DNA from: Mucilaginibacter arboris
GTDB taxonomy: Bacteria; Bacteroidota; Bacteroidia; Sphingobacteriales; Sphingobacteriaceae
DNA length: 64,000 nt
Direction: 5' to 3'
Assembly (NCBI RefSeq): GCF_009754915.1
Contig: NZ_WPIK01000003.1
Coordinates: 124,001 to 188,000 of the forward strand
Shown piece after piece: positions 1-64,000 of the stretch. A program made the translations under genes and the position numbers. The notes beneath the pieces were generated by a model. It saw only the letters and a program-made list of their open reading frames with translations, was not told the DNA's origin and did no database searches. The number at the start of each line of letters is the position of its first letter. The stretch's first letter is position 1.

Positions 1-459
1 TTTGTTCTGTTCAATCAGATTATTTAATTGCGCAAAATCAAGCTGCATATTATAATGTAAATTACGAAGCAGGTCGTTAAATTGTGCCTGTTGTATGTTT
101 ACATCATCTTGCGCAAGCCGTATTTGTTTACCTCTTTTGCCTGCTGTTCTAAATAACTGACTGATTTGTGCAAAAACCTGTCCGTTACCATTAGCATGAT
201 TGAAGAAACCTGTTTCTTTGGTGTACAAATTCTGGTCGGTGCTTAACTCAGGATTGTCCCAAAGCTTTGCTTGTTGTATCAGCGCTTTGGTTGCGTCAAC
301 ATTATATTTTTGAGCAATGAGGCTGAAGTTGTTTATCAGGAACCTTTTTTCTGCTTCCTGAAATTTAAGTGTTAAAGTATCTGTTTGGTTTTGTGCATGA
401 AGTGCTGCAGTTATTGCCATTAAGGCAATTAAACTTGCAGCAAATTTTAGTTTAAACAT
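1..459 (-). CDS. TolC-family outer membrane efflux protein, N-terminal part
   Basis: The minus strand is open from an ATG at 457-459 to the window edge, giving the first 153 residues of a longer protein. It begins with a signal peptide (MFKLKFAASLIALMAITAAL, then HAQ). The following helical, Gln-rich stretch includes AKLWDNPELS, the pattern usual near the start of TolC/CusC-like channel proteins. The family forms the outer membrane channel of tripartite efflux pumps, and its usual length is above 400 residues, so most of the gene lies outside the window. Partner pump genes would be expected to the left. The family call is fairly sure; the exported substrate is not known. Confidence 0.75.
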   Translation of the reverse strand, partial: MFKLKFAASLIALMAITAALHAQNQTDTLTLKFQEAEKRFLINNFSLIAQKYNVDATKALIQQAKLWDNPELSTDQNLYTKETGFFNHANGNGQVFAQISQLFRTAGKRGKQIRLAQDDVNIQQAQFNDLLRNLHYNMQLDFAQLNNLIEQNK

Positions 460-593
460 ATTTGATCTCTTCGGAAATTTTTAAATAAATGTTTCGGTAA
501 CGCTCTTTATACGTAAAGGAATAAAAAATGGAAATAACTTTTGTCTGATTATAGCTTTTAACTTAGCAGTTAATAAGCTGTAACAAAGGCGTA

Positions 594-610
594 ATGCTTC
601 TTTTAGCAAC
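594..610 (-). repeat. Single copy of the ATGCTTCTTTTA word
   Basis: ATGCTTCTTTTAGCAAC lies alone between the divergent tolC-like gene and glgB. It is one of more than 50 copies of this word in the window. Confidence 0.75.
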
Positions 611-721
611 TTAAAATATAGGATTGCATTTAATATCTATTATTAAAGGGCGAAAGTTAGATATTATTACAAATATCGTTTGCAACTTTGTTGTTATTAA
701 CTTGTATATATTATCATAGAA

Positions 722-754
722 TTGTAAGCAAATACAGAAGGAAGTTTACTTTTG
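722..754 (+). promoter_or_regulatory. Likely glgB promoter of the Bacteroidota type
   Basis: TTG at 722-724 and TACTTTTG at 747-754 are 22 bases apart and match the Bacteroidota -33/-7 pattern (TTG, TAnnTTTG). The ATG at 791 follows 36 bases later, which argues against the in-frame TTG at 752. Confidence 0.5.
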
Positions 755-790
755 TTCTGCACTGTATTACAACCAGTAAACCTAAATATC

Positions 791-2917
791 ATGGCCAAAA
801 AATCAATTTCCGGAAAGGACGAAACAGTAAATAAAACTGCTTCTGCCAAAGAAAAAAAAGTACCGGCACCCAAAAAAGTACCTGTAAAAACAGTATCATC
901 TAATAAAAAAAATAAAAAGGCGGAAGATACAGCCTTACAACCAAGTGTTGAAACAGCCGGAATAATTTTAGCTGAGCCAGATATTGTTAAACCAGAAAGT
1001 GTCCACCTTAACGCTGTTGAAGTTTACAGCCGTTTTTCTGATTTTGATATTAACCTGTTTAAAGCTGGCAAACATTATAAGTTATACGAACTGCTGGGTT
1101 CGCATACGATGGAACATAAAGGTACGGTTGGAACTTATTTTGCCGTTTGGGCACCAAATGCACAGGAAGTTGCCGTTATTGGTAATTTTAACGGCTGGAA
1201 TAAAAATAGCCATAAACTGTTTATCCGTTGGGACGGTTCCGGCATTTGGGAAGGTTTTATTCCGCATGTTGGCCATAACGAAACGTACAAGTATTTAATC
1301 CGCTCTTTTTATGGCGAGGAACTGGAAAAAGGCGATCCATTTGCGTTGCGTTGGGAAGAACCACCACGTACAGCGTCTATCGTAACACATACTTATTTTG
1401 AGTGGGACGACCAGGACTGGATGAAAAAACGGGTACAGCATAACGCTTTAACCAAGCCGTACTCCGTTTACGAGGTGCATTTTGGTTCCTGGGCACGAAG
1501 CCCTGAAAGTCCGGAACAGTTTCTGGATTACCGGCAAATGGCTGCGGTAATGGTAAAATATGTAAAAGACATGGGTTTTACGCATGTTGAATTTATGCCG
1601 TTGGCAGAACATCCGTATTATCCAAGCTGGGGTTACCAAATTACCGGCTATTTTGCAGCAAGTACGCGTTATGGTTCTCCGCAGGATCTAATGTACCTGA
1701 TTTCAGAGTTTCATAAAGCTGATATTGGCGTAATTATGGATTGGGTGCCTTCACATTTTCCGGGAGATGCACACGGGCTTTTTAAATTCGACGGAACCAG
1801 TTTATACGAACATGAAGATGCAAGAAAAGGCTTTCATCCCGACTGGAAATCGTACATCTTTAATTACGGGAGAAATGAGGTAAAATCGTTCCTCATCAGC
1901 AACGCTTTGTTCTGGCTGGACCGTTATCATATTGATGGTTTACGGGTAGATGCCGTGGCTTCTATGTTGTATTTAGATTATTCGCGTAATGCAGGCGAGT
2001 GGGAACCCAACGTTTACGGAGGAAACGAAAACCTGGAAGCCATACACTTTTTAAGGGAATTTAACGAAGCCGTTTACAGCCATTATCCTGATGTACAAAC
2101 GATTGCCGAGGAATCTACTTCTTTTCCGGGCGTAAGTAAACCTACTTTTATGGGTGGCTTAGGTTTTGGAATGAAGTGGATGATGGGCTGGATGCATGAT
2201 ACAATCAAGTATTTTCATGAAGACCCGATCAACCGGAAATATCATCACCAGCAAATTACCTTCAGCTTGTTGTATGCTTTTACCGAAAACTTTATGCTGC
2301 CTTTATCGCATGATGAAATTGTTTATGGTAAACATGCCATGATCAATAAAATGCCGGGCGATGAATGGCAGCGTTTTGCCAATTTACGTGTTTTGTACAG
2401 CTACATGTTTACACATCCCGGAACGAAATTATTATTTATGGGGGATGAATTTGCACAAACAGAAGAGTGGAAATTTGACCAATCGTTAGACTGGCATTTG
2501 CTGGAATACCGGCCGCATAAAGGAATGCAGGATTTAGTTAAAGCGTTAAACCATTTGTATAAATCGGAACCTGCCTTGTATGAAAAAGCTTTTTCAGGAG
2601 AAGGATTTGAGTGGATTGATGATGGAAACGCAGCAGATTCAGTGCTGATTTATGTCCGAAAAGGAAACCTTCCGGAAAATAATTTAGTGGTGGTGCTAAA
2701 CTTTACACCGGTAGTACGGGAAGGTCACCGTGTTGGTGTACCGGAAGCCGGAACCTGGAAAGAAATTTTTAATTCTGATGAGCTGCATTTTTGGGGAAGC
2801 GGCACTGTTAATCCAAAGAAATTAAAAACTGAAGCAGTGGGCTGGAATTACAGAGAGCAATCCATTAAATTAAATTTGCCGCCTTTAGGCGTTAGCGTGC
2901 TAAAAAAAGTACGGTAA
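791..2917 (+). CDS. glgB: 1,4-alpha-glucan branching enzyme GlgB
   Basis: GlgB forms the alpha-1,6 branches of glycogen in the cytoplasm. From the ATG at 791 the protein has 708 residues. It starts with a Lys-rich, low-complexity tail of about 70 residues that the usual enzyme lacks, then a CBM48 domain, the GH13 barrel and a C-terminal beta domain. The catalytic residues are visible: Asp387 in GLRVDAVAS, Glu440 in AEEST and the Asp of LPLSHDE. Spacing of the first two equals that of the E. coli enzyme (53 residues). Other family signatures are DWVPSHF, MLYLDYSR and GWMHDT. The stop codon TAA lies inside a copy of the repeat word. No other glycogen gene is adjacent. Confidence 0.93.
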   Translation: MAKKSISGKDETVNKTASAKEKKVPAPKKVPVKTVSSNKKNKKAEDTALQPSVETAGIILAEPDIVKPESVHLNAVEVYSRFSDFDINLFKAGKHYKLYELLGSHTMEHKGTVGTYFAVWAPNAQEVAVIGNFNGWNKNSHKLFIRWDGSGIWEGFIPHVGHNETYKYLIRSFYGEELEKGDPFALRWEEPPRTASIVTHTYFEWDDQDWMKKRVQHNALTKPYSVYEVHFGSWARSPESPEQFLDYRQMAAVMVKYVKDMGFTHVEFMPLAEHPYYPSWGYQITGYFAASTRYGSPQDLMYLISEFHKADIGVIMDWVPSHFPGDAHGLFKFDGTSLYEHEDARKGFHPDWKSYIFNYGRNEVKSFLISNALFWLDRYHIDGLRVDAVASMLYLDYSRNAGEWEPNVYGGNENLEAIHFLREFNEAVYSHYPDVQTIAEESTSFPGVSKPTFMGGLGFGMKWMMGWMHDTIKYFHEDPINRKYHHQQITFSLLYAFTENFMLPLSHDEIVYGKHAMINKMPGDEWQRFANLRVLYSYMFTHPGTKLLFMGDEFAQTEEWKFDQSLDWHLLEYRPHKGMQDLVKALNHLYKSEPALYEKAFSGEGFEWIDDGNAADSVLIYVRKGNLPENNLVVVLNFTPVVREGHRVGVPEAGTWKEIFNSDELHFWGSGTVNPKKLKTEAVGWNYREQSIKLNLPPLGVSVLKKVR

Positions 2918-2981
2918 AAACAGCATCAGGTGAGAAAGCTGGTTTATAAAAAATGGCTTCTTGCCTGATGCTTCTTTTATC
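2913..2981. repeat. Inverted repeat pair, likely terminator after glgB
   Basis: The left arm GGTAAAAACAGCATCAGG (2913-2930) and the right arm CCTGATGCTTCTTTTATC (2964-2981) pair with a few mismatches. One arm carries the AAAACAG form of the word and the other the AAAGAAG form. The first arm contains the glgB stop codon. The structure sits between convergent genes and could end transcription from both. Confidence 0.7.
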
Positions 2982-3027
2982 AGGAAAAAATAATGAGCCA
3001 ATAGTTTTCCCTTTTCCGAAGGAAACA

Positions 3028-3681
3028 TTAAACATCAATAATACCTTTTTTAATAGCATAAATTACCAGGCCGACAATATTTTTAGAACCGGTTTTTTCA
3101 AACAGTTTGGTACGGTAACCTTCAACGGTGCGTACACTTAAAAAAAGCTGGTCAGCAATTTCGGTATTCTGTTTTTCCTGGCAAATCAGTTTTAATATTT
3201 CTGTTTCGCGTTCGTTCAGCTCTGTTTCGTCCTTCCCTTTTAAGTGGATCGAGTTTTTCCCCATCAATTGCTTTATCAGCGTAACAGAAAGATGCTCGTT
3301 AAAATAATAGCCCTTTTTATATACGGTAAAAACAGCATCTATAATTTCCTGCGGTTCGGCATTTTTAAGCAAGTAACCGCAAGCGCCTGCCTTCATAATA
3401 TCGAGAATGTATTTATCCTCATTAAACATAGATAAGGCAAGCACTTTAACATGGTTAAAATGTTCATGAATGTACGTTGTTGCTTCCATGCCATCCATTT
3501 CGGGCATTTTAATATCCATTAAAACAATGTCCGGGTTTTTTAAAGCCAACTGTTTAACTAATTCTATCCCGTTTGCAGCTTCAAAAAGTATGTTGAGGCC
3601 TACACAATCTTCCAGTGTTGCTTTTAGTCCCTCCCTAAAAATTTTATGGTCATCAGCAATAGCTAAGTTTATCACAGCCAT
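3028..3681 (-). CDS. LuxR/NarL-type response regulator
   Basis: This 217-residue protein has an N-terminal receiver domain with acidic pocket (ADDH, residues 9-12), phospho-acceptor Asp56 (VLMDIKMP) and a conserved Lys (YLLKNA). A GerE-type helix-turn-helix follows at about 150-210 (LNERETEILKLICQ). It is a DNA-binding transcription regulator, probably phosphorylated by the histidine kinase encoded 40 bases upstream. It is the last gene of a four-gene cluster on the minus strand. Target genes cannot be told from the sequence. The codons for VFTV include a copy of the TAAAAACAGCAT word in antisense (3327-3338). Confidence 0.9.
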   Translation of the reverse strand: MAVINLAIADDHKIFREGLKATLEDCVGLNILFEAANGIELVKQLALKNPDIVLMDIKMPEMDGMEATTYIHEHFNHVKVLALSMFNEDKYILDIMKAGACGYLLKNAEPQEIIDAVFTVYKKGYYFNEHLSVTLIKQLMGKNSIHLKGKDETELNERETEILKLICQEKQNTEIADQLFLSVRTVEGYRTKLFEKTGSKNIVGLVIYAIKKGIIDV

Positions 3682-3721
3682 AATGCTTTTTTTGATTAAA
3701 ATTAAAACTAATAGTTAATTA

Positions 3722-4510
3722 TTAAGCTACTAAATTTACTTTTATTTCTGCCTGCATACCTTGCCCAGGGTTGGTAATGAGTTCAATTTTCCCTTTAATA
3801 AAATCTGTGCGGCTTTGCATATTTTTTAAGCCCGAACCATTTTTAATTTCCTGCAGATTAAAACCAGCGCCGTCATCCCGGTAAGTTAAAAGCAGTTGAT
3901 TATTTTTTACCGTTAAATTTAACCCGATAAAAGAAGCATGTGCATGTTTAATTGAGTTGCCAAAAAGCTCCTGTACGATGCGGTAAAGTGTAACTTCAAT
4001 TTCGGCACTAAATCTTTTTTGTTCTGTTTCGTGTTTAAAATTTACTTCTATCCCCGTGTTTCGCTGTATTTTAATACAGAGATCATTTAAAGCTTCTACC
4101 AAACCAAAATCTGTTAATAATGGTGGCCTTACGTTTTGAATAATGCTGCGGATTTCTACAATACACTCATCAATCAGTTTTCTGGTATTGCTTAATAAAG
4201 GAACGGCTTGCTCATCTGCAGCACATGTTTTATCCAACCGGTGCAAATTCAGTTTAATTGCAGATAAAACCTGGCCAACGCTGTCGTGCAAGTCTTCGGC
4301 AAGCCTTTTCCGCTCGCTTTCCTGCGTTTCCAGAATGGCACGCAGCAGGTCGTTTTGTTTGTCGATCTGTAAATTCCTTCGCTCTTCCTGGTTTTTAATC
4401 ATCCTTCTCTGGTAGATAATTACAAACAGGAACAGAAAAGTAATCAGCAAAACAACTACCAGCGTGCCAATGATCAGTACAGTAGTTAAGTTATCTTCTG
4501 AGGTTTGCAC
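3722..4510 (-). CDS. Sensor histidine kinase, HisKA_3 (DesK/NarX) type
   Basis: The protein has 262 residues. One membrane helix lies at about 9-33 and is followed by a coiled-coil segment, the HisKA_3 dimerisation domain with phospho-accepting His75 (EDLHDSVGQ) and a HATPase domain (GNSIKHAHAS, DDGAGFN, GSGLKNM). There is no sensory domain of its own. The start overlaps the end of the upstream seven-helix membrane gene by 25 bases, so the two are surely co-transcribed. The membrane protein may provide the sensing part; that is inference. The LuxR-type regulator downstream is the likely partner. Confidence 0.88.
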   Translation of the reverse strand: MQTSEDNLTTVLIIGTLVVVLLITFLFLFVIIYQRRMIKNQEERRNLQIDKQNDLLRAILETQESERKRLAEDLHDSVGQVLSAIKLNLHRLDKTCAADEQAVPLLSNTRKLIDECIVEIRSIIQNVRPPLLTDFGLVEALNDLCIKIQRNTGIEVNFKHETEQKRFSAEIEVTLYRIVQELFGNSIKHAHASFIGLNLTVKNNQLLLTYRDDGAGFNLQEIKNGSGLKNMQSRTDFIKGKIELITNPGQGMQAEIKVNLVA

Positions 4511-5133
4511 AATAATCCGATAGCAAAAAGTAAGTTAGCGATGATATTGGTTACAGAAGGTATCATGTAAAAATTAGATTGATGATTACTACTTAACCTG
4601 TTAAAGAGCATAAATAAAAATATGTTAATTGAAAAATAAATTAGCACAGCAGAGTTGATCCAAAACATGGGCAGTCTTTCTATATGTATAAATTCCTTCA
4701 GATTAAGTAATTGATAAAAATACAGTAAAGAAAGTGGCACTAAAAAAATACACAAAACAGTATTTGACGATGATGGATAAACTAAAATGCTGTTTTTAAC
4801 AGTGTAAAATAGTATTGCTGTCAAGGCAAATACTGTCATGATAAGTGTAATTATTTTGAATTGCTTTTGCTGAAAAGAAAGGTAATATATGAAGCCATAG
4901 AATATAACGCTGATAATAATATAAATATGTAATAATGGGATACTGGTTGTTATATTCAAATACCTCTTTAAAAATAACCATCCTGCAAAATCAAACATTG
5001 CAGAAATACAAAAAAAAACAGCTACTAATTTTAGTGTAAAATCTATATTTTTTAAATTAATTATTGCAGTAATAATTGGCCACAACCCAGAAATAAGCGA
5101 GATATAGGTTAAAATTAGTTTTGTGCTCATCAT
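4486..5133 (-). CDS. Seven-helix membrane protein of sensory cluster
   Basis: The 215-residue protein is almost entirely hydrophobic, with about seven membrane helices (near residues 5-25, 34-54, 68-88, 95-113, 124-143, 157-175 and 190-206) and short loops. I recognise no named family and no catalytic motif. Its gene overlaps the histidine kinase gene and lies 20 bases after a conserved cytosolic protein gene. That context, together with the lack of a sensor domain in the kinase, suggests a detached membrane sensor or a modulator of the kinase. This is inference from gene order only. Confidence 0.65.
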   Translation of the reverse strand: MMSTKLILTYISLISGLWPIITAIINLKNIDFTLKLVAVFFCISAMFDFAGWLFLKRYLNITTSIPLLHIYIIISVIFYGFIYYLSFQQKQFKIITLIMTVFALTAILFYTVKNSILVYPSSSNTVLCIFLVPLSLLYFYQLLNLKEFIHIERLPMFWINSAVLIYFSINIFLFMLFNRLSSNHQSNFYMIPSVTNIIANLLFAIGLLCKPQKIT

Positions 5134-5153
5134 TTTTGGTTCATGGGTCAGCG

Positions 5154-5639
5154 CTAACTTGTAAGTTCATTATTAGGGCAGCCTTCTGTGCCTGGGCATG
5201 GCACGGCTTGTTCCGCCAAAATATAGTCATCATAGCCCCCAGTATTTAAATTTCTTAATTGCGGTTCAGGTTGCGTAACTGCTTTATTTGGAAGCTGGTT
5301 ATTGGTTCCCGGGATCAGGTCCTTGTTAACACTGCTTGTGCCTGCTATAATCAAATGTTTTTCGCCGGTTATTTGGGCCGCATCCCTTAAAAAATTAATT
5401 AAAATCAGTACCAAGCGTTGGGTAACGCTTAAGGGTTTGCTGTTGGCGTAATAGATACGAAGGCCGGAGCAATCCTTCTGGTTTAATATTTTTTCGATAA
5501 TGTCTCTGCCAAAAAGATGAGAAATGGTTTCGCCCGGCACTTGTCTTTGCCTGGAATACTTAGTCCATTTAGCCGCAGTTTTTAAATCGATTTCGTTGCC
5601 AATCCGGTTAACCGGCGTTTCTTCATTTTGTCTTTCCAT
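5154..5639 (-). CDS. Conserved hypothetical protein, first gene of sensory cluster
   Basis: This soluble protein of 161 residues has no signal peptide or membrane helix. It contains an N-terminal stretch DLKTAAKWTKYSRQ, then FGRDIIEKIL and GLRIYYANSK, which resemble a group of short uncharacterised Bacteroidota proteins seen near membrane proteins. The C-terminal part is polar, with a CPGTEGCPNN segment holding two Cys. The function is unknown. It begins a compact minus-strand cluster with the seven-helix membrane protein, histidine kinase and regulator, so it may be part of the same signalling path. Confidence 0.6.
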   Translation of the reverse strand: MERQNEETPVNRIGNEIDLKTAAKWTKYSRQRQVPGETISHLFGRDIIEKILNQKDCSGLRIYYANSKPLSVTQRLVLILINFLRDAAQITGEKHLIIAGTSSVNKDLIPGTNNQLPNKAVTQPEPQLRNLNTGGYDDYILAEQAVPCPGTEGCPNNELTS

Positions 5640-5894
5640 GATAATTGTTGGTCTAAATTCAGTATAAATTTAAGGTATTAGCTTTGATAATTTTTTAGGC
5701 CGGGCTTAATTATTAAGAAAATAATAAAATTGGTGATTTTATAATCAGCTAAAAATCAGTTGATAGAAGAAGTATGGGGTTTATTATGTTTGTGGTAAAT
5801 TCCGTAGCAGCAACATTGCGATTACGTAATTTTACGTATAATAAGAAGAGGTTAACCGAATGGTTTTACCAGATAGGGGGTGGTTTTAAAATCT

Positions 5895-5934
5895 CATAAA
5901 ACAAAAGGAGCCGGTTAAAAAACCAGCTCCTTTT
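5895..5934 (-). terminator. Terminator of the pfkA-gapA operon
   Basis: AAAAGGAGCCGGTT (5903-5916) pairs with AACCAGCTCCTTTT (5921-5934) with one mismatch. On the minus strand the hairpin runs into TTTTGTTTTATG. It follows the gapA stop codon. Confidence 0.8.
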
Positions 5935-5941
5935 AATGCAG

Positions 5942-5958
5942 ATGCTTCTTTTAGCACC
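5942..5958 (-). repeat. Single repeat word copy after gapA
   Basis: ATGCTTCTTTTAGCACC followed by TAAAAATTA is one of the conserved longer forms of the window-wide word. It lies between the gapA stop and its terminator. Confidence 0.75.
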
Positions 5959-5974
5959 TAAAAATTAATACGGC

Positions 5975-7823
<1,849 letters not shown>

Positions 7824-7826
7824 CGG

Positions 7827-8807
7827 TTAGATAGCTAAAATATCAACCATGTCCAGTAAATCCGGTTCCAGCTTAAATTCGTGTGTAGATATAGCTTCTT
7901 CCAGTTCTGCCAGCTGGATAGTGTTACCTTTTAAACCAACCATTTTCCGTGTTTCGCCGTTTAGCAGCGCATTTACCGCAGCATAACCTAAACGGCTTCC
8001 CAGCACACGGTCGAAACTGCTTGGGCTTCCGCCTCTTTGCAAATGCCCCAAAATAGTTACTTTAACATCATAAGACGGAACGTGCTCCTTTACCTTTTTT
8101 GCAATATCGTAAGCGCCGCCATTTTTATCGCCTTCTGCTACAATTACAATGCTGGAAGTTTTTTTATTGCTGCCAGATTTAAGGTTTTCAATCAGTTCAT
8201 CAATAGCTGTTTCTTTTTCGGGCAGTAAAATGGCTTCTGCACCACCGGCAACACCGGCGCGCAGGGCAATACAACCAGAATCGCGGCCCATCACTTCAAT
8301 AAAAAACAAACGGTCGTGTGCATCTGCCGTATCGCGTATTTTATCTAACGCTTCAACTACCGTATTGGTAGCGGTATCAAAACCCAGCGTAAAATCAGAT
8401 CCGTAAAGGTCATTATCAATAGTTCCGGGGATACCAATAACGGGAATATCGTAAATTCTCGAAAAACGCTCGGCACCGGTAAAAGTACCATCGCCTCCAA
8501 TCACAATCAATCCTTCAATACCCCGGTTTTTTAAATTCTGATATGCTTTTTCTAAGCCACTTTCTTCTTTAAACTCCATACAGCGGGCCGTTTTCAGGAT
8601 GGTGCCGCCCAAATGCAGGATATTACTCACCGAACGCTCGTTCATATCATACATATTATTGTTGATCAGGCCCTGATAACCTTGCTTTACACCAACAACC
8701 TGTAACCCATGAAATATGCCTGTTCGTACAACGGCGCGTATGCAAGGGTTCATTCCCGGTGCGTCACCGCCAGAAGTTAGTACGGCAATTTTGTTTATTT
8801 TAGACAT
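7827..8807 (-). CDS. pfkA: 6-phosphofructokinase, ATP-dependent
   Basis: PfkA phosphorylates fructose 6-phosphate to the 1,6-bisphosphate. At 326 residues it has the usual bacterial length. The ATP site motif SGGDAPGMN lies at 12-20 and GGDGTFTGA at 104-112. The catalytic Asp131 is in PGTIDNDLYGSD, and the substrate motif MGRDSG follows. The gene starts a three-gene operon that also encodes a BadF-type protein and GapA, joining two steps of glycolysis. The start ATG at 8807 is divergent from the NUDIX regulator gene, with 110 bases between them. Confidence 0.95.
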   Translation of the reverse strand: MSKINKIAVLTSGGDAPGMNPCIRAVVRTGIFHGLQVVGVKQGYQGLINNNMYDMNERSVSNILHLGGTILKTARCMEFKEESGLEKAYQNLKNRGIEGLIVIGGDGTFTGAERFSRIYDIPVIGIPGTIDNDLYGSDFTLGFDTATNTVVEALDKIRDTADAHDRLFFIEVMGRDSGCIALRAGVAGGAEAILLPEKETAIDELIENLKSGSNKKTSSIVIVAEGDKNGGAYDIAKKVKEHVPSYDVKVTILGHLQRGGSPSSFDRVLGSRLGYAAVNALLNGETRKMVGLKGNTIQLAELEEAISTHEFKLEPDLLDMVDILAI

Positions 8808-8917
8808 TCTTTTAAACGGCTCCTTGTTTTGCGAAGATAAGGTGTAATTTTTACACTAAGTAATATTTATTTATTAAATTTGAACAAACAAGCAATCTTA
8901 CGCCTAACACCTTAAAT

Positions 8918-9613
8918 TTGGAAACAATATTACCAAAATTTGATTCAGTATTTTCTATTGATTGTGTAATCTTCGGGTTTCAGGCCAATGAACTGAAAAT
9001 TTTATTGATAGAAAGAAATGAAGAACCATTTAAAGGGTGGCGCGCATTACCGGGATATATTGTAAAAAAAGATGAAAGTATAGATGATGCAGCCGAACGC
9101 ATTTTATACGAGTTAACCGGACTGCGAGACCTGCACATGGAGCAGTTTCATACTTTTGGTGATGTGGACAGGCACCCGCAAGGCAGGGTAATTACGATTG
9201 CTTATTATGCCTTGATCCGTATTGATGTACAAAAAGAACTGAAGCCTGTAACCAATATTGCAAAAAGTGCTTTCTGGTACCCGGTTAATGAATTAGGGAA
9301 ACTGCCTTTTGATCATGCTAAAGTTTTTGAAACAGGTTTTCAGAAATTACGCCGACGGTTGGGTTACCAGCCTATTGCATTTGAGCTACTGCCCGAAAAA
9401 TTTACGCTGACCCAATTGCAAACGCTTTACGAAGCGATATTGAACAAAAAGCTCGACAAGCGCAACTTCCGGAAAAAAATGCTGAGCTACGGTTTTTTAA
9501 AAGAGCTGGACGAAAAACAGAAAGGCGTTTCCTATCGGGCAGCAAAGTTGTATCGTTTTGACCGCAGGAAATACAACAAGATTTTCCAGAACGAACTGAG
9601 CATAAATGGCTGA
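8918..9613 (+). CDS. NUDIX-domain transcription regulator (NrtR-like)
   Basis: This 231-residue protein has an N-terminal NUDIX domain (GWRALPGYIVKKDESIDDAA leads into ERILYELTGL) whose usual REXXEE core is changed to ERILYEL, as common in NrtR regulators that bind but do not cleave the ligand. A winged-helix part follows from about 150 (RNFRKKMLSYGFLKEL). Family members control NAD or sugar metabolism genes. It is divergent from pfkA, so control of that operon is possible but inferred. The start is a TTG at 8918; no ATG fits the expected N-terminus. A -7-like box TAAATTTG lies at 8875-8882. Confidence 0.8.
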   Translation: METILPKFDSVFSIDCVIFGFQANELKILLIERNEEPFKGWRALPGYIVKKDESIDDAAERILYELTGLRDLHMEQFHTFGDVDRHPQGRVITIAYYALIRIDVQKELKPVTNIAKSAFWYPVNELGKLPFDHAKVFETGFQKLRRRLGYQPIAFELLPEKFTLTQLQTLYEAILNKKLDKRNFRKKMLSYGFLKELDEKQKGVSYRAAKLYRFDRRKYNKIFQNELSING

Positions 9614-9717
9614 TGCTTCTTTTATCACCTAAAAATTAGTGTGGTAAAAGAAGCACCGTTATGTAAAACCTGCTTTAAACTAATAAGGCAGGTTTTTTTA
9701 TGTGGTAAAAGAAGTAT
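9613..9717. repeat. Inverted repeat-word pair plus third copy around a terminator
   Basis: ATGCTTCTTTTATCACC (9613-9629) and the opposite GGTAAAAGAAGCA (9643-9655) form an inverted pair with a 13-base loop. A third copy, TAAAAGAAGTAT, lies at 9706-9717. A separate hairpin terminator lies between the second and third copies. Confidence 0.75.
9665..9699 (+). terminator. Hairpin terminator after the NUDIX regulator gene
   Basis: AAACCTGC (9666-9673) pairs with GCAGGTTT (9688-9695), and the run of T continues after the stem. It lies between convergent genes. Confidence 0.75.
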
Positions 9718-10578
9718 TTATTTTGATATTGGAGCCAGTTCCAGGTGGTATTTTACCAGATCATCAATTGGCGAACGGATAATACGGCCGAAAGTCATAC
9801 CATATTCTGTAGCTGTTTCTTCTAAAACATTCCTGAAATTGTATCCAACAGAGCCAATACAGTTAAAAGAGTAATTTTTATAATCGGGATAATGGCTTAC
9901 CAGGTTTCGGAAAAAGTCTTCAAAAGAAGTTTTAACCAGGTTGCGCGAGTAAGCAATATTTGCAGTATTATCGTAAACAAACTTGCTGAAACTTGCACAA
10001 AAACGGTTTGGCAAAGGTTTAGTGTAAACGTTATCGATAATTTCGTCGGGTGTTAAATGGAAAGTTTCCCAAAAATTATCGCGTACTTCCTGCGGCATAT
10101 AGCCGCGCACATAATCAGAAAGCAGCTTTTTGCCAATGTAACAGCCACTTCCTTCATCACCTAAAATATAAGCTAAAGAGTTTATTTTAAAGGCAATATC
10201 TTTACCGTCATAAATACAGGTATTGGTCCCGGTCCCTAAAATAGCTGCAAAACCGGCATTAATGCCCAGTAAAGCACGTGCAGCAGCCATTAAATCGTGC
10301 CCAACAAATACTTTTGCAGTTTTGAAAACGGTTTTCATGGCATCTTCCACAATTTTAACCTTATCGGCCACATCACAACCTGCACCATAATAATACAGTT
10401 CTGTAATGTCTTCCTTTTTCAGGTCAGAAGGCAAATGTTCATTAAGAGAATTAATAATGTAAGCCGTGTCAGAAAAAAAAGGATTATAACCTTCGGTATT
10501 GTAATATACCTTTTTACCGTATTCGTTAATCAGGCACCAATTGGTTTTGGTAGAGCCGCCATCCGCTATTATGATCAT
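9718..10578 (-). CDS. BadF/BadG-type N-acetylglucosamine kinase-like protein
   Basis: This 286-residue protein of the sugar kinase/actin fold keeps the intact first phosphate loop DGGSTKTNW (residues 6-14) and the second nucleotide segment AILGTGTNTCIYDG with LGDEGSG. Family members phosphorylate N-acetylglucosamine or related amino sugars with ATP. The paralog in the pfkA operon aligns along its length but has lost the first loop. The gene stands alone on the minus strand between repeats. The substrate is not shown by context. Confidence 0.8.
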   Translation of the reverse strand: MIIIADGGSTKTNWCLINEYGKKVYYNTEGYNPFFSDTAYIINSLNEHLPSDLKKEDITELYYYGAGCDVADKVKIVEDAMKTVFKTAKVFVGHDLMAAARALLGINAGFAAILGTGTNTCIYDGKDIAFKINSLAYILGDEGSGCYIGKKLLSDYVRGYMPQEVRDNFWETFHLTPDEIIDNVYTKPLPNRFCASFSKFVYDNTANIAYSRNLVKTSFEDFFRNLVSHYPDYKNYSFNCIGSVGYNFRNVLEETATEYGMTFGRIIRSPIDDLVKYHLELAPISK

Positions 10579-10659
10579 TTCTTATTATATATCTTTAAAC
10601 AGTTTTTAAAAGTATGGATTTTATACTAACTATTAAAACTACTTTAAATTATTGCTGTT

Positions 10660-10865
10660 TCCGCCCAAGGGAAGGCTGTTTAAATTTTTGTTCCAATTAC
10701 CGGCGATGCTTCTTTTATCAACCAAAAAACCGCAAGGCCCTGTGCTTTTTATACGGGCAGCAAGGGCAAGTGCAGATTTTATAGTGCTAAAAGAAGCATC
10801 AGGGCTAATCCTTTTTTTACTTAAAATGAGACAGCAGGAAAATATTGGCACAGGTGTTGTTAAAC
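10660..10865. repeat. Fold-back-like repeat with inverted word pair
   Basis: ATGCTTCTTTTATCAACC (10706-10723) and TAAAAGAAGCAT (10788-10799) form an inverted pair about 94 bases across. GGCTGTTTAAATTTTTG to the left and GTTGTTAAACTTTCTG to the right resemble the outer arms of the longer fold-back elements in this window, but match each other only weakly. Boundaries are approximate. Confidence 0.5.
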
Positions 10866-10895
10866 TTTCTGTATCATAAAATATAAAGAATTGGT

Positions 10896-11690
10896 TTGAA
10901 CGGGATTGAATTAAACAGAAGTGAGCTGCAGCAGGACGGGCATACGGCAAGTGAAAATGTATATATAATTTCTGATGAGTATCCGATACCTCGTTTAGCA
11001 ACTACCAGAAGAATTTGGATTTATCTTCCCCCTGATTATCACGCAGAAACTAAAAGCTATCCGGTACTTTACATGCACGACGGGCAGAATTTGTTTGATA
11101 ACCATTCTGCAAGTTTTGGTGAGTGGGGCGTAGATGAATACCTGGATTCTGTAGGAAAGCCGGAAATAATTGTAGTTGGGATAGACCACGGCAACAATGA
11201 ACGGTTACTCGAATATAATCCCTATGATTCGGAACACGGAGTTGGTAAAGGCAATGCTTATGTCGATTTTTTAGTTTATAACTTAAAGCCTTATATCGAT
11301 TCTAATTTCCGTACTCAAAAAGGTGCATCCTGTACTTCTATTGCCGGAAGTTCTATGGGAGGTTTAATTTCAATGTATGCAGCAGTAAAATATCCTGACG
11401 TATTTGGAAATGCAGGTGTTTTTTCCCCTGCTTTTTGGATGGCGCCAGCTATTTTTTCTTTTGCAGAAGAAAAAGAGCTGCCCGGTTCATCAGGTTTTTA
11501 TTTTATCTGCGGAGATTTAGAAAGCGGGCAAATGGTTCCGGATATGGAAAAAATGGCTTCGATAATTGCCCAAAAAAACTTAAAGCAAGGTTCTTTAAAA
11601 GTTGAAGTAATAGTAGGGGGCAGGCACGAAGAAAAATTGTGGCAAGAAAGTTTTCCGAAATTTTATCAATGGCTTATGGCAACTTGTTAA
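10896..11690 (+). CDS. Putative esterase (esterase D family, alpha/beta hydrolase)
   Basis: This 264-residue hydrolase has the nucleophile elbow GSSMGG with Ser153, an Asp in CGDLESGQ and a His in GGRHEEKLW that can complete the triad. MHDGQNLFD near residue 60 is typical of the putative esterase family. No signal peptide is seen, so it is probably cytoplasmic. The reading frame has no ATG at a sensible place; the start used is a TTG at 10896, just after the fold-back repeat. The substrate is unknown; the family includes feruloyl, siderophore and S-formylglutathione esterases. Confidence 0.75.
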   Translation: MNGIELNRSELQQDGHTASENVYIISDEYPIPRLATTRRIWIYLPPDYHAETKSYPVLYMHDGQNLFDNHSASFGEWGVDEYLDSVGKPEIIVVGIDHGNNERLLEYNPYDSEHGVGKGNAYVDFLVYNLKPYIDSNFRTQKGASCTSIAGSSMGGLISMYAAVKYPDVFGNAGVFSPAFWMAPAIFSFAEEKELPGSSGFYFICGDLESGQMVPDMEKMASIIAQKNLKQGSLKVEVIVGGRHEEKLWQESFPKFYQWLMATC

Positions 11691-11713
11691 GCTGCCACAA
11701 GCCATATTTTATA

Positions 11714-12409
11714 TTATTTCCCTGTTTCTTTTAGCTTATAAAAATCGAGGACCAACTGGTCCATATTGCCGTACTTGTATTTCTTATTCTTGATCTTTTC
11801 TACAATTTCTGGTTCGCTGGCCATAATTTCTGTCATTATCGGTATAAAATTGTCGCGTTTCAGTTCAGTTAAGCTGTTCGGGTTATCACCGTAAAAATAA
11901 GCACTTTTTCCTCTGCCGCCGCCTCCGCGCCCTCCGCCTAAATTAATGCCTAAACCACCGCCCATTCCTCCGCCAAAACTGCCGCCGCCAATACCAAAGC
12001 TTGGCCTGATACCCGGCCTCATACCGCCGCCATTTCCATTGCCGTCTCCTGTTGTAGCATATAATTTTAGTGGTTCATCAACCAAAACCTTTACAAAATC
12101 AATTCTTTTGCCTGTCCAATCTTCTGATCTTGGCGCATGTGCCACGGTAAAGCTGTCTTTACCAGCCACAAAAGACCGGATCATCGAAGCAGATAACCTG
12201 TCTTTTTCTTCGCCCTTATCTTTTCTAAATAAAATAAAACCTTCACTGTTTTCCGGACTTCTGCCAGAAGGGTTAACTACAATTTGTCCGATTACTTTTT
12301 TTCCATTAGAATCATAATAATAACCATCGTCCCATTGGTTTAAACCAAGTTGGGCCGAAGCTGAAAAGGCAATCGTTAAAAACAAAAAAGATAAAATAAC
12401 TGCGCGCAT
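11714..12409 (-). CDS. Secreted Gly-rich hypothetical protein
   Basis: From the ATG at 12407-12409 the protein has 231 residues with a signal peptide ([20 protein letters not shown]). The middle part (about residues 132-170) is a Gly-rich run with GGGSFGGGMGGG that looks disordered. The flanking parts are ordinary, with NGKKVIGQIVVNP near the N-terminus and a charged C-terminus. I do not recognise a named family. The next in-frame upstream ATG would add 11 residues before the signal peptide and is unlikely. Confidence 0.65.
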   Translation of the reverse strand: MRAVILSFLFLTIAFSASAQLGLNQWDDGYYYDSNGKKVIGQIVVNPSGRSPENSEGFILFRKDKGEEKDRLSASMIRSFVAGKDSFTVAHAPRSEDWTGKRIDFVKVLVDEPLKLYATTGDGNGNGGGMRPGIRPSFGIGGGSFGGGMGGGLGINLGGGRGGGGRGKSAYFYGDNPNSLTELKRDNFIPIMTEIMASEPEIVEKIKNKKYKYGNMDQLVLDFYKLKETGK

Positions 12410-12442
12410 TTTTATATGTTTTAAAATTATAGCATAAACCAC

Positions 12443-12477
12443 GATACGTTGTTTTTAGTATACTTCTTTTACGTATC
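12443..12477. repeat. Short palindrome carrying a repeat word
   Basis: GATACGT (12443-12449) and ACGTATC (12471-12477) frame ATACTTCTTTTA (12460-12471). It lies between the Gly-rich protein gene and the threonine aldolase gene, which are divergent. Confidence 0.5.
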
Positions 12478-12595
12478 AATTTTGTTAAGACTATGCTTTT
12501 TGTAAAACGTTTATATCAATCCTGAAATAATTTACAATTACGCAAATAAATAATTGGATTGCGTTTATTTTGCAACCAAACCTAATAACGATACA

Positions 12596-13615
12596 ATGAC
12601 AGTTGATTTAAGAAGCGATACCGTAACAAAACCCACACCGGGAATGCTCGATGCCATGTGGAGCGCCAAAGTAGGTGATGATGTTTACGGAGAAGACGAA
12701 ACCATAAACGCACTGGAAGCGAAAGCAGCAGCACTTTTCGGAATGGAAGCTGCTATTTTTTGCCCTTCGGGAACCATGACCAATCAAATTGCTATTAAAT
12801 GTTTTACCCAACCGTTAGATGAACTGATTGCCGACCAAACCGCGCATGTTTACCGTTACGAAGGTGGCGGAATTGCTTTTAACTCGGCTGTTTCTACAAG
12901 ATTGTTAAATGGCGAACGAGGGGTTTTAACTGCAGAAATGATTTCACCGGAAATCAACGATCCGAACAATGTCCATTATCCGCGTACCACTTTAGTTGTG
13001 CTGGAAAATACGGTAAATAAAGGCGGCGGAAATTGTTATACTTTGGATCAGATTAAACCAATTGCAGAATTATGTGCTAAAAGGAGCATTAAACTGCACC
13101 TGGATGGCGCACGTATTTTTAATGCTTTAACTTTTACCAAAGACAAAGCTGCGGATTACGGACAGTATTTTAACGGTATTTCTGTTTGCCTTTCCAAAGG
13201 TTTAGGCGCGCCCGTTGGATCTGTTTTTTTAGCTGATAAAAACAGTATTGCTTATGCACGTCGAGTTCGTAAGGTTTTAGGCGGAGGAATGCGCCAGGCT
13301 GGTTTTTTGGCTGCAGCCGGAATGTATGCTTTGGACCATCAGGTAAAGCGTTTGCAGCAAGACCACGATCATGCCAAATCACTGGAAGAAACTTTAAACA
13401 ATTGCAACTGGGTTACCGGCGTTTTATCTGTAGAAACCAATATTGTTATTTTTGATACGGTAAAAGAAGCATCGTACTATTTGCAAAAATTAGCCGAAAA
13501 AGGAATCAAAGCTTCTGCTAATGATGTTCGCCGGATTCGTTTTGTTACGCATTTGGATGTGCATCCTGATCAAATTCAATATACAATTGAAGCATTAAAA
13601 AACCTGAACGAATAA
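12596..13615 (+). CDS. ltaE: Low-specificity L-threonine aldolase
   Basis: The enzyme is a PLP-dependent aldolase that splits threonine or allo-threonine into glycine and acetaldehyde. From the ATG at 12596 it has 339 residues, beginning MTVDLRSDTVTKPTPGM, the family hallmark. The PLP Lys is in CLSKGLGAPVGS, and HLDGARIFNA holds the cofactor Asp. An in-frame TTG at 12554 is less likely because the family always starts near VDLRSDT. The aldo/keto reductase gene follows after 8 bases and is probably co-transcribed. Codons for DTVKEAS contain a sense copy of the repeat word (13461-13472), and ADKNSIA contains the second form (13237-13248). Confidence 0.92.
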   Translation: MTVDLRSDTVTKPTPGMLDAMWSAKVGDDVYGEDETINALEAKAAALFGMEAAIFCPSGTMTNQIAIKCFTQPLDELIADQTAHVYRYEGGGIAFNSAVSTRLLNGERGVLTAEMISPEINDPNNVHYPRTTLVVLENTVNKGGGNCYTLDQIKPIAELCAKRSIKLHLDGARIFNALTFTKDKAADYGQYFNGISVCLSKGLGAPVGSVFLADKNSIAYARRVRKVLGGGMRQAGFLAAAGMYALDHQVKRLQQDHDHAKSLEETLNNCNWVTGVLSVETNIVIFDTVKEASYYLQKLAEKGIKASANDVRRIRFVTHLDVHPDQIQYTIEALKNLNE

Positions 13616-13623
13616 TTGCAAAG

Positions 13624-14517
13624 ATGAAATATGCAACTTTAGGAAAATCAGATTTATCAGTCAGTAAAATAGGTTTTGGCTGCATGTCGCTTCGCGGAAG
13701 CAGCGAAGAGAATAAAACCTTGCTAAACAAAGCATTGGAACTTGGGATCAATTATTTTGATACTGCGGATTTGTATGATGGCGGGCAGAACGAAATTATC
13801 ATTGGGAATTTATTGAAATTTTATCGCGATAAAATTGTTTTGGCAACTAAAGTTGGAAACCAGCGGCAAGCCGATGGCAGCACCAAATGGAATGCAAGCA
13901 AAGCATATATTTTACAAGCTGTTGAAGGAAGTTTGAAGCGTTTACAAACAGATTATATCGATTTATACCAATTACATGGTGGTATGATTGATGATAATAT
14001 TGATGAAACCATTGAAGCTTTTGAATTGCTGAAACAGCAGGGAAAGATTCGTTATTATGGTATTTCTTCCATCCGCCCAAATGTTATCCGGGAATATGTA
14101 GCAAAATCAAATATAGTAAGTGTGATGATGCAATATAGTTTGTTGGATCGGCGACCAAAAGAAACTTGCTTTAATCTGCTTGAAAAAAATCAAATCAGTT
14201 GTTTAACGCGTGGAAGCGTTGCCCAAGGTTTGCTTGTAAATAAACCGGCAAAAGCTTATTTGAATTATTCTGAAAAAGAGGTGCTAAAAGCAGCACAAGC
14301 AATCAAAGAAGTTTCTGATGAAAGTAAAAGTAACGCACAAACTGCTTTACAATTTGCTTTGGCGCCGAAAATTGTTGCCAGCGCTGTTGTTGGTATTCGA
14401 ACTTTAGAACAATTGGAAGATGCGGTTGGAACTTTGGATGTTCCTGAACTTTCTGATGAAGATTTGAATTTACTTAAAAATTCAATCATTCCTAATCAAT
14501 ATGAGCAGCATCGTTAA
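13624..14517 (+). CDS. Aldo/keto reductase
   Basis: This 297-residue NAD(P)H-dependent oxidoreductase of the AKR fold has the catalytic Tyr in the second segment (FDTADLYDGGQNE) with the supporting Asp and the Lys in LATKVG, followed by YIDLYQLHG and the cofactor segment SAVVGIRTLEQLEDAV near the C-terminus. It lies 8 bases after the threonine aldolase gene, and the acetaldehyde released there is a possible but unproven substrate. A second AKR gene lies at 16913-17935; the two are not close copies. The stop codon lies in the loop of the terminator hairpin. Confidence 0.85.
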   Translation: MKYATLGKSDLSVSKIGFGCMSLRGSSEENKTLLNKALELGINYFDTADLYDGGQNEIIIGNLLKFYRDKIVLATKVGNQRQADGSTKWNASKAYILQAVEGSLKRLQTDYIDLYQLHGGMIDDNIDETIEAFELLKQQGKIRYYGISSIRPNVIREYVAKSNIVSVMMQYSLLDRRPKETCFNLLEKNQISCLTRGSVAQGLLVNKPAKAYLNYSEKEVLKAAQAIKEVSDESKSNAQTALQFALAPKIVASAVVGIRTLEQLEDAVGTLDVPELSDEDLNLLKNSIIPNQYEQHR

Positions 14518-14535
14518 AAGCGATGCTGTTTTTAT
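14506..14535 (+). terminator. Terminator overlapping the AKR stop codon
   Basis: CAGCATCG (14506-14513) pairs with CGATGCTG (14521-14528), followed by TTTTTAT. The right arm is ATGCTGTTTTTA, the second form of the repeat word, so the word itself forms the terminator. Confidence 0.75.
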
Positions 14536-14604
14536 GAGGTAAAAGTTAATATTAAGAGTTACGAAGATTGTTCTTGAAAAGCTAAAATTTATACTTTGTA
14601 ATTA

Positions 14605-14910
14605 CTATTTTAATTTTCTTTTCTTTGGATTTTGACGGTTTGAAAAAAAAGAAATAACTTCAACAGTATCACCATTAATACGATAATACAAAGTATTATG
14701 TGTTAATACAACAGCCCGTCGGACATCTTTTTTAATTTCTGACCTTTGAAATAAATTTGGATTTTGAGATAAAAGTTCTAATGTTTCCTCTATTTTTGAT
14801 GCAAGATTTCGTAATTCTTTTTCTGTCCAGTTTTCTTCAAGATAAGTTATGGTTTGTTCTAATTCATTTAAAGCATAATCAGTCCAGAATATTTTATAGC
14901 CATTTTTCAT
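14605..14910 (-). CDS. RelE/ParE-family toxin
   Basis: This 101-residue toxin has the family's pattern: DYALNELEQTITYLEENW near the N-terminus, a central LLSQNPNLFQRS, and a C-terminal VLTHNTLYYRINGDTVEVIS ahead of NRQNPKK. RelE-like members cut mRNA on the ribosome and ParE-like members poison gyrase; sequence alone does not decide which. The start overlaps the end of the antitoxin gene by 17 bases, the usual arrangement. Confidence 0.85.
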   Translation of the reverse strand: MKNGYKIFWTDYALNELEQTITYLEENWTEKELRNLASKIEETLELLSQNPNLFQRSEIKKDVRRAVVLTHNTLYYRINGDTVEVISFFSNRQNPKKRKLK

Positions 14911-15133
14911 ACAGTTTTCTTGCTGTTGAATGTGGGTTTAATTTTCCAGATTCTGCATCTTGCAAACCTTTCTCAATAGATTCTTTCTCATTTTCGGAAA
15001 TAGAATTGTACCAGTCTTTGTTTTGTTGCTTTCTAAGTTCTATGATTTTATTCAGGATTGAAATATCCTCAATAGTTGAAAGCCATTGAATTAATTCTAT
15101 CTTTTTATTTTGGATGTTTAAATTGGTATTCAT
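14894..15133 (-). CDS. Antitoxin partner of the RelE/ParE toxin
   Basis: This 79-residue acidic helical protein (ELIQWLSTIEDISILNKIIE, then WYNSISENEKESIEKGLQD) resembles short Bacteroidota antitoxins encoded just before ParE-like toxins. It overlaps the toxin gene by 17 bases. It would bind and inactivate the toxin and probably repress the operon. Confidence 0.75.
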   Translation of the reverse strand: MNTNLNIQNKKIELIQWLSTIEDISILNKIIELRKQQNKDWYNSISENEKESIEKGLQDAESGKLNPHSTARKLYEKWL

Positions 15134-15166
15134 GTTTAATTTTTTTTATTTCTGAATTAAAAATCA

Positions 15167-15430
15167 TTAGTTGCGGAGTGCATCATAAGTTTTCAAATAT
15201 TCTTCCACATTCTTTTTTACAAGCTCATTTCCACTAATAAACTCAGAAAGAATATGCTTTTTTATTTGTTCATTATCCAAATCATCGTCAGAAATAACTT
15301 CTCCACGTTCAGATTGCTAAATTCTGTTTTCAATTTTTTCTATTAAAATTAATCTTTCAACTAATTCATCAATAGAAAATTCTTCGGGGAATTTTTCGAT
15401 CTGCTCTTTCAATTTGGCTTTAGTCAGCAT
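15167..15430 (-). pseudogene. Antitoxin-like gene with internal amber stop
   Basis: Reading from the ATG at 15428-15430, the frame gives MLTKAKLKEQIEKFPEEFSI and on to LILIEKIENRI, then TAG at 15317-15319. The same frame continues with QSERGEVISDDDLDNEQIKK and on to DALRN, ending at TAA (15167-15169). The part across the stop resembles antitoxins that carry (K)QSExGEVIS, so the stop most likely interrupts one gene of 87 codons. It precedes the intact RelE/ParE pair. It could also be a truncated but expressed 37-residue peptide. Confidence 0.55.
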
Positions 15431-15525
15431 GTTTATTTGTTTATTAGTATTATTCTAATATAAAAATAAATTCCTTATGAATAATTAATATAAGAACATT
15501 TATTTTTGCTTATTCTTTCAGTAAG

Positions 15526-15912
15526 CTACATCTTTGTCTTTTTTGGGGCTTTTGTTTCTGCTTTTTCCAGGTTTTCATTAACCCTGAATTTTACAATTTT
15601 TGTTATCAGATCTAATGGAAGCGGTTGGTCTATTGGAAACTGAATTGCACCTTTTGAATTTTTATAAACAGAGATTTCCTGCTGAAATGCTTTAATTCCT
15701 GATGCGGTTGGATAAAAGCCAATATGGTTTTTATAAGCTGCAAAATAAACCAGGCTACCGTTTAATTTAAAGGCAGGCATTCCATAACTGATTGTTTCTT
15801 TTGCATCAGGTGCAGCTTTTCTAATGGTTAGCCGTAATTGTTCCAAAATTTCCTGAACATCTTTTGGAAAACTTTCAATGTAAGAACCTATGTCAATAAA
15901 ATCTTTTTTCAT
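15526..15912 (-). CDS. DUF1801 family protein (YdhG-like)
   Basis: This 128-residue protein starts with DIGSYIESFPKDVQEILEQL and has the family core KETISYGMPAFKLNGSLVYF and KNHIGFYPTASGIKAF. DUF1801 members have a frataxin-like fold, and one was described as an iron chaperone; the function here is unknown. The length fits the family. A repeat word copy lies just upstream (15945-15954). Confidence 0.8.
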   Translation of the reverse strand: MKKDFIDIGSYIESFPKDVQEILEQLRLTIRKAAPDAKETISYGMPAFKLNGSLVYFAAYKNHIGFYPTASGIKAFQQEISVYKNSKGAIQFPIDQPLPLDLITKIVKFRVNENLEKAETKAPKKTKM

Positions 15913-16046
15913 TTTACAAGAAGTTGAATTTCTCGTTAAATAGTTGCTTCTTTTATCAGTATAAAAGTATTTAATTTTGTTTGTAATTGGATTGAAAATC
16001 CATAGTTCAAAAGATGGGATTAGAAATGCTTTTGTATATAGCAGTT

Positions 16047-16112
16047 TTATTCGTCATCAAGTTCTTTCAAGAAGTTATCTACAGATTTATTGTCAATAGT
16101 ATTTGTTTTCAT
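16047..16112 (-). pseudogene. Relic of the N-terminus of a DUF1801-like gene
   Basis: A short frame of 21 codons reads MKTNTIDNKSVDNFLKELDD then E and stop. It resembles the first residues of a second DUF1801 type (SVxDFLxxIxDEQKR), and breaks exactly where EQKR would follow. Nothing similar is visible after it. It may be a relic or chance. Confidence 0.25.
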
Positions 16113-16164
16113 TTAGCAATGTCCGCTTTAAATATTGTTGATGGTGTTACTTTAAACACTTATG

Positions 16165-16635
16165 TTAAGTTAGCATTATCATTTTTCGGATTAAAGAAAT
16201 TTGTCCTAAATGATAATAGCTGTGTTCAATAACGCCTTCAATATTTCGCAAATAACTTCCATATGTGTTGTCTATAAATGGTTGGTCAAAATTGTTGTCA
16301 TCCATTTGTTCAACTTGGCTTGCAAATTTTTCAGAATTGTTCAAAAAGTCTGTTACTATTTTGTTCCAATCTGCTTCCGAATGTATTTGTGGAAGGTCAA
16401 AACTGTATTTGTCGCTAATTTCAAGTTTTCCATTTTCAAAAGCGTCCAATAGTCCTGCCAAATAATAGTTTATATGATAGGTTAAAGCCGCAATAGTATT
16501 TAAACCGTCAACTTTTTGTATTGCCTGTTGCCAATTCACGTTCAATATTTGTTCCTTATAATTTGTGTTAGCAATCCAATGTCCATCAAGTAATACTTCT
16601 CGAATTCGGTTTGCAATAGTCAAATTTCTTGTCAT
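16165..16635 (-). CDS. DinB/DUF1572-like protein
   Basis: This 156-residue helical protein has the pattern of DinB-type four-helix bundles: His in GHWIANTNYK, His in LTYHINYYLAGLLDAF and a C-terminal HSYYHLGQISLIRK, which supply the three metal-binding His residues. Members are thiol-dependent metal enzymes or are uncharacterised; some use bacillithiol, which fits other genes in this window. The exact function is unknown. Confidence 0.7.
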   Translation of the reverse strand: MTRNLTIANRIREVLLDGHWIANTNYKEQILNVNWQQAIQKVDGLNTIAALTYHINYYLAGLLDAFENGKLEISDKYSFDLPQIHSEADWNKIVTDFLNNSEKFASQVEQMDDNNFDQPFIDNTYGSYLRNIEGVIEHSYYHLGQISLIRKMIMLT

Positions 16636-16829
16636 AGTATTTATAGCTTAGATGCTCTTAATAGGGCGAGGTTCCATCAGCTTGCCGCTAACTCGTGTAT
16701 TGACACAAGTTATATAAGTTTTAGTAAACATAAAAAAGTCTTCTCGATATTCAATTTTATACAGTTTAAATTTTAGGCTATTGATAAGGAGCGTTAACGC
16801 CTTTTATTTTTAATATAAATGCCAACCTA

Positions 16830-16865
16830 AAAAACAAAAGCCGAAACTGATAAAGTTCCGGCTTT
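16830..16865 (-). terminator. Terminator of the second aldo/keto reductase gene
   Basis: AAAGCCGAAACT (16837-16848) pairs with AGTTCCGGCTTT (16854-16865) with one mismatch; the minus strand continues with TGTTTTTT. Confidence 0.75.
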
Positions 16866-16868
16866 CCT

Positions 16869-16910
16869 GATAAAAATAACATACTATTTTTATGTCATTA
16901 AAAGAAGCAT
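16869..16910. repeat. Inverted repeat-word pair between AKR stop and terminator
   Basis: TGATAAAAATAACATACTAT is followed by TTTTATGTCATTAAAAGAAG and CAT, giving a variant copy and a standard copy (16899-16910). Confidence 0.55.
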
Positions 16911-16912
16911 CC

Positions 16913-17935
16913 TTAATCCTTCTTCCTATCGCTTCCCTGCCGTTCCACCATCCAGCCCGGATATTCTTTTGGCAAAGCACTTACTTCATCGATCCGTTTC
17001 AGTTCATCGGCATTTAAAGTAAGCTCGGTTGAATGTAAGTTAGATTTTAACTGTTCCGGATTTTTAGCACCAATAATGGTACTGGTTACGCCAGGTTGCT
17101 GCCTAACCCAGGCCAAAGCAATTTCAGCAGCTTTAACCTGATATTGTTGTCCGATCTCGTTCAAAACATCAACAATATCATAAGCTTTTTCTTTGTTGAT
17201 AGGAGGGAAATCAAAACTATCGCGACGGGAATTTCCTGCTTTTTCATTTTCGCGTGTGTATTTTCCGGAAAGAAAACCACCAGCAAGCGGACTCCAGGGC
17301 ATTATACCTATATTTTCGGCTTTGGCCAATGGTAAAATTTCCCGTTCAATATCTCTCCCAGAAAGCGAATAGAAATATTGCATGCCCACAAATTTGTTCC
17401 ATCCATGTTTTTCGGCTATGCCTAAAGCTTTCATTACCATCCAGGCCGGCCAGTTACAAACTGCAACGTAACGTACTTTTCCAGTGAGTACAATATCATT
17501 CAGTGAACGTACAATTTCTTCAACAGGAGTGTAAGGATCAACGCCGTGAACATATAAAATATCGATATGGTCTAATTGCAAACGCTGCAAACTTTCATCT
17601 ACCGACTGGAAAATATGATAGCGCGACAAGCCAACGTTGTTTTTACCTTCGCCCATTTTGCCACGTACTTTGGTTGCTATAACTAAGTCGTTCCGGTTCA
17701 AACCCAAATCTTTAATCGATTGTCCGAGCAGTTTTTCCGATTGTCCGAAGGAGTACACATTGGCCGTATCAATAAAGTTGATTCCTGCATCAACAACTTG
17801 TTTTATTAAATCATTTGCGCCTGCCTGGTCAACGCCGCCAATTGCCTGCCATTGCCCGCTTGAACCAAAAGTCATCGTTCCGAAACAAATCTCGGATACC
17901 AGCAGCCCGGTATTGCTTAAAAAATTATATTTCAT
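16913..17935 (-). CDS. Aldo/keto reductase (second)
   Basis: This 340-residue oxidoreductase of the AKR fold has the catalytic residues in FIDTANVYSFGQSE (Asp, Tyr) and VIATKVRGKMG (Lys). HIDILYVHGVDPYTP holds the His, and STIIGAKNPEQL the cofactor segment. It is of the longer type often annotated as aryl-alcohol or sugar reductase. It stands alone on the minus strand with its own terminator. A repeat word in the second form (17937-17948) begins 2 bases upstream of its start codon. Confidence 0.85.
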   Translation of the reverse strand: MKYNFLSNTGLLVSEICFGTMTFGSSGQWQAIGGVDQAGANDLIKQVVDAGINFIDTANVYSFGQSEKLLGQSIKDLGLNRNDLVIATKVRGKMGEGKNNVGLSRYHIFQSVDESLQRLQLDHIDILYVHGVDPYTPVEEIVRSLNDIVLTGKVRYVAVCNWPAWMVMKALGIAEKHGWNKFVGMQYFYSLSGRDIEREILPLAKAENIGIMPWSPLAGGFLSGKYTRENEKAGNSRRDSFDFPPINKEKAYDIVDVLNEIGQQYQVKAAEIALAWVRQQPGVTSTIIGAKNPEQLKSNLHSTELTLNADELKRIDEVSALPKEYPGWMVERQGSDRKKD

Positions 17936-18057
17936 AATGCTGTTTTTATTAATGTAGATGTTTAACCATCTAATGCTTCTTTTTGTTCTTAATGTAATGT
18001 TAAACTAAGATTACCGCTACATAAAACCTCTGTTACAAAATTGCGTTTACTGTTAAC

Positions 18058-19143
18058 ATGCAGCAGCTACGTAAACAATTAGAGAAGATTGGCCGTGACC
18101 CTAAAGTTACCGCCAAATCCGTTGGATTAAGATATGTAAACGATTCTTCGCCTGGTTATACCCGCGAAAAACAAGGCGATGAGTTTGTTTTTAAGGATGC
18201 AAAAGGAGCATTGGTTGAGGATGAGGAACTGCTGGAGCGTTTCCGCAAAATGGTTATCCCGCCGGCTTATACTAATGTTTGGATTTGTCCGTACGAAAAT
18301 GGCCATTTGCAGTTTACCGGCGTTGATGCAGCCGGACGGAAGCAATACCGTTATCACGCTCAGTGGAACAAAATCCGGAATCAATCCAAATATCATCGCA
18401 TGGAAGAATTTGCCAGTCATATTCCAAAAATCCGGGAGCAGCTGGATAAAGATTTGGCGCGAAAAAAACTGGATAAACAGAAAGTGTTGGCGCTGGTGGT
18501 AAGGGTGATGGAACTAACGCACATTCGCATCGGTAATGAAAACTACCGCGAGTTATATGGTTCTTATGGTTTAACTACGTTAAACGATGAGCATGTTGAA
18601 ATAGAAGGCGGCGTGGTAAAATTTGGTTTTAAAGGAAAAAAAGGAGTTTACCATGATTTAAAACTGGAAAGTAAGGAGCTGGCCAAATTGGTAAAACAAT
18701 GTCAGGACATCCCCGGAGAAGAACTGTTTCAATATTATGATGAAGAAGGCAACCCACAGGATATAAAAAGTGATGATGTAAACGCTTATTTAAAAGAAAT
18801 TACCGGCGAAGATTTTACGGCGAAAGATTTTCGGACCTGGTCTGGCAGCGTACACGCTTTATATGCTTTTAAGGAAGCCGGAGGTTTTACAACTGCAAAA
18901 GAATGTAAAAAGAAAGTGGTCCAGGTTCTGGATGATGTAGCTTTTCATTTAGGCAATACACGCACAGTTTGCAAAAAATATTATGTGCACCCAACATTAA
19001 TTAAAAGTTATGAAGAAGGGCGGATTGACCGTTATCTGGAACAAATCACAGAAGATAAACCTTTGTCTGTTCCGGGATTGAACCAGGCGGAAAAAGTTTT
19101 GCTGGAGATGATTGGGAAAGAGAAGATTGCTGAAGCCCTATAA
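18058..19143 (+). CDS. DNA topoisomerase IB
   Basis: This 361-residue enzyme is of the poxvirus-like bacterial type IB. It relaxes supercoils by a 3'-phosphotyrosine link. The N-terminal domain contains YIRDSSPGYTR-like residues (26-36) and VWICPYENGHLQ. The catalytic domain has an Arg in MELTHIRIGNE (Arg157), DFRTWSG (Arg259) and the probable nucleophile Tyr309 in CKKYYVHP. Length is normal. The ATG at 18058 is the first in frame. There is no operon partner. Confidence 0.93.
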   Translation: MQQLRKQLEKIGRDPKVTAKSVGLRYVNDSSPGYTREKQGDEFVFKDAKGALVEDEELLERFRKMVIPPAYTNVWICPYENGHLQFTGVDAAGRKQYRYHAQWNKIRNQSKYHRMEEFASHIPKIREQLDKDLARKKLDKQKVLALVVRVMELTHIRIGNENYRELYGSYGLTTLNDEHVEIEGGVVKFGFKGKKGVYHDLKLESKELAKLVKQCQDIPGEELFQYYDEEGNPQDIKSDDVNAYLKEITGEDFTAKDFRTWSGSVHALYAFKEAGGFTTAKECKKKVVQVLDDVAFHLGNTRTVCKKYYVHPTLIKSYEEGRIDRYLEQITEDKPLSVPGLNQAEKVLLEMIGKEKIAEAL

Positions 19144-19181
19144 TTATAATTAAGTATTTAAGCAAATAGATAGATTTGCTG

Positions 19182-19195
19182 ATACTTCTTTTATC
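19182..19195 (-). repeat. Single repeat word copy upstream of the DUF421 gene
   Basis: ATACTTCTTTTATC lies between the topoisomerase stop and the DUF421 start. Confidence 0.6.
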
Positions 19196-19271
19196 GCCCC
19201 AAATATTGTATTTACAATTTCTTAACATTTAGGTAACATTGTAGCTAAAACTCCTATAAGTTTTAGCTATA

Positions 19272-19763
19272 ATGGAAATACTGATCAAAATATTCGGAGA
19301 GGGGAAAGACCTCAACTCTCTCCAAATGAGTTGCCGGGCACTGGTAATTTACCTGATTGCGTTGCTGCTCATCCGAATTGCCGGAAGGCGCACGTTTGGT
19401 AAAAAAACAGCTTTTGATAATACCATTGCCATTATGCTTGGCGCTGTTTTAAGCCGTGCTATTGTGGGTGCTTCTCCGTTTTTGCCAACGGTTATCGGTT
19501 CATTAGTATTGGTTTTGTTGCATCGTGCTATTGCCTGGTACAGCATGTACAACAAAAAGTTTGAGCATTTGGTAAAAGGAAAATCACAGCCTTTGTACCA
19601 AAACGGAAAAATGAACAAAGAAAATATGAAACGTGGTTTGATGAGTGAAGATGACTTACGCGGCGACATCAGGTTAAAAGGACAAACCAATTCTTTAGAA
19701 GATTTAGACGAAATTTATATCGAAACAACCGGTGAAGTGAGTTTGATCAAAAAGAAAAAATAA
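19272..19763 (+). CDS. DUF421 membrane protein (YetF-like)
   Basis: The protein has 163 residues. Three membrane helices fill the first half (near 22-40, 48-65 and 69-88). A cytoplasmic C-terminal part contains SQPLYQNGKMNKENMKRGLM and SEDDLRGDIRLKGQ, the hallmark of DUF421, followed by DEIYIETTGEVSLI. Related YetF proteins of spore formers act in spore envelope functions; in Bacteroidota the role is unknown. A perfect palindrome follows as terminator. Confidence 0.85.
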   Translation: MEILIKIFGEGKDLNSLQMSCRALVIYLIALLLIRIAGRRTFGKKTAFDNTIAIMLGAVLSRAIVGASPFLPTVIGSLVLVLLHRAIAWYSMYNKKFEHLVKGKSQPLYQNGKMNKENMKRGLMSEDDLRGDIRLKGQTNSLEDLDEIYIETTGEVSLIKKKK

Positions 19764-19800
19764 ATGCTTTTATCATCGTAGAGTTGTTAATTTTTTACCG

Positions 19801-19849
19801 ATAAAAGAAGCATGGCCAGGAAAAATTTTCCTGGCCATGCTTCTTTTAT
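19801..19849. terminator. 49-base perfect palindrome built from two repeat words
   Basis: The arms 19801-19824 and 19826-19849 are exact reverse complements with a single A between them. Each outer end is ATAAAAGAAGCAT and the inner part is GGCCAGGAAAA. It sits between convergent genes (the DUF421 gene and the Gfo/Idh/MocA gene) and would form a strong bidirectional hairpin. Confidence 0.85.
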
Positions 19850-19865
19850 GCCTATATTTTTTTGA

Positions 19866-21200
19866 TCAGCTTTCTTTGGGAGGTGTTCCGCGGAAAGTAT
19901 CCAGCTTATCCATCCGTTCCAGGTTTACAGGTTTTCCGGTCCTTGCCGATTCATAAATCGCTTCCATTATTTTCTGGTCCTGCAAACCTTCTTCGCCCGG
20001 CGTGTATGGTACTTTATTTTCAATCACACATTCAGAAAAATGGTCAATCTCTAAAGCAAACTGATTTTCTTCCTGCAACTTGGGCTGCATTTTATTTTGT
20101 ACCTTGCCCATTACCTGCGATGCTTCCGGCATCAGGCCTTTGTAATCAAAAGCCGGGTCCATCCCAAACCAGCCGCCGTTATCGGCATAGCAGCGGTAAT
20201 GTTTAGAGTTGTGCGCGCCGTAACTGCAAGTATTATTGGCTATTACGCCACTTGGAAAGAACATCTGGAACATTACCGCTTCTTCTACTTCTTTAAACCT
20301 TGGGTCATTGGGTGTACTGTAAGTGGTTGCGTTTACCATATAAGGTTCTTCACCTAATAAAAAACGATTGGTGTTGATATCATACAAACCAATATCCGGC
20401 AAAGAACCGCCGCCAGATAAAGCTTTATGCAAACGCCACTGTTTCGGATCGCCAATATTTTGTACGTTAACGGAAGTAATCACTTTTACCTTACCAAACT
20501 TATGGCTACGTGCAAATTGCATCATCTGGCGGTTATTCGGTTCGTATTGGATACGATATGCAATCATCAATTTTTTACCTGCTTTTTTGCAAGCATCAAT
20601 CATCCGCTCTGCTGATTTTGAAGAAACTGTCATCGGTTTTTCGCACAAAACATGTTTTCCTGCTTTTGCTGCACGGATTACAAATTCCTCGTGCATGGCA
20701 TTTGGCAGTACAATGTAAACTGCGTCTATCTCCGGATTATTTTTAATCTCATCAAAATTCTGGTAGTTGTAAAGTTTTTTTTGCTCAACGCCATATTGCA
20801 TCGCAACCTTTTTTGCTTTGTCTGCGCTTCCGCTTACCAAAGCTACAACTTTAGAATTTTTACAGTTGCCAAAAGCCGGCATAATCTGGCCCAAAGTTAA
20901 TTCTCCCAAACCCACAACCGCGTAACCTACACGTTTATCTTTGGGCAAAATGGTTGGAAACGATGACTGGTTTCCTTCGCTTGCTGCATGCTGGCTTGGC
21001 ACTTCCACTTTTATCGCATCGGCCATAGAACGCGGGCCTGGTTTGTTGCTATTTGTACTTTGGGCACTTGCTGTTCCCGTAGCCAGTTCGCCAATTACGG
21101 TAGCTGCAATTAACCCTTTTCCTGCACTTTCTATAAATTGCCTGCGGTCAAAAACTTTTTGGGTTGATGCTAATGGCATCGTTTCTTTAATATCCGGCAT
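19866..21200 (-). CDS. Gfo/Idh/MocA-family oxidoreductase, Tat-exported
   Basis: This 444-residue protein begins with a twin-arginine signal (DRRQFIESAGKGLIAATVIG, residues 18-37), so it is probably exported folded to the periplasm. A Rossmann domain follows (GYAVVGLGELTLGQIMPAF). The catalytic-site motif GKHVLCEKPM lies at about 180. The C-terminal domain has the GGSLPDIGLYDINTNRFLLG pattern. It resembles glucose-fructose oxidoreductase-like enzymes that act on sugars with bound NADP. The substrate is unknown. It is a single gene between repeat clusters. Confidence 0.88.
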   Translation of the reverse strand: MPDIKETMPLASTQKVFDRRQFIESAGKGLIAATVIGELATGTASAQSTNSNKPGPRSMADAIKVEVPSQHAASEGNQSSFPTILPKDKRVGYAVVGLGELTLGQIMPAFGNCKNSKVVALVSGSADKAKKVAMQYGVEQKKLYNYQNFDEIKNNPEIDAVYIVLPNAMHEEFVIRAAKAGKHVLCEKPMTVSSKSAERMIDACKKAGKKLMIAYRIQYEPNNRQMMQFARSHKFGKVKVITSVNVQNIGDPKQWRLHKALSGGGSLPDIGLYDINTNRFLLGEEPYMVNATTYSTPNDPRFKEVEEAVMFQMFFPSGVIANNTCSYGAHNSKHYRCYADNGGWFGMDPAFDYKGLMPEASQVMGKVQNKMQPKLQEENQFALEIDHFSECVIENKVPYTPGEEGLQDQKIMEAIYESARTGKPVNLERMDKLDTFRGTPPKES

Positions 21201-21297
21201 TTTGGTGTTAAATTGAAATGTTAATAATTGAGAATGAACCTGTTTCCTGAAAAAAACCCTTATCCGGCAGATTAGTTTACAATTAATTATTTTTACC

Positions 21298-21365
21298 GGT
21301 AAAAGAAGTATTACAAATCCGGTGCTTCTTTTACCGGTAAATTTTATGCCGGTAAAAGAAGTACT
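21298..21365. repeat. Three repeat words in alternating orientation before cdaA
   Basis: Copies are TAAAAGAAGTAT (21300-21311), GTGCTTCTTTTA (21322-21333, opposite strand) and TAAAAGAAGTA (21353-21363). The neighbouring bases ACCGGT join them into a run of short palindromes in the region between the divergent oxidoreductase and cdaA genes. Confidence 0.75.
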
Positions 21366-21425
21366 GGTAATTTAATCCTTACAGAATAATGCTGATGAAT
21401 TGCCGGAATGTTTAACTTCGTGCAA

Positions 21426-22217
21426 ATGCAATCTTTCGACCTGAGCTTTCTACGGTTTACTTTTTTTGATGTGCTGGACGTTGTGCTGGTAGCCATCATC
21501 ATGTATCAGATTTATAATTTAATCCGCGGAACTATCGCAGCCAATATTTTTATTGGCCTGGCTATACTTTGCGCCTTGTATTTTGTGGTGAAGGCTTTAA
21601 ACATGCGGTTACTTACAGGCATCCTCGGCAACTTTATGAATGTAGGCATCATTGCGCTGATTGTGGTTTTTCAGCAGGAAATCCGTCGCTTTCTGTTGTT
21701 AGTAGGGCGAAATGCTTCCTTGCAGCGTAACAAAGCCTGGTGGAAATATTTTTTTGGCAGAACAGAGGAAGAAAAAAATAACCTCGCCAGAATAAAACCC
21801 ATTGTTGATGCCTGTAAAACCATGAAAGAAAGCCGCACAGGTGCATTAATTGTTTTTGCCAAATACTACGACGAGGAGTTTTTTCATAACAGTTGCGAAT
21901 ATTTGGATGCTAAAATTACCAAACGCTTGCTGGAAAGTATTTTTCAGAAACATAGCCCTTTGCACGACGGCGCCGTTATTATTGCCGAAAATAAAATTAA
22001 ATCTGCCAGTTGCATTTTACCTTTAACAGATAACACCAACCTGCCTCCACAATTTGGTTTAAGGCATCGGGCAGGCATCGGAATTTCTGAAGCAAGTGAT
22101 GCTACGGCTTTAATCGTTTCCGAAGAAACCGGCGAAATTGCTTATGCCAAACAAGGCAAAGTAAAAATGAACATTAGTTTTATGGAATTGGAAAAACTGC
22201 TGAACAAAGATTTTTAA
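21426..22217 (+). CDS. cdaA: Diadenylate cyclase CdaA
   Basis: CdaA makes the second messenger c-di-AMP from two ATP. Three N-terminal membrane helices (near 16-34, 37-56 and 68-84) precede the DAC domain with its signature DGA (181-183, in LHDGAVII) and RHR (213-215, in GLRHRAGIGISE). The start chosen is the ATG at 21426 (263 residues); an ATG at 21408 would add MFNFVQ and cannot be excluded. The usual Firmicute partners cdaR and glmM are not next to it, as is common in Bacteroidota. Osmotic and cell wall control is the known family role. Confidence 0.93.
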   Translation: MQSFDLSFLRFTFFDVLDVVLVAIIMYQIYNLIRGTIAANIFIGLAILCALYFVVKALNMRLLTGILGNFMNVGIIALIVVFQQEIRRFLLLVGRNASLQRNKAWWKYFFGRTEEEKNNLARIKPIVDACKTMKESRTGALIVFAKYYDEEFFHNSCEYLDAKITKRLLESIFQKHSPLHDGAVIIAENKIKSASCILPLTDNTNLPPQFGLRHRAGIGISEASDATALIVSEETGEIAYAKQGKVKMNISFMELEKLLNKDF

Positions 22218-22221
22218 CAGA

Positions 22222-22233
22222 TAAAAGAAGCAT
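22222..22233 (+). repeat. Single repeat word just after cdaA
   Basis: TAAAAGAAGCAT, then CAGCATTAAAAACTAATTGC and TG, lies 4 bases after the cdaA stop and could form part of its terminator. Confidence 0.55.
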
Positions 22234-22306
22234 CAGCATTAAAAACTAATTGCTGTTTTTAATTATAACAGCTAAATAAACCATTACAAACCCCCTTTTT
22301 ATTACC

Positions 22307-23137
22307 ATGATTATTTTAATACAATGTAAAGACCAGGTTGGCCTTGTTACTTCTATTTCGGGCATATTGGTGCAACAGCAGCTAAATATTGTTTCCATGA
22401 ACGAGCATGTGGACAAAGCCCAGGACCGGTTTTATATGCGCCTGGAAGTAGAGCCTTTGGTTGATGTAGCTGCGCTGGAAGCTAAAATAAAAAGTGTACT
22501 GCCAGAAGATGCGGTAATCGCCATCAACCAACAACTGCAAAAAAAAATTGTGGTGCTGGTTACTAAAGAATACCATTGCCTTGCTGATATTCTGATCCGT
22601 AATTTCTTTGGGACTTTAGGTGCTTCGGTATTAGGTGTAATTGGTAATTATACTAACCTGCAAAATATTTGCGAACGTTTTGATGTTCCTTTTTATCCGG
22701 TTTTGTATAGCCCTTCAATTTTAAATGAAGAACCAGAAGAACAAATAGCTGCAATAATCCGGCAATTAGGGCCAGATTATATTGTGCTTGCCAAGTTTAT
22801 GCGTATTTTATCTCCTGGTTTTGTAGCTAAATTTCCAAAGCAGCTCATTAACATCCATCACTCTTTTTTGCCCGCATTTGTTGGTGCCAGCCCTTATCGG
22901 CAAGCATTTGAACGTGGTGTAAAGCTGATTGGTGCAACAGCACATTTTGTTACTAACGAACTGGATGAAGGCCCGATTATTACGCAGCAAATTATCCCCG
23001 TAAACCATTCGCATACTGCTGCGGATATGATGAAAGCCGGACAGGAAATAGAAACTTCGGTACTGGCAAAAGCCTTGCAACTGGTTTTTGATGACCGCGT
23101 TTTTGTTTATAAAAATAAAACGGTTGTTTTTGAGTAA
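22307..23137 (+). CDS. purU: Formyltetrahydrofolate deformylase
   Basis: PurU hydrolyses 10-formyltetrahydrofolate to formate and tetrahydrofolate, balancing one-carbon pools. The 276-residue protein has an N-terminal ACT domain (residues 1-75, CKDQVGLVTSISGIL). The formyltransferase-type catalytic domain follows, with NIHHSFLPAFVGASPYRQA holding the catalytic His and ATAHFVTNELDEGPII the Asp. Length and order match the family. gcvP, which produces one-carbon units, lies elsewhere in the window. Confidence 0.94.
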   Translation: MIILIQCKDQVGLVTSISGILVQQQLNIVSMNEHVDKAQDRFYMRLEVEPLVDVAALEAKIKSVLPEDAVIAINQQLQKKIVVLVTKEYHCLADILIRNFFGTLGASVLGVIGNYTNLQNICERFDVPFYPVLYSPSILNEEPEEQIAAIIRQLGPDYIVLAKFMRILSPGFVAKFPKQLINIHHSFLPAFVGASPYRQAFERGVKLIGATAHFVTNELDEGPIITQQIIPVNHSHTAADMMKAGQEIETSVLAKALQLVFDDRVFVYKNKTVVFE

Positions 23138-23147
23138 TGCAGGGATT

Positions 23148-23313
23148 AAGGGCTTGTTTAAATTTTTATCAGAAGAGAAATACAATGCTTCTTTTATCAA
23201 TAAAAAGTTGGTGTAGGAGTGATCTGTAAATTAGAAATTACAGAGAACGCCACAGATTTTTTTGTGGGATAAAAGAAGCATAGGCAATACGTTGAATAAA
23301 ATTTAAACGCCCT
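23148..23313. repeat. Fold-back element, copy D (166 bp)
   Basis: The outer arms are AAGGGCTTGTTTAAATTTTT (23148-23167) and ATAAAATTTAAACGCCCT (23296-23313), imperfect inverted repeats. Inside them lie ATGCTTCTTTTATC (23185-23198) and GATAAAAGAAGCAT (23268-23281). The right arm touches the stop codon of the hybrid kinase gene. It resembles a MITE-like or fold-back repeat. Confidence 0.65.
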
Positions 23314-25042
23314 AAAAAATAACAGGTGCATTGGCAACTGATAAAACAGCATATTTTTTTATCAGGTTAAACATTTGATGAGGTTCAAATGGTTTGGGGA
23401 TGAAATCTGTAAAACCGCTGGTCAGCAGGTCGGCAAGCATTTCCTGGTCAATAAGCGAAGCCGTAAAAGCTAATACAGGAATTGTTGGATAGAGTGTTTT
23501 TACATGAGTAATTGCTGTAAAGCCGTTCATTACCGGCATTTCCAGGTCCATCAGTATTAACGAATAATTTGCATCGAGTTCTAAGGCATCTAAAGCTTCT
23601 TGTCCATCAAAAACGCAAGTGATCGAAGCTTTATAACCCGTCAGGATCTTCTTTGCAATCATCATGTTAATTTTGTTGTCTTCTGCAACCAAAATCCTCA
23701 ATCCTTCTAAATCTTCCGGGCCTTGTTTAATGCCTGTTAACGATGATGTTTGTTTGGTTAAAAGTTCAAACTCAATTTCAAAGCTAAAAATACTTCCTTT
23801 CCCTTTTTCGCTTTTTAGTTTTAAAGAGCTGTTCATCAGTTCTAATAAACGGAGGCAAATGGAAAGCCCTAAACCTGTGCCATTATATTTTCGGGTACTT
23901 GAATCATAAACCTGCCAAAAGCTTTCAAAAATTTTAGACTGGTCTTCTTTATCAATCCCTAAACCTGTATCTTCTACTATAAATTTAGTCCTAAGCTTGT
24001 TGTTGCTTTTTTGCATACACAGCAGGCTTAGCTTTACATATCCTTTTGCGGTAAATTTTAAGGCGTTTGATAATAAATTGTTTAAGATTTGGATAATCCT
24101 GATATCGTCTCCAAGTACAAAAGCATCCAGTTCCGGTGCTATATCAACCATTAATTGGAGGTTTTTTTCTTCAAAACTGTTGTAAAAAGGCAGTGTTGAA
24201 TCAGTAATCAGTTGTTTTAAATTTAATTCGATGGGATGGATCTCTAACTTGCCTGCTTCAATTTTATTAAAGTCTAAAATATCGTTTACCAGGTTTAACA
24301 TGTGGCCGGAACAATATTTTAATATGCGGAAATATTCGTTATCGTCTGCTAAATATTTCTCTTCTTTCAATAAATTAACAGCGCCTAAAACACCATTAAG
24401 CGGAGTTCTTAACTCGTGGCCCATGGTAGATAGAAACCGTGTGCGCGAAGAAATAGTATTGTTTTTTTCTTCGATTAATTCTTCAAAGTTTAATTTTTGA
24501 GAAAAGATGAAAGCACCGGCAAAACTTGCAGTCATGATAATGGAAGTGAGTGCATTACACAAATAAATTTTTGCCTGAGCTGCATGTGGAACAGGCTCCA
24601 TAGGAAAAGTATATAAGCCGAGAAAAAGACAAACTAAAAAGGATATAACTGTAATTGAAAAATTGAAAAAAAGTGTTTTGTAATTTGATTTTTCAAAATC
24701 TATAATTACCGGAATGCCAATAAGTAAAGGGAAATAATAGAAACATTGCCCTGACTGTGCTCCTTCTACTATTACACTTATTATTAAATGGGCGCTTACA
24801 ATAAGTAAAAAGTAATATTCTATTTTATTTAGAATACCTAACTTTTTTAAAACCATTACAGCTCCTAAGCAAAAACAGAATAAAGCAGTAGATATACAGG
24901 ATTTGTTAAGATTTAAGGAGTAATAAACTGCTGATAAAATAAACCCGGCAGCAAATGCTATTGAGTAAATAATGTACGCCCTTTTAGAAACGTTCCTTAA
25001 ATCAAATATGGATAGTAGAGAAGTTTTTGTTATTAAAGGCAT
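23312..25042 (-). CDS. Hybrid sensor histidine kinase/response regulator
   Basis: This 576-residue membrane protein has six or seven helices in the first 180 residues. A HisKA domain follows with His209 (STMGHELRTPLNG), then a HATPase domain (NNLLSNALKF 321-330, EDTGLGI 357-363, GTGLGLSI near 388) and a C-terminal receiver with Asp499 (LILMDLEMPVMNG). It lacks an extracellular sensor, so the helices themselves may sense the signal. It stands alone; the lone receiver at 41591 or other regulators could be downstream, but nothing shows this. The end of the gene abuts fold-back copy D. Confidence 0.9.
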   Translation of the reverse strand: MPLITKTSLLSIFDLRNVSKRAYIIYSIAFAAGFILSAVYYSLNLNKSCISTALFCFCLGAVMVLKKLGILNKIEYYFLLIVSAHLIISVIVEGAQSGQCFYYFPLLIGIPVIIDFEKSNYKTLFFNFSITVISFLVCLFLGLYTFPMEPVPHAAQAKIYLCNALTSIIMTASFAGAFIFSQKLNFEELIEEKNNTISSRTRFLSTMGHELRTPLNGVLGAVNLLKEEKYLADDNEYFRILKYCSGHMLNLVNDILDFNKIEAGKLEIHPIELNLKQLITDSTLPFYNSFEEKNLQLMVDIAPELDAFVLGDDIRIIQILNNLLSNALKFTAKGYVKLSLLCMQKSNNKLRTKFIVEDTGLGIDKEDQSKIFESFWQVYDSSTRKYNGTGLGLSICLRLLELMNSSLKLKSEKGKGSIFSFEIEFELLTKQTSSLTGIKQGPEDLEGLRILVAEDNKINMMIAKKILTGYKASITCVFDGQEALDALELDANYSLILMDLEMPVMNGFTAITHVKTLYPTIPVLAFTASLIDQEMLADLLTSGFTDFIPKPFEPHQMFNLIKKYAVLSVANAPVIF

Positions 25043-25216
25043 GCGTTTTTTACGAATGGATAGTGCATTAGTTACAAAGTTTGGTTGTGTATAAAGTTCA
25101 GTATTTGTTACTTACGGATAAATTTTACATCTTTTTTAATTAAGGACTTGTTTAAACTTTTTTTTCTGGCCCTCTTTTTTTTGGGTTGATGTTTCTTTTA
25201 TCACCTCAAAAATGTT

Positions 25217-25545
25217 AGGGCCTGTTTAAATTTTGTCCTTTTGTTTGATGCCCCTTTTATGCCATGATTTTTTTAAATGTTTTGTGGTTTTGTGGTTTTG
25301 GCTAAAGCCTGTTGCCGCTTATCCTTTGTCCACGGCCTGAAGGCCGTGGAAACGGCCAATTAGAACATGGCCCGGGCGTCCTGTCTGCACAAGGCAATCC
25401 AGCATTGGTAAACAAAGGTTGTCGTAAAAGCTACGCTTTAAAATTGCCACGGCCTTCAGGCCGTGGGTTGGTAGAAACACAGGGAGCGGCTTTAGCCAAA
25501 AAAAGAAGCATACAAAAAATTGCGGAATAAATTTTAAACAGGCCT
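25217..25545. repeat. Inner fold-back element nested in copy A
   Basis: The arms are AGGGCCTGTTTAAATTTT (25217-25234) and AAATTTTAAACAGGCCT (25529-25545). A degenerate word ATGCCCCTTTTA lies at 25248-25259 and AAAAGAAGCAT at 25501-25511. Its arms differ slightly from those of the outer element, so it probably arrived separately. Confidence 0.6.
25298..25500. repeat. REP-like palindrome pair at the core of copy A
   Basis: CCACGGCCTGAAGGCCGTGG near 25330-25349 and CCACGGCCTTCAGGCCGTGG near 25448-25467 are GC-rich palindromes. TGGCTAAAGCC (left) and GGCTTTAGCCA (right) frame them. Such pairs resemble REP/BIME units moved by RAYT transposases; no RAYT gene is in the window. Confidence 0.65.
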
Positions 25546-25774
25546 TAATGCTCAGGTTTTGATTTTTAGGCTGATGCTTCTTTTATCACCTAAAAATGTT
25601 GACCATTGTTTTTTTGATTATTTAAATGCAGGAAAACACCAGTTTTTATCCGGTAAAAGAAGCATGGGCACCAGCCTGAACATATCGAAGGGCCTTGTAA
25701 CTATTTAAACGGAGCCTAAAAGTTTAAACAACTTCTAAATTTTAATTAAAAAGTCTGTGTTTATTTTGTAAAAA

Positions 25775-26503
25775 TTGTTTGGATACATAGTCCAACTCCT
25801 GTTAACACTACAACCTATTTTTAGCGGTGCACCTGTGCTTATTTCTATCTGTATGCGTTATTTGTTGTTTGCCGGTTTATTTTACAGCTTCTTTTATCTG
25901 TGGAAAAATAAGCCTTTCTGGTTTGCAAAAATCCAGCAGCGTTACCCGGAAAATAAGCATGTGGCCAGGGAAATCTGTTATTCTTTTCTTACTATTTTAA
26001 TTTTTGGTGCAGTTATTCTTGCCGTTACTTATGCCAGTAAAAAAGGCTATACCAAGGTTTATCATCACATCAGCGATTACGGCTACGGTTACTATTTTGC
26101 CAGTATTTTATTGATGATCTTTTTGCACGATACTTATTTTTACTGGGCACACCGTATTATGCACTGGAAACTGCTGTTTAAAATTGTTCACAAAGTGCAT
26201 CATCTTTCTACCAATCCAACACCTTTTGCAGCTTATGCCTTCCATCCAATTGAGGCTTTTGTTGAAGTTGGCATCATTCCGCTCATTGCGTTTACCATTC
26301 TGTATCATCCTACGACCAACATGCACCATCGTTTAATAAAATGCAATTATGGTTTGTATTTTAATATTGGGGATAGGTTGATGAAAACCAATCATATCAA
26401 GTATGAACAGCATTTTGATGAAGTAGCTTCGCAGAAAAAACCGGGAAAGGAACGCTGCCGCGATTTCTCAGGCATAAAAACAGTATATCCGTTTAAGGAT
26501 TAA
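25775..26503 (+). CDS. Sterol desaturase/fatty acid hydroxylase-family protein, apparently internally shortened
   Basis: This 242-residue membrane protein has the first His motifs of the family (LHDTYFYWAHRIMHW, VHKVHHLS, then NPTPFAAYAFHP) and the typical end CNYGLYFNIGDRLMKT. Between them, after ILYHP, the sequence jumps to TTNMHHRLIK, so the segment that usually carries the GHxGxE motif and part of the last His cluster (about 35-45 residues) seems deleted. Di-iron chemistry is therefore doubtful. The start is a TTG at 25775, supported by family-like residues LLLTLQPIF; an ATG at 25853 is the alternative. A TATTTTG box lies just upstream. The second-form word (26475-26486) is in the C-terminal codons. 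Confidence 0.65.
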   Translation: MFGYIVQLLLTLQPIFSGAPVLISICMRYLLFAGLFYSFFYLWKNKPFWFAKIQQRYPENKHVAREICYSFLTILIFGAVILAVTYASKKGYTKVYHHISDYGYGYYFASILLMIFLHDTYFYWAHRIMHWKLLFKIVHKVHHLSTNPTPFAAYAFHPIEAFVEVGIIPLIAFTILYHPTTNMHHRLIKCNYGLYFNIGDRLMKTNHIKYEQHFDEVASQKKPGKERCRDFSGIKTVYPFKD

Positions 26504-26864
26504 TGTTTTTTGCTGATGAATCTGGTTTGATAACCGGGGATAAGCGTTTAACAGGCATCTTATATCTTGTACTTTCATCTGGTTTCGCAACCGGCATATT
26601 CCATTTGCCAACTGGTTTTACAATTGGCATTTTATCCAAAGAAGCAATTAAAATATTGGAAGAAGAATTTTTCCCGGGTAAAAACTGTAAATCAGCATTG
26701 CTGTTCGGTTTGATAGAAAGCCGGGGCCTGAGTGCAAGCGAATCAAATATAGAACGAAAATTAGAAGCCGTAACTTTTTCTAATGGTTTGATGGCTGGTT
26801 TTTGCTGTGCTTTCAGTTCAAACGCAATTCCTGCAAGAATGATGAAGAAAAGTATCTTTTTCAT
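26493..26864 (-). CDS. Small secreted hypothetical protein with Pro/Lys repeats
   Basis: From the ATG at 26862-26864 the protein has 123 residues with a signal peptide (MKKILFFIILAGIAFELKAQ). The rest is low complexity and rich in Lys-Pro, with a loose repeat (MPIVKPVGKW, MPVAKPDEST, MPVKRLSPVIKP). It is not recognised as a family. Its end overlaps the end of the convergent desaturase gene by 11 bases. Confidence 0.5.
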   Translation of the reverse strand: MKKILFFIILAGIAFELKAQQKPAIKPLEKVTASNFRSIFDSLALRPRLSIKPNSNADLQFLPGKNSSSNILIASLDKMPIVKPVGKWNMPVAKPDESTRYKMPVKRLSPVIKPDSSAKNINP

Positions 26865-26924
26865 AACCTTTAATTTTATCACTAATCTATATAAAAATAT
26901 TTACGGATAGCTTTCATCAGAATA

Positions 26925-26979
26925 AAAAAGAGCATCCGCAATAAAAGCGATGCTCTTTTTATGCCGGTAAAAACAGTAT
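26925..26979 (-). terminator. Terminator of aminopeptidase gene with adjacent second-form word
   Basis: AAAAAGAGCATC (26925-26936) pairs with GATGCTCTTTTT (26949-26960), and the minus strand has a T run after the stem. TAAAAACAGTAT (26968-26979) lies between the hairpin and the aminopeptidase stop. Confidence 0.75.
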
Positions 26980-26981
26980 GG

Positions 26982-29498
26982 TTATTTAGCCGCTTTTATT
27001 TCGTCTATCGCTTTGGCAATATAATCTGCCTGGGCATCTAACTGAGTTTTTAAAGCTGCATCCGCGTTTTTCGCCTGGTTTTGCTTTTGTGCTTTCAATT
27101 CACCCAGCATGCCCATTACATATTGGTCAACCCCGTATTGCTTGTATTGAATGGCCAGTTTCTTAAAAGCATCTACACGCGTGTTTACTTGTTGTGTATC
27201 GTTTATTTTGCCTAACATCGAAATGTAACCTTGCATTACATTAAACTTTGCCTGCGGGCCAGCTTCATTAAAAGCTTTGGTAACAAAAGGCAGTTCTGCT
27301 TCAGATCCTTTAGTAGTATAAAGCATTACGATTGATTGTGTTAGCGTGCCTTTGTTGTCTTTCTCCAAACCCTTTGCGAGTTTTAAGGCATCGTCTGGAT
27401 TTTGGACAGCTAATGCATTTAAAGCTGCACCTTGTACAGCGTAAGACTGGCTGTTTAAAGCATTTCTAAACAAGGTTAAATCAGCAGGATTTTTTAGTTT
27501 ACCTAAAGCTATTATCGCTGCAGCTTTTACTGTATTGTTCGGGTCATTGCGGGTAATGTTGGTTAATTCTGGCAGCGCGGCTTGTTTAACCTCATCGCTG
27601 TTGAGGTTTACATTCCGGATAGCCAAAGTGCGTAAACCGTAATATTTATCTTTTAACGCAGCTAATATTACTTTGCGTGCCCCGGCATCGCCTTGTTTGC
27701 CCATTAAAGCATTCATCGCTTCCCAGCGGTCTAAATACAAAGGCGCATTAAAGTATTGAAATACAAATTCTTCGTTGGTTTTATTATCTGTTTTTTGGGC
27801 GAGGAGAACTTTATCGCCATCAACATTAACCAGGTTGGGTTTAGATGCAAGTTTAAAAGAAAGTGTATCTGCTTTATCCTTCATCCAAACCTGCCGCCGT
27901 TCTTTCTTTCCGGTAACGTAAAAATCAATTGCCATGGGCAAGGTAAAAGTTTGTCCGCTTTGCGTTTGGTTCAGGTAAACAAATTGTGTTTTGCTGGCCT
28001 CGTCCCATTTGTAATCGATCTTTAGTTCCGGATGGCCAGCGCCGTAATACCATTGGTTAAAAAACCAGTTTAAATCTTTACCGCTCACTTTTTCAAGCGC
28101 TAAACGAAGCTGTTGTGCTTCGCCGTTACCTAAAGCATTTTGGCGGAGGTATAAATTTAAGCCGGCAAAAAAAGCATCTTCACCCAGGTAATTGCGCAAC
28201 ATATTTAAAATGCAGCCGCCTTTTTGATAGGTTACCACATCAAACATATCTTCCTTGTCCGCATAATGAAAACGGACCAGGTTTTTTGTACGGGCGTCTC
28301 TGGAATTAAGATAAGCAAGCCGGTTTTCGTTGATATGTGCGCCGCCTTCATCTTTTCCATAGCGATGTTCCGCCCAAAGCGTTTCGCTGAAATCAGCAAA
28401 AGATTCGTTCACCGTTAAATTGCTCCAGCTTTCGGTCGTTACATAATCACCAAACCACTGATGGAAAAGTTCGTGTGCGATGGTACTTTCGCCCTGGCTG
28501 TAATTACCGTCTAACATTTCGCGGGCTGTTTTCTGCACATATTCGCCGTGTAAAGTAGCTGTGGTATTTTCCATCGCGCCGCTTACGTAATCGCGTACCA
28601 CAATCTGACTGTACTTATTCCAGGGGAAATCCAGCCCTAACTTTTGCGAATAAAAACCGATCAGCTCCGGTGTAAAACCAAAGATTTGTTTGGCAAAAGG
28701 GGCATAAGCAGGCTCTAAATAATAGTTTACTTCTTTATCCTTCCATTTGTCTTTATAGATCTTAAAATCGCCAACGGCCATCATAAATAAATAAGGCGCG
28801 TTCGGTTTGTCCATTTTCCAGGTATCGGTGCGTAAACCATCTCCGGCAGGTTTTTGGGAGATGAGTTTTCCGTTAGAAAGCGTAACATATTTGGAAGGGA
28901 CCGTCATGCTGATCTCTTGCAGCGTTTTCTGGTCCGGCTTATCAATCGTTGGAAACCATGCTGATGAACTTTCGGTTTCGCCCTGCGTCCAGATCTGGAT
29001 GGGTTTGTTTTTATCCGCACCATTTGAATTGATAAAATACAAGCCTTTGGCATCATTAATGGCTGCGCTGCCTTTTACTTTTAACTCGTCAGGCTTGGCC
29101 GTATAACTTAAATATAAAGTATAGTTTTCTGCGGAAGTGTATTTTTTATCGAGGCTGATTTTTAGTTGCAAACTATCGTAAACGTATTTTAATGGAATGT
29201 TTTTACCATTTTTTACAACAGAAATATTGCTGATATCCATTCCTTTAGCATCTAAAGTCAAAGAATCTGTTGGATAAAAATGTGGTTTTAGTGTAACCCA
29301 TTCTTTTCCATAGAGATAATGTTTGGCATAATCAAAACGGACATCGAGTTTTGTATTGACCAGGTCATTAATTTTTGTGGGCGTGGCGCGGTAGATTTTT
29401 AAGGCAGGATTATCAGCGGGCGTTTGTGCATTCGTTACTGATGCAATAAAGCAGGCCAATCCAAAAACGAAAGATATTTTATGAGGATTACAGATCAT
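26982..29498 (-). CDS. M1-family metallo-aminopeptidase, secreted
   Basis: This 838-residue protein begins with a signal peptide (about 1-24, ending VTNAQ). The N-terminal beta domain precedes the catalytic domain with the GAMEN exopeptidase motif (307-311) and the zinc motif HELFH (342-346) with Glu365 in NESFADF. The C-terminal third is helical with HEAT-like repeats (near 590-830; ALGKLKNPADLTL). M1 enzymes remove N-terminal residues from peptides; secretion suggests peptide feeding in the periplasm or outside. It is a single gene, divergent from the toxin-antitoxin cluster. Confidence 0.93.
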   Translation of the reverse strand: MICNPHKISFVFGLACFIASVTNAQTPADNPALKIYRATPTKINDLVNTKLDVRFDYAKHYLYGKEWVTLKPHFYPTDSLTLDAKGMDISNISVVKNGKNIPLKYVYDSLQLKISLDKKYTSAENYTLYLSYTAKPDELKVKGSAAINDAKGLYFINSNGADKNKPIQIWTQGETESSSAWFPTIDKPDQKTLQEISMTVPSKYVTLSNGKLISQKPAGDGLRTDTWKMDKPNAPYLFMMAVGDFKIYKDKWKDKEVNYYLEPAYAPFAKQIFGFTPELIGFYSQKLGLDFPWNKYSQIVVRDYVSGAMENTTATLHGEYVQKTAREMLDGNYSQGESTIAHELFHQWFGDYVTTESWSNLTVNESFADFSETLWAEHRYGKDEGGAHINENRLAYLNSRDARTKNLVRFHYADKEDMFDVVTYQKGGCILNMLRNYLGEDAFFAGLNLYLRQNALGNGEAQQLRLALEKVSGKDLNWFFNQWYYGAGHPELKIDYKWDEASKTQFVYLNQTQSGQTFTLPMAIDFYVTGKKERRQVWMKDKADTLSFKLASKPNLVNVDGDKVLLAQKTDNKTNEEFVFQYFNAPLYLDRWEAMNALMGKQGDAGARKVILAALKDKYYGLRTLAIRNVNLNSDEVKQAALPELTNITRNDPNNTVKAAAIIALGKLKNPADLTLFRNALNSQSYAVQGAALNALAVQNPDDALKLAKGLEKDNKGTLTQSIVMLYTTKGSEAELPFVTKAFNEAGPQAKFNVMQGYISMLGKINDTQQVNTRVDAFKKLAIQYKQYGVDQYVMGMLGELKAQKQNQAKNADAALKTQLDAQADYIAKAIDEIKAAK

Positions 29499-29567
29499 TT
29501 TGCAATTAAAGTTGAGTTATTTATAGTTTGTAAATTTACATTCCTTCGGGCAATAAAGTATAATCGT

Positions 29568-29575
29568 TAAATTTG
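29568..29575 (+). promoter_or_regulatory. -7 box before toxin-antitoxin pair 1
   Basis: TAAATTTG lies 14 bases before the antitoxin ATG. Equivalent boxes TAATTTTG (30221-30228) and TAAGTTTG (30874-30881) precede pairs 2 and 3. No clear -33 TTG is seen at the expected distance. Confidence 0.35.
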
Positions 29576-29589
29576 AATAAACGTAAGGT

Positions 29590-29850
29590 ATGGAAACTTC
29601 AGAAATAAAGAAAAAACTGCACGATTATATAGAATCCGCAGAAGAAGAAAAAATAAAAGCGATCTATACGGTTTTGGAGCGTGATATGGAAAGCCTTTAC
29701 AGCCATTGGGACGATCCGAAATTTGTGGCAGAAATGGACAGCAGGATGAAAGAATTAGAGGATGGAACGGTAAAAGGAATACCAATGGAAGAATTTTTTG
29801 CGAAATCAAGAAAATATCTTGAGGATTTAAAGCAAAAAGATGCTGTATAA
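29590..29850 (+). CDS. Antitoxin of toxin-antitoxin pair 1
   Basis: This 86-residue acidic protein begins METSEIKKKLHDYIESAEEE, followed by KIKAIYTVLERDMESLY. It overlaps the toxin gene by 11 bases (ATGCTGTATAA), the usual coupling. The N-terminal 60 residues are shared with antitoxins 2 and 3; the C-terminal 25 (MEEFFAKSRKYLEDLKQKDA) are its own and probably contact the toxin. It likely neutralises the RelE/ParE toxin and represses the pair. Confidence 0.8.
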   Translation: METSEIKKKLHDYIESAEEEKIKAIYTVLERDMESLYSHWDDPKFVAEMDSRMKELEDGTVKGIPMEEFFAKSRKYLEDLKQKDAV

Positions 29851-30139
29851 GCTCGTTGTCCTTCCAAAAGCCGACAACGAATATTACAATGCTCTAAATT
29901 GGTATGGTTTACAGCAAAATGATTTGCCTGCAAAATTTGCAGCAGATGTAGAAATTTCTATCGGTAGCGTTTTACGAAATCCGGAGAGTTACCAGCAATT
30001 TAAAAGAGGTTATCGCCAGGCTTTGATGGAAAAGTTTCCTTACTTTATCATTTATTCCATCAACAAAAAAGAAGAAGTAATAACGATTGTTTCCATTTTC
30101 CATACCAGCCGCCATCCAAAACAAAAATTCAGGGAATAA
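29840..30139 (+). CDS. RelE/ParE-family toxin of pair 1
   Basis: The toxin has 99 residues. The N-terminal helix pair (ADNEYYNALNWYGLQQNDLP) is followed by NPESYQQFKRGYRQALMEKF and a strand-rich end YFIIYSINKKEEVITIVSIF ahead of HTSRHPKQKF. From GYRQALMEKF onward it is identical to toxin 2 apart from the last residue, while the N-terminal half is quite different. The target (ribosome or gyrase) cannot be told. Confidence 0.85.
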   Translation: MLYKLVVLPKADNEYYNALNWYGLQQNDLPAKFAADVEISIGSVLRNPESYQQFKRGYRQALMEKFPYFIIYSINKKEEVITIVSIFHTSRHPKQKFRE

Positions 30140-30183
30140 AAAATCCGGTAAGCCTGAATTGGTCAAAATAGATTTTATGCCGG

Positions 30184-30195
30184 TAAAAGAAGCAT
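30184..30195 (+). repeat. Repeat word in the spacer between pairs 1 and 2
   Basis: TAAAAGAAGCAT in the context TTTTATGCCGGTAAAAGAAG. A matching copy (30837-30848) lies in the spacer between pairs 2 and 3, because the whole spacer is duplicated. Confidence 0.7.
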
Positions 30196-30243
30196 CGGCA
30201 CAACAGATCAAAATAATGTTTAATTTTGAGTAAAACACAGTTT

Positions 30244-30504
30244 ATGGAAACCTCAGAAATCAGGAAAAAGCTGCAAGATTACATTGCCTCCGCAGAAGAA
30301 GAAAAAATAAAAGCTATTTATACCGTTTTGGAGAGTGATATCGAAAGCGTTTACGATCATTGGGACGACCCGGAATTTGTGGCAGAAATGGACAGCAGGA
30401 TGAAAGAAATTGAAGATGGGACGGTAAAGACGGTTTCTATGGAAGAAATGTTTTTGCACCTGGATAACCGGATATCAGGTTTAAAACCCAAGCATGTCGT
30501 TTAA
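30244..30504 (+). CDS. Antitoxin of toxin-antitoxin pair 2
   Basis: This 86-residue antitoxin starts at the ATG at 30244. An in-frame TTG at 30226 is part of the TAATTTTG promoter box and is rejected. Its first 175 bases differ from antitoxin 3 at only about five positions, while the C-terminal part (VKTVSMEEMFLHLDNRISGL) is unique. It overlaps toxin 2 by 11 bases. Confidence 0.8.
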   Translation: METSEIRKKLQDYIASAEEEKIKAIYTVLESDIESVYDHWDDPEFVAEMDSRMKEIEDGTVKTVSMEEMFLHLDNRISGLKPKHVV

Positions 30505-30793
30505 AATTGAAACATCTCCTAAAGCAATAAAAGAACTTGATAAAGCGGCAGATTGGTATGCAGAACAGCAGGATGGATTAGCGGAATTGTTTAGTAATTA
30601 TTTCAAGAAAGAAGTACTGAATATTCTGAATTTGCCAGAAAGTTACCCAAAGGCCAAAAGAGGTTATCGCCAGGCTTTAATGGAAAAGTTTCCATATTTT
30701 ATCATTTATTCCATCAACAAAAAAGAAGAAGTAATAACGATTGTTTCCATTTTTCATACCAGCCGCCATCCAAAACAAAAATTCAGGAAATAA
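30494..30793 (+). CDS. RelE/ParE-family toxin of pair 2
   Basis: This 99-residue toxin has its own N-terminal half (ETSPKAIKELDKAADWYAEQ, then LAELFSNYFKKEVLNILNLP). The C-terminal half from RGYRQALMEKF is the same as in toxin 1, and its DNA (30660-30793) differs from toxin 1 at only a few positions. The junction suggests recent recombination or conversion between pairs. Confidence 0.85.
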   Translation: MSFKIETSPKAIKELDKAADWYAEQQDGLAELFSNYFKKEVLNILNLPESYPKAKRGYRQALMEKFPYFIIYSINKKEEVITIVSIFHTSRHPKQKFRK

Positions 30794-30896
30794 AAAATCC
30801 GGCAAAACCAATTGGTCGAAATAGATTTTATGCCGATAAAAGAAGCATCGGCAAAACAGATCAAAATAATGTTTAAGTTTGAGTAAAACACAGTTT

Positions 30897-31157
30897 ATGG
30901 AAACCTCAGAAATCAGGAAAAAGCTGCAAGATTACATTGCCTCCGCAGAAGAAGAAAAAATAAAAGCTATTTATACCGTTTTGGAGAGTGATATCGAAAG
31001 CGTTTACGATCATTCGGACGACCCGGAATTTGTGGCAGAAATGGACAGCAGGGTGAAGGAAATTGAAGACGGGACTGCTGTGCTGCTGACATGGGAAGAA
31101 GTGATGTCAAATGCAAAAATGATCATAGAAAACGCTAAGCAAAAAAGTGCCGTATAA
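30897..31157 (+). CDS. Antitoxin of toxin-antitoxin pair 3
   Basis: This 86-residue antitoxin starts at the ATG at 30897 (the TTG at 30879 lies in the promoter box). Residues 1-57 match antitoxin 2 except for a Trp to Ser and a Met to Val change; after EIEDGT the sequence (AVLLTWEEVMSNAKMIIENA) is unrelated to it. The break falls where the toxin-binding tail should begin. Confidence 0.8.
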   Translation: METSEIRKKLQDYIASAEEEKIKAIYTVLESDIESVYDHSDDPEFVAEMDSRVKEIEDGTAVLLTWEEVMSNAKMIIENAKQKSAV

Positions 31158-31446
31158 AATTAGAACGCTTAATAAGGCTAATAGAGAACTTGTTGAAGCT
31201 TTAAAATGGTATATCGACCAGCAAGATGACTTAGCTTCTAAATTTTTAGAGCAATTTGAAAAAGATGCAAAAGCTATTTCAATCAATCCAGAAAGTTATC
31301 CTTTAGTAAAAAAGAATTTTAGGCAAGCTCCTATGGCAAAGTTTCCCTATGTTATTCTCTATTCGATCCAAAAAAAGGAAGAAGCTGTAAATATTGTTTC
31401 CATTTTCCACACAAGCCAACATCCAAAACGAAAGTTCAGGAAATAA
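31147..31446 (+). CDS. RelE/ParE-family toxin of pair 3
   Basis: This 99-residue toxin starts with GTG at 31147, overlapping the antitoxin end by 11 bases. It keeps the family pattern (NRELVEALKWYIDQQDDLAS, FRQAPMAKFPYVILYSIQKK, FHTSQHPKRKF) but differs from toxins 1 and 2 along its whole length, so only its antitoxin's N-terminal part was homogenised. Confidence 0.85.
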   Translation: MPYKIRTLNKANRELVEALKWYIDQQDDLASKFLEQFEKDAKAISINPESYPLVKKNFRQAPMAKFPYVILYSIQKKEEAVNIVSIFHTSQHPKRKFRK

Positions 31447-31490
31447 AAAATCCGGTAAATTTACTTCACCGGACCTCAATTTTATATCGA

Positions 31491-31502
31491 TAAAAATAGC
31501 AT
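31491..31502 (+). repeat. Variant repeat word at the bacilliredoxin stop codon
   Basis: TAAAAATAGCAT, a third form of the word, ends on the first base of the TGA stop of the bacilliredoxin gene (read on the other strand). Confidence 0.5.
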
Positions 31503-31912
31503 CAGCAATACTGATCGAAAGCGTGGGCCAAATTATCAGCGATCATTTGTGCCGGGCGTCCTTCAATCTGATGGCGTTCTATGATATGCACTAATTTTCC
31601 GTCTTTAAACAAAGCCATAGAAGGCGAAGATGGCGGGTAAGGCAGCATATAATCACGCGCTGCATCAACCGCATCTTTTTCCATTCCGGCAAAAACGGTT
31701 ACAAATTTATTAGGCACTTTGCCGTTTTGTGTTGCCATTTTAGCCGCAGGGCGCGCATTGGCAGCCGCACAACCACAAACAGAATTAACCATTACAAAAG
31801 TAGTCCCTTCGGTTTCAATGGCGTTTTTTACTTCCTCGGCAGTTCTTAATTCCTGAAAGCCAACTCTGGTCAGATCTTCCCGCATTGGGGCAACTAAATA
31901 TTCTGGGTACAT
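31502..31912 (-). CDS. Bacilliredoxin BrxA/BrxB family
   Basis: From the ATG at 31910-31912 the protein has 136 residues, starting MYPEYLVAPMREDL as in the family. The thioredoxin-like fold carries the CGC motif (46-48, NSVCGCAAANARP). Bacilliredoxins remove bacillithiol from protein mixed disulfides. A YpdA-type bacillithiol disulfide reductase is encoded at 58282-59256, which supports use of bacillithiol in this organism. A longer frame upstream adds nine residues without support. Confidence 0.9.
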   Translation of the reverse strand: MYPEYLVAPMREDLTRVGFQELRTAEEVKNAIETEGTTFVMVNSVCGCAAANARPAAKMATQNGKVPNKFVTVFAGMEKDAVDAARDYMLPYPPSSPSMALFKDGKLVHIIERHQIEGRPAQMIADNLAHAFDQYC

Positions 31913-32040
31913 TTTTATTGTCTTTTTAAATCTGTACAAAACTAATCAATTCAAATTGTAAGCACCAAATCGTGTAAAATCTTAACACAGAACTGACAAC
32001 GTTGCCAAAGCTATTTTTTAGAATATCGTTTTTTTATAAC

Positions 32041-32065
32041 TATTTTTGCACGATAAAAGAAGCAT
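32041..32065 (+). promoter_or_regulatory. ahcY promoter -7 box and leader repeat word
   Basis: TATTTTTG (32041-32048) fits the Bacteroidota -7 box. Directly after it lies GATAAAAGAAGCAT (32052-32065), and the ATG follows 2 bases later at 32068. The purine-rich AAAAGAAG is placed where a ribosome binding site would be. Confidence 0.45.
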
Positions 32066-32067
32066 TT

Positions 32068-33381
<1,314 letters not shown>

Positions 33382-33503
33382 GATTTTAGGTTTGGTATCT
33401 GGTATTTAGTTTCAAGTACCAAGTATTAACTATTAAGTATCAGGAAATGGCTTCTAATTTTGGAGCCATTTTTGTTTTAAATCAAAAGCACTAACTTTAT
33501 AAA

Positions 33504-33725
33504 ATGCAACGAACTTATCGTGTATTGTTAACTCCAGAAGCGGAAGGTGGATTTTCTGTTTCAGTTCCGGCTTTGCCTGGTTGTTTTACACAAGGTGAAA
33601 CCATTGAAGAAGCTATGGAAATGGCAAAAGAAGCTATTAGTTTATATATTGAAAGTTTAGAATTGGACGCTGAAATTGTACCCGATGATAGCAAGACACT
33701 GGAGTATTCTTTAACACTCGTCTAA
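33504..33725 (+). CDS. hicB: HicB-family antitoxin
   Basis: This 73-residue protein has the HicB core: YRVLLTPEAEGGFSVSVPAL, then PGCFTQGETIEEAMEMAKEA and LYIESL. HicB neutralises the HicA mRNA interferase. Here the order is hicB then hicA, and the hicA start overlaps the hicB stop (TAATG). The hicA gene is broken, so this antitoxin has no intact local partner. Confidence 0.85.
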   Translation: MQRTYRVLLTPEAEGGFSVSVPALPGCFTQGETIEEAMEMAKEAISLYIESLELDAEIVPDDSKTLEYSLTLV

Positions 33726-33931
33726 TGAAATCTTATACTCCCAAGTAAATTGTTGATATATTTCTGAAAAACGGATTTGAATTAATAAGATCAAAAGGAA
33801 GCCACCAGATTTTTATGAATAAAGAAACCGGCTTGCGTACAGTTGTGCCTATGCACAGTAAAGATTTTTAAAAAAGAACCTTGCATGGCATATTAAAACA
33901 AGCAGGAATTGATCCAGAAAAACTTGATTAA
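33725..33931 (+). pseudogene. hicA: Degraded HicA toxin gene
   Basis: The frame from ATG 33725 reads MKSYTPK, stop (TAA 33746-33748), IVDIFLKNGFELIRSKGSHQ, IFMNKETGLRTVVPMHSKDF, stop (TAA 33869-33871), KRTLHGILKQAGIDPEKLD, then the end. This is a complete HicA with the family's GSH motif and VVP(M)H segment, interrupted by two TAA codons that each need one base change from a sense codon. The toxin is very probably inactive. Confidence 0.85.
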
Positions 33932-33950
33932 ACATTGATTTATAAATGAA

Positions 33951-34238
33951 GTTGTTTAAACTTTTTTTCTGGCCCTTTTTTTTGGGGCCGATGCTTCTTT
34001 TATCAGCTAAAAATACTGGTCATTAAATTTTGATTTTTTAGGTCGATGCTTCTTTTATCACCTAAAAATGTTAACCATTGCTTTTTGATTTACTAAAGAC
34101 CTATAAGGTTTTCAAAACCTTATAGGTCTTTAGTGATTAAATGTAAACACCAATTTTACCCGGTAAAAGAAGCATGGGCACCAAATGTGAGCATGCCAAA
34201 GGATCAAATTTAAATTGGTACCAAAAAGTTTAAACAAC
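33951..34238. repeat. Fold-back element, copy B (288 bp)
   Basis: The outer arms GTTGTTTAAACTTTTT (33951-33966) and AAAAAGTTTAAACAAC (34223-34238) are exact reverse complements. Inside are repeat words at 33991-34002 and 34046-34057 (minus) and 34164-34175 (plus), and a separate 43-base palindrome. The right flank GGGCACCAAATGTGAGCATG matches copies A and C. It begins 20 bases after the dead hicA. Confidence 0.75.
34092..34134. repeat. 43-base perfect palindrome inside copy B
   Basis: Arms 34092-34112 and 34114-34134 are exact reverse complements around a single C; each contains ACCTATAAGGTTTT. It could act as a bidirectional terminator or be a second repeat family inserted into the loop of copy B. 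Confidence 0.8.
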
Positions 34239-34301
34239 CTGAATATATCTTTGAATAGCCACTTCTAAAAAGTGGGTTTTTATTTTGAATTACTATTGTC
34301 A

Positions 34302-34318
34302 ATGCTTCTTTTATGACC
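34302..34318. repeat. Repeat word containing the start codon of the next gene
   Basis: ATGCTTCTTTTATGACC includes the ATG (34313-34315) that begins the outer membrane protein gene. A TATTTTG box lies about 25 bases upstream. Confidence 0.6.
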
Positions 34319-35170
34319 ATAAAATTTACTTTATTAGTTGTTTTTTATTTTGGATTGACCTTCCAGACTTTCAGTCAGGACCTTCCAAAAACACAAAAAC
34401 CAATTAAACAACGCTACAATCTGTTTCATCCAACACCCAAAGATTCTTTGCGTTCTTTTGATCCCGACCGGCCTAATATTACCGAATCGCCTTACACCGT
34501 TGATGCCGGGCACATCCAGTACGAAGCAGATTTTTTGCGTTATGAATTTAAAACAACCGAAGAAAGTAAGGAACATGCGTTACTTTACAATTATTTTAAT
34601 GTTAAACTTGGATTGACGAACAGTATTGCGCTGCAGCTATTGGTCCAAACTTATGCCCATCAAAATACCGAACAACTCAACACCCATGAAAAAACAAGCG
34701 ATGCTGGTTTCGGTGATTTAACGCTTCGTTTAAAGAAGAATTTTCTGGGCAATGATGGTAATGTTTCACTTGCCGTCATCCCATATTTAACTTTTCCAAC
34801 CAATCATTATACGGATAATTCCAGATACGAAGGCGGCATCATCGTTCCGATTATGTTTAAACTGAAAAACGACTGGCAGTTGAGTGTACAAGTGGAAGGC
34901 GACCGGCTGAAAGACGATGCCGGAAACGGTATGCACAACCAGTTGCTGCAATCTGTAAATATCACGCACCCGATTTTTAGTAAAAGCCTAAGCGCTTCTT
35001 TAGAAACCTATTACGAGTATAATTTAAAAGATCACAGCATTAACAGCTATGTCGATCCTGCTTTGCAATACCAGGTTTCCAAAGCTCTGATGTTTGATGT
35101 TGGCTTTAACCTGGGTATCCAAAAAGCTGCCGATCATGCATTGTTTGCAGGCATCGCTTTTCGCTTGTAG
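34313..35170 (+). CDS. Outer membrane beta-barrel protein, phenol MetA-like
   Basis: This 285-residue protein has a signal peptide (about 1-21, ending TFSQ) and a predicted beta-barrel rich in alternating strands (DAGHIQYEADFLRYEF, SIALQLLVQTYAHQ, LFAGIAFRL at the end). The opening DRPNITESPYTVDAGHIQYE fits the transporter group annotated as MetA-pathway of phenol degradation. What it transports is not known. It ends one base before the convergent deacetylase gene. The start codon lies inside a repeat word. Confidence 0.7.
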   Translation: MTIKFTLLVVFYFGLTFQTFSQDLPKTQKPIKQRYNLFHPTPKDSLRSFDPDRPNITESPYTVDAGHIQYEADFLRYEFKTTEESKEHALLYNYFNVKLGLTNSIALQLLVQTYAHQNTEQLNTHEKTSDAGFGDLTLRLKKNFLGNDGNVSLAVIPYLTFPTNHYTDNSRYEGGIIVPIMFKLKNDWQLSVQVEGDRLKDDAGNGMHNQLLQSVNITHPIFSKSLSASLETYYEYNLKDHSINSYVDPALQYQVSKALMFDVGFNLGIQKAADHALFAGIAFRL

Positions 35171-36157
35171 TTATTGGTATTCTTCGTCTAAACTTTCGCG
35201 CAGGTCATACAATAACCACTGCTTTTGAACCACATTTTTTTGTTCAGATTTTAACAGACTGATAAAATCGTTCACGCCAATTGGTTCATTGCCGTTGCCA
35301 TGGATCAGCACAATACTTCCCGGCAAGGCTTGCTGCCCTTTTGCCAGCCATGCATCGCTTCCAATGGGAATCAAACCAAAACCCGTAATTTCATATAGTA
35401 GTTTCGCATCCGAAACCAGTCCAGGAAACCGGAAAAATACCGAAGGTAATAAACCGTTACGCAGCATGGCCTGCTCGGTTTCCAGCACTTCGTAATTGAT
35501 ATTGGTCCCCGGTTCCAGCAAAAAGTTTTCTTTCAGCGGTTTTTTTGGATCAACGCGGTGATTGTAAGTGTGATTGACCCAGGTAATAAAAATATGTCCG
35601 TCCAGTTCCTGCTGTTTCAGCCAGTTTAAATCTGCCTCGTGGTCTTTCATCCACAAACCCGAAACCGAAATAGCAACCGGCGGATGCGGCTCCACTTTGC
35701 CGAATTCCTGGAAAACATCCGTAAAAATACGCCGGTCGAGCACTTTATGCGACGGACAAAGATCAATAGTTAAACTAATACCAGCTTCTTTCGGCATTCC
35801 TTGTACAATTCCTGCATCTTGAATGGTTGACGATTGCTTTTCGGCAGCTCTTAAAGCGTTGGTATAAGCGGTATTGCTGAAAATTTTTCGGGCTTCCCCA
35901 AGCGTTGTTGGTTTAAGCTGATAGAAGCTTGCTTCATCAACTTTAGTAGAGAGCGTTCTTGGTTCAACCAAAAGGAGCCAGGTTTTGCCCAAATCTTCAA
36001 AACGGCGGATAGCCAGCCAATTTTCTGTATTTCTTCTGGCCGAAGCATAATAGGTTTCGTAATTATGGATGGCTTTAAAAGTTGGAATTTGGACCGATGC
36101 TTCTTTTACCGGTAAAAAAAGAGTGAGCAGGATGAGGAGTGCGGGTTTGAGTGGCAT
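35171..36157 (-). CDS. Polysaccharide deacetylase-family protein, secreted
   Basis: This 328-residue protein has an N-terminal hydrophobic signal (MPLKPALLILLTLFLP). NodB-type motifs are only partly kept: the first reads SLTIDLCPSH, with Leu where the family has the second, metal-binding Asp; the second, HTYNH, is intact; RFPGLVS and IHGNG correspond to later motifs. Activity on a carbohydrate is thus uncertain. A sense copy of the repeat word (36097-36108) encodes VKEAS at the end of the signal region, where an Ala-rich cleavage site would be expected. Confidence 0.7.
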   Translation of the reverse strand: MPLKPALLILLTLFLPVKEASVQIPTFKAIHNYETYYASARRNTENWLAIRRFEDLGKTWLLLVEPRTLSTKVDEASFYQLKPTTLGEARKIFSNTAYTNALRAAEKQSSTIQDAGIVQGMPKEAGISLTIDLCPSHKVLDRRIFTDVFQEFGKVEPHPPVAISVSGLWMKDHEADLNWLKQQELDGHIFITWVNHTYNHRVDPKKPLKENFLLEPGTNINYEVLETEQAMLRNGLLPSVFFRFPGLVSDAKLLYEITGFGLIPIGSDAWLAKGQQALPGSIVLIHGNGNEPIGVNDFISLLKSEQKNVVQKQWLLYDLRESLDEEYQ

Positions 36158-36272
36158 TTGAATTTATCATGCGAAAAGGTTTTAAACGCAGGATTGCGGG
36201 AAGTGGTTTGATAAGGAAGGATTAAGAAAGCCGTTTAATAATAAAATAAATTAAATCAGTAAATTTGATAAT

Positions 36273-36503
36273 ATGAAAACGTTAAGTGTTTCTATTTCTA
36301 ACATAGAATATCAAAAATTTGGGTTGAAGAATGATACGCTGTCATTTTCGGAACTGATTGATCTGATCGATAAAGAACTTTCCAAACAGAACTTAAATAA
36401 ATGTTTAGAACTTTCCGAGAAATATGGTTTATCAAAATTAACAATGGATGAAATAACCAACGAAGTAAAAGCGGTAAGAAAGCGTGCAAAAAGTAATTAT
36501 TGA
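36273..36503 (+). CDS. Putative antitoxin partner of PIN toxin
   Basis: This 76-residue mostly helical protein (SVSISNIEYQKFGLKNDTLS, then ITNEVKAVRKRAK) overlaps the PIN-domain gene by 20 bases and precedes it, the standard order for antitoxins. A TAAATTTG box lies 5 bases before the ATG (36260-36267). I do not recognise a named family. Confidence 0.65.
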   Translation: MKTLSVSISNIEYQKFGLKNDTLSFSELIDLIDKELSKQNLNKCLELSEKYGLSKLTMDEITNEVKAVRKRAKSNY

Positions 36504-36903
36504 TACCAATGTCTTAATTTCTGCATTAATCCAGCGAAGTTACCCTTATCAGATTATCAGCGAACTTTTTATTGATCAAAAGATAGTATTATGTATTTTT
36601 GAACATGTGATGCAAGAATATTACGATGTTCTGAACCGTAAAAAGTTTTCTAAATACCCTGATTTTATAGCCAGGGCAGAAAGTATGCTTGCAATTATTG
36701 AATCAAAAGCAACTGTATTTTCTCCAAAGATCAAACTTAACCTGATCACTGATTTGGATGATAACAAATTTTTAGAATTGGCAGATGAGTGTAAAGCAAA
36801 CTTTTTGATAACAGGAAACACAGCACATTTTACAATGCATACTTATCAGGAAACCAGGATCGTTTCGCCAAAAGAATTTTGGGAGAACCATCGTTTGGAA
36901 TAG
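36484..36903 (+). CDS. PIN-domain toxin, COG1569-like
   Basis: This 139-residue protein starts MQKVIIDTNVLISAL, with the first acidic residue of the PIN nuclease site (Asp8). The middle has EHVMQEYYDVLNRKKF, and the C-terminal acidic cluster is ITDLDDNKFLELADECKANF, then LITGNTAHF. PIN toxins cleave RNA using Mg2+. It forms a pair with the 76-residue protein upstream, with which it overlaps by 20 bases. Confidence 0.8.
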   Translation: MQKVIIDTNVLISALIQRSYPYQIISELFIDQKIVLCIFEHVMQEYYDVLNRKKFSKYPDFIARAESMLAIIESKATVFSPKIKLNLITDLDDNKFLELADECKANFLITGNTAHFTMHTYQETRIVSPKEFWENHRLE

Positions 36904-36926
36904 TTGGTATTAAATTTTTCTCCCCC

Positions 36927-36938
36927 TAAAAACAGTAT
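36927..36938 (+). repeat. Second-form repeat word before pdxJ
   Basis: TAAAAACAGTAT lies between the PIN gene stop and the pdxJ start. Confidence 0.5.
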
Positions 36939-36978
36939 CCCTCAAAAACATCTTCCCCAAATTTTTATTTTTATCCGC

Positions 36979-37695
36979 ATGACGCATTTATCCGTTAACA
37001 TCAATAAAATAGCCACACTGCGCAATTCGCGCGGCGGCAATAACCCCGACCTGGTAAAAGTAGCACTGGATTGCGAACGTTTCGGCGCGGAAGGAATTAC
37101 AGTGCATCCGCGGCCAGACGAGCGGCATATCCGTTATCAGGATGTTTTCGACCTGAAAAAAGTTATCAAAACAGAATTTAACATCGAAGGCAATTGTCAG
37201 GAACAAAAATTTGTTGATCTGGTATTGGCTAACAAACCGGCGCAGGTTACTTTAGTTCCTGATGCTTTAGGACAGATCACTTCCAATCATGGTTGGGATA
37301 CGGTTAAAAACCAGGAATATCTCAAAGAAATCATTGCTGTTTTTAAGGCACAAAATATCCGGGTTTCTATTTTTGTTGATCCCGTTGTAGAAATGGTGGA
37401 AGCTGCCGCCACAACCGGAACAGACCGGATTGAACTTTATACTGAAGCTTATGCTTCCGGCTATCACCAAAACAAAGAACAAGCAATTGCGCCTTATATA
37501 AAAGCTGCCGAAAAAGCGGTTAAGCTTGGCCTGGGATTAAACGCCGGCCATGACCTGGATTTACATAATTTAAAATACTTTGCACAAAATATTCCTGGCT
37601 TGCTGGAAGTAAGCATTGGCCATGCTTTAATTGCTGATGCTTTGTATTTGGGTTTAGAAAATACGATCCAAATGTATTTACGCTGTTTAGCTTAA
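36979..37695 (+). CDS. pdxJ: Pyridoxine 5'-phosphate synthase
   Basis: PdxJ condenses 1-deoxyxylulose 5-phosphate with 3-amino-2-oxopropyl phosphate in the DXP-dependent route to vitamin B6. From the ATG at 36979 it has 238 residues, starting [20 protein letters not shown], the family N-terminus. HPRPDERHI holds catalytic Arg and His residues, and the end has [15 protein letters not shown] and [10 protein letters not shown] longer frame from 36904 overlaps the gap after the PIN gene and is not supported. PLP is used by gcvP and ltaE products in this window. Confidence 0.95.
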
Positions 37696-37714
37696 ATTAA
37701 ACAGCTAAATACCA

Positions 37715-38380
37715 ATGAAAAAATACATAGCCGAATATTTCGCCACATTCGGCTTGATGTTTTTTGGAACAGGAACCGTTGTAGTTAGTCAGGAAATACC
37801 AGGCTTGATATTTAAAGGTGGTGGTGCGCTTGCTTTTGGTTTGATTGTTACCTTGATGATCTATGCTTTTGGCAAAATATCCGGCGCTAACATGAACCCG
37901 GTTGTCTCTTTTACGTTTGCGTGGTTAAAAATGCATTCTTATCGCGAAGCTTTCTTTTATACTATTTTTCAGGCAGGTGGCGCTTTTAGTGCTTCTTTTA
38001 TCTTGCATTTTTTGTTTCCATTAAATAAAAATTTGGGTGGAACGTTACCTTCAGGCGCTGTACTTCAATCTTTTTTCCTCGAAATCTTCCTGACATTTTT
38101 ACTGATCCTGATTGTGCTGTTGCTTTCAGAAGCTTCACCTAAAGTAAAAGTATTTGCGGCAATTATTATTGGTTTAGTAGTTGGGTTGGAAGCTTTTTTT
38201 GCAGGGCCTATTTCCGGTGCTTCCATGAACCCTATCCGTTCGCTTGCACCAGCCGTAGTTTCGCATCAGCTACAACATTGGTGGATTTATCTGTTTGCTC
38301 CTTTTATCGGTGCTTTTTTAGCAGCGGCAGTTTGGAAGTATGTTTTTAAAAGTCAGCATTCATTACCGCTGGTAGATTAA
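37715..38380 (+). CDS. MIP/aquaporin-family channel with changed NPA motifs
   Basis: This 221-residue protein has six membrane helices and the two half-helix loops of the aquaporin fold. Both NPA motifs differ: NPV (61-63, GANMNPVVSF) and NPI (172-174, GASMNPIRSLAP). The conserved Arg after the second motif is kept (Arg175). Changed NPA residues occur in some non-water MIP proteins, so the solute is unclear. It lies 19 bases after pdxJ and may be co-transcribed. Confidence 0.82.
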   Translation: MKKYIAEYFATFGLMFFGTGTVVVSQEIPGLIFKGGGALAFGLIVTLMIYAFGKISGANMNPVVSFTFAWLKMHSYREAFFYTIFQAGGAFSASFILHFLFPLNKNLGGTLPSGAVLQSFFLEIFLTFLLILIVLLLSEASPKVKVFAAIIIGLVVGLEAFFAGPISGASMNPIRSLAPAVVSHQLQHWWIYLFAPFIGAFLAAAVWKYVFKSQHSLPLVD

Positions 38381-38410
38381 ACCTTATCGTTTTTAACAAA
38401 AAAATGCCGG

Positions 38411-38422
38411 TAAAAGAAGCAT
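38411..38422 (+). repeat. Single repeat word after the MIP gene
   Basis: TAAAAGAAGCAT in the context ATGCCGGTAAAAGAAGCAT lies between the channel gene and gcvP. Confidence 0.65.
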
Positions 38423-38464
38423 TACTGTTTTTGTGTAAATCTGATGTAACGATTGCTGGAAGCA

Positions 38465-38495
38465 TTGACCGTCAAAAGGCAAAACCTTACTTTTG
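38465..38495 (+). promoter_or_regulatory. gcvP promoter of the Bacteroidota type
   Basis: TTG (38465-38467), 20 bases, then TACTTTTG (38488-38495). The gcvP ATG at 38520 is 24 bases further. This is one of the best matches in the window. Confidence 0.6.
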
Positions 38496-38519
38496 CGGCT
38501 TCTATTTTATTCAGACTTC

Positions 38520-41411
38520 ATGAAGTTAAATATCGATTACCAGGAAAAATTTCAGCACCGCCATATCGCTCCCGATCAAACTGAAACCGTTGCCATGCTG
38601 GCGCAGCTTGGTGTAGGATCGGTAGATGAACTGATTGATCAAACTATTCCGGCAGCTATCCGCTTAAAAAATACCTTAAACCTGCCTGCTGCAAAAAGTG
38701 AGTTTGATTACCTGAACAATCTTAAAATTACAGCTTCAAAAAATAAAGTCTTTAAAAGTTATATCGGAAAAGGTTATTACGACGTAATCGTGCCAGGCGT
38801 TATCCAGCGAAATATTCTGGAAAACCCGGGTTGGTACACGCAATATACGCCTTATCAGGCCGAAATTGCACAAGGACGTTTACAGGCTTTGCTGAATTTC
38901 CAGACCATGGTGATTGATTTAACCGGAATGGAAATTGCCAATGCTTCTTTATTAGATGAAGGAACTGCAGCGGCAGAAGCTATGTTTATGCAATACAGTC
39001 TTCGTAAAAATGTTAAAGCCAAGAGGTTTTTTGTTTCTGAAGAAGTTTTTCCTCAGACGATTGATATTTTGAAAACCCGTTCTAATCCATTGGATTTAGA
39101 ATTGGTTATCGGGAATCACCGAACTATTGATTTGGATGATAGTTTCTTCGGTGCAATCGTTCAGTATCCGGCAGGAAACGGAGAAGTTTACGATTATCGC
39201 AGTTTTGCCGATTCCCTCCACGAAAAAAATATAAAATTAACCGTTGTTGCTGATCTGATGAGCCTGGTTTTGTTAGCGCCGCCAGGCGAGTGGGGCGCTG
39301 ATGTGGTGGTCGGTTCTACACAACGTTTTGGCATTCCGATGGGTTTTGGCGGACCGCACGCCGCTTTTTTTGCCACAAAAGATGCTTATAAAAGAAGCAT
39401 TCCGGGTCGAATTATCGGTGTAACAATTGACAACGCTGGCAATTATGCTTTGCGTATGGCTTTGCAAACCCGCGAGCAGCACATCCGCAGGGATAAAGCA
39501 ACTTCTAATATTTGTACCGCGCAGGCTTTACTGGCCATTATGGCTGGTATGTATGCTGCTTATCATGGTCCTGAAGGTTTAAAACTGATTGCAGAACGGA
39601 TCCATGGATTAGCCGTTTTATTGTCTGAATCAGTAAAAGCTCTGGGTTACGGGCAGCAAAATGAAGTTTATTTTGATACGCTTACGTTTGATGCCGGTCT
39701 GGTGGTCAATACCATTCATGCCGAAGCTTTGAACCAGGAGATGAACTTTTACTATCAAGGTAATGAGGTTTCCATTGCTTTGGATGAAACCACTTCTCCG
39801 GAAGATATCCAAACCATCGTTCGAATATTTGCGAAAGCCAAAGGAAAAACTTTGGCCGATGCTAATTTTGAAGCGATAAAAGAAGCATTGCAAACACCCA
39901 TACCGGCTGAACTGCAACGTACTTCTGCGTTTTTAAACCATCAGGTTTTTAGTACGCACCATTCTGAGCACGAAATGCTCCGTTACATCAAATCGCTGGA
40001 AGCAAAAGATCTTTCTCTTTGTCATTCCATGATTGCTTTAGGTTCATGTACCATGAAGCTAAATGCCACAACAGAAATGGTTCCGGTTACCTGGGCAGAA
40101 TTCAGCAAAATGCATCCGTTTGCACCAACAGATCAGGTTGGCGGTTACATGCAAATTTTTGATGAACTAAATAAATGGCTGAGTGAAATTACCGGTTTTG
40201 CTGCTATGAGTTTGCAGCCCAATGCAGGTGCGCAAGGCGAATATGCAGGTTTGCTGGTTATCCGTGCTTATCATCAGGCTAATGGCGACCATCAGCGTAA
40301 TATTGCCTTAATCCCTTCTTCTGCTCACGGGACCAATCCTGCTTCTGCGGCAATGGCCGGAATGAAGATCGTTGTGGTAAAATGTGATGACAACGGCAAT
40401 ATCGATGTTGCTGATCTTAAAGCAAAAGCAGAACAATACAGCAAAGAATTATCATGTTTGATGGTTACTTATCCATCAACTCACGGCGTTTTTGAAGAAT
40501 CTATCATCAAAATCTGTGATATCATCCACCAGCACGGCGGGCAGGTTTATATGGACGGCGCCAACATGAACGCGCAGGTTGGTTTAACCAGTCCGGCTAA
40601 TATTGGTGCCGATGTTTGCCATTTAAACCTGCATAAAACCTTTTGCATTCCGCATGGCGGCGGCGGTCCGGGAATGGGCCCGATCGGTGTGGCAAAACAC
40701 TTGATTCAGTTTTTACCAGGGCATGCTATGGTTGATATAGAGCAGGGAAAATCTATCCCGGCAATTTCTGCAGCGCCTTGGGGCTCGGCTTCTATCCTCC
40801 TGATCTCTCATGCTTATATTGCTATGATGGGTTCCGAAGGTTTAACCAATGCAACCCGTTACGCTATTTTAAATGCTAATTACATTAAAGCACGTTTAGA
40901 AAAACATTTCCCGGTTTTATATGCAGGGGCAAACGGACGTTGTGCCCATGAAATGATCCTGGATTGCCGCGCCTTTAAAAACTCCGGTATTGAAGTTACC
41001 GATATTGCCAAACGTTTAATGGATTACGGTTTCCACGCGCCAACGGTTTCTTTTCCGGTAGCCGGAACAGTGATGGTAGAACCAACCGAATCAGAACCTA
41101 AACACGAACTGGACCGTTTTTGTGATGCCATGATCGCTATCCGGAATGAAATTGAAGATGTGGAAAAAGGAATATCAGACAAAATAAATAATCCGCTTAA
41201 AAATGCACCTCATACCGCTGCCGTGGTTACCGGAAACGAGTGGGGGCATCCTTATACCCGTCAAAAGGCTGCTTTTCCGCTGCCTTATGTTTCGGCTTTT
41301 AAATTCTGGCCTTCTGTTGGCCGTGTTAACGATACACATGGAGACCGTACCTTAATTTGTGTTTGTCCGCCCCTTGAAAGTTACGTTTTTGAAGAAAATT
41401 TAACAGAATAA
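38520..41411 (+). CDS. gcvP: Glycine dehydrogenase (aminomethyl-transferring), P protein
   Basis: The P protein of the glycine cleavage system decarboxylates glycine with PLP and passes the aminomethyl group to the lipoyl H protein. From the ATG at 38520 it has 963 residues, a fused single-chain form. The N-terminal half has [15 protein letters not shown] and [19 protein letters not shown]; the PLP Lys is in [18 protein letters not shown]. gcvT and gcvH are not nearby. Two sense copies of the repeat word lie in the coding sequence (39389-39400, 39877-39888). Confidence 0.96.
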
Positions 41412-41590
41412 GCTTTTATGTAAACAAAATGTCAGGAAATACTAACATTAACATCCAAGTAATTAAATTAAACGTTAATATTGTTTTTATCGGTGAATCA
41501 TAAAAAAAAATAGTCTTGCATGATTCCATAAACACAAGAAAATAATTATCGTAAACCTATGATTAACAATTAAGCCTATGAAATTTTATT

Positions 41591-42061
41591 ATGGATGTGC
41601 AGAACTTTCTTTCATCAATTATCGTACAAAGTTCCATGAGTGTAATTCAGAGGCCCGTTAATATCATGCTGGTTGACGATGATGAGATCAATAATTTCAT
41701 CACGGTTAAATTGATCAGAAAGGCCTTTCCAGATTCAGTACTTTCTACTTATCTGAATGGCCGTTTAGCAATTGATAGATTAAAAGATATTCTTCAGCAT
41801 CAGCCGGAAAATATCCCTGATTATATCCTGTTGGATATAAATATGCCGGTAATGAACGGCTGGGAATTTTTGGAGGAGTATAAACAGTTAAATTTTGATT
41901 CTGATAAAAAGATCACGATTTATATTTTATCATCGTCTGTATTCAGCAATGATATTGATAAATCGAAATCTTACGAATCTGTTGCCAGTTTTATATCCAA
42001 GCCGCTAAATTTAGAGTCGATAAAAGAAGTATTCAGTGTTTTAAATTTTCATAATCACTAA
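41591..42061 (+). CDS. Single-domain response regulator (CheY-like)
   Basis: This 156-residue protein consists of one receiver domain: acidic pocket LVDDDE, phospho-acceptor Asp82 (YILLDINMPVMNGWEF) and Lys in FISKPL. There is no output domain, so it acts by protein contact. The first ATG at 41591 is used; a second at 41636 (MSVIQRPVNIML) may be the true start because the first 15 residues precede the fold. No kinase gene is adjacent. The C-terminal codons carry a repeat word (42021-42032). Confidence 0.85.
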   Translation: MDVQNFLSSIIVQSSMSVIQRPVNIMLVDDDEINNFITVKLIRKAFPDSVLSTYLNGRLAIDRLKDILQHQPENIPDYILLDINMPVMNGWEFLEEYKQLNFDSDKKITIYILSSSVFSNDIDKSKSYESVASFISKPLNLESIKEVFSVLNFHNH

Positions 42062-42837
42062 ATATTTTCCAGGCTTTTTACTGAAAATCCATGATCTTCT
42101 TCTGTAACCTTGCCAATGGCAAGGTTTTTTGCATGGTAAAACAAGCAGATCCAATCTTCTGCTGCGGCTTCTTTTCCAAACCTTTCGCGTAGTTCCATCG
42201 ATTTTCGTCCGTCAAAATCATATTTGGCAGCAAACTTACGGATCAATTGTTCGGGTTCAGGCAAAACATCTCCCCCAAAAAAGTAAGTTTCCCCTCCGGA
42301 TTCAATTTTTAAAACCTGATGAAACTGACAATGGCCGCCTGTTAATTCGTAAGTAACCCCATCCTTTAATGTACCGCTTCCTTCTACAAAATTAATATTG
42401 GCAGAACGTTGCAGAACTTCAAAAATAGGTTCTCTATACGAAGTAGATTTCCCCGAAAAAGCATATTCCCATTCGCCGCGCTGAATTACATGTTCTGCAT
42501 CCGGAAAAGCTGGTTCCATTCTTCCGTTTCGTTCCATAACCAAACCGCCTGTATGATCGTTATGCAAATGCGACATTAAAACCAATGTTACTTCTTCCGG
42601 TTCAAAACCAGCTTTACGAATGTTGTCATGCAGCATTAATTCGCCATTTGGATTTTTAAAGCCTAAGCCTGCATCCATTAAAATTAAATCCTGTTCCGTT
42701 TTAAGCAAAAAAGGTTGTACATGGATAAATAAAGAACCTTTACGGTCTTGCGGATTATCGGTAAGCGGGTTAAAAGGAACGAATTTTTTGGACGAATCAA
42801 CAGAAAAAGAACCCTCGCCAAGTGCGTAAATATTCAT
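42058..42837 (-). CDS. Metallo-beta-lactamase-fold hydrolase
   Basis: This 259-residue protein has the metal motif HLHNDHTGG, a first Asp strand (ILMDAGLGF), a His in GGHCQFHQ and a later FFGGDVLPEP. These fit a binuclear zinc hydrolase of the general MBL superfamily, for example lactonase-like enzymes. There is no signal peptide. Its end overlaps the convergent receiver gene by 4 bases. The substrate is unknown. Confidence 0.85.
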   Translation of the reverse strand: MNIYALGEGSFSVDSSKKFVPFNPLTDNPQDRKGSLFIHVQPFLLKTEQDLILMDAGLGFKNPNGELMLHDNIRKAGFEPEEVTLVLMSHLHNDHTGGLVMERNGRMEPAFPDAEHVIQRGEWEYAFSGKSTSYREPIFEVLQRSANINFVEGSGTLKDGVTYELTGGHCQFHQVLKIESGGETYFFGGDVLPEPEQLIRKFAAKYDFDGRKSMELRERFGKEAAAEDWICLFYHAKNLAIGKVTEEDHGFSVKSLENI

Positions 42838-42914
42838 AAATTGTTAAAATCAGTTTAAACTTATTTTAATGATAAGTCAATAACTATCTTTACTGTTTAA
42901 ACTTTTTTAAAGAT

Positions 42915-44633
42915 ATGCAAAAGCGTTGGATTATGGAGGAGGAAGGCAACCCGCAGCAGGTTGCAGCTTTGGCAGAAGCTTTACACGTAGATGAGGCTTT
43001 GAGCAACCTGCTGGTCCAGCGCGGTGTAACATCTTTTGAAGAAGCTAAATATTTTTTCCGTCCTGCCCTTAATCACCTGCACGATCCTTTTTTGATGCAG
43101 GACATGGAAAAGGCTGTTCTGCGGATCGAAAAAGCCATCCAAAACCAGGAGAAAATATTGATTTATGGTGATTACGATGTGGACGGAACAACTGCCGTTT
43201 CTGTAGTTTACCAATTCTTTAAAAAGCTTTACGAGAACATCAGCTTCTACATTCCAAACCGTTATACAGAAGGATATGGCATTTCTACTGCCGGAATTGA
43301 TTTTGCTGCGGAGAACAATTTCAGTTTAATTATTGCTTTGGATTGCGGCATCAAATCAGTAGATAAAGTATTTTATGCCGGTAAAAGAAGCATTGACTTT
43401 ATTATCTGCGATCACCATTTGCCAGGAACAGAGTTGCCGGAAGCAGTTGCGGTTTTAGACCCGAAAAGAAGCGATTGCAGCTATCCTTACAAAGAATTAT
43501 CTGGCTGTGGAATTGGTTTTAAGCTGATCCAGGCTTATGCTGAAAAAAACAATATCCCGTTTGAAGAAGTAACTTGTTACCTTGACCTGGTTGCCGTTAG
43601 TATTGCCTGCGACCTCGTCCACATCAACGGAGAAAACCGCACGCTTGCTGCTTTTGGCCTGCAAAAATTAAATTCAAATCCTTCTATCGGCTTAGAAGCT
43701 TTAATGAATGTTGCTGGAAAATCAGAAAGTTATACCATTTCTGATCTGGTTTTTACTATCGGTCCGCGTATCAATGCCGCCGGCCGTATCGATGATGCCA
43801 AACATGCTGTTAATTTATTAATTGCAGATTGTGCGGACGCTGCTTTTGATAATGGCGAACTTATTAACCTAAAAAATACAGAGCGTAAAGAACATGATCT
43901 GAGCATAACAGGACAAGCATTAAACATGATCGGACAGGACCAGGAAATGATTAACCGCCGTTCAACCGTAGTGTATCAGGAAAACTGGCACAAAGGTGTG
44001 ATCGGGATTGTAGCATCAAGGTTAACTGAAAAATACTATCGCCCAACCATTGTTTTAACGAAAAGTAACGGCCATGTTGCCGGTTCTGCACGTTCTGTTC
44101 ATGGTTTTGACTTATACGAGGCTTTATGCGGGTGCAGCGATTTGTTATTGCAGTTTGGCGGACATAAATACGCCGCTGGTTTAACTTTATTGCCAGAAAA
44201 TGTACCTGCTTTTAGCCAACGTTTTGAACAGGTTGTAGCTTCGGCAATCACAGACGAACAATTGATACAAAGAATTAGTATTGATGCAGAACTGAATTTA
44301 AATCAGATAACACCAAAGTTTTGCAGGATATTAAAACAGTTTGCCCCTTTTGGGCCCGAAAATATGGCACCGGTTTTCGTTAGTAAAAATGTGTATGTTA
44401 GCGGTCCTGTAACTTTAGTTGGAAGCAATCACCTTAAATTATGTGTCGTGCAGGATGGTTCTCCGGTTTTTAACTGTATCGGTTTTGGTTTAGGCGAAAA
44501 TATTTTAGCTGTTAAAAACAGTATGCCTTTTGATATTTGTTACACTATTGAAGAAAATAGCTGGAAGGAACAAAAAACGCTTCAGCTAAACCTTAAAGGA
44601 ATAAGAGTTAACCAGGAAAACGCCGCTATCTGA
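42915..44633 (+). CDS. recJ: Single-stranded-DNA-specific exonuclease RecJ
   Basis: RecJ degrades single-stranded DNA 5' to 3' in recombination and repair. This 572-residue form has the DHH phosphoesterase motifs DYDVDGTT (86-93), DCG (143-145) and DHH (166-168), and the DHHA1 part with [14 protein letters not shown] and [12 protein letters not shown]. Residues 151-161, [11 protein letters not shown], are encoded by a copy of the repeat word with its usual ATGCCGG flank, where relatives have a less basic sequence. It is the first gene of a tight operon with lptB (7 bases) and a GH3 gene. Confidence 0.94.
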
Positions 44634-44640
44634 ACAAAGA

Positions 44641-45378
44641 ATGATTTTAAGAGCAGAACATTTAATCAAAAAATACAAGCAGCGAACGGTAGTTAACGAT
44701 GTTACTTTCGATGTAAAGCAAGGCGAAATTGTAGGTTTATTAGGCCCAAACGGCGCCGGAAAAACCACTTCTTTTTACATGATTGTGGGTTTGATCAAAC
44801 CAAACGAAGGCAATATTTACCTCGAAGATGAAAATATTACGGATGCACCCATGTATCGCCGTGCCCAAAAAGGAATTGGTTACCTGGCGCAGGAAGCTTC
44901 TGTTTTTCGTAAGCTTTCGGTAGAAGACAATATCAAAGCAGTGCTGGAAATGGGCAAAATGACTCCCGTAGAACAAAAAAATAAACTGGAAGAACTGATT
45001 GAAGAATTTAGCTTGCAAAAAGTGCGTAAAAACCGCGGCGACCTGCTTTCTGGCGGCGAGCGCCGCCGGACAGAAATTGCCCGGGCTTTGGCTGCGGAAC
45101 CTAAATTTATTTTGTTGGATGAACCTTTTGCCGGTGTTGACCCTATTGCGGTAGAAGAGATCCAATATATGGTTGCTAAACTGAGGACGCGCAATATTGG
45201 CATCCTGATTACAGACCATAATGTACAGGAAACATTATCTATTACAGATCGTGCTTATCTGCTTTTTGAAGGAAAAATTTTACGTTACGGCGTTCCGGAA
45301 GTGCTGGCAGAAGATCCGATTGTGCGCAAATTATATCTTGGTTCTAACTTTGTTCTCAAAAGGAAAACTTTCGCCTAA
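44641..45378 (+). CDS. lptB: LPS export ABC transporter ATP-binding protein LptB
   Basis: LptB drives extraction of lipopolysaccharide from the inner membrane by LptFG. The 245-residue ATPase has Walker [10 protein letters not shown] (35-43), the signature [17 protein letters not shown], Walker [21 protein letters not shown] and the switch His in ITDHNVQE. These long motifs separate it from other ABC ATPases. It lies between recJ and the GH3 gene with gaps of 7 and 6 bases. Confidence 0.95.
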
Positions 45379-45384
45379 AACTTT

Positions 45385-46920
45385 ATGACGTTTATCAATT
45401 CACTGGTTACCTGGATCATGAAGAAGCGGATGCACCAGATCGAGCTTTTTATCAAATATCCGAATGAAGTGCAGGATGAGTGGTTTGAAAACCTGATTAC
45501 CAGTGCCGAAAATACCGAATGGGGGAAAAAATACGATTATAAAAGTATTGAAAATGTAAACGATTTCAGGCAGCGTTTCCCGATACAAACTTATGATACC
45601 TTAAAACCTTACATTGAGCGGATGATGAAAGGCGAGCAGAATGTGCTTTGGCCTTCAGAAATAAAATGGTTCGCCAAATCATCCGGTACAACCAGCGACC
45701 GTAGCAAGTTTATTCCGGTTAGCGAAGAGGCAATGGAAGAATGCCATTTTAAAGGCGGTAAGGATATGATTACGCTGTATTGCAATAATCGCCCGGAAGC
45801 TAAATTATTTACAGGAAAAACATTGGTTTTAGGTGGAAGCCATCAAATTAATCAGCTCAATACAGATTCATATTACGGCGATCTTTCTGCTGTACTTATT
45901 AAAAATCTTCCACTTTGGGCAGACTTTTACCGCACACCGGAATTAGCCATTACACTTCTGGAAAACTATGAAGAAAAGATAGAAAAAATTGCCCAAATTA
46001 CACAGCATGTGAACGTAACCGGAATTAGCGGCGTTCCAACCTGGAATATTGTTTTGGCCAAACGTTTATTAGAACTTACAGGAAAAGATAATTTGCTTGA
46101 AATTTGGCCAAACCTGGAATTATATGTTCATGGCGCTGTTTCTTTTACACCTTATCGTGATCATTTTAAGAAACTAATTCCAAGTAAAGAAATGTATTAT
46201 ATGGAAACCTATAATGCTTCGGAAGGATTTTTTGGAATACAAGACCAATCAGATTCTGAGGAAATGCTGCTCATGCTTGATTATGGTGTTTTTTACGAGT
46301 TTCTGCCTCTTGAAAATTTATTTGACGAAAACCCAAAAACGTTACTGCTTAATGAAGTCGAAATCGGTAAAAATTATGCTTTAATTATTTCTACCAATTC
46401 CGGTTTATGGCGTTATATGATTGGTGATACTGTTCAATTTACTTCTCTATCACCTTTCCGGATCAGAATTACAGGCCGTACCAAACACTTTATCAATGCT
46501 TTTGGGGAAGAAGTGATTGTTGATAACAGCGAAAGGGCGTTAAAAGAAGCATGTGCACAAACCGGAGCAATCATCCGTGAATATACCGCTGCGCCTATTT
46601 ATTTTGAAGGCAACCAATCCGGCGGGCACGAATGGATCATCGAGTTTGAAAAGAAGCCTGATGAGTTTGAACGTTTTGTGGATTTGCTGGACGAAACACT
46701 GCGTAAAGTAAACTCCGATTATGATGCCAAGCGCTTTAAAGATTTGGCTTTAAAAAGGCCAACGGTACATATTGCTGCTGAAGGTACTTTTTATAAGTGG
46801 ATGAAACAAAAAGGCAAATTAGGCGGGCAGCATAAAGTTCCGCGCCTGGCTAATAACAGAGAATATGTGGATTCGGTTTTATTGCTGATGAATGGGTTGA
46901 GGTTTATTAAACGATTATGA
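45385..46920 (+). CDS. GH3-family protein (acyl-adenylate-forming)
   Basis: This 511-residue protein belongs to the GH3 family, best known from plants, where members join amino acids to jasmonate or auxin through an acyl-adenylate. The ATP motif is visible (KSSGTTSDRSKFIPVS), with YNASEGFFGIQ in the middle and a C-terminal RLANNREYVDSVL. Bacterial members are common in Bacteroidota but their substrates are unknown. The gene is 6 bases after lptB in the recJ-lptB operon, which hints at an envelope lipid role, though only by position. The stop codon touches a repeat word (46920). Confidence 0.85.
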   Translation: MTFINSLVTWIMKKRMHQIELFIKYPNEVQDEWFENLITSAENTEWGKKYDYKSIENVNDFRQRFPIQTYDTLKPYIERMMKGEQNVLWPSEIKWFAKSSGTTSDRSKFIPVSEEAMEECHFKGGKDMITLYCNNRPEAKLFTGKTLVLGGSHQINQLNTDSYYGDLSAVLIKNLPLWADFYRTPELAITLLENYEEKIEKIAQITQHVNVTGISGVPTWNIVLAKRLLELTGKDNLLEIWPNLELYVHGAVSFTPYRDHFKKLIPSKEMYYMETYNASEGFFGIQDQSDSEEMLLMLDYGVFYEFLPLENLFDENPKTLLLNEVEIGKNYALIISTNSGLWRYMIGDTVQFTSLSPFRIRITGRTKHFINAFGEEVIVDNSERALKEACAQTGAIIREYTAAPIYFEGNQSGGHEWIIEFEKKPDEFERFVDLLDETLRKVNSDYDAKRFKDLALKRPTVHIAAEGTFYKWMKQKGKLGGQHKVPRLANNREYVDSVLLLMNGLRFIKRL

Positions 46921-46931
46921 TGCTTCTTTTA
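46920..46931 (-). repeat. Repeat word touching the GH3 stop codon
   Basis: ATGCTTCTTTTA begins on the last base of the TGA stop of the GH3 gene. Confidence 0.65.
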
Positions 46932-46966
46932 CAGCTATAAATCTGTTATTAACCTTATTTAAATTG

Positions 46967-47352
46967 TTATTTAAATCTCAAAGCATAAGGTAAAACAATT
47001 GCAGCCAGGGTTATAGTCAACGCCACTAATGCAATACCGCTAACTAATTCAACTCGCAAAATGGTACGTTTCTGTTTGGTTTTTTTAAAGCTGCACTTCT
47101 GTAAGCTTGTACATAATCGGAATCCGAAAGTAATGCTGGGTTACTTACATTGCCTTCGTTGGGTTTAAAATAATCAGAAGTTGGTTTAAAATTTTGTTTT
47201 CGGCATGCTTTCCAATCCTGTTTATTCAAATAAAAGTGTCGGATGTCGTTTTTAACAAGTTTTGCTTTTGTATAATCAGTTGAAGTATCTTGTGCTAACA
47301 AAACAGATATTGAGGTAAATGATAATGAAAAAAGTAAAAATATAATTTTCAT
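46967..47352 (-). pseudogene. Secreted protein frameshifted before its membrane anchor
   Basis: The frame from 47352 encodes a signal peptide (MKIIFLLFSLSFTSISVLLA) and a body with YLNKQDWKACRKQNFKPTSD, then ends at 47044 after 102 residues. A run of seven A (47080-47086, minus strand) precedes the break. Read in the -1 frame after this run, the sequence continues KTKQKRTILRVELVSGIALV, then ALTITLAAIVLPYALRFK and a stop at 46967-46969, a membrane helix like that of the paralog encoded upstream. It could be a pseudogene, a phase-variable gene, a programmed -1 frameshift or a base-calling error. Confidence 0.65.
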
Positions 47353-47372
47353 CTTACAGTTTAACTTGCGGA

Positions 47373-47780
47373 TTAAATTATCCCATTTAATTCAAATTTA
47401 GATAGTGCCGAATTTATGATTGCAATAAAAGCTGCAATAACACCAATAAATACGACAACAGCAATCGACACATAAAAAATAGTAGTATGCCGGTGTTTAG
47501 TTTTATTAAAAGCAGCTTCCCGATAAGCTTTTGCATAAACAGAATCGCTGATTAAATCAGGATTTTTAATATTTTCCAACTTTGGCTTAAAATAATCTGA
47601 AGTAGGTTCAAAACGTTTTTTCCTAAATGCTTTCCAGGTTTGCTTATCTAATTTAAAAAAACGCACATCCCAAACTGCTTTTCTTTGTTTAAACCTTACA
47701 GAATCAATTGGTTTAGCTTTTGCAAATAGCTGAAATGTTGGCATTAACGCCAACAGCAGCAGCAACAAAATATTTTTCAT
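47373..47780 (-). CDS. Small exported protein with C-terminal membrane helix
   Basis: This 135-residue protein has an N-terminal signal (MKNILLLLLLALMPTFQLFA) and a membrane helix at about 102-125. Between them lies FFKLDKQTWKAFRKKRFEPT with SDYFKPKLENIKNPDLISDS. The neighbour downstream shares this body (KxxWKAxRKxxFxPTSDYFK, AYRxAA), so the two are tandem duplicates. I recognise no named family. The membrane helix follows an NKTKHRHT stretch. Confidence 0.65.
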   Translation of the reverse strand: MKNILLLLLLALMPTFQLFAKAKPIDSVRFKQRKAVWDVRFFKLDKQTWKAFRKKRFEPTSDYFKPKLENIKNPDLISDSVYAKAYREAAFNKTKHRHTTIFYVSIAVVVFIGVIAAFIAIINSALSKFELNGII

Positions 47781-47826
47781 AGGTTTAAATTGGAAAGGAA
47801 ATATCAGAAAAATAATTCTGATTGCA

Positions 47827-47838
47827 ATGCTTCTTTTA
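47827..47838 (-). repeat. Repeat word after the polyprenyl synthetase gene
   Basis: ATGCTTCTTTTACCGCC lies directly before the stop codon of the polyprenyl synthetase gene (47843 onward, other strand), so it is the first sequence transcribed after it. Confidence 0.65.
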
Positions 47839-47842
47839 CCGC

Positions 47843-48814
47843 CTATTTTTTGCGTTCGGTAGTAAAACGAACTAATTGTTCTAAACCTGTACGAAACTGG
47901 CCTTCGGGGAAAGTATTCAAAATGGCAAAAGCTTCTTCCTGATATTTTGACATTTGGTTTTCAGCATAAACCAAACCATCTAAATCTTTTACAAAAGCAA
48001 TAATTTCTGCTACTTTTTCAGGTTCCTCGTTGTGGTTTTTAACCAGGTTGATGATGTTTTTTCTTTCTGATTTTGATGCTTTATTTAAGGCATAAATTAA
48101 AGGAAGCGTTATTTTTTTCTCTTTAATATCGATGCCCAAAGGTTTGCCTACGTCGTCCAGGCCAAAATCAAACATATCATCCTTAATCTGGAAAGCAATG
48201 CCTGTCTTTTCTCCAAAAAGGCGCATTTTTTCAATCGTTTCTGTATCAGCGCCGGCAGAAGCAGCGCCGCAAGCACAGCACGAAGCAATTAAAGAAGCGG
48301 TTTTCTGCCGGATAACTTCATAATAAATAGGTTCGCCAACATCCATTTTACGCACTTTTTCTATCTGCAGCAATTCGCCTTCGCTCATTTGTTTAACGGC
48401 TTCGGATACTATTTTTAGCAGGGAAAAATCATTGTTATCCAACGAAAGCAACAAACCTTTTGATAATAAATAATCGCCAACCAAAACCGCAATTTTATTT
48501 TTCCATAAAGCATTGATAGAGAAAAAACCTCGGCGCTGATATGAATTATCAACCACATCATCGTGTACTAAAGTTGCTGTATGCAAAAGCTCGACCAAAG
48601 CTGCACCGCGATAGGTAGCTTCGTTAATCCCTCCGCATAAACCCGCGCTGAAAAATACGAACATAGGCCGTATCTGCTTGCCTTTCCGTTTTACAATGTA
48701 ATGGGTGATCCGATCAAGCAACGGAACTGAACTATGCATTGACGACTTGAACTTATCTTCAAAAACATCAATTTCTGTAGCTATTGGTTTTTTAATCTCG
48801 TCAATGCTAAGCAT
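47843..48814 (-). CDS. Polyprenyl diphosphate synthase
   Basis: This trans-prenyltransferase lengthens isoprenoid chains, here probably for the menaquinone side chain. The 323-residue protein has the first Asp-rich motif DDVVD (85-89, in LVHDDVVDNSYQRRG) and the second DDMFD (in AFQIKDDMFDFG). KGKQIRP near 45 binds diphosphate. The long-chain (IspB/HepT) type is favoured because the residues before the first motif are small or ordinary (LLHTATLV), but the chain length cannot be set. It has no close partner genes. Confidence 0.88.
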   Translation of the reverse strand: MLSIDEIKKPIATEIDVFEDKFKSSMHSSVPLLDRITHYIVKRKGKQIRPMFVFFSAGLCGGINEATYRGAALVELLHTATLVHDDVVDNSYQRRGFFSINALWKNKIAVLVGDYLLSKGLLLSLDNNDFSLLKIVSEAVKQMSEGELLQIEKVRKMDVGEPIYYEVIRQKTASLIASCCACGAASAGADTETIEKMRLFGEKTGIAFQIKDDMFDFGLDDVGKPLGIDIKEKKITLPLIYALNKASKSERKNIINLVKNHNEEPEKVAEIIAFVKDLDGLVYAENQMSKYQEEAFAILNTFPEGQFRTGLEQLVRFTTERKK

Positions 48815-48930
48815 CTACGGGTTTTATAGGATTTTAGTAATAAAATAAGCAAAAAACCAAATATACAGGGTAAAACATGTTTTAACACGTTTTGCTCGGG
48901 TTGGCTGCCAAATATACAAATCCGTAAATA

Positions 48931-48975
48931 AAAAAACACAATAAGTAAACCCTTAGGCAGGGCGCTTATTGTGCT
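48931..48975 (-). terminator. Terminator downstream of the acidic protein gene
   Basis: CACAATAAG (48937-48945) and CTTATTGTG (48965-48973) form a stem; on the minus strand it is followed by TTTTTTTA. It lies over 200 bases after the gene it should serve (stop at 49181), with fold-back copy C in between. Confidence 0.7.
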
Positions 48976-48987
48976 TTAAAGGCAAAG

Positions 48988-49165
48988 GCCTGTTTAAACA
49001 GGCTGTTCAGGTTGTACAATGCTTCTTTTACCACCTAAAAATCTGCATAGGTGTTTGCTGTTTATACCACAACAAGTGTAGTTACCAATTTTTAGGTGGT
49101 AAAAGAAGCATCAGCACCAATCCTGAGAATATCAAAGGACCTGTTATACATTTTAAACAGCTTTT
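48988..49165. repeat. Fold-back element, copy C (about 180 bp)
   Basis: Exact 24-base inverted repeats at 49019-49042 and 49088-49111 start with ATGCTTCTTTTACCACC and its complement. Outer arms GGCCTGTTTAAACAGG (48988) and TTTTAAACAGCTTTT (49151) are weaker. The right flank CAGCACCAATCCTGAGAATA matches the flanks of copies A and B. It separates the acidic protein gene from its terminator. Confidence 0.7.
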
Positions 49166-49180
49166 AAAAGAATAAAACTT

Positions 49181-49546
49181 TTATTCTTCTCCGCCAACTT
49201 TTAGCTGGTCCGGATCTTCGTGGTATCCCGTTCCTTCTGTTTCAGGCTGAACAAAAGTTTCATCTTCCTCACCTTGATTGGTTGACGGCGATTTCACTTC
49301 TTCCAGTTGTTCTTCCGTTAGGTTAGTACTTCCGCTGGTGTTTTCCCATGGCTTTTCGCCTTCCTGTTCTATGGTCATTGCTTTAGGTGTTTGGTGTCCG
49401 TCTTCGTTTTCAACAGCTATACTGCCGCCTTCTGTATCCTGTTCTTCATCCCTCAGGAAACCGGCATCAAAATGTGTACGGTTATTATCGTCTTCACGTC
49501 CCTGGTCGTCCAGGTCTCTAAAAACTTCATCTTTAGGATCTATCAT
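49181..49546 (-). CDS. Acidic, probably disordered hypothetical protein
   Basis: From the ATG at 49544-49546 the protein has 121 residues, very rich in Glu, Asp, Gln and Gly (MIDPKDEVFRDLDDQGREDD at the start). It has no hydrophobic core, signal or membrane segment. I see no family. An upstream in-frame ATG at 49603 would add 19 residues of different character and is unlikely. Confidence 0.5.
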   Translation of the reverse strand: MIDPKDEVFRDLDDQGREDDNNRTHFDAGFLRDEEQDTEGGSIAVENEDGHQTPKAMTIEQEGEKPWENTSGSTNLTEEQLEEVKSPSTNQGEEDETFVQPETEGTGYHEDPDQLKVGGEE

Positions 49547-49694
49547 GATATGCTGATTTAAGTTTGAATAATTATTGTTATAAAAAAAGCATTTAAAAGC
49601 CAAATTGTTTGTGTTGAAGTTGAAAGTAGTGCAAAAGGCAGCAGTAAAACTGCGGCCGCGATAAACCGTTACAGCTTTAACTATATTTATTTTT

Positions 49695-50954
49695 ATGGAT
49701 ACCTATTTAATTGTAACGGTACTGGTTGTAGTAAGTGCCGTTTTTTCATTTATCAATGTTCGTTTTTTAAAATTGCCAGGCGCCATAGGTGTCATCAGTA
49801 TTGCCGTTGTGGTTTCCATTATTGCCATTTTTACGGGCGAGTTTTTCCCGGTCATGTTCAGAAGTATCACCGGGTTAAATAACAATATCAATTTTTCTCA
49901 AACGATGCTGAACACCATGCTTGGGTTTTTGCTTTTTGCAAGTGCCTTGCGGTTTAACTGGGGAGAACTGAAAAAGCAGGTTGGGGCAGTGTTTATTTTA
50001 AGTACGGTAGGTGTAGTGATCTCTACTTTTGTTTTCGGGATATTTTTTTACTGGCTTGCTATTTTGGTTAAGGTTGATATCTCGTTTATCTATTGCCTGC
50101 TTTTTGGTGCGCTCATATCACCCACAGATCCCGTGGCTGTTTCTGCAGTACTAAAAAAGTCGAGGATGCCGAAGCATTTAGAAACCATCATTACAGGCGA
50201 ATCTCTTTTTAATGATGGTATCGGCCTGATCCTTTTTATTACCATTTTAGAATATATTGCTCAGTCCGGAAACGACATTCACCCACGCGAAATTGCTGTT
50301 TTGTTTGCCCAGGAAGTTTTTGGCGGGATTATTTTAGGAGGCACCCTGGCTTATATTGCATATAAACTGATGAGAAAAGTAGATGATTTTCAAACCCTGG
50401 TTATGGTTTCCCTTGCTTTGGTTATGGGAATTTCTGTTTTAGCTAATAAGCTGCATTTCTCTATTCCTTTGGCCGTGGTTTCTGCGGGATTATTGATAGG
50501 CAACCTTCGTTTTGGTAAAGACCCTTCCGGGAAGTTGAATGATTTTTTGGAGAAGTTCTGGACCATCATCGATGAACTGATGAACACCATTTTATTCGTT
50601 ATGATTGGTTTACGGATCGTGATGATGCCTTTTCTAACCTATTACTGGTTTGTTTGCCTGGGCGCAATTGTAATTGTTTTAATAGCAAGAGGGTTAAGTA
50701 TTTTGGTGCCAATTGTTTTTCTGCGGAGAACATTAAATGTTAATTATAATAATGTTCAAATACTAACCTGGGCAGGCGTTCGGGGCGGAATTTCTATTGC
50801 ACTGGCACTTTCTATACCCAACAGCAAATACAAGGAAGTTATTGAAGCAGGATGCTATTTTATCGTTATTTTTTCTGTTGTTGTGCAAGGGCTGACCCTG
50901 AACCGGATAACAGATTTCTTTGTTGAAAAAGGAACCAAACCTACAGCGCTATAA
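49695..50954 (+). CDS. Cation:proton antiporter, CPA1/NhaP type
   Basis: This 419-residue membrane protein has about 12 helices and the family's ion-site motifs: LFGALISPTDPVAVSAVL with the Asp of the TDP sequence, and GESLFNDGIGLILF with the second Asp. A later WAGVRGGISIALAL holds the conserved Arg. It exchanges Na+ or K+ for H+ across the inner membrane. It is a single gene on the plus strand, convergent with the arginine operon, and its end is 3 bases from that of argF'. Confidence 0.9.
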   Translation: MDTYLIVTVLVVVSAVFSFINVRFLKLPGAIGVISIAVVVSIIAIFTGEFFPVMFRSITGLNNNINFSQTMLNTMLGFLLFASALRFNWGELKKQVGAVFILSTVGVVISTFVFGIFFYWLAILVKVDISFIYCLLFGALISPTDPVAVSAVLKKSRMPKHLETIITGESLFNDGIGLILFITILEYIAQSGNDIHPREIAVLFAQEVFGGIILGGTLAYIAYKLMRKVDDFQTLVMVSLALVMGISVLANKLHFSIPLAVVSAGLLIGNLRFGKDPSGKLNDFLEKFWTIIDELMNTILFVMIGLRIVMMPFLTYYWFVCLGAIVIVLIARGLSILVPIVFLRRTLNVNYNNVQILTWAGVRGGISIALALSIPNSKYKEVIEAGCYFIVIFSVVVQGLTLNRITDFFVEKGTKPTAL

Positions 50955-50957
50955 CCG

Positions 50958-51905
50958 TTACAAACCTTCCAGCATTTTTTTTAAAACTGCCTGCGCTGCC
51001 CATTCGCGGTTTGCTGCTTCTTTTATCACGATAGAATTTGGTCCGTCCAAAATCTCTGACGATAATTCCAAATCGCGGCGTACCGGTAAACAATGCATTA
51101 TTTTAGCATTATTTGTGTTTTTCAACTTCTCGTTAGTTAGCATCCAGTCTTCGTTTCCCGGAATAACTTTTCCATAAGGTTCAAAAGCCGACCAGTTTTT
51201 TACGTAGATAAAATCAGCATCCTGCAAAGCCTCGTCCTGGTTATGAGTGATAATTGCACCTTGTGTAAATGCTGTAGAAAGTTCCAGCCCGGCAGGATGG
51301 GCGATGGTAAAATCAACATCAGCTTTGCACATCCATTCAGCAAAAGAATTTGGAACAGCTTGCGGCAATGCTTTTACATGTGGCGCCCAGGTTAAAACAA
51401 CTTTCGGGTGAGGTTTGGTTTTCAGTTCTTCAATCGTAATTAAATCTGCCAGACTTTGAAGTGGGTGTCTTGTTGCCGATTCTAAACTCACTACTGGAAC
51501 TCCGCATAATTCCACAAACTTGTTAAAAATAACTTCACCATAATCTTCCTCCCGATCTTTTAAACCTGGGAAGGAGCGAAGGCCCAAAATATCAACATAT
51601 TGCCCCATAACTGCGGCTGCCTCGCGGATATGTTCTACCGTTGCGCCATCCATTTTTACGCCGTCGCGCAACTCCAATGCCCAGCCTTCTTTATCGATAT
51701 TTAAAACCATTACATTCATACCCAAATTCATGGCAGCTTTTTGCGTGCTCATACGGGTGCGTAAGCTTGGGTTCATAAAAACCAAACCAATAGTTTTATT
51801 TTTTCCAAGATGCTGAAAAGCGAAAGGATTTTTTTTGATCTCTAATCCTTCTTTTACCAGTGCATTTATATCGTTGACGTTGTTTACGGAGGAGAAGAGT
51901 TTCAT
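50958..51905 (-). CDS. argF': N-acyl-L-ornithine carbamoyltransferase (N-succinyl or N-acetyl type)
   Basis: This 315-residue transcarbamylase has the carbamoyl phosphate motif NPSLRTRMSTQ and the C-terminal MHCLPVRRD. Its sequence (ATRHPLQSLADLITIEELKT, TWAPHVKALPQAVPNSFAEW) matches the group that acts on N-acetyl- or N-succinyl-ornithine rather than free ornithine. In Bacteroides the succinyl form is known. The Pro in LRSFPGL may favour the succinyl type, but I could not align it. It is the last gene of the arginine operon. A sense repeat word lies in IKEAA (51015-51025). Confidence 0.88.
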   Translation of the reverse strand: MKLFSSVNNVNDINALVKEGLEIKKNPFAFQHLGKNKTIGLVFMNPSLRTRMSTQKAAMNLGMNVMVLNIDKEGWALELRDGVKMDGATVEHIREAAAVMGQYVDILGLRSFPGLKDREEDYGEVIFNKFVELCGVPVVSLESATRHPLQSLADLITIEELKTKPHPKVVLTWAPHVKALPQAVPNSFAEWMCKADVDFTIAHPAGLELSTAFTQGAIITHNQDEALQDADFIYVKNWSAFEPYGKVIPGNEDWMLTNEKLKNTNNAKIMHCLPVRRDLELSSEILDGPNSIVIKEAANREWAAQAVLKKMLEGL

Positions 51906-51945
51906 TGATTTACAGAAGGACTTTTATTAAGATTGAGTTTTGGCT

Positions 51946-52054
51946 TCTGTCATCCCAACGATAGGAGGGATCTTAATTAAAGCGATAATTTTATACCGGT
52001 AAAAGAAGTATGTCGCTTTGAAGAAGATTTCTCCCTGCGGTCGAAATGACAGAA
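51946..52054. repeat. Inverted repeat element between argD and argF'
   Basis: TTCTGTCAT (51946-51954) and ATGACAGAA (52046-52054) are exact ends; the adjoining bases (CCCAACGATAGGAGGGATC and GATTTCTCCCTGCGGTCGAA) pair imperfectly. A repeat word TAAAAGAAGTAT (52000-52011) lies in the loop. This resembles widespread intergenic repeats of Bacteroidota and lies inside an operon. Confidence 0.65.
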
Positions 52055-52073
52055 AGGAATAACAGAAAATAGT

Positions 52074-53231
52074 TTACATCGAAGGATTAAACTCAGCAAC
52101 CGGTGCTGTTTTTATAGCCTGACTAAAAGCTTCCAGGAAACGGTCAGCATGTGTTTTAGTCAAGTTTAAAGCAGGCAGCAAACGGATTACATTTGGTTTA
52201 GCTTCGCCGGTAAAAATATGATATTTAAACAAAAGTTCGGCTTTTACATGGGCCAAAGTATCTGGCAAATCAATACCAATCATCAAACCACGACCGCGTA
52301 CTTCTTTTACCTGCTCAAATTTCTTCAGTTCTTCGATTAAGTAACCGCCAATTTCAGCTGCATTTTGCATCAGGTTATCCTGTTCCATTATTTCTAAAAC
52401 CGCTAAGCCTGCTGCACACGCCAAATGGTTGCCGCCAAAAGTAGTCCCCAGCATATAATAAACCGGTTTTATTTTAGGGGAGATGGAGATCCCGCCAATC
52501 GGGAAACCGTTGCCCATTCCTTTGGCCATGGTGTAAATATCAGCATTTACACCGGCAAAATCATGCGAGTAAAATTTGCCCGTACGGCCGTAACCGCACT
52601 GCACAGAATCGGCGATAAAAACAGCATTATATTGGTCGCAAAGCGAACGGATCTTTTGCAGGAAATTTTCCGGGGCAACCTGTATCCCGCCAACGCCCTG
52701 GATGCCTTCTATAATAACCGAACTGATTTCATTGTCAGCAAATGCCTGTTCTAATGCAGTTTCATCCTTCCAGGGAAGGAAAATTACATTGTCGGTTTGG
52801 TTAACCGGCGCCAGAATTTTAGGGTTATCAGTAACGGCAACCGCTAAAGACGTACGGCCGTGAAAAGCTTTTCTAAACGCAATTACTTTCTTTTTACCAT
52901 TATAAAAAGAAGCCAGTTTTAACGCATTTTCATTCGCTTCGGCCCCAGAATTGCATAAAAACAGTTGATAATCTTCTTTGCCTGAAACTTTTCCCAGTTT
53001 TTCAGCAAGTTCAAGCTGAATAGGAATTTCAATAGAATTACTGTAAAAACCCAGCTGATGTAACTGATCTTCTAAGCGTTTAACATAATGCGGATGTGTA
53101 TGTCCGATAGAAATAACAGCATGGCCGCCATATAAATCCAGGTATTCCTGGCCTTTATCGTCCCAAACCAGGCTTCCCTGGCCTTTTACGATATTAATAT
53201 GATTGATTGGGTAAACATCGAATGGTTTCAT
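52074..53231 (-). CDS. argD: Acetylornithine/succinylornithine aminotransferase
   Basis: This 385-residue class III aminotransferase uses PLP to transfer an amino group from glutamate to the acyl-glutamate semialdehyde. LYGGHAVISIGHTHP is at the N-terminus, NSGAEANENALKLA binds the cofactor phosphate, and the PLP Lys is in MAKGMGNGFPIGG. Length is slightly short of the E. coli enzyme but normal for Bacteroidota. It lies in the arginine operon between a four-helix-bundle gene and argF'. Two second-form words lie in its codons (52104, 52616). Confidence 0.92.
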   Translation of the reverse strand: MKPFDVYPINHINIVKGQGSLVWDDKGQEYLDLYGGHAVISIGHTHPHYVKRLEDQLHQLGFYSNSIEIPIQLELAEKLGKVSGKEDYQLFLCNSGAEANENALKLASFYNGKKKVIAFRKAFHGRTSLAVAVTDNPKILAPVNQTDNVIFLPWKDETALEQAFADNEISSVIIEGIQGVGGIQVAPENFLQKIRSLCDQYNAVFIADSVQCGYGRTGKFYSHDFAGVNADIYTMAKGMGNGFPIGGISISPKIKPVYYMLGTTFGGNHLACAAGLAVLEIMEQDNLMQNAAEIGGYLIEELKKFEQVKEVRGRGLMIGIDLPDTLAHVKAELLFKYHIFTGEAKPNVIRLLPALNLTKTHADRFLEAFSQAIKTAPVAEFNPSM

Positions 53232-53240
53232 TTTTTAAGA

Positions 53241-53272
53241 GGTAAAAGGATTAAAGGATAAAGGTAAAAGGT
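53241..53272. repeat. Purine-rich direct repeat before argD
   Basis: GGTAAAAGGATTAAAGGATA is followed by AAGGTAAAAGGT. A related run lies on the other side of the four-helix-bundle gene (53675-53714), so that gene is framed by similar low-complexity sequence. Confidence 0.5.
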
Positions 53273-53281
53273 TAGAAACGA

Positions 53282-53644
53282 CTAACTTATACTTCGTATA
53301 TATTTAATAAATGAAATAAGCATAGCTTTAATTTCATTTATATCTTTATTAACTTGTTCATACAGAGCTGGTAAAATATAAGATAAATCAAAAATTAACA
53401 GGCAAGTATATTCAACTTCATGCGCAGAGCCTAAAGCAATATCTAAATAATGAACAAAATCTTTATCAGTGTTTTTACCGCAGCCTTCAGCAATATTTAA
53501 AGGAATTGAGTAAGCGGAACGACGTAGCTGGCTGGTTAAGGCAAATTTTTCTTCAACTGGCATTTGAGGTAAAATTTCTTTATAAATATTGAGCGTAAGT
53601 TGATGTGCTTTCGACCAAACCTCTAACCTTTTATAATCTCTCAT
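53282..53644 (-). CDS. Four-helix-bundle protein (23S rRNA intervening-sequence type)
   Basis: This 120-residue protein is of the S23/IVS family: RDYKRLEVWSKAHQLTLNIY at the start, then LTSQLRRSAYSIPLNIAEGC and LGSAHEVEYTCLLIFDL. Members fold as four-helix bundles, are found inside some 23S rRNA genes and often as stray genes; the function is unknown. Here the gene is inserted in the arginine operon between argC and argD, framed by purine-rich repeats. It probably has no role in arginine synthesis. Confidence 0.85.
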   Translation of the reverse strand: MRDYKRLEVWSKAHQLTLNIYKEILPQMPVEEKFALTSQLRRSAYSIPLNIAEGCGKNTDKDFVHYLDIALGSAHEVEYTCLLIFDLSYILPALYEQVNKDINEIKAMLISFIKYIRSIS

Positions 53645-53674
53645 GCTATTTTAATTACTTGTTTATCCGCCCAA

Positions 53675-53714
53675 ACCTTTCACCTTTCAGCCTTTCACCT
53701 TTCCGCCTTTCCCC
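53675..53714. repeat. Short tandem repeat between argC and the inserted gene
   Basis: The motif CCTTTCACCTTTCAG recurs in slightly changed form (CCTTTCACCTTTCCG, CCTTTCCCC). It ends at the argC stop codon. Confidence 0.6.
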
Positions 53715-54718
53715 TAAAATGCGTTAGCTTTCAGTTTAAGTCCTGCCGTTTCTTCCAGGCCGAACATTAAATTCATGTTTTGAACTGCTTGTCCGGATGC
53801 TCCTTTGAGTAGGTTATCCATGATACTGATAACGAAAATTTTGTTGCCGTGTTTTTTAATTTGGATGAAGCATTTGTTGGTATTTACTACCTGTTTCAAA
53901 TCAATATCACGGGTAGTAACATGCGTAAACGGATGTTCAGCGTAAAAATTAGTGTACATTGCTAAAGCTTCTTCCTCACTTAAATCACATTCTGTGTAAA
54001 TGGAAGCTAAAATGCCGCGCGTAAAATCTCCGCGATAAGGAATGAAATTGAGCTTGTTTTTATCTCCCGGATAAATTGGAAAATCATTTTGCAGCTGGTT
54101 AAGCGATTGGCTGATTTCCTTTAAATGCTGATGATTGAATGCTTTGTAAACGGATAAATTATCATTTCGCCAGGTAAAATGAGAAGTAGGGGACAAGCTT
54201 TGTCCGGCGCCTGTTGAGCCTGTTGTTGCAGCAATATGTACTTCGTTTAGCAACAAATTTTTAGCTGCTAAAGGAAGCAGGCCTAACTGAATGCAAGTGG
54301 CAAAACAACCTGGGTTAGCAATGTTGGATGCTTCTTTTATCGATGTTTTATTGAGTTCTGGTAAGCCGTAGATGAAGGTTCGAGGTTTGAGGTTCGAGGT
54401 GCCAGTCAACCTAAAATCCTGACTTAAATCGATAATTCTAATGTAATTGGCGATTGGATTTGCTTCCAGAAATTTCTGTGCATCACCATGTCCTACACAT
54501 AAAAACAAAACATCGATACCATCAGATAATTCGCTGCTAAATTTCAATTCTGTATCACCAAAAAGATCGGTATGGACTTCATACAAATAATTACCAGCGT
54601 TGCTTTTGCTGTTTACAAAAGCAATTTCTACGTTTGGATGGTTAAGCAAAACCCTTAACATCTCGCCGCCTGTATATCCTGCGCCGCCTATAATTCCGGC
54701 TTTAATTTTATTCGACAT
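53714..54718 (-). CDS. argC: N-acetyl-gamma-glutamyl-phosphate reductase
   Basis: ArgC reduces the acylated glutamyl phosphate to the semialdehyde with NADPH. From the ATG at 54716-54718 it has 334 residues, beginning MSNKIKAGIIGGAGYTGGEM. The catalytic Cys is in ANPGCFAT and HQHLKEI holds the conserved His region. The start overlaps the cupin gene's end by 11 bases. The codons for GTSNLKPRTF (54378-54402) consist of a GAGGTT-rich simple repeat, and SIKEAS is encoded by a repeat word (54328-54339), both unusual inside a core gene. Confidence 0.92.
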   Translation of the reverse strand: MSNKIKAGIIGGAGYTGGEMLRVLLNHPNVEIAFVNSKSNAGNYLYEVHTDLFGDTELKFSSELSDGIDVLFLCVGHGDAQKFLEANPIANYIRIIDLSQDFRLTGTSNLKPRTFIYGLPELNKTSIKEASNIANPGCFATCIQLGLLPLAAKNLLLNEVHIAATTGSTGAGQSLSPTSHFTWRNDNLSVYKAFNHQHLKEISQSLNQLQNDFPIYPGDKNKLNFIPYRGDFTRGILASIYTECDLSEEEALAMYTNFYAEHPFTHVTTRDIDLKQVVNTNKCFIQIKKHGNKIFVISIMDNLLKGASGQAVQNMNLMFGLEETAGLKLKANAF

Positions 54719-55061
54719 CGATCCTGTCATTTTTATTGGAAGGATTGGAATACAAGATAAATTCCAGATCAACTTCTCCCAAATTGCTTATATAATGTTT
54801 TTGCCCGGCTTTAATTTCTATTCCTTGTCTTGGATTTAAAACTTCCTGTTTCCCGTCGATGAAAAAAGTAGCGCGGCCAATTAAAATAAAAAAGAACTGG
54901 GTTGCTTTTTCGTGGTAATGCAATTTTTCGGAAGTGTTTGGCGGCATCAACTCCTGTTTAATAGAAATTGCATCGTCATCAATAAAGGTCCAACCATAGC
55001 AATCATCGCCCCACTGGTAATGTTCAATACAATTAGATTTCGAAAAGATAGAATTTTCCAT
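54708..55061 (-). CDS. Cupin-domain protein within the arginine operon
   Basis: This 117-residue protein is a single cupin fold: LHYHEKATQFFFILIGRATF (metal His residues and Glu-like position), then NPRQGIEIKAGQKHYISNLG with the second motif. It may bind a small ligand or metal; the catalytic role is unknown. The gene lies between argG and argC and overlaps argC by 11 bases. One repeat word supplies both its start codon context and the argG stop. Confidence 0.75.
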   Translation of the reverse strand: MENSIFSKSNCIEHYQWGDDCYGWTFIDDDAISIKQELMPPNTSEKLHYHEKATQFFFILIGRATFFIDGKQEVLNPRQGIEIKAGQKHYISNLGEVDLEFILYSNPSNKNDRIDVE

Positions 55062-55071
55062 GCTTCTTTTA
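55060..55071 (-). repeat. Repeat word joining the argG stop and cupin start
   Basis: On the minus strand the word reads TAAAAGAAGCAT followed by G: the first three bases are the argG stop codon, and the last two plus the next base are the cupin gene's ATG. The whole intergenic link is the word itself. Confidence 0.75.
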
Positions 55072-56259
55072 TCCGTTAACTTTGTGATAAATCACTACCT
55101 GGTTACCGAAAATTTTCGAAAATCCTTTTACATCTTCACCCGTCCAGGTATTGTTCATTTCGCCATAGCTGCCAAATTTGTTAGACATCAAGTCATGTGC
55201 AGATTCAATCCCCAAAACCTGGAAACGGTAAGGATACAATTGTACAAACACTTTCCCGGATACGTTTTGCTGTATATTCGTCAAAAAAGCTTCGATGTTG
55301 CGCATAACCGGATCATGGAACTGGCCTTCGTGCAGCCAGTTGCCATAAAAAGAAGAAAGCTGATCTTTCCAGCTCAGCTGCCATTTGGTTAAAGTGTGTT
55401 TTTCTAAAGTATGGTGCGCTTTGATGATTACCATGGGTGCAGCCGCTTCAAAACCAACGCGACCTTTAATACCGATAATGGTATCGCCAACATGAATATC
55501 GCGGCCAATGGCATAAGGCGAAGCGATTTCCTGTAATTTCTGGATAGCTTTGGTTGGATGATCAAAGGTTTCATCATTGATCGCAATCAGTTCGCCTTGT
55601 TTAAACTCCAGCGTTACTTTTTCTGAACCTTCTTTAGTTAATTGTGTTGGCCAGGCATCATCAGGCAAACCTTCGTGAGAAGTTAAGGTTTCTTTTCCGC
55701 CCACAGATGTTCCCCAGATCCCTTTATTAATCGAATATTTCGCTTTTTCGAAATTCATTTCTACGCCATGCTCTTTCAGGTATTTGATCTCTTCTTCGCG
55801 GCTTAATTTTAAATCGCGGATAGGCGTCAGTATTTTGACTTCCGGGATGATAATGTTAAAGATCATATCAAACCGGACCTGATCGTTACCCGCTCCGGTA
55901 CTGCCATGTGCAACATATTCTGCACCTATTTTTTTGGCATATAAAGCAATTGCGGTAGCCTGGCTCACGCGTTCTGCACTTACAGAAAGCGGATAAGTAT
56001 TATTTTTTAATACGTTTCCATAAATCAGATAGCGTACACAGGTATTGTAAAAGTTTTCTGTTTCATCAACCACTGCGTGTGATGTAACGCCCATTTTATA
56101 AGCGCGGCGTTCTACATCTGCTAATTCTTCAGCACTAAAACCGCCAGTATTTACAATTACAGAATGGACTTCCAGGTTCAAATCCTGCGATAAATAAATA
56201 CTGCAAAACGAAGTATCCAAACCTCCGCTAAAAGCTAAAACTACTTTTTCTTTCATCAA
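55069..56259 (-). CDS. argG: Argininosuccinate synthase
   Basis: ArgG joins citrulline and aspartate using ATP. The 396-residue protein has the P-loop-like LAFSGGLDTSFCSIYL (8-23) and the substrate segment AHGSTGAGNDQVRFD. In organisms with N-acyl-ornithine carbamoyltransferase an acyl-citrulline deacylase acts before this step; no such gene is in the window. The second Met (MKEKVV) could be the start. argG is the second gene of the operon, following the GNAT gene. Confidence 0.94.
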   Translation of the reverse strand: MMKEKVVLAFSGGLDTSFCSIYLSQDLNLEVHSVIVNTGGFSAEELADVERRAYKMGVTSHAVVDETENFYNTCVRYLIYGNVLKNNTYPLSVSAERVSQATAIALYAKKIGAEYVAHGSTGAGNDQVRFDMIFNIIIPEVKILTPIRDLKLSREEEIKYLKEHGVEMNFEKAKYSINKGIWGTSVGGKETLTSHEGLPDDAWPTQLTKEGSEKVTLEFKQGELIAINDETFDHPTKAIQKLQEIASPYAIGRDIHVGDTIIGIKGRVGFEAAAPMVIIKAHHTLEKHTLTKWQLSWKDQLSSFYGNWLHEGQFHDPVMRNIEAFLTNIQQNVSGKVFVQLYPYRFQVLGIESAHDLMSNKFGSYGEMNNTWTGEDVKGFSKIFGNQVVIYHKVNG

Positions 56260-56289
56260 AATAAATTCTTTTATTGGTGATTGCTCACG

Positions 56290-56970
56290 TTAAAGGCCGA
56301 TATACTGTGCTATTGCCAAACCCAAAAGTGCTATAATTTTGGTAGATTTTTTTATTGCATTTTCAATTCGCTCCAGCAAAGTAGCTTTATGGGTAAGTTT
56401 TTTCATCTTTTCCTCAATCTCTTTGGCCTTTTCTTCGGGATCAAAAAGCATGGCTGTGCACATGCAGTTTTTGCGTTCTTTGCTCATTAAAATATCGTAA
56501 TTAACACAGCTTTTGCAACCTTGCCAAAAAGCATCGTCCTGTGTTAGTTCTGAATAGGTTACGGGTTCGTAACCTAATTCAGAATTAATTTTCATCACTG
56601 CCAAACCTGTAGTTAAACCAAAAATTTTGGCATCAGGATATTTTTTTCGGGATAATTTAAAAACTTCATGCTTGATAGCTTTTGCCAAACCAACTTTACG
56701 AAAAATCGGATTAACAATTAAACCGGAATTAGCTACAAATTGCCCGTGGCTCCAGGTTTCAATATAGCAAAAACCCGCCCATGTGCCATCTTTATAAAGT
56801 GCAATTACAGCTTTGCCTTCCAGCATTTTGTTGGCTACATATTCTGGCGAACGTTTGGCAATACCTGTACCGCGGGCTTTGGCAGATTCGGCCATTTCAT
56901 CGCAAATCTGCGGCGCATATTCTGCATGTTCTGCAGATGCTATTATTATTTTAAAATCTTGAATTGTCAT
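56290..56970 (-). CDS. GNAT-family N-acetyltransferase, first gene of arginine operon
   Basis: From the ATG at 56968-56970 the protein has 226 residues. A GNAT fold covers about 1-150 (SGLIVNPIFRKVGLAKAIKH holds the acyl-CoA loop). The tail contains Cys clusters (WQGCKSCVNYD, KNCMCTAM), a charged coiled-coil-like stretch and a terminal hydrophobic segment (IIALLGLAIAQYIGL). Its place at the head of the arginine operon makes it the candidate for the missing acylglutamate synthase step. That assignment is inferred from context. The Cys-rich tail and possible membrane anchor are not usual for ArgA. Confidence 0.75.
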   Translation of the reverse strand: MTIQDFKIIIASAEHAEYAPQICDEMAESAKARGTGIAKRSPEYVANKMLEGKAVIALYKDGTWAGFCYIETWSHGQFVANSGLIVNPIFRKVGLAKAIKHEVFKLSRKKYPDAKIFGLTTGLAVMKINSELGYEPVTYSELTQDDAFWQGCKSCVNYDILMSKERKNCMCTAMLFDPEEKAKEIEEKMKKLTHKATLLERIENAIKKSTKIIALLGLAIAQYIGL

Positions 56971-57012
56971 GGAGAAATACAATTATTTCCGTTAGATAAA
57001 AGGGATTTAATA

Positions 57013-57057
57013 CCGGAAGGAATCGTAAAAAAGACAATAATAAATACCTTCCCCCGG
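57013..57057 (-). promoter_or_regulatory. Candidate attenuator hairpin of the arginine operon
   Basis: On the minus strand CCGGGGGAAGG (57057 down to 57047) can pair with CCTTCCGG (57020 down to 57013), leaving two bulged G. It lies between the Arg-rich leader ORF and the first structural gene. The T-rich part after the stem is broken (TATTAAATCCCTTTTA), so its strength as a terminator is uncertain. Confidence 0.4.
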
Positions 57058-57086
57058 CGCAGCAACTAAGAATAAATTTAATTAAT

Positions 57087-57215
57087 TCAAAGTCTGGAAA
57101 TAAAAAACCGTCGTCGTGCTAATGAGAAGAACCCGGTGGAAACCAAAACTAACGCAGATGCAACCGGAGCAATAACTGCTCGGACAGTAGGCATAAAAAA
57201 GCGTTGTTGTTTCAT
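57087..57215 (-). CDS. Probable Arg-rich leader peptide of the arginine operon
   Basis: An ATG at 57213-57215 opens a 42-codon frame, MKQQRFFMPTVRAVIAPVAS, then ALVLVSTGFFSLARRRFFIS and RL. Three Arg codons in a row (CGA CGA CGG, 57108-57116) lie near its end, with three further Arg codons elsewhere. It precedes the arginine operon by about 115 bases, with a hairpin in between. This is the arrangement of a transcription attenuator in which stalling at Arg codons changes RNA folding. The hydrophobic middle also allows a small membrane protein as an alternative. Confidence 0.65.
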   Translation of the reverse strand: MKQQRFFMPTVRAVIAPVASALVLVSTGFFSLARRRFFISRL

Positions 57216-57291
57216 TATTTGTCTAATTTAAACTTACTTAGAAAATGGTGCAATTATCGTATAATTTTTTTGATTATACTATGTAGATTTT

Positions 57292-57327
57292 CAAAAGTTA
57301 CAGTATAGACAGATTTTTTTGGAACAA
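57292..57327 (-). promoter_or_regulatory. Possible promoter of the arginine leader and operon
   Basis: On the minus strand TTG (57327-57325) and TAACTTTTG (57300-57292) resemble the Bacteroidota boxes with about 24 bases between them, slightly long. The leader ATG is 77 bases further. Confidence 0.35.
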
Positions 57328-57360
57328 GTTTAATTTTTGTTCGTAAAAATTAAAAAAGTT

Positions 57361-57393
57361 TTGCTAAAATAATCTTTAATAATACTAATTTTG
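57361..57393 (+). promoter_or_regulatory. Promoter immediately before the 2H phosphoesterase gene
   Basis: TTG (57361-57363), 22 bases, TAATTTTG (57386-57393). The ATG follows at 57399, only 5 bases after the box, so the transcript may have almost no leader. Confidence 0.5.
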
Positions 57394-57398
57394 TTAGC

Positions 57399-57989
57399 AT
57401 GTTACCTGCACAGTATTTGTTCGACATTGAGCCTTACACCAAAATAAACAAAAGGGATTATCTGCTGATTATCCCGCCGGACCGTGATGTTGTTTCGAAA
57501 ATTATGTACTTTAAGTTAAAAGCATGGGAAATGATTGGTGCATATCCATCGCTTCATAGTACTGCGCATATTACCATCAATCATGATTATAATATTTATG
57601 CATCTGTTTTTGAAGAAAAATTAACTTATTACCGCCGGAAGGTATCTTTTATAAATACTTTTGAAGTGAAAATTTCTGGCTTTGATAAATTTCAGCACGG
57701 CGATACTTATACTATTTATGCCAAGGTTGAAGTTAGTGCCGCAATAAAAGAAACCCTTTCTAAATTTAACAAAACCTTTTCTAAAGGCGTGGTTAAAACC
57801 CCGCATATTACCATCGCTAAAACAATTACAAAAGAAAAATTTGAAATCCTTTGGAAATATTTTGAACATTTAAATTTTGAATACTCCTTTTATCCCGATA
57901 AAATCAGGGTTTTAGAAACGCCTACACGCCGGTTTTTTAACCAGCCGATGAAAATGAAAACCGAATTAAAACTTAAACAGGTAGGTTAA
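57399..57989 (+). CDS. 2H phosphoesterase / 2'-5' RNA ligase-like protein
   Basis: This 196-residue protein has two HxT-type motifs, HITI in STAHITINHD and HITI in KTPHITIAKT, which define the 2H phosphoesterase superfamily (2'-5' RNA ligase, LigT, CPDase). The two His residues lie about 80 residues apart as expected. It acts on cyclic phosphates or RNA ends in other organisms; its own substrate is unknown. The gene is divergent from the arginine leader and precedes the SRP RNA gene. Confidence 0.75.
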   Translation: MLPAQYLFDIEPYTKINKRDYLLIIPPDRDVVSKIMYFKLKAWEMIGAYPSLHSTAHITINHDYNIYASVFEEKLTYYRRKVSFINTFEVKISGFDKFQHGDTYTIYAKVEVSAAIKETLSKFNKTFSKGVVKTPHITIAKTITKEKFEILWKYFEHLNFEYSFYPDKIRVLETPTRRFFNQPMKMKTELKLKQVG

Positions 57990-58033
57990 AAAGCAGCTTT
58001 TTAAATTTTACTGGCATAACTTAAAAATTTTTC

Positions 58034-58041
58034 TACTTTTG
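58034..58041 (+). promoter_or_regulatory. -7 box of the SRP RNA gene
   Basis: TACTTTTG lies directly at the 5' side of the SRP RNA. A -33 TTG at the right distance is not seen. Confidence 0.45.
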
Positions 58042-58143
58042 TGGCGGGTAAGTCTTTTACGACCAGCTCCTCTTGAACTCCCCCAGGGTGGGAACGCAGC
58101 AAGGGTAGAGAGTTGTAGCGGTGCGATAGAAGTAGCTTACCCA
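58041..58143 (+). ncRNA. ffs: Signal recognition particle RNA, small bacterial type
   Basis: The sequence has the conserved SRP RNA tip: CCCCCAGGGTGGGAACGCAG followed by CAAGGGTAG (about 58079-58107), with the two asymmetric loops that Ffh binds. GTGGCGGGTAAG at the 5' end pairs with CTTACCCAC at the 3' end to close the stem. The length, near 100 bases, fits the small SRP RNA. The RNA works with Ffh and FtsY to bring membrane proteins to the translocon. Ends are estimated from the closing stem. Confidence 0.9.
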
Positions 58144-58175
58144 CTTTTTCTTTTAAAACACTTGTTTTTTTATAC

Positions 58176-58208
58176 AAGCCGGATTTTTGTCCGGCTTTTG
58201 TTTTTTTA
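58176..58208 (+). terminator. Terminator downstream of the SRP RNA
   Basis: AAGCCGGA (58176-58183) pairs with TCCGGCTT (58190-58197), followed by TTGTTTTTTT. Confidence 0.85.
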
Positions 58209-58223
58209 ATGATTTTTTACTGA

Positions 58224-58267
58224 TAAAAGAAGCATCTAAGGTTATTAATATTGTAATGCTTCTTTTA
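58224..58267. repeat. Inverted repeat-word pair before ypdA
   Basis: TAAAAGAAGCAT (58224-58235) and ATGCTTCTTTTA (58256-58267) with a 20-base loop lie between the SRP RNA terminator and the ypdA start. Confidence 0.75.
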
Positions 58268-58281
58268 CCTCATTAAAGTTT

Positions 58282-59256
58282 ATGCTCGATATATTAATTA
58301 TAGGCGGCGGACCAATTGGTTTAGCCTGCGCACTGGAAGCCAAAAAAGCCGGATTAAGTTATTTAATTGTAGAAAAAGGCACGCTGGTAAACTCTCTGTA
58401 TAACTATCCGGCAGGCATGACTTTTTTTTCCACCTCCGAAAAACTGGAAATTGGCGGCGTTCCTTTCGTTTCAAACAGCATTAAACCAACACGTGCAGAA
58501 TCTTTAGAATATTATCGTAGGGTTTTAACTTCTAATGAGCTAAATATCCATTTGTTTGAAGCTGTTCTGCATCAGCAGCGTAAGGATGATCATTACGAAA
58601 TTACTACAACAAAAGCCGTTTATCTTGCTAAAAATATCATTATTGCAACTGGTTTTTATGATGTTCCGGTTAAAATGAATATTCCGGGAGAAGAATTACC
58701 AAAAGTTCGCCACTATTATAAAGACCCGCATTTTTATTCGCTACAAAAAGTGGTTGTAGTTGGAGCAAGTAATTCTTCTGTTGATGCTGCGTTGGAAACT
58801 TTCCGCAAAGGTGCAGAAGTAACAATGGTAATCCGAAAAGATGATATCAGCGACCGCGTAAAATATTGGGTCCGGCCAGATATTATCAACCGGATTAAAG
58901 AAGGGACGATCAAAGCGTATTATCACTCTCATTTAACAACAATCAGGGAAAATGAAGTTGATATACAAACGCCGGAAGGTTTAATTGCCATTCCGAATGA
59001 TTTTGTGCTGGCTTTAACCGGTTATCAGCCAGATTTTACTTTTTTAAAAACCATGGGCATTACGCTTTCTGCGGATGAAAAACTGCTGCCGGAATACAAT
59101 GCGGAAACGATGGAAACCAACCAGAAAGGGATTTATTTAGCTGGTGTAGTTTGCGGCGGAATGAATACACATTTGTGGTTCATCGAAAATTCAAGGGTTC
59201 ATGCCGAGCAAATTATTGCAGCTATATCTAAGCAAACAGCTAAAGTTTCAGTGTGA
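58282..59256 (+). CDS. ypdA: YpdA-family bacillithiol disulfide reductase
   Basis: This 324-residue flavoprotein has the FAD motif IIGGGPIGLACALEA (6-20), the family segment NYPAGMTFFSTSEKLEIGG and a second nucleotide motif VVVGASNSSVDAALE. YpdA (Bdr) reduces bacillithiol disulfide with NADPH. The BrxA-type bacilliredoxin at 31502-31912 is a fitting partner, so this organism probably relies on bacillithiol; the synthesis genes are outside the window. The gene follows the SRP RNA and a repeat-word pair. Confidence 0.92.
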   Translation: MLDILIIGGGPIGLACALEAKKAGLSYLIVEKGTLVNSLYNYPAGMTFFSTSEKLEIGGVPFVSNSIKPTRAESLEYYRRVLTSNELNIHLFEAVLHQQRKDDHYEITTTKAVYLAKNIIIATGFYDVPVKMNIPGEELPKVRHYYKDPHFYSLQKVVVVGASNSSVDAALETFRKGAEVTMVIRKDDISDRVKYWVRPDIINRIKEGTIKAYYHSHLTTIRENEVDIQTPEGLIAIPNDFVLALTGYQPDFTFLKTMGITLSADEKLLPEYNAETMETNQKGIYLAGVVCGGMNTHLWFIENSRVHAEQIIAAISKQTAKVSV

Positions 59257-59265
59257 TAAATTGAA

Positions 59266-59295
59266 ATACTGTTTTTATGCCGATAAAAGAAGCAT
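59266..59295. repeat. Mixed repeat-word pair after ypdA
   Basis: ATACTGTTTTTA (59266-59277, second form, minus) and TAAAAGAAGCAT (59284-59295, first form, plus) face each other with six bases between. The two forms pair in one structure. Confidence 0.7.
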
Positions 59296-59375
59296 TTTGA
59301 TTACAACAAAAAATCTTATATTTATAAAATTGTATTCAATAGCAGAACCAGTTTATCATTACATCCGAAATACTT

Positions 59376-60581
59376 TTGACATTTACCGATTTTAACTTCG
59401 ATCCGAAACTACAGGAAGGATTAGACAGCATGGGTTTTCGTAAACCTACTCCAATCCAGGAACAAGCCATCCCGATTATTTTAAATAAGCACGATCTGAT
59501 AGCCTGTGCCCAAACCGGCACTGGTAAAACTGCTGCTTATTTATTGCCTATTATGCACCAGATTTGTGTTGCAAAGGAGAAAAGCCTGGTCAATACTTTA
59601 ATTTTAGCACCAACACGCGAACTGGTACAGCAAATAGATCAGCAAACAGAAGGGCTTGCTTATTTTACAGGTATCAGTTCTATATCAGTTTACGGCGGCG
59701 GAGATGGCGCCAGTTACGAGCAGCAGCGCCGTTCTTTAAATGAAGGTGTAGATATTATTATTGCAACGCCCGGAAGGCTGATTGCACATTTAACTTCGGG
59801 CGTAGTAAAGTTAAGCCAGTTGCAGCATTTAATTCTGGACGAAGCAGATAGAATGCTGGATATGGGATTTTATGATGATATTGTCCGTATCATCAGTTAT
59901 CTGCCTCAAAACCGGCAAACACTTCTGTTTTCGGCAACGATGCCGCCGAAAATCCGGACCTTATCAAACAAAATATTACGAGAACCAGAACAGATAAACA
60001 TTGCGCTTTCCCAGCCTGCCGTTGGTATTTTGCAACAGGTATATATGGTTTTCGATCACCAGAAATTAGCATTGATTAAATCAATCCTGAAGGAAGGTAA
60101 TTATGCAAGTACTATTGTTTTTGTATCAACCAAAGAAAAAGTAAAGCAATTGTACCAAACCCTTTACCGCGCGGGTTTTAAGGTAGAAGCTTTCCATTCT
60201 GATTTAGAGCAGGAGCAAAGGGAAAACATTCTTCGTGCATTTAAAAGCAGACAATTGCCTATTTTAATTGGTACAGATGTTTTATCGAGAGGTATTGATG
60301 TAGAAGGAATCAGTTTGGTTATTAATTATGATGTGCCGCATGACCCGGAAGATTATATCCACCGAATAGGTCGTACAGCAAGGGCCGAAACTACCGGAAT
60401 TGCCATTACTTTTATTAATGAAAGGGACCAGCGAAAATTTAGTAATATAGAAACGCTGATTGGTAAACCTATAGCGCAAATGCCTTTGCCGGAAGCTTTA
60501 GGCGAAGGGCCGGTTTATCAACCGGAAATAAAAAGGGCATCATCTGGCCCCAAAAAACCCTGGCGGAAAAAGAAAGGCTGA
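59376..60581 (+). CDS. DEAD-box RNA helicase, RhlE type
   Basis: This 401-residue helicase has all core motifs: Q motif (KPTPIQEQAIP), AQTGTGKTAAYLLP, APTRELV, ATPGRLI, DEADRMLDMGF, FSATMPP and HRIGRTARAET. A short basic tail (SSGPKKPWRKKKG) follows, as in RhlE-like proteins for RNA remodelling at low temperature or in ribosome assembly. The start is a TTG at 59376, needed for the usual FTDFNFDPKL opening. The same TTG is the end of a TACTTTTG box (59371-59378), so promoter and start codon conflict and one reading must be wrong. Confidence 0.92.
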   Translation: MTFTDFNFDPKLQEGLDSMGFRKPTPIQEQAIPIILNKHDLIACAQTGTGKTAAYLLPIMHQICVAKEKSLVNTLILAPTRELVQQIDQQTEGLAYFTGISSISVYGGGDGASYEQQRRSLNEGVDIIIATPGRLIAHLTSGVVKLSQLQHLILDEADRMLDMGFYDDIVRIISYLPQNRQTLLFSATMPPKIRTLSNKILREPEQINIALSQPAVGILQQVYMVFDHQKLALIKSILKEGNYASTIVFVSTKEKVKQLYQTLYRAGFKVEAFHSDLEQEQRENILRAFKSRQLPILIGTDVLSRGIDVEGISLVINYDVPHDPEDYIHRIGRTARAETTGIAITFINERDQRKFSNIETLIGKPIAQMPLPEALGEGPVYQPEIKRASSGPKKPWRKKKG

Positions 60582-60592
60582 TGCTTCTTTTA
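60581..60592 (-). repeat. Repeat word at the helicase stop codon
   Basis: ATGCTTCTTTTACCC overlaps the TGA stop (GCTGATGCTTC) and could end transcription. Confidence 0.65.
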
Positions 60593-60916
60593 CCCTATAA
60601 AAATTGGCATCCGTCAGCTTAAAACTAATAACCATACCAAAAACCAAATATGTCTTAAATTTAGTTCTAAGCCGAATGTTGTATGCTTAATTAGTCAATT
60701 TAATGTTAATCCTGTTTAATCGTTTGATTAGTTTTTTGTCATCTAAAACTAACTTTTTGTTCTTAAAAGTCAAACACTTAGCTGTGCTTAACCATATTTA
60801 ACATTTCGTCCGATAACTTTGGCAGTATTTTTTATAGAGTAATACAAGTTGTGCAATAAAACCAGACTTGAAAAATTGTACAAAAGGTAATATTATAAAA
60901 AAATAACTATTTAGAA
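60593..60916. other. Intergenic region before the ompA-like gene
   Basis: About 320 AT-rich bases. A weak promoter-like pair (TTTG near 60828 and TAATAC near 60850) may serve the ompA-like gene. No gene or repeat element is seen. Confidence 0.5.
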
Positions 60917-62263
60917 ATGAAACTAAAGATTACAAAGTTGGCTCTTACTTTATCAGCAGTAGGGTTATCAACAACATTGTTTGCTCAGGACATGAAATCG
61001 GACACAGCGAACCGCTTTGATAAAAAAAGCTTTCGTACCTGGTCTATTGGATTAAACGGTGGTATGTTAACTCACTTCACACCATTTAACAATGCTTCCA
61101 ACGGTGATTTCCGTACTCCGGAAGAAACCTGGGGATACGGCGGTTACATTAAAAAACAAATTTTACCAAGCTTCGGTATCCAGGCAGATTTTTTAGCAGG
61201 AAAAGTAAGGGGTTACCAGGCAAATGCGCTTCCTTCGCCAACTGTAGCGCAAAACAACAGTAGTTTTACAACCAATATCGAATGGTCTGCAGCATTAAAC
61301 GCAAACCTTACTATTGCAAATTTAAGCCTTAATCATAAACGAAGTGCATTATCTCCTTATGTAACTGCGGGTGCAGGTTATATGTCATCCAGCCCAAATG
61401 TACAAGGCGCAATTCCTAACGGTGCAAGTGGGGCTTATCAACAAAATTGGTTTGTACCGGTTGGGGCTGGTTTAAAATTTGGCTTATCTAAAACGATCAA
61501 CATTGATTTAGGTTACAGCGTGTATTTCATGAAAACCCCTACATTCGATGGTGTTCGTGGTGGTGCTAATGACAGATTTTCTTATGCACATGCAGGCTTA
61601 GAATTTTCTTTAGGTAGAAAAAAATCTTCTCAATTAGCAAATTATAGCCCAATCGCAGCACTCAGAGAAGAAAGTGCAGCAGAAAGTGCAGAATTGAAAA
61701 ACATGCTTTCAACATCTGAGCAAAAAAGATTAGCAGATGAACAAGCACAACAACAACTACAACAACAATACGCCAAAGATTTAGGTGATGATGATGCTGA
61801 TGGTGTTGCAAATAAATTTGATAAATGCCCTGGAACGCCAGCAGGTACTGCAGTGGATGGTTCAGGATGTGCTTTACCGGCAAACAAACCAGATGTTAAA
61901 GTTTTTGTAACTGAAGAAGATAAAAAGGTAGTTAGGGATGCAATTGCAAATTTAGAATTCGATTTAGGAAAATCTACCCTTCGCGCGCACTCTTTCCCAA
62001 GTTTAGACAGGGTTGCAAACCTGTTAATTAACAAAAACTTCAGCTTAAAACTTGCTGGCCATACTGATAATACAGGATCTGCAGAGCTAAATATGAGATT
62101 ATCTAAAGATCGTGCAGAAGCTGTTAAAGAATATTTAGTAAGCAAAGGAGCTAACGCATCACGTATTGAAGCAACTGGTTATGGACAAACTCAACCAATT
62201 GCAAGCAATAAAACTGCTGCTGGCCGCCAACAAAACCGTCGTGTAGAATTTACATTGTTCTAA
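60917..62263 (+). CDS. OmpA-family outer membrane protein with TSP3 repeat
   Basis: This 448-residue protein has a signal peptide (MKLKITKLALTLSAVGLSTT, ending LFAQ), an N-terminal beta-barrel (about 35-235) and a charged Gln-rich linker. A calcium-binding TSP3-type segment (DDDADGVANKFDKCPGTPAG) and a C-terminal OmpA domain (about 345-448) follow, the latter with LKLAGHTDNTGSAELNMRLS and RRVEFTLF for peptidoglycan binding. It ties the outer membrane to the wall. This layout is typical of Bacteroidota. A strong terminator follows. Confidence 0.92.
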   Translation: MKLKITKLALTLSAVGLSTTLFAQDMKSDTANRFDKKSFRTWSIGLNGGMLTHFTPFNNASNGDFRTPEETWGYGGYIKKQILPSFGIQADFLAGKVRGYQANALPSPTVAQNNSSFTTNIEWSAALNANLTIANLSLNHKRSALSPYVTAGAGYMSSSPNVQGAIPNGASGAYQQNWFVPVGAGLKFGLSKTINIDLGYSVYFMKTPTFDGVRGGANDRFSYAHAGLEFSLGRKKSSQLANYSPIAALREESAAESAELKNMLSTSEQKRLADEQAQQQLQQQYAKDLGDDDADGVANKFDKCPGTPAGTAVDGSGCALPANKPDVKVFVTEEDKKVVRDAIANLEFDLGKSTLRAHSFPSLDRVANLLINKNFSLKLAGHTDNTGSAELNMRLSKDRAEAVKEYLVSKGANASRIEATGYGQTQPIASNKTAAGRQQNRRVEFTLF

Positions 62264-62284
62264 AAACACAGTTTTTTAATCATT

Positions 62285-62322
62285 AAAAAAGGTGTGGCGT
62301 TTATACGCCACACCTTTTTTTT
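62285..62322 (+). terminator. Terminator of the ompA-like gene
   Basis: AAAAAAGGTGTGGCG (62285-62299) and CGCCACACCTTTTTT (62306-62320) form a perfect stem with a T run. Confidence 0.9.
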
Positions 62323-62340
62323 GTAAAAGTTATTTTTTTC

Positions 62341-62430
62341 ATGCTTCTTTTATCACCTAAAAATTGATGAAGAACAACTGCTAAGGTAATTAAGCGTATA
62401 AACCTTAAAAAACAGTGCTAAAAGAAGCAT
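62341..62430. repeat. Inverted repeat-word pair after the ompA terminator
   Basis: ATGCTTCTTTTATCACC (62341-62357) and GTGCTAAAAGAAGCAT (62415-62430) face each other across 57 bases in the gap before the RRM gene. Confidence 0.75.
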
Positions 62431-62512
62431 AAATAATTTCAGCGTATTAATTTAATTGGACATAATTTAAAATATAAATTTTTTTAATAGTAAAATATAG
62501 ATTTAATATAAG

Positions 62513-62520
62513 TATTTTTG
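62513..62520 (+). promoter_or_regulatory. -7 box before the RRM protein gene
   Basis: TATTTTTG lies 32 bases before the ATG at 62553. No clear -33 box is seen. Confidence 0.4.
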
Positions 62521-62552
62521 AAATAGATATACAATCAAATTAAAAAACAATA

Positions 62553-63035
62553 ATGAACATTTTTGTAGGAAGCCTTCCATTTGCTTTGGAAGAAACCAAG
62601 TTGAAAGAAGTTTTTGAAGCTTATGGTGAAGTATCATCAGTAAAAATTATTATTGATAAGTTTTCAGGAAGAAGCAAAGGATTTGGATTTGTGGAAATGC
62701 CGGATGATGCGATGGCACAAAAAGCAATTGACGAATTAAACGGATCATCTGTTGAAGGGCGGTCAATAGTAGTCAATAAATCTGAAGACAAAAGAGACGA
62801 TTCAAGAAGAAGCAACAGTGGCGGCGGTTATGGCGGCAACAGTGGCGGTGGCTACAAAGGCGGCAACAGCGGCGGTGGTTACGGTGGAGGCGGTAACAGC
62901 AGAGGTGGCAGCGGCGGTTATGGCGGCGGCGGCAGCAGCAGGGGCGGTGGCTATGATAAAGGTGGCTACAAAGGCGGAAGCAGCAGCGGTGGCGGTTACA
63001 AAGGCGGAAGCGGCGGCCGTAAAGACGAATATTAA
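62553..63035 (+). CDS. Gly-rich RNA-binding protein with one RRM
   Basis: This 160-residue protein has one RNA recognition motif: RNP2 IFVGSL (3-8) and RNP1 SKGFGFVEM (about 43-51), with the domain ending near residue 80. The second half is Gly, Ser, Tyr and Lys rich with short repeats (GGGYGG, GGNSGGGYKGG) and is probably disordered. Such proteins in Bacteroidota are often cold-induced and may act as RNA chaperones. An antisense frame rich in Cys/His codons is an artefact of the repetitive codons. Confidence 0.88.
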   Translation: MNIFVGSLPFALEETKLKEVFEAYGEVSSVKIIIDKFSGRSKGFGFVEMPDDAMAQKAIDELNGSSVEGRSIVVNKSEDKRDDSRRSNSGGGYGGNSGGGYKGGNSGGGYGGGGNSRGGSGGYGGGGSSRGGGYDKGGYKGGSSSGGGYKGGSGGRKDEY

Positions 63036-63110
63036 AAACAGGTTTACCAGATAAATTTACAAGGCTATCATAAAAGTTTTTCTTTTTGGTAAATTGTATT
63101 ACACACATTT

Positions 63111-63157
63111 CAGGTTGTAAAAACAGTATCATGCTGTTTTTACAACCTGTTTTTTTG
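63111..63157 (+). terminator. Terminator made of two facing second-form words
   Basis: CAGGTTGTAAAAACAG (63111-63126) pairs exactly with CTGTTTTTACAACCTG (63134-63149), followed by TTTTTTTG. Both arms contain the TAAAAACAG word. Confidence 0.85.
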
Positions 63158-63239
63158 TAGGATGATTAGCAAAACAGGAAGGTTAGTTGTCACGACCATT
63201 TAAATTTAAAAAGGTATTTTATTTTTTCTTCAATATTGG

Positions 63240-63269
63240 TTGACGGACAATGCAAGATTTATATCTTTG
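63240..63269 (+). promoter_or_regulatory. Promoter of the tRNA-Glu gene
   Basis: TTG (63240-63242), 19 bases, then TATCTTTG (63262-63269), an excellent match to the Bacteroidota promoter. The tRNA begins 66 bases after the -7 box. Confidence 0.6.
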
Positions 63270-63334
63270 CCGAAGATTTTAAATTAAACGAGGACCAAAC
63301 AAAAGCGGTCAAATAAAAATCAGCCATGTTAAAT

Positions 63335-63409
63335 GGCCCGTTCGTCTAGGGGTTAGGACGTTAGATTTTCATTCTAGAAACAGGGGTTCGATTCCCCTAC
63401 GGGCTACCA
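63335..63409 (+). tRNA. tRNA-Glu (anticodon TTC)
   Basis: The cloverleaf is complete: acceptor stem GGCCCGT with ACGGGCT (one G-U pair), D arm GTCTAGGGGTTAGGAC, anticodon stem TTAGA/TCTAG with loop TTTTCAT (anticodon TTC, 63368-63370) and T arm AGGGGTTCGATTCCCCT. The 3' CCA is encoded (63407-63409). A hairpin terminator follows. Confidence 0.95.
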
Positions 63410-63430
63410 GAATCAAAGTCAAATCATTCA

Positions 63431-63468
63431 AAAAGCTGTAAATTCTTGATTTACAGCTTTTGTTTTTT
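63431..63468 (+). terminator. Terminator after tRNA-Glu
   Basis: AAAAGCTGTAAAT (63431-63443) pairs exactly with ATTTACAGCTTTT (63449-63461), followed by GTTTTTT. Confidence 0.85.
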
Positions 63469-63581
63469 CCGGCAAATCCCCGTTTTATTCACGAAATCGT
63501 ATAGCTGCAGTAGTAACTCGGTGATGGAGTTGCTATCTTTATCAGGACAAATAGTTAAGGGAAAGCCTTAACTTTAGAAAT

Positions 63582-63854
63582 ATGTCAACAATTAGAAAGC
63601 AGTACGACCGGGAGTTTAAGGTTATGGCTGTAGAATTAAACAAGGGCCATTCAGATCTGGGCGTGCTTGCAAAAGAACTGGAAATCAGGTCGGCTTTATT
63701 GTACCGCTGGCGCAGGGAACTGGAAACGAAGGCAGAAACCAGTTTTCCGGGACAAGGGAAAGTGATTTACATACCTGAGCAGGCAGAAATACGTCGGCTA
63801 AAGAAAGAACTGCTGGATATGCAGCAGGAGCGTGATATACTAAAAAGGCTGTAG
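63582..63854 (+). CDS. IS3-family transposase OrfA
   Basis: This 90-residue protein has the helix-turn-helix of IS3-type OrfA (YDREFKVMAVELNKGHSDLG, ELEIRSALLYRWRREL) and a C-terminal leucine-zipper-like stretch (AEIRRLKKELLDMQQERDIL). Just before its stop lies the slippery heptamer A AAA AGG, and the -1 frame leads into KAVGIFSRSDGKH, the start of OrfB. This is how the family makes its full transposase. Confidence 0.88.
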   Translation: MSTIRKQYDREFKVMAVELNKGHSDLGVLAKELEIRSALLYRWRRELETKAETSFPGQGKVIYIPEQAEIRRLKKELLDMQQERDILKRL

Positions 63855-64000
63855 GCATCTTCTCTAGGAGCGATGGCAAACATTCCGGTTCATAAAAGAT
63901 AACAGGGTGGTATTTAATATTGGGAAGATGTGTAAAGTATTTAAGGTAAGCAGAAGTGGTTATTATAGCTGGCTGTATAGTAATTTATCTTTATGCGTCA
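63842..64000 (+). pseudogene. IS3-family transposase OrfB, 5' part, frameshifted
   Basis: After the -1 shift the frame gives KAVGIFSRSDGKHSGS and stops. One frame over, from about 63882, it continues FRFIKDNRVVFNIGKMCKVF, then KVSRSGYYSWL, which is the usual OrfB N-terminus. One missing base near 63881-63886 explains both. This copy is probably inactive; the gene runs out of the window. Confidence 0.65.

Follow-up and report, generated by a model that had tools for sequence, protein, structure and literature searches.

Does the short reading frame that stands ahead of the arginine operon in this DNA control the operon, and if it does, what would it sense? In the His, Leu and Trp attenuators a short translated ORF with codons for the end product is located just before the biosynthetic operon and acts in cis. 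In the 64,000-nucleotide stretch analysed here (the window), a 42-codon frame with CGA CGA CGG ahead of the arginine operon had been pointed out in the earlier note, and we confirmed it on the minus strand (Table 1).

Table 1. Leader, operon and predicted RNA features, in positions of the window
Feature	Position	Strand	Basis or remark
AT-rich block upstream of leader, candidate promoter and 5' end of leader RNA	57216..57300	-	inferred
Leader ORF MKQQRFFMPTVRAVIAPVASALVLVSTGFFSLARRRFFISRL, 42 codons, stop TGA	57087..57215	-	ORF list; conserved in relatives
Arg codons CGA CGA CGG (codons 34-36), proposed stall site	57108..57116	-	first two are the cross-genus tandem CGA CGA
Second-last codon Arg (AGA) and last codon CTT	57090..57095	-	in relatives Arg retained, its codon variable
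Predicted hairpin in the leader-to-gene interval, stem GCCGGGGGAAGG / CCTTCCGGT	about 57012..57058	-	fold
Small predicted hairpin GGAAATA/TATTTCT immediately 5' of the first gene's ATG	56973..56990	-	fold
First operon gene, GNAT family, probable argA2 (N-acylglutamate synthase)	56290..56970	-	family and operon position; ATG at 56970
argG	55069..56259	-	profile match
Cupin-domain gene between argG and argC	54708..55061	-	profile match
argC	53714..54772	-	profile match; listed TTG start maybe too far upstream
argD-type aminotransferase	52074..53231	-	best model scores under its curated cut-off
argF-type carbamoyltransferase (acetyl/succinylornithine)	50958..51905	-	best model scores under its curated cut-off

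The leader, its operon and its relatives

The operon reads GNAT gene (probable argA2)-argG-cupin-argC-argD-argF on the same strand as the leader. The genes adjoining the leader make arginine, as argG, argC and the argD- and argF-type genes are all present in the window. The first gene gave no match in Pfam or NCBIfam at E 0.001, and the best PDB relative of its GNAT-like product was found at E 2.5e-6. In the accessible text of PMC7311316 and PMC9026213, a GNAT-family enzyme (BT3761, ArgA2) is described as the missing first enzyme of Bacteroidetes arginine synthesis. Going by family and operon position, our gene probably encodes an ArgA2-type enzyme.

Upstream of the leader lies a divergent gene for a 2'-5' RNA ligase superfamily protein (57399-57989, plus strand; Pfam PF13563). 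The plus strand also carries a Bacteroidales small SRP RNA gene (58039-58146; Rfam RF04183) and a tRNA-Glu (TTC) gene (63335-63409), followed from 63582 by ORFs whose translations resemble, by eye, an insertion-sequence transposase.

A promoter-like pair had been proposed in front of the leader. By scan we found no sigma-70 pair just upstream of the ORF, the sigma-70 consensus being unsuited to this phylum, but the AT-rich block in this place looks conserved, since by eye it is similar across three members of the window's genus.

The leader peptide was found in both other genomes of the window's genus, with 71 and 79% identity. Using the first gene (GNAT) as an anchor, we obtained matches in 103 of 121 family genomes, covering 20 of 25 genera, and examined 90 of the 103 loci, to which the leader counts refer; many of the 18 genomes without a first-gene match are small. 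All 90 operon-anchored loci, from 20 Sphingobacteriaceae genera, have a leader with the Arg ending. In 88 of them it starts with ATG and has 28-50 codons; in the other two (L095 and L137) a 44-codon frame with the same ending starts with GTG. Since the ending patterns were composed after inspecting the sequences, we ran two controls. The same leader rule found nothing on the opposite strand (0/90) and, on 20 shuffles, a mean of 0.55 and at most 2 of 90 loci. The strictest form of the ending pattern matched 69 of the 90.

A second set of 80 loci, which shares some genomes with the 90, gave 78 matches; the misses were L243 and L256, the latter including merely 150 bases upstream. When 351 family genomes were searched with the peptide at E up to 1, 125 had matches and 226 had none, which is not taken as prevalence because matches at E of about 1 are mostly chance and the other genera share only the ending. 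This search, with the leader as its sole query, supplied 30 loci for inspection: 29 are leaders with the argG motif GGLDTS on the same strand, and L023 proved not to be one. Outside the family, 11 of 13 loci (Myroides, Chitinophagales, a Saprospiraceae MAG and further MAGs) have a leader with other Arg endings: those of Myroides resemble SRSSRSRA, and those of Chitinophagales and the Saprospiraceae MAG end in Arg-Arg-stop.

Peptide ending and arginine codons of the leader

Among 174 distinct leaders, the other two frames are open in just 2 and 30 cases, frame 0 having been picked for its openness. In the Mucilaginibacter-type leaders third codon positions vary most, and a simple count over 182 close pairs gave a dN/dS of about 0.5. 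The leader appears to be a conserved ORF of coding type, and its translation is predicted.

We compared 24 representatives from 20 genera and 4 outgroups. Mean identity is 10% over the 28 residues that follow Met and 38% over the last 12; Arg makes up 83 of 288 residues in the last 12 positions versus 22 of 672 in the earlier ones. The leaders of these representatives have 33-46 codons and 14 of the 24 have exactly 44, despite N-termini that are unrelated between genera. In the whole set of 174, the length is 44 codons in 92 and 41 codons in 44. The second-last codon is Arg in 160 of 161 distinct leaders, with a preceding Pro in 136, counts that are partly built in, since most forms of the pattern demand Arg or Gln in that position. 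Mucilaginibacter leaders retain the Pro in 41 of 45 and the second-last Arg in 45 of 45 with variable codons, and share with the window's genus a conserved mid-peptide RAxxAPVAxAL. No Pfam match to the leader peptide was obtained at E 0.001. The last sense codon mostly ends in T (GTT, GCT, ATT, CTT, TTT, CGT), and the stop is TGA in 119 of the 174.

Two adjacent Arg near the end occur in 69 distinct operon-anchored leaders from 17 genera, and 68 of these encode the pair as CGA CGA. The lone exception, L079, is the sole locus of genus g12 and reads CGA CGG. At the remaining Arg positions of these tandem-bearing leaders, CGA was used in 22 of 188 cases. With all leaders that have the tandem, the count is 132/133, or 115/116 when 20 Sphingobacterium loci (L151-L170), which had been fetched by a pattern containing CGACGACC, are taken out. 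The two GTG-start leaders, which stand outside the tandem counts, both have CGA CGA. Of the 174 distinct leaders, 41, among them those of Pedobacter, Myroides and Chitinophagales, have no such pair in the counted place.

The 45 Mucilaginibacter-type leaders have CGA CGA throughout. Their third Arg is AGG in 28, CGA in 10, CGG in 4 and AGA in 3, and their second-last Arg is CGG in 31, AGG in 10, AGA in 3, CGC in 1 and CGA in none. Pedobacter has no tandem CGA; its leaders carry a single CGG (24/24) and an Arg ahead of the last codon. Chitinophagales leaders end in CGA followed by CGT or CGC, that of the Saprospiraceae MAG in CGA followed by CGA, and the Myroides Arg codons are CGG and CGC. The Arg codons are conserved, but the Arg-Arg-Arg motif seen by the earlier note is not the core, which is CGA CGA together with the second-last Arg.

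In 30 window ORFs longer than 250 aa, no Arg codon is less frequent than CGA (27 of 433, or 6%). Among all 38 tRNA genes found in the draft genome, the Arg anticodons are ACG, CCG, CCT and TCT, and with this set CGA is expected to be decoded by the inosine tRNA alone. As reported in the accessible text of the cited papers, inosine tRNA-Arg decodes CGU, CGC and CGA (PMC3711424, PMC10454642), CGA is decoded poorly relative to CGU and CGC (PMC4046918), an Arg-Arg pair that includes CGA, AGA or AGG has a strong relieving effect on attenuation in the Salmonella his leader (PMC4046918), and CGA-CGA pairs are inhibitory in yeast (PMC6301793). A near-invariant CGA CGA inside an Arg leader fits a stall site. 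Since the constraint acts on the codon, the sensor would be decoding rather than the peptide.

RNA between the leader and the first gene

The earlier note had placed a hairpin after the leader. A stem after the leader is predicted in the window (Table 1), but the leader-to-gene interval is no more stable than its shuffles in the three members of the window's genus (z -0.2, -0.84 and +0.82), and the whole leader RNA of the window gave z -0.40. Terminator-like hairpins between leader and gene were found in 0 of 3 members (0.5 expected), and a separate scan of this interval in the window found none. What stands of the attenuator claim is, by comparison, the Arg leader before arginine genes; no terminator hairpin was found for it here, and the downstream RNA differs among lineages. 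No Rfam cis-regulatory element matched at gathering score in the window or in the loci of 20 relatives. The output in the window's genus may act on translation of the first gene or through termination by Rho.

The GGAAATA/TATTTCT hairpin before the ATG is predicted for two of the three members. Within it, GGAAATAA has an alternative partner in the leader at 57103-57096 (TTATTTCC), with 8 bases perfect in the window. Shuffles paired as well in 50 of 1000 cases for the window and in 279 and 878 of 1000 for the relatives. We do not claim this pairing, because shuffles do as well and the relatives are far from significance.

For Mucilaginibacter-type leaders, 36 leader-to-gene regions were put forward and 34 were distinct (loci L004-L030 are not in this set); their consensus fold had no pairs, which is weak evidence of absence since the alignment is poor. 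Terminator-like hairpins occurred in 1 of 13 Mucilaginibacter loci versus 0.8 expected, and in none of 13 Pedobacter and 9 Parapedobacter loci.

In Sphingobacterium we found a long-range helix in which the second CGA and the Pro codon pair with a TRGGTCG block about 20 bases 5' of the first ATG. Within this helix lie three hairpins: one at the stop codon, a second, and a small one followed by a T-rich stretch. The alignment (A4) held 35 sequences; L169 was dropped as its gene start was not located, and 29 distinct sequences were used. In 16 of these 29 the uniformity of CGACGACC and of TGCC reflects selection by the fetching pattern. The cells of the structure were paired in 92.9% versus 86.7% after shuffling, with a covariation of 0.260 versus 0.143, and none of 500 shuffles, which leave the kinship of the sequences in place, reached either value. 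Twelve pairs changed on both sides versus 7.8 in shuffles, and slid versions of the structure were 34-42% paired. Most of the covariation sits in the hairpins, the long-range helix having a double change in one pair. The loop GAGCT of the stop-codon hairpin complements the loop AGCTC of the next hairpin (93.1% of cells paired), and the two loops could possibly form a kissing interaction.

Seven of 9 Parapedobacter loci also have the long-range helix, with 7-8 bases, and 3 of 4 g15 loci and the lone g19 locus have it with 6 bases. This recurrence is its main support, because for single sequences 36 to 143 of 1000 shuffles were equally good.

Five other genera have terminator-like hairpins no more than 40 bases from the first gene in 8 of 12 loci (g2 2/2, g6 1/3, g11 2/2, g12 1/1, g20 2/4); chance would give 0.1-0.2 per genus over the whole leader-to-gene interval. 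The 24 sequences of this wider group (alignment A5, without L088, which bears another structure) have two helices in common, with 95.7% of cells paired versus 93.7% shuffled and 3 of 10 pairs changed on both sides. Daejeonella has hairpins at the same alignment place, and 0 of 5 score as terminator-like within 40 bases because they have too few G-C pairs or an overlong loop for the rule. The predicted output looks lineage-specific, with the long-range helix in Sphingobacterium and Parapedobacter and terminator-like hairpins in several other genera.

Probable arginine sensing where no ArgR was found

We looked for ArgR in 37 family genomes and 23 from other families of the class and found it in none of the 60; the same search was positive in 9 of 14 controls, Bacteroides ihuae included. 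This fits the earlier remark that an Arg leader departs from the usual ArgR route. In the same genome, a His leader peptide, MKKYFIYLHHHHHSTQV, precedes hisG and ends about 53 nt ahead of the likely TTG start; no obvious GC-rich hairpin was seen by eye between the two. Its position suggests that leader peptides are in use for amino-acid operons in this genome.

By comparison of the loci we showed a conserved coding-type ORF with conserved Arg residues, a near-invariant CGA CGA and a tie to the arginine operon, in genomes in which no ArgR was found. We infer that the leader is translated and stalls the ribosome, and that starvation turns the operon on through an output in the RNA behind it. We put at about 0.7 the probability that the leader is a cis-acting sensor of arginine starvation, that is, leader-peptide attenuation with a lineage-specific output. 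A ribosome would translate the leader ORF first. When arginyl-tRNA is short, it would halt at CGA CGA, codons left to the inosine tRNA alone with its weak wobble pair. Parked on the leader end, the ribosome would keep the downstream RNA from its OFF form, and argA2-argG-cupin-argC-argD-argF would be expressed. With plentiful arginine it would finish the leader and depart, and the OFF form would silence the operon. Since the 5' strand of the Sphingobacterium helix begins at the second CGA, this strand should be hidden under a ribosome that has halted at the pair.

Some of our observations speak against such a starvation sensor. The window's genus has no terminator-like hairpin, the TTATTTCC/GGAAATAA pairing is not significant, Mucilaginibacter has no consensus structure and Pedobacter has no tandem CGA; moreover, the amino-acid-level conservation of Pro-Arg-X-stop is unneeded in a pure tRNA-starvation model. 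Fungal AAP and bacterial SpeFL sense a free ligand via the nascent peptide, and TnaC likewise arrests for its ligand. Like our leader, AAP and SpeFL (for speF, PMC6386406) involve a short ORF or a leader RNA upstream of genes and have a link to the metabolism of arginine or ornithine, and the conserved Pro-Arg-X-stop is compatible with an arrest peptide of the AAP or SpeFL kind. Free arginine would then hold a ribosome with the finished leader (Pro-Arg-X-stop or Arg-Arg-stop) at the stop codon. The second-last Arg (160/161) and the Pro before it (136/161), both partly built in by the pattern, their retention in Mucilaginibacter while the codons vary, and the precise length of 44 codons in 92 of 174 leaders all agree with this. 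However, the main constraint here falls on a rare Arg codon pair that a peptide sensor would not need, the N-termini are unconserved between genera, and an arginine-dependent arrest would need to repress a biosynthetic operon. We regard arrest by the nascent peptide as unlikely.

A classical attenuator in the window, with terminator and antiterminator hairpins as in his and trp, would be a subform of starvation sensing with the same sensor. The terminator-like hairpins in 8 of 12 loci of the five genera and the two helices kept in the 24 wider-group sequences speak for this form, but such hairpins were not found in the window's genus, Pedobacter and Parapedobacter, and are at chance level in Mucilaginibacter and unscored in Daejeonella within 40 bases, which leaves it a doubtful possibility for the window. 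It is very unlikely that CGACGA and the hairpins act purely as an RNA element, binding for example a protein or a ligand, with an incidental reading frame: the multi-helix structure of Sphingobacterium with its loop-loop pairing would suit such an element, but amino-acid changes are selected against, the frame is kept open, and Mucilaginibacter combines an invariant CGA CGA with no consensus structure. That the ORF encodes a small protein with a function of its own, which the RAxxAPVAxAL of the window's genus and Mucilaginibacter could indicate, is highly improbable, as leaders of different genera show no relationship over their N-terminal two thirds (10% identity) and no Pfam family matched.

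Starvation sensing by the CGA pair could be extended into a broader model of arginine control that is widespread in ArgR-less Bacteroidota. Here CGA CGA, with its I-A wobble, would be a hair-trigger stall and Pro-Arg-X-stop a checkpoint six codons on, so that the leader would respond to termination as well as to tRNA charging. By stalling, the ribosome would open a helix that otherwise closes the start of the first gene, in an RNA that lacks Shine-Dalgarno signals. We offer this tentatively and consider it unlikely as a whole.

With the His, Leu and Trp leaders our leader shares the cis-acting short ORF with end-product codons before the operon; it differs in the amino acid, arginine, in the near-invariant CGA CGA, in the leader length of 33-46 codons among the 24 representatives, and in that no terminator was found in the window's genus. 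In the same phylum, the same kind of control, leader-peptide attenuation before amino-acid biosynthesis operons, was inferred for Flavobacterium psychrophilum; the accessible main text of that paper names no arginine leader and brings in arginine only with cyanophycin, and its supplementary element list could hold one (PMC9723704). With ArgR repression our leader has the target pathway and the expected logic in common, but here the control would lie in a cis leader. A T-box contacts the tRNA itself and works without a leader ORF; what both would have in common is that tRNA charging controls arginine genes at the RNA level, but no Rfam match was found here. According to the accessible text of PMC1262725, arginine operons in Actinobacteria have no conserved RNA structures upstream, and arginine T-boxes occur elsewhere. 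Among the open-access papers searched, mostly by title and the start of the abstract, we found none on an arginine leader for a bacterial arginine biosynthesis operon. Leader-peptide control of amino-acid operons is of a known kind; the near-invariant codon pair read by inosine and the apparent stand-in for ArgR would be new.

At its small size, the leader ORF would escape gene finders that apply a length cut-off. If our reading is true, arginine synthesis across a large environmental branch of Bacteroidota is governed by a cis leader with a rare-codon-pair trigger and not by the textbook repressor, which would explain how the pathway is regulated in lineages without ArgR. The leader would also offer a natural system in which to study how inefficiently inosine decodes adenine. 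Since related genera differ in their downstream structures, one sensor would have been wired to different outputs.
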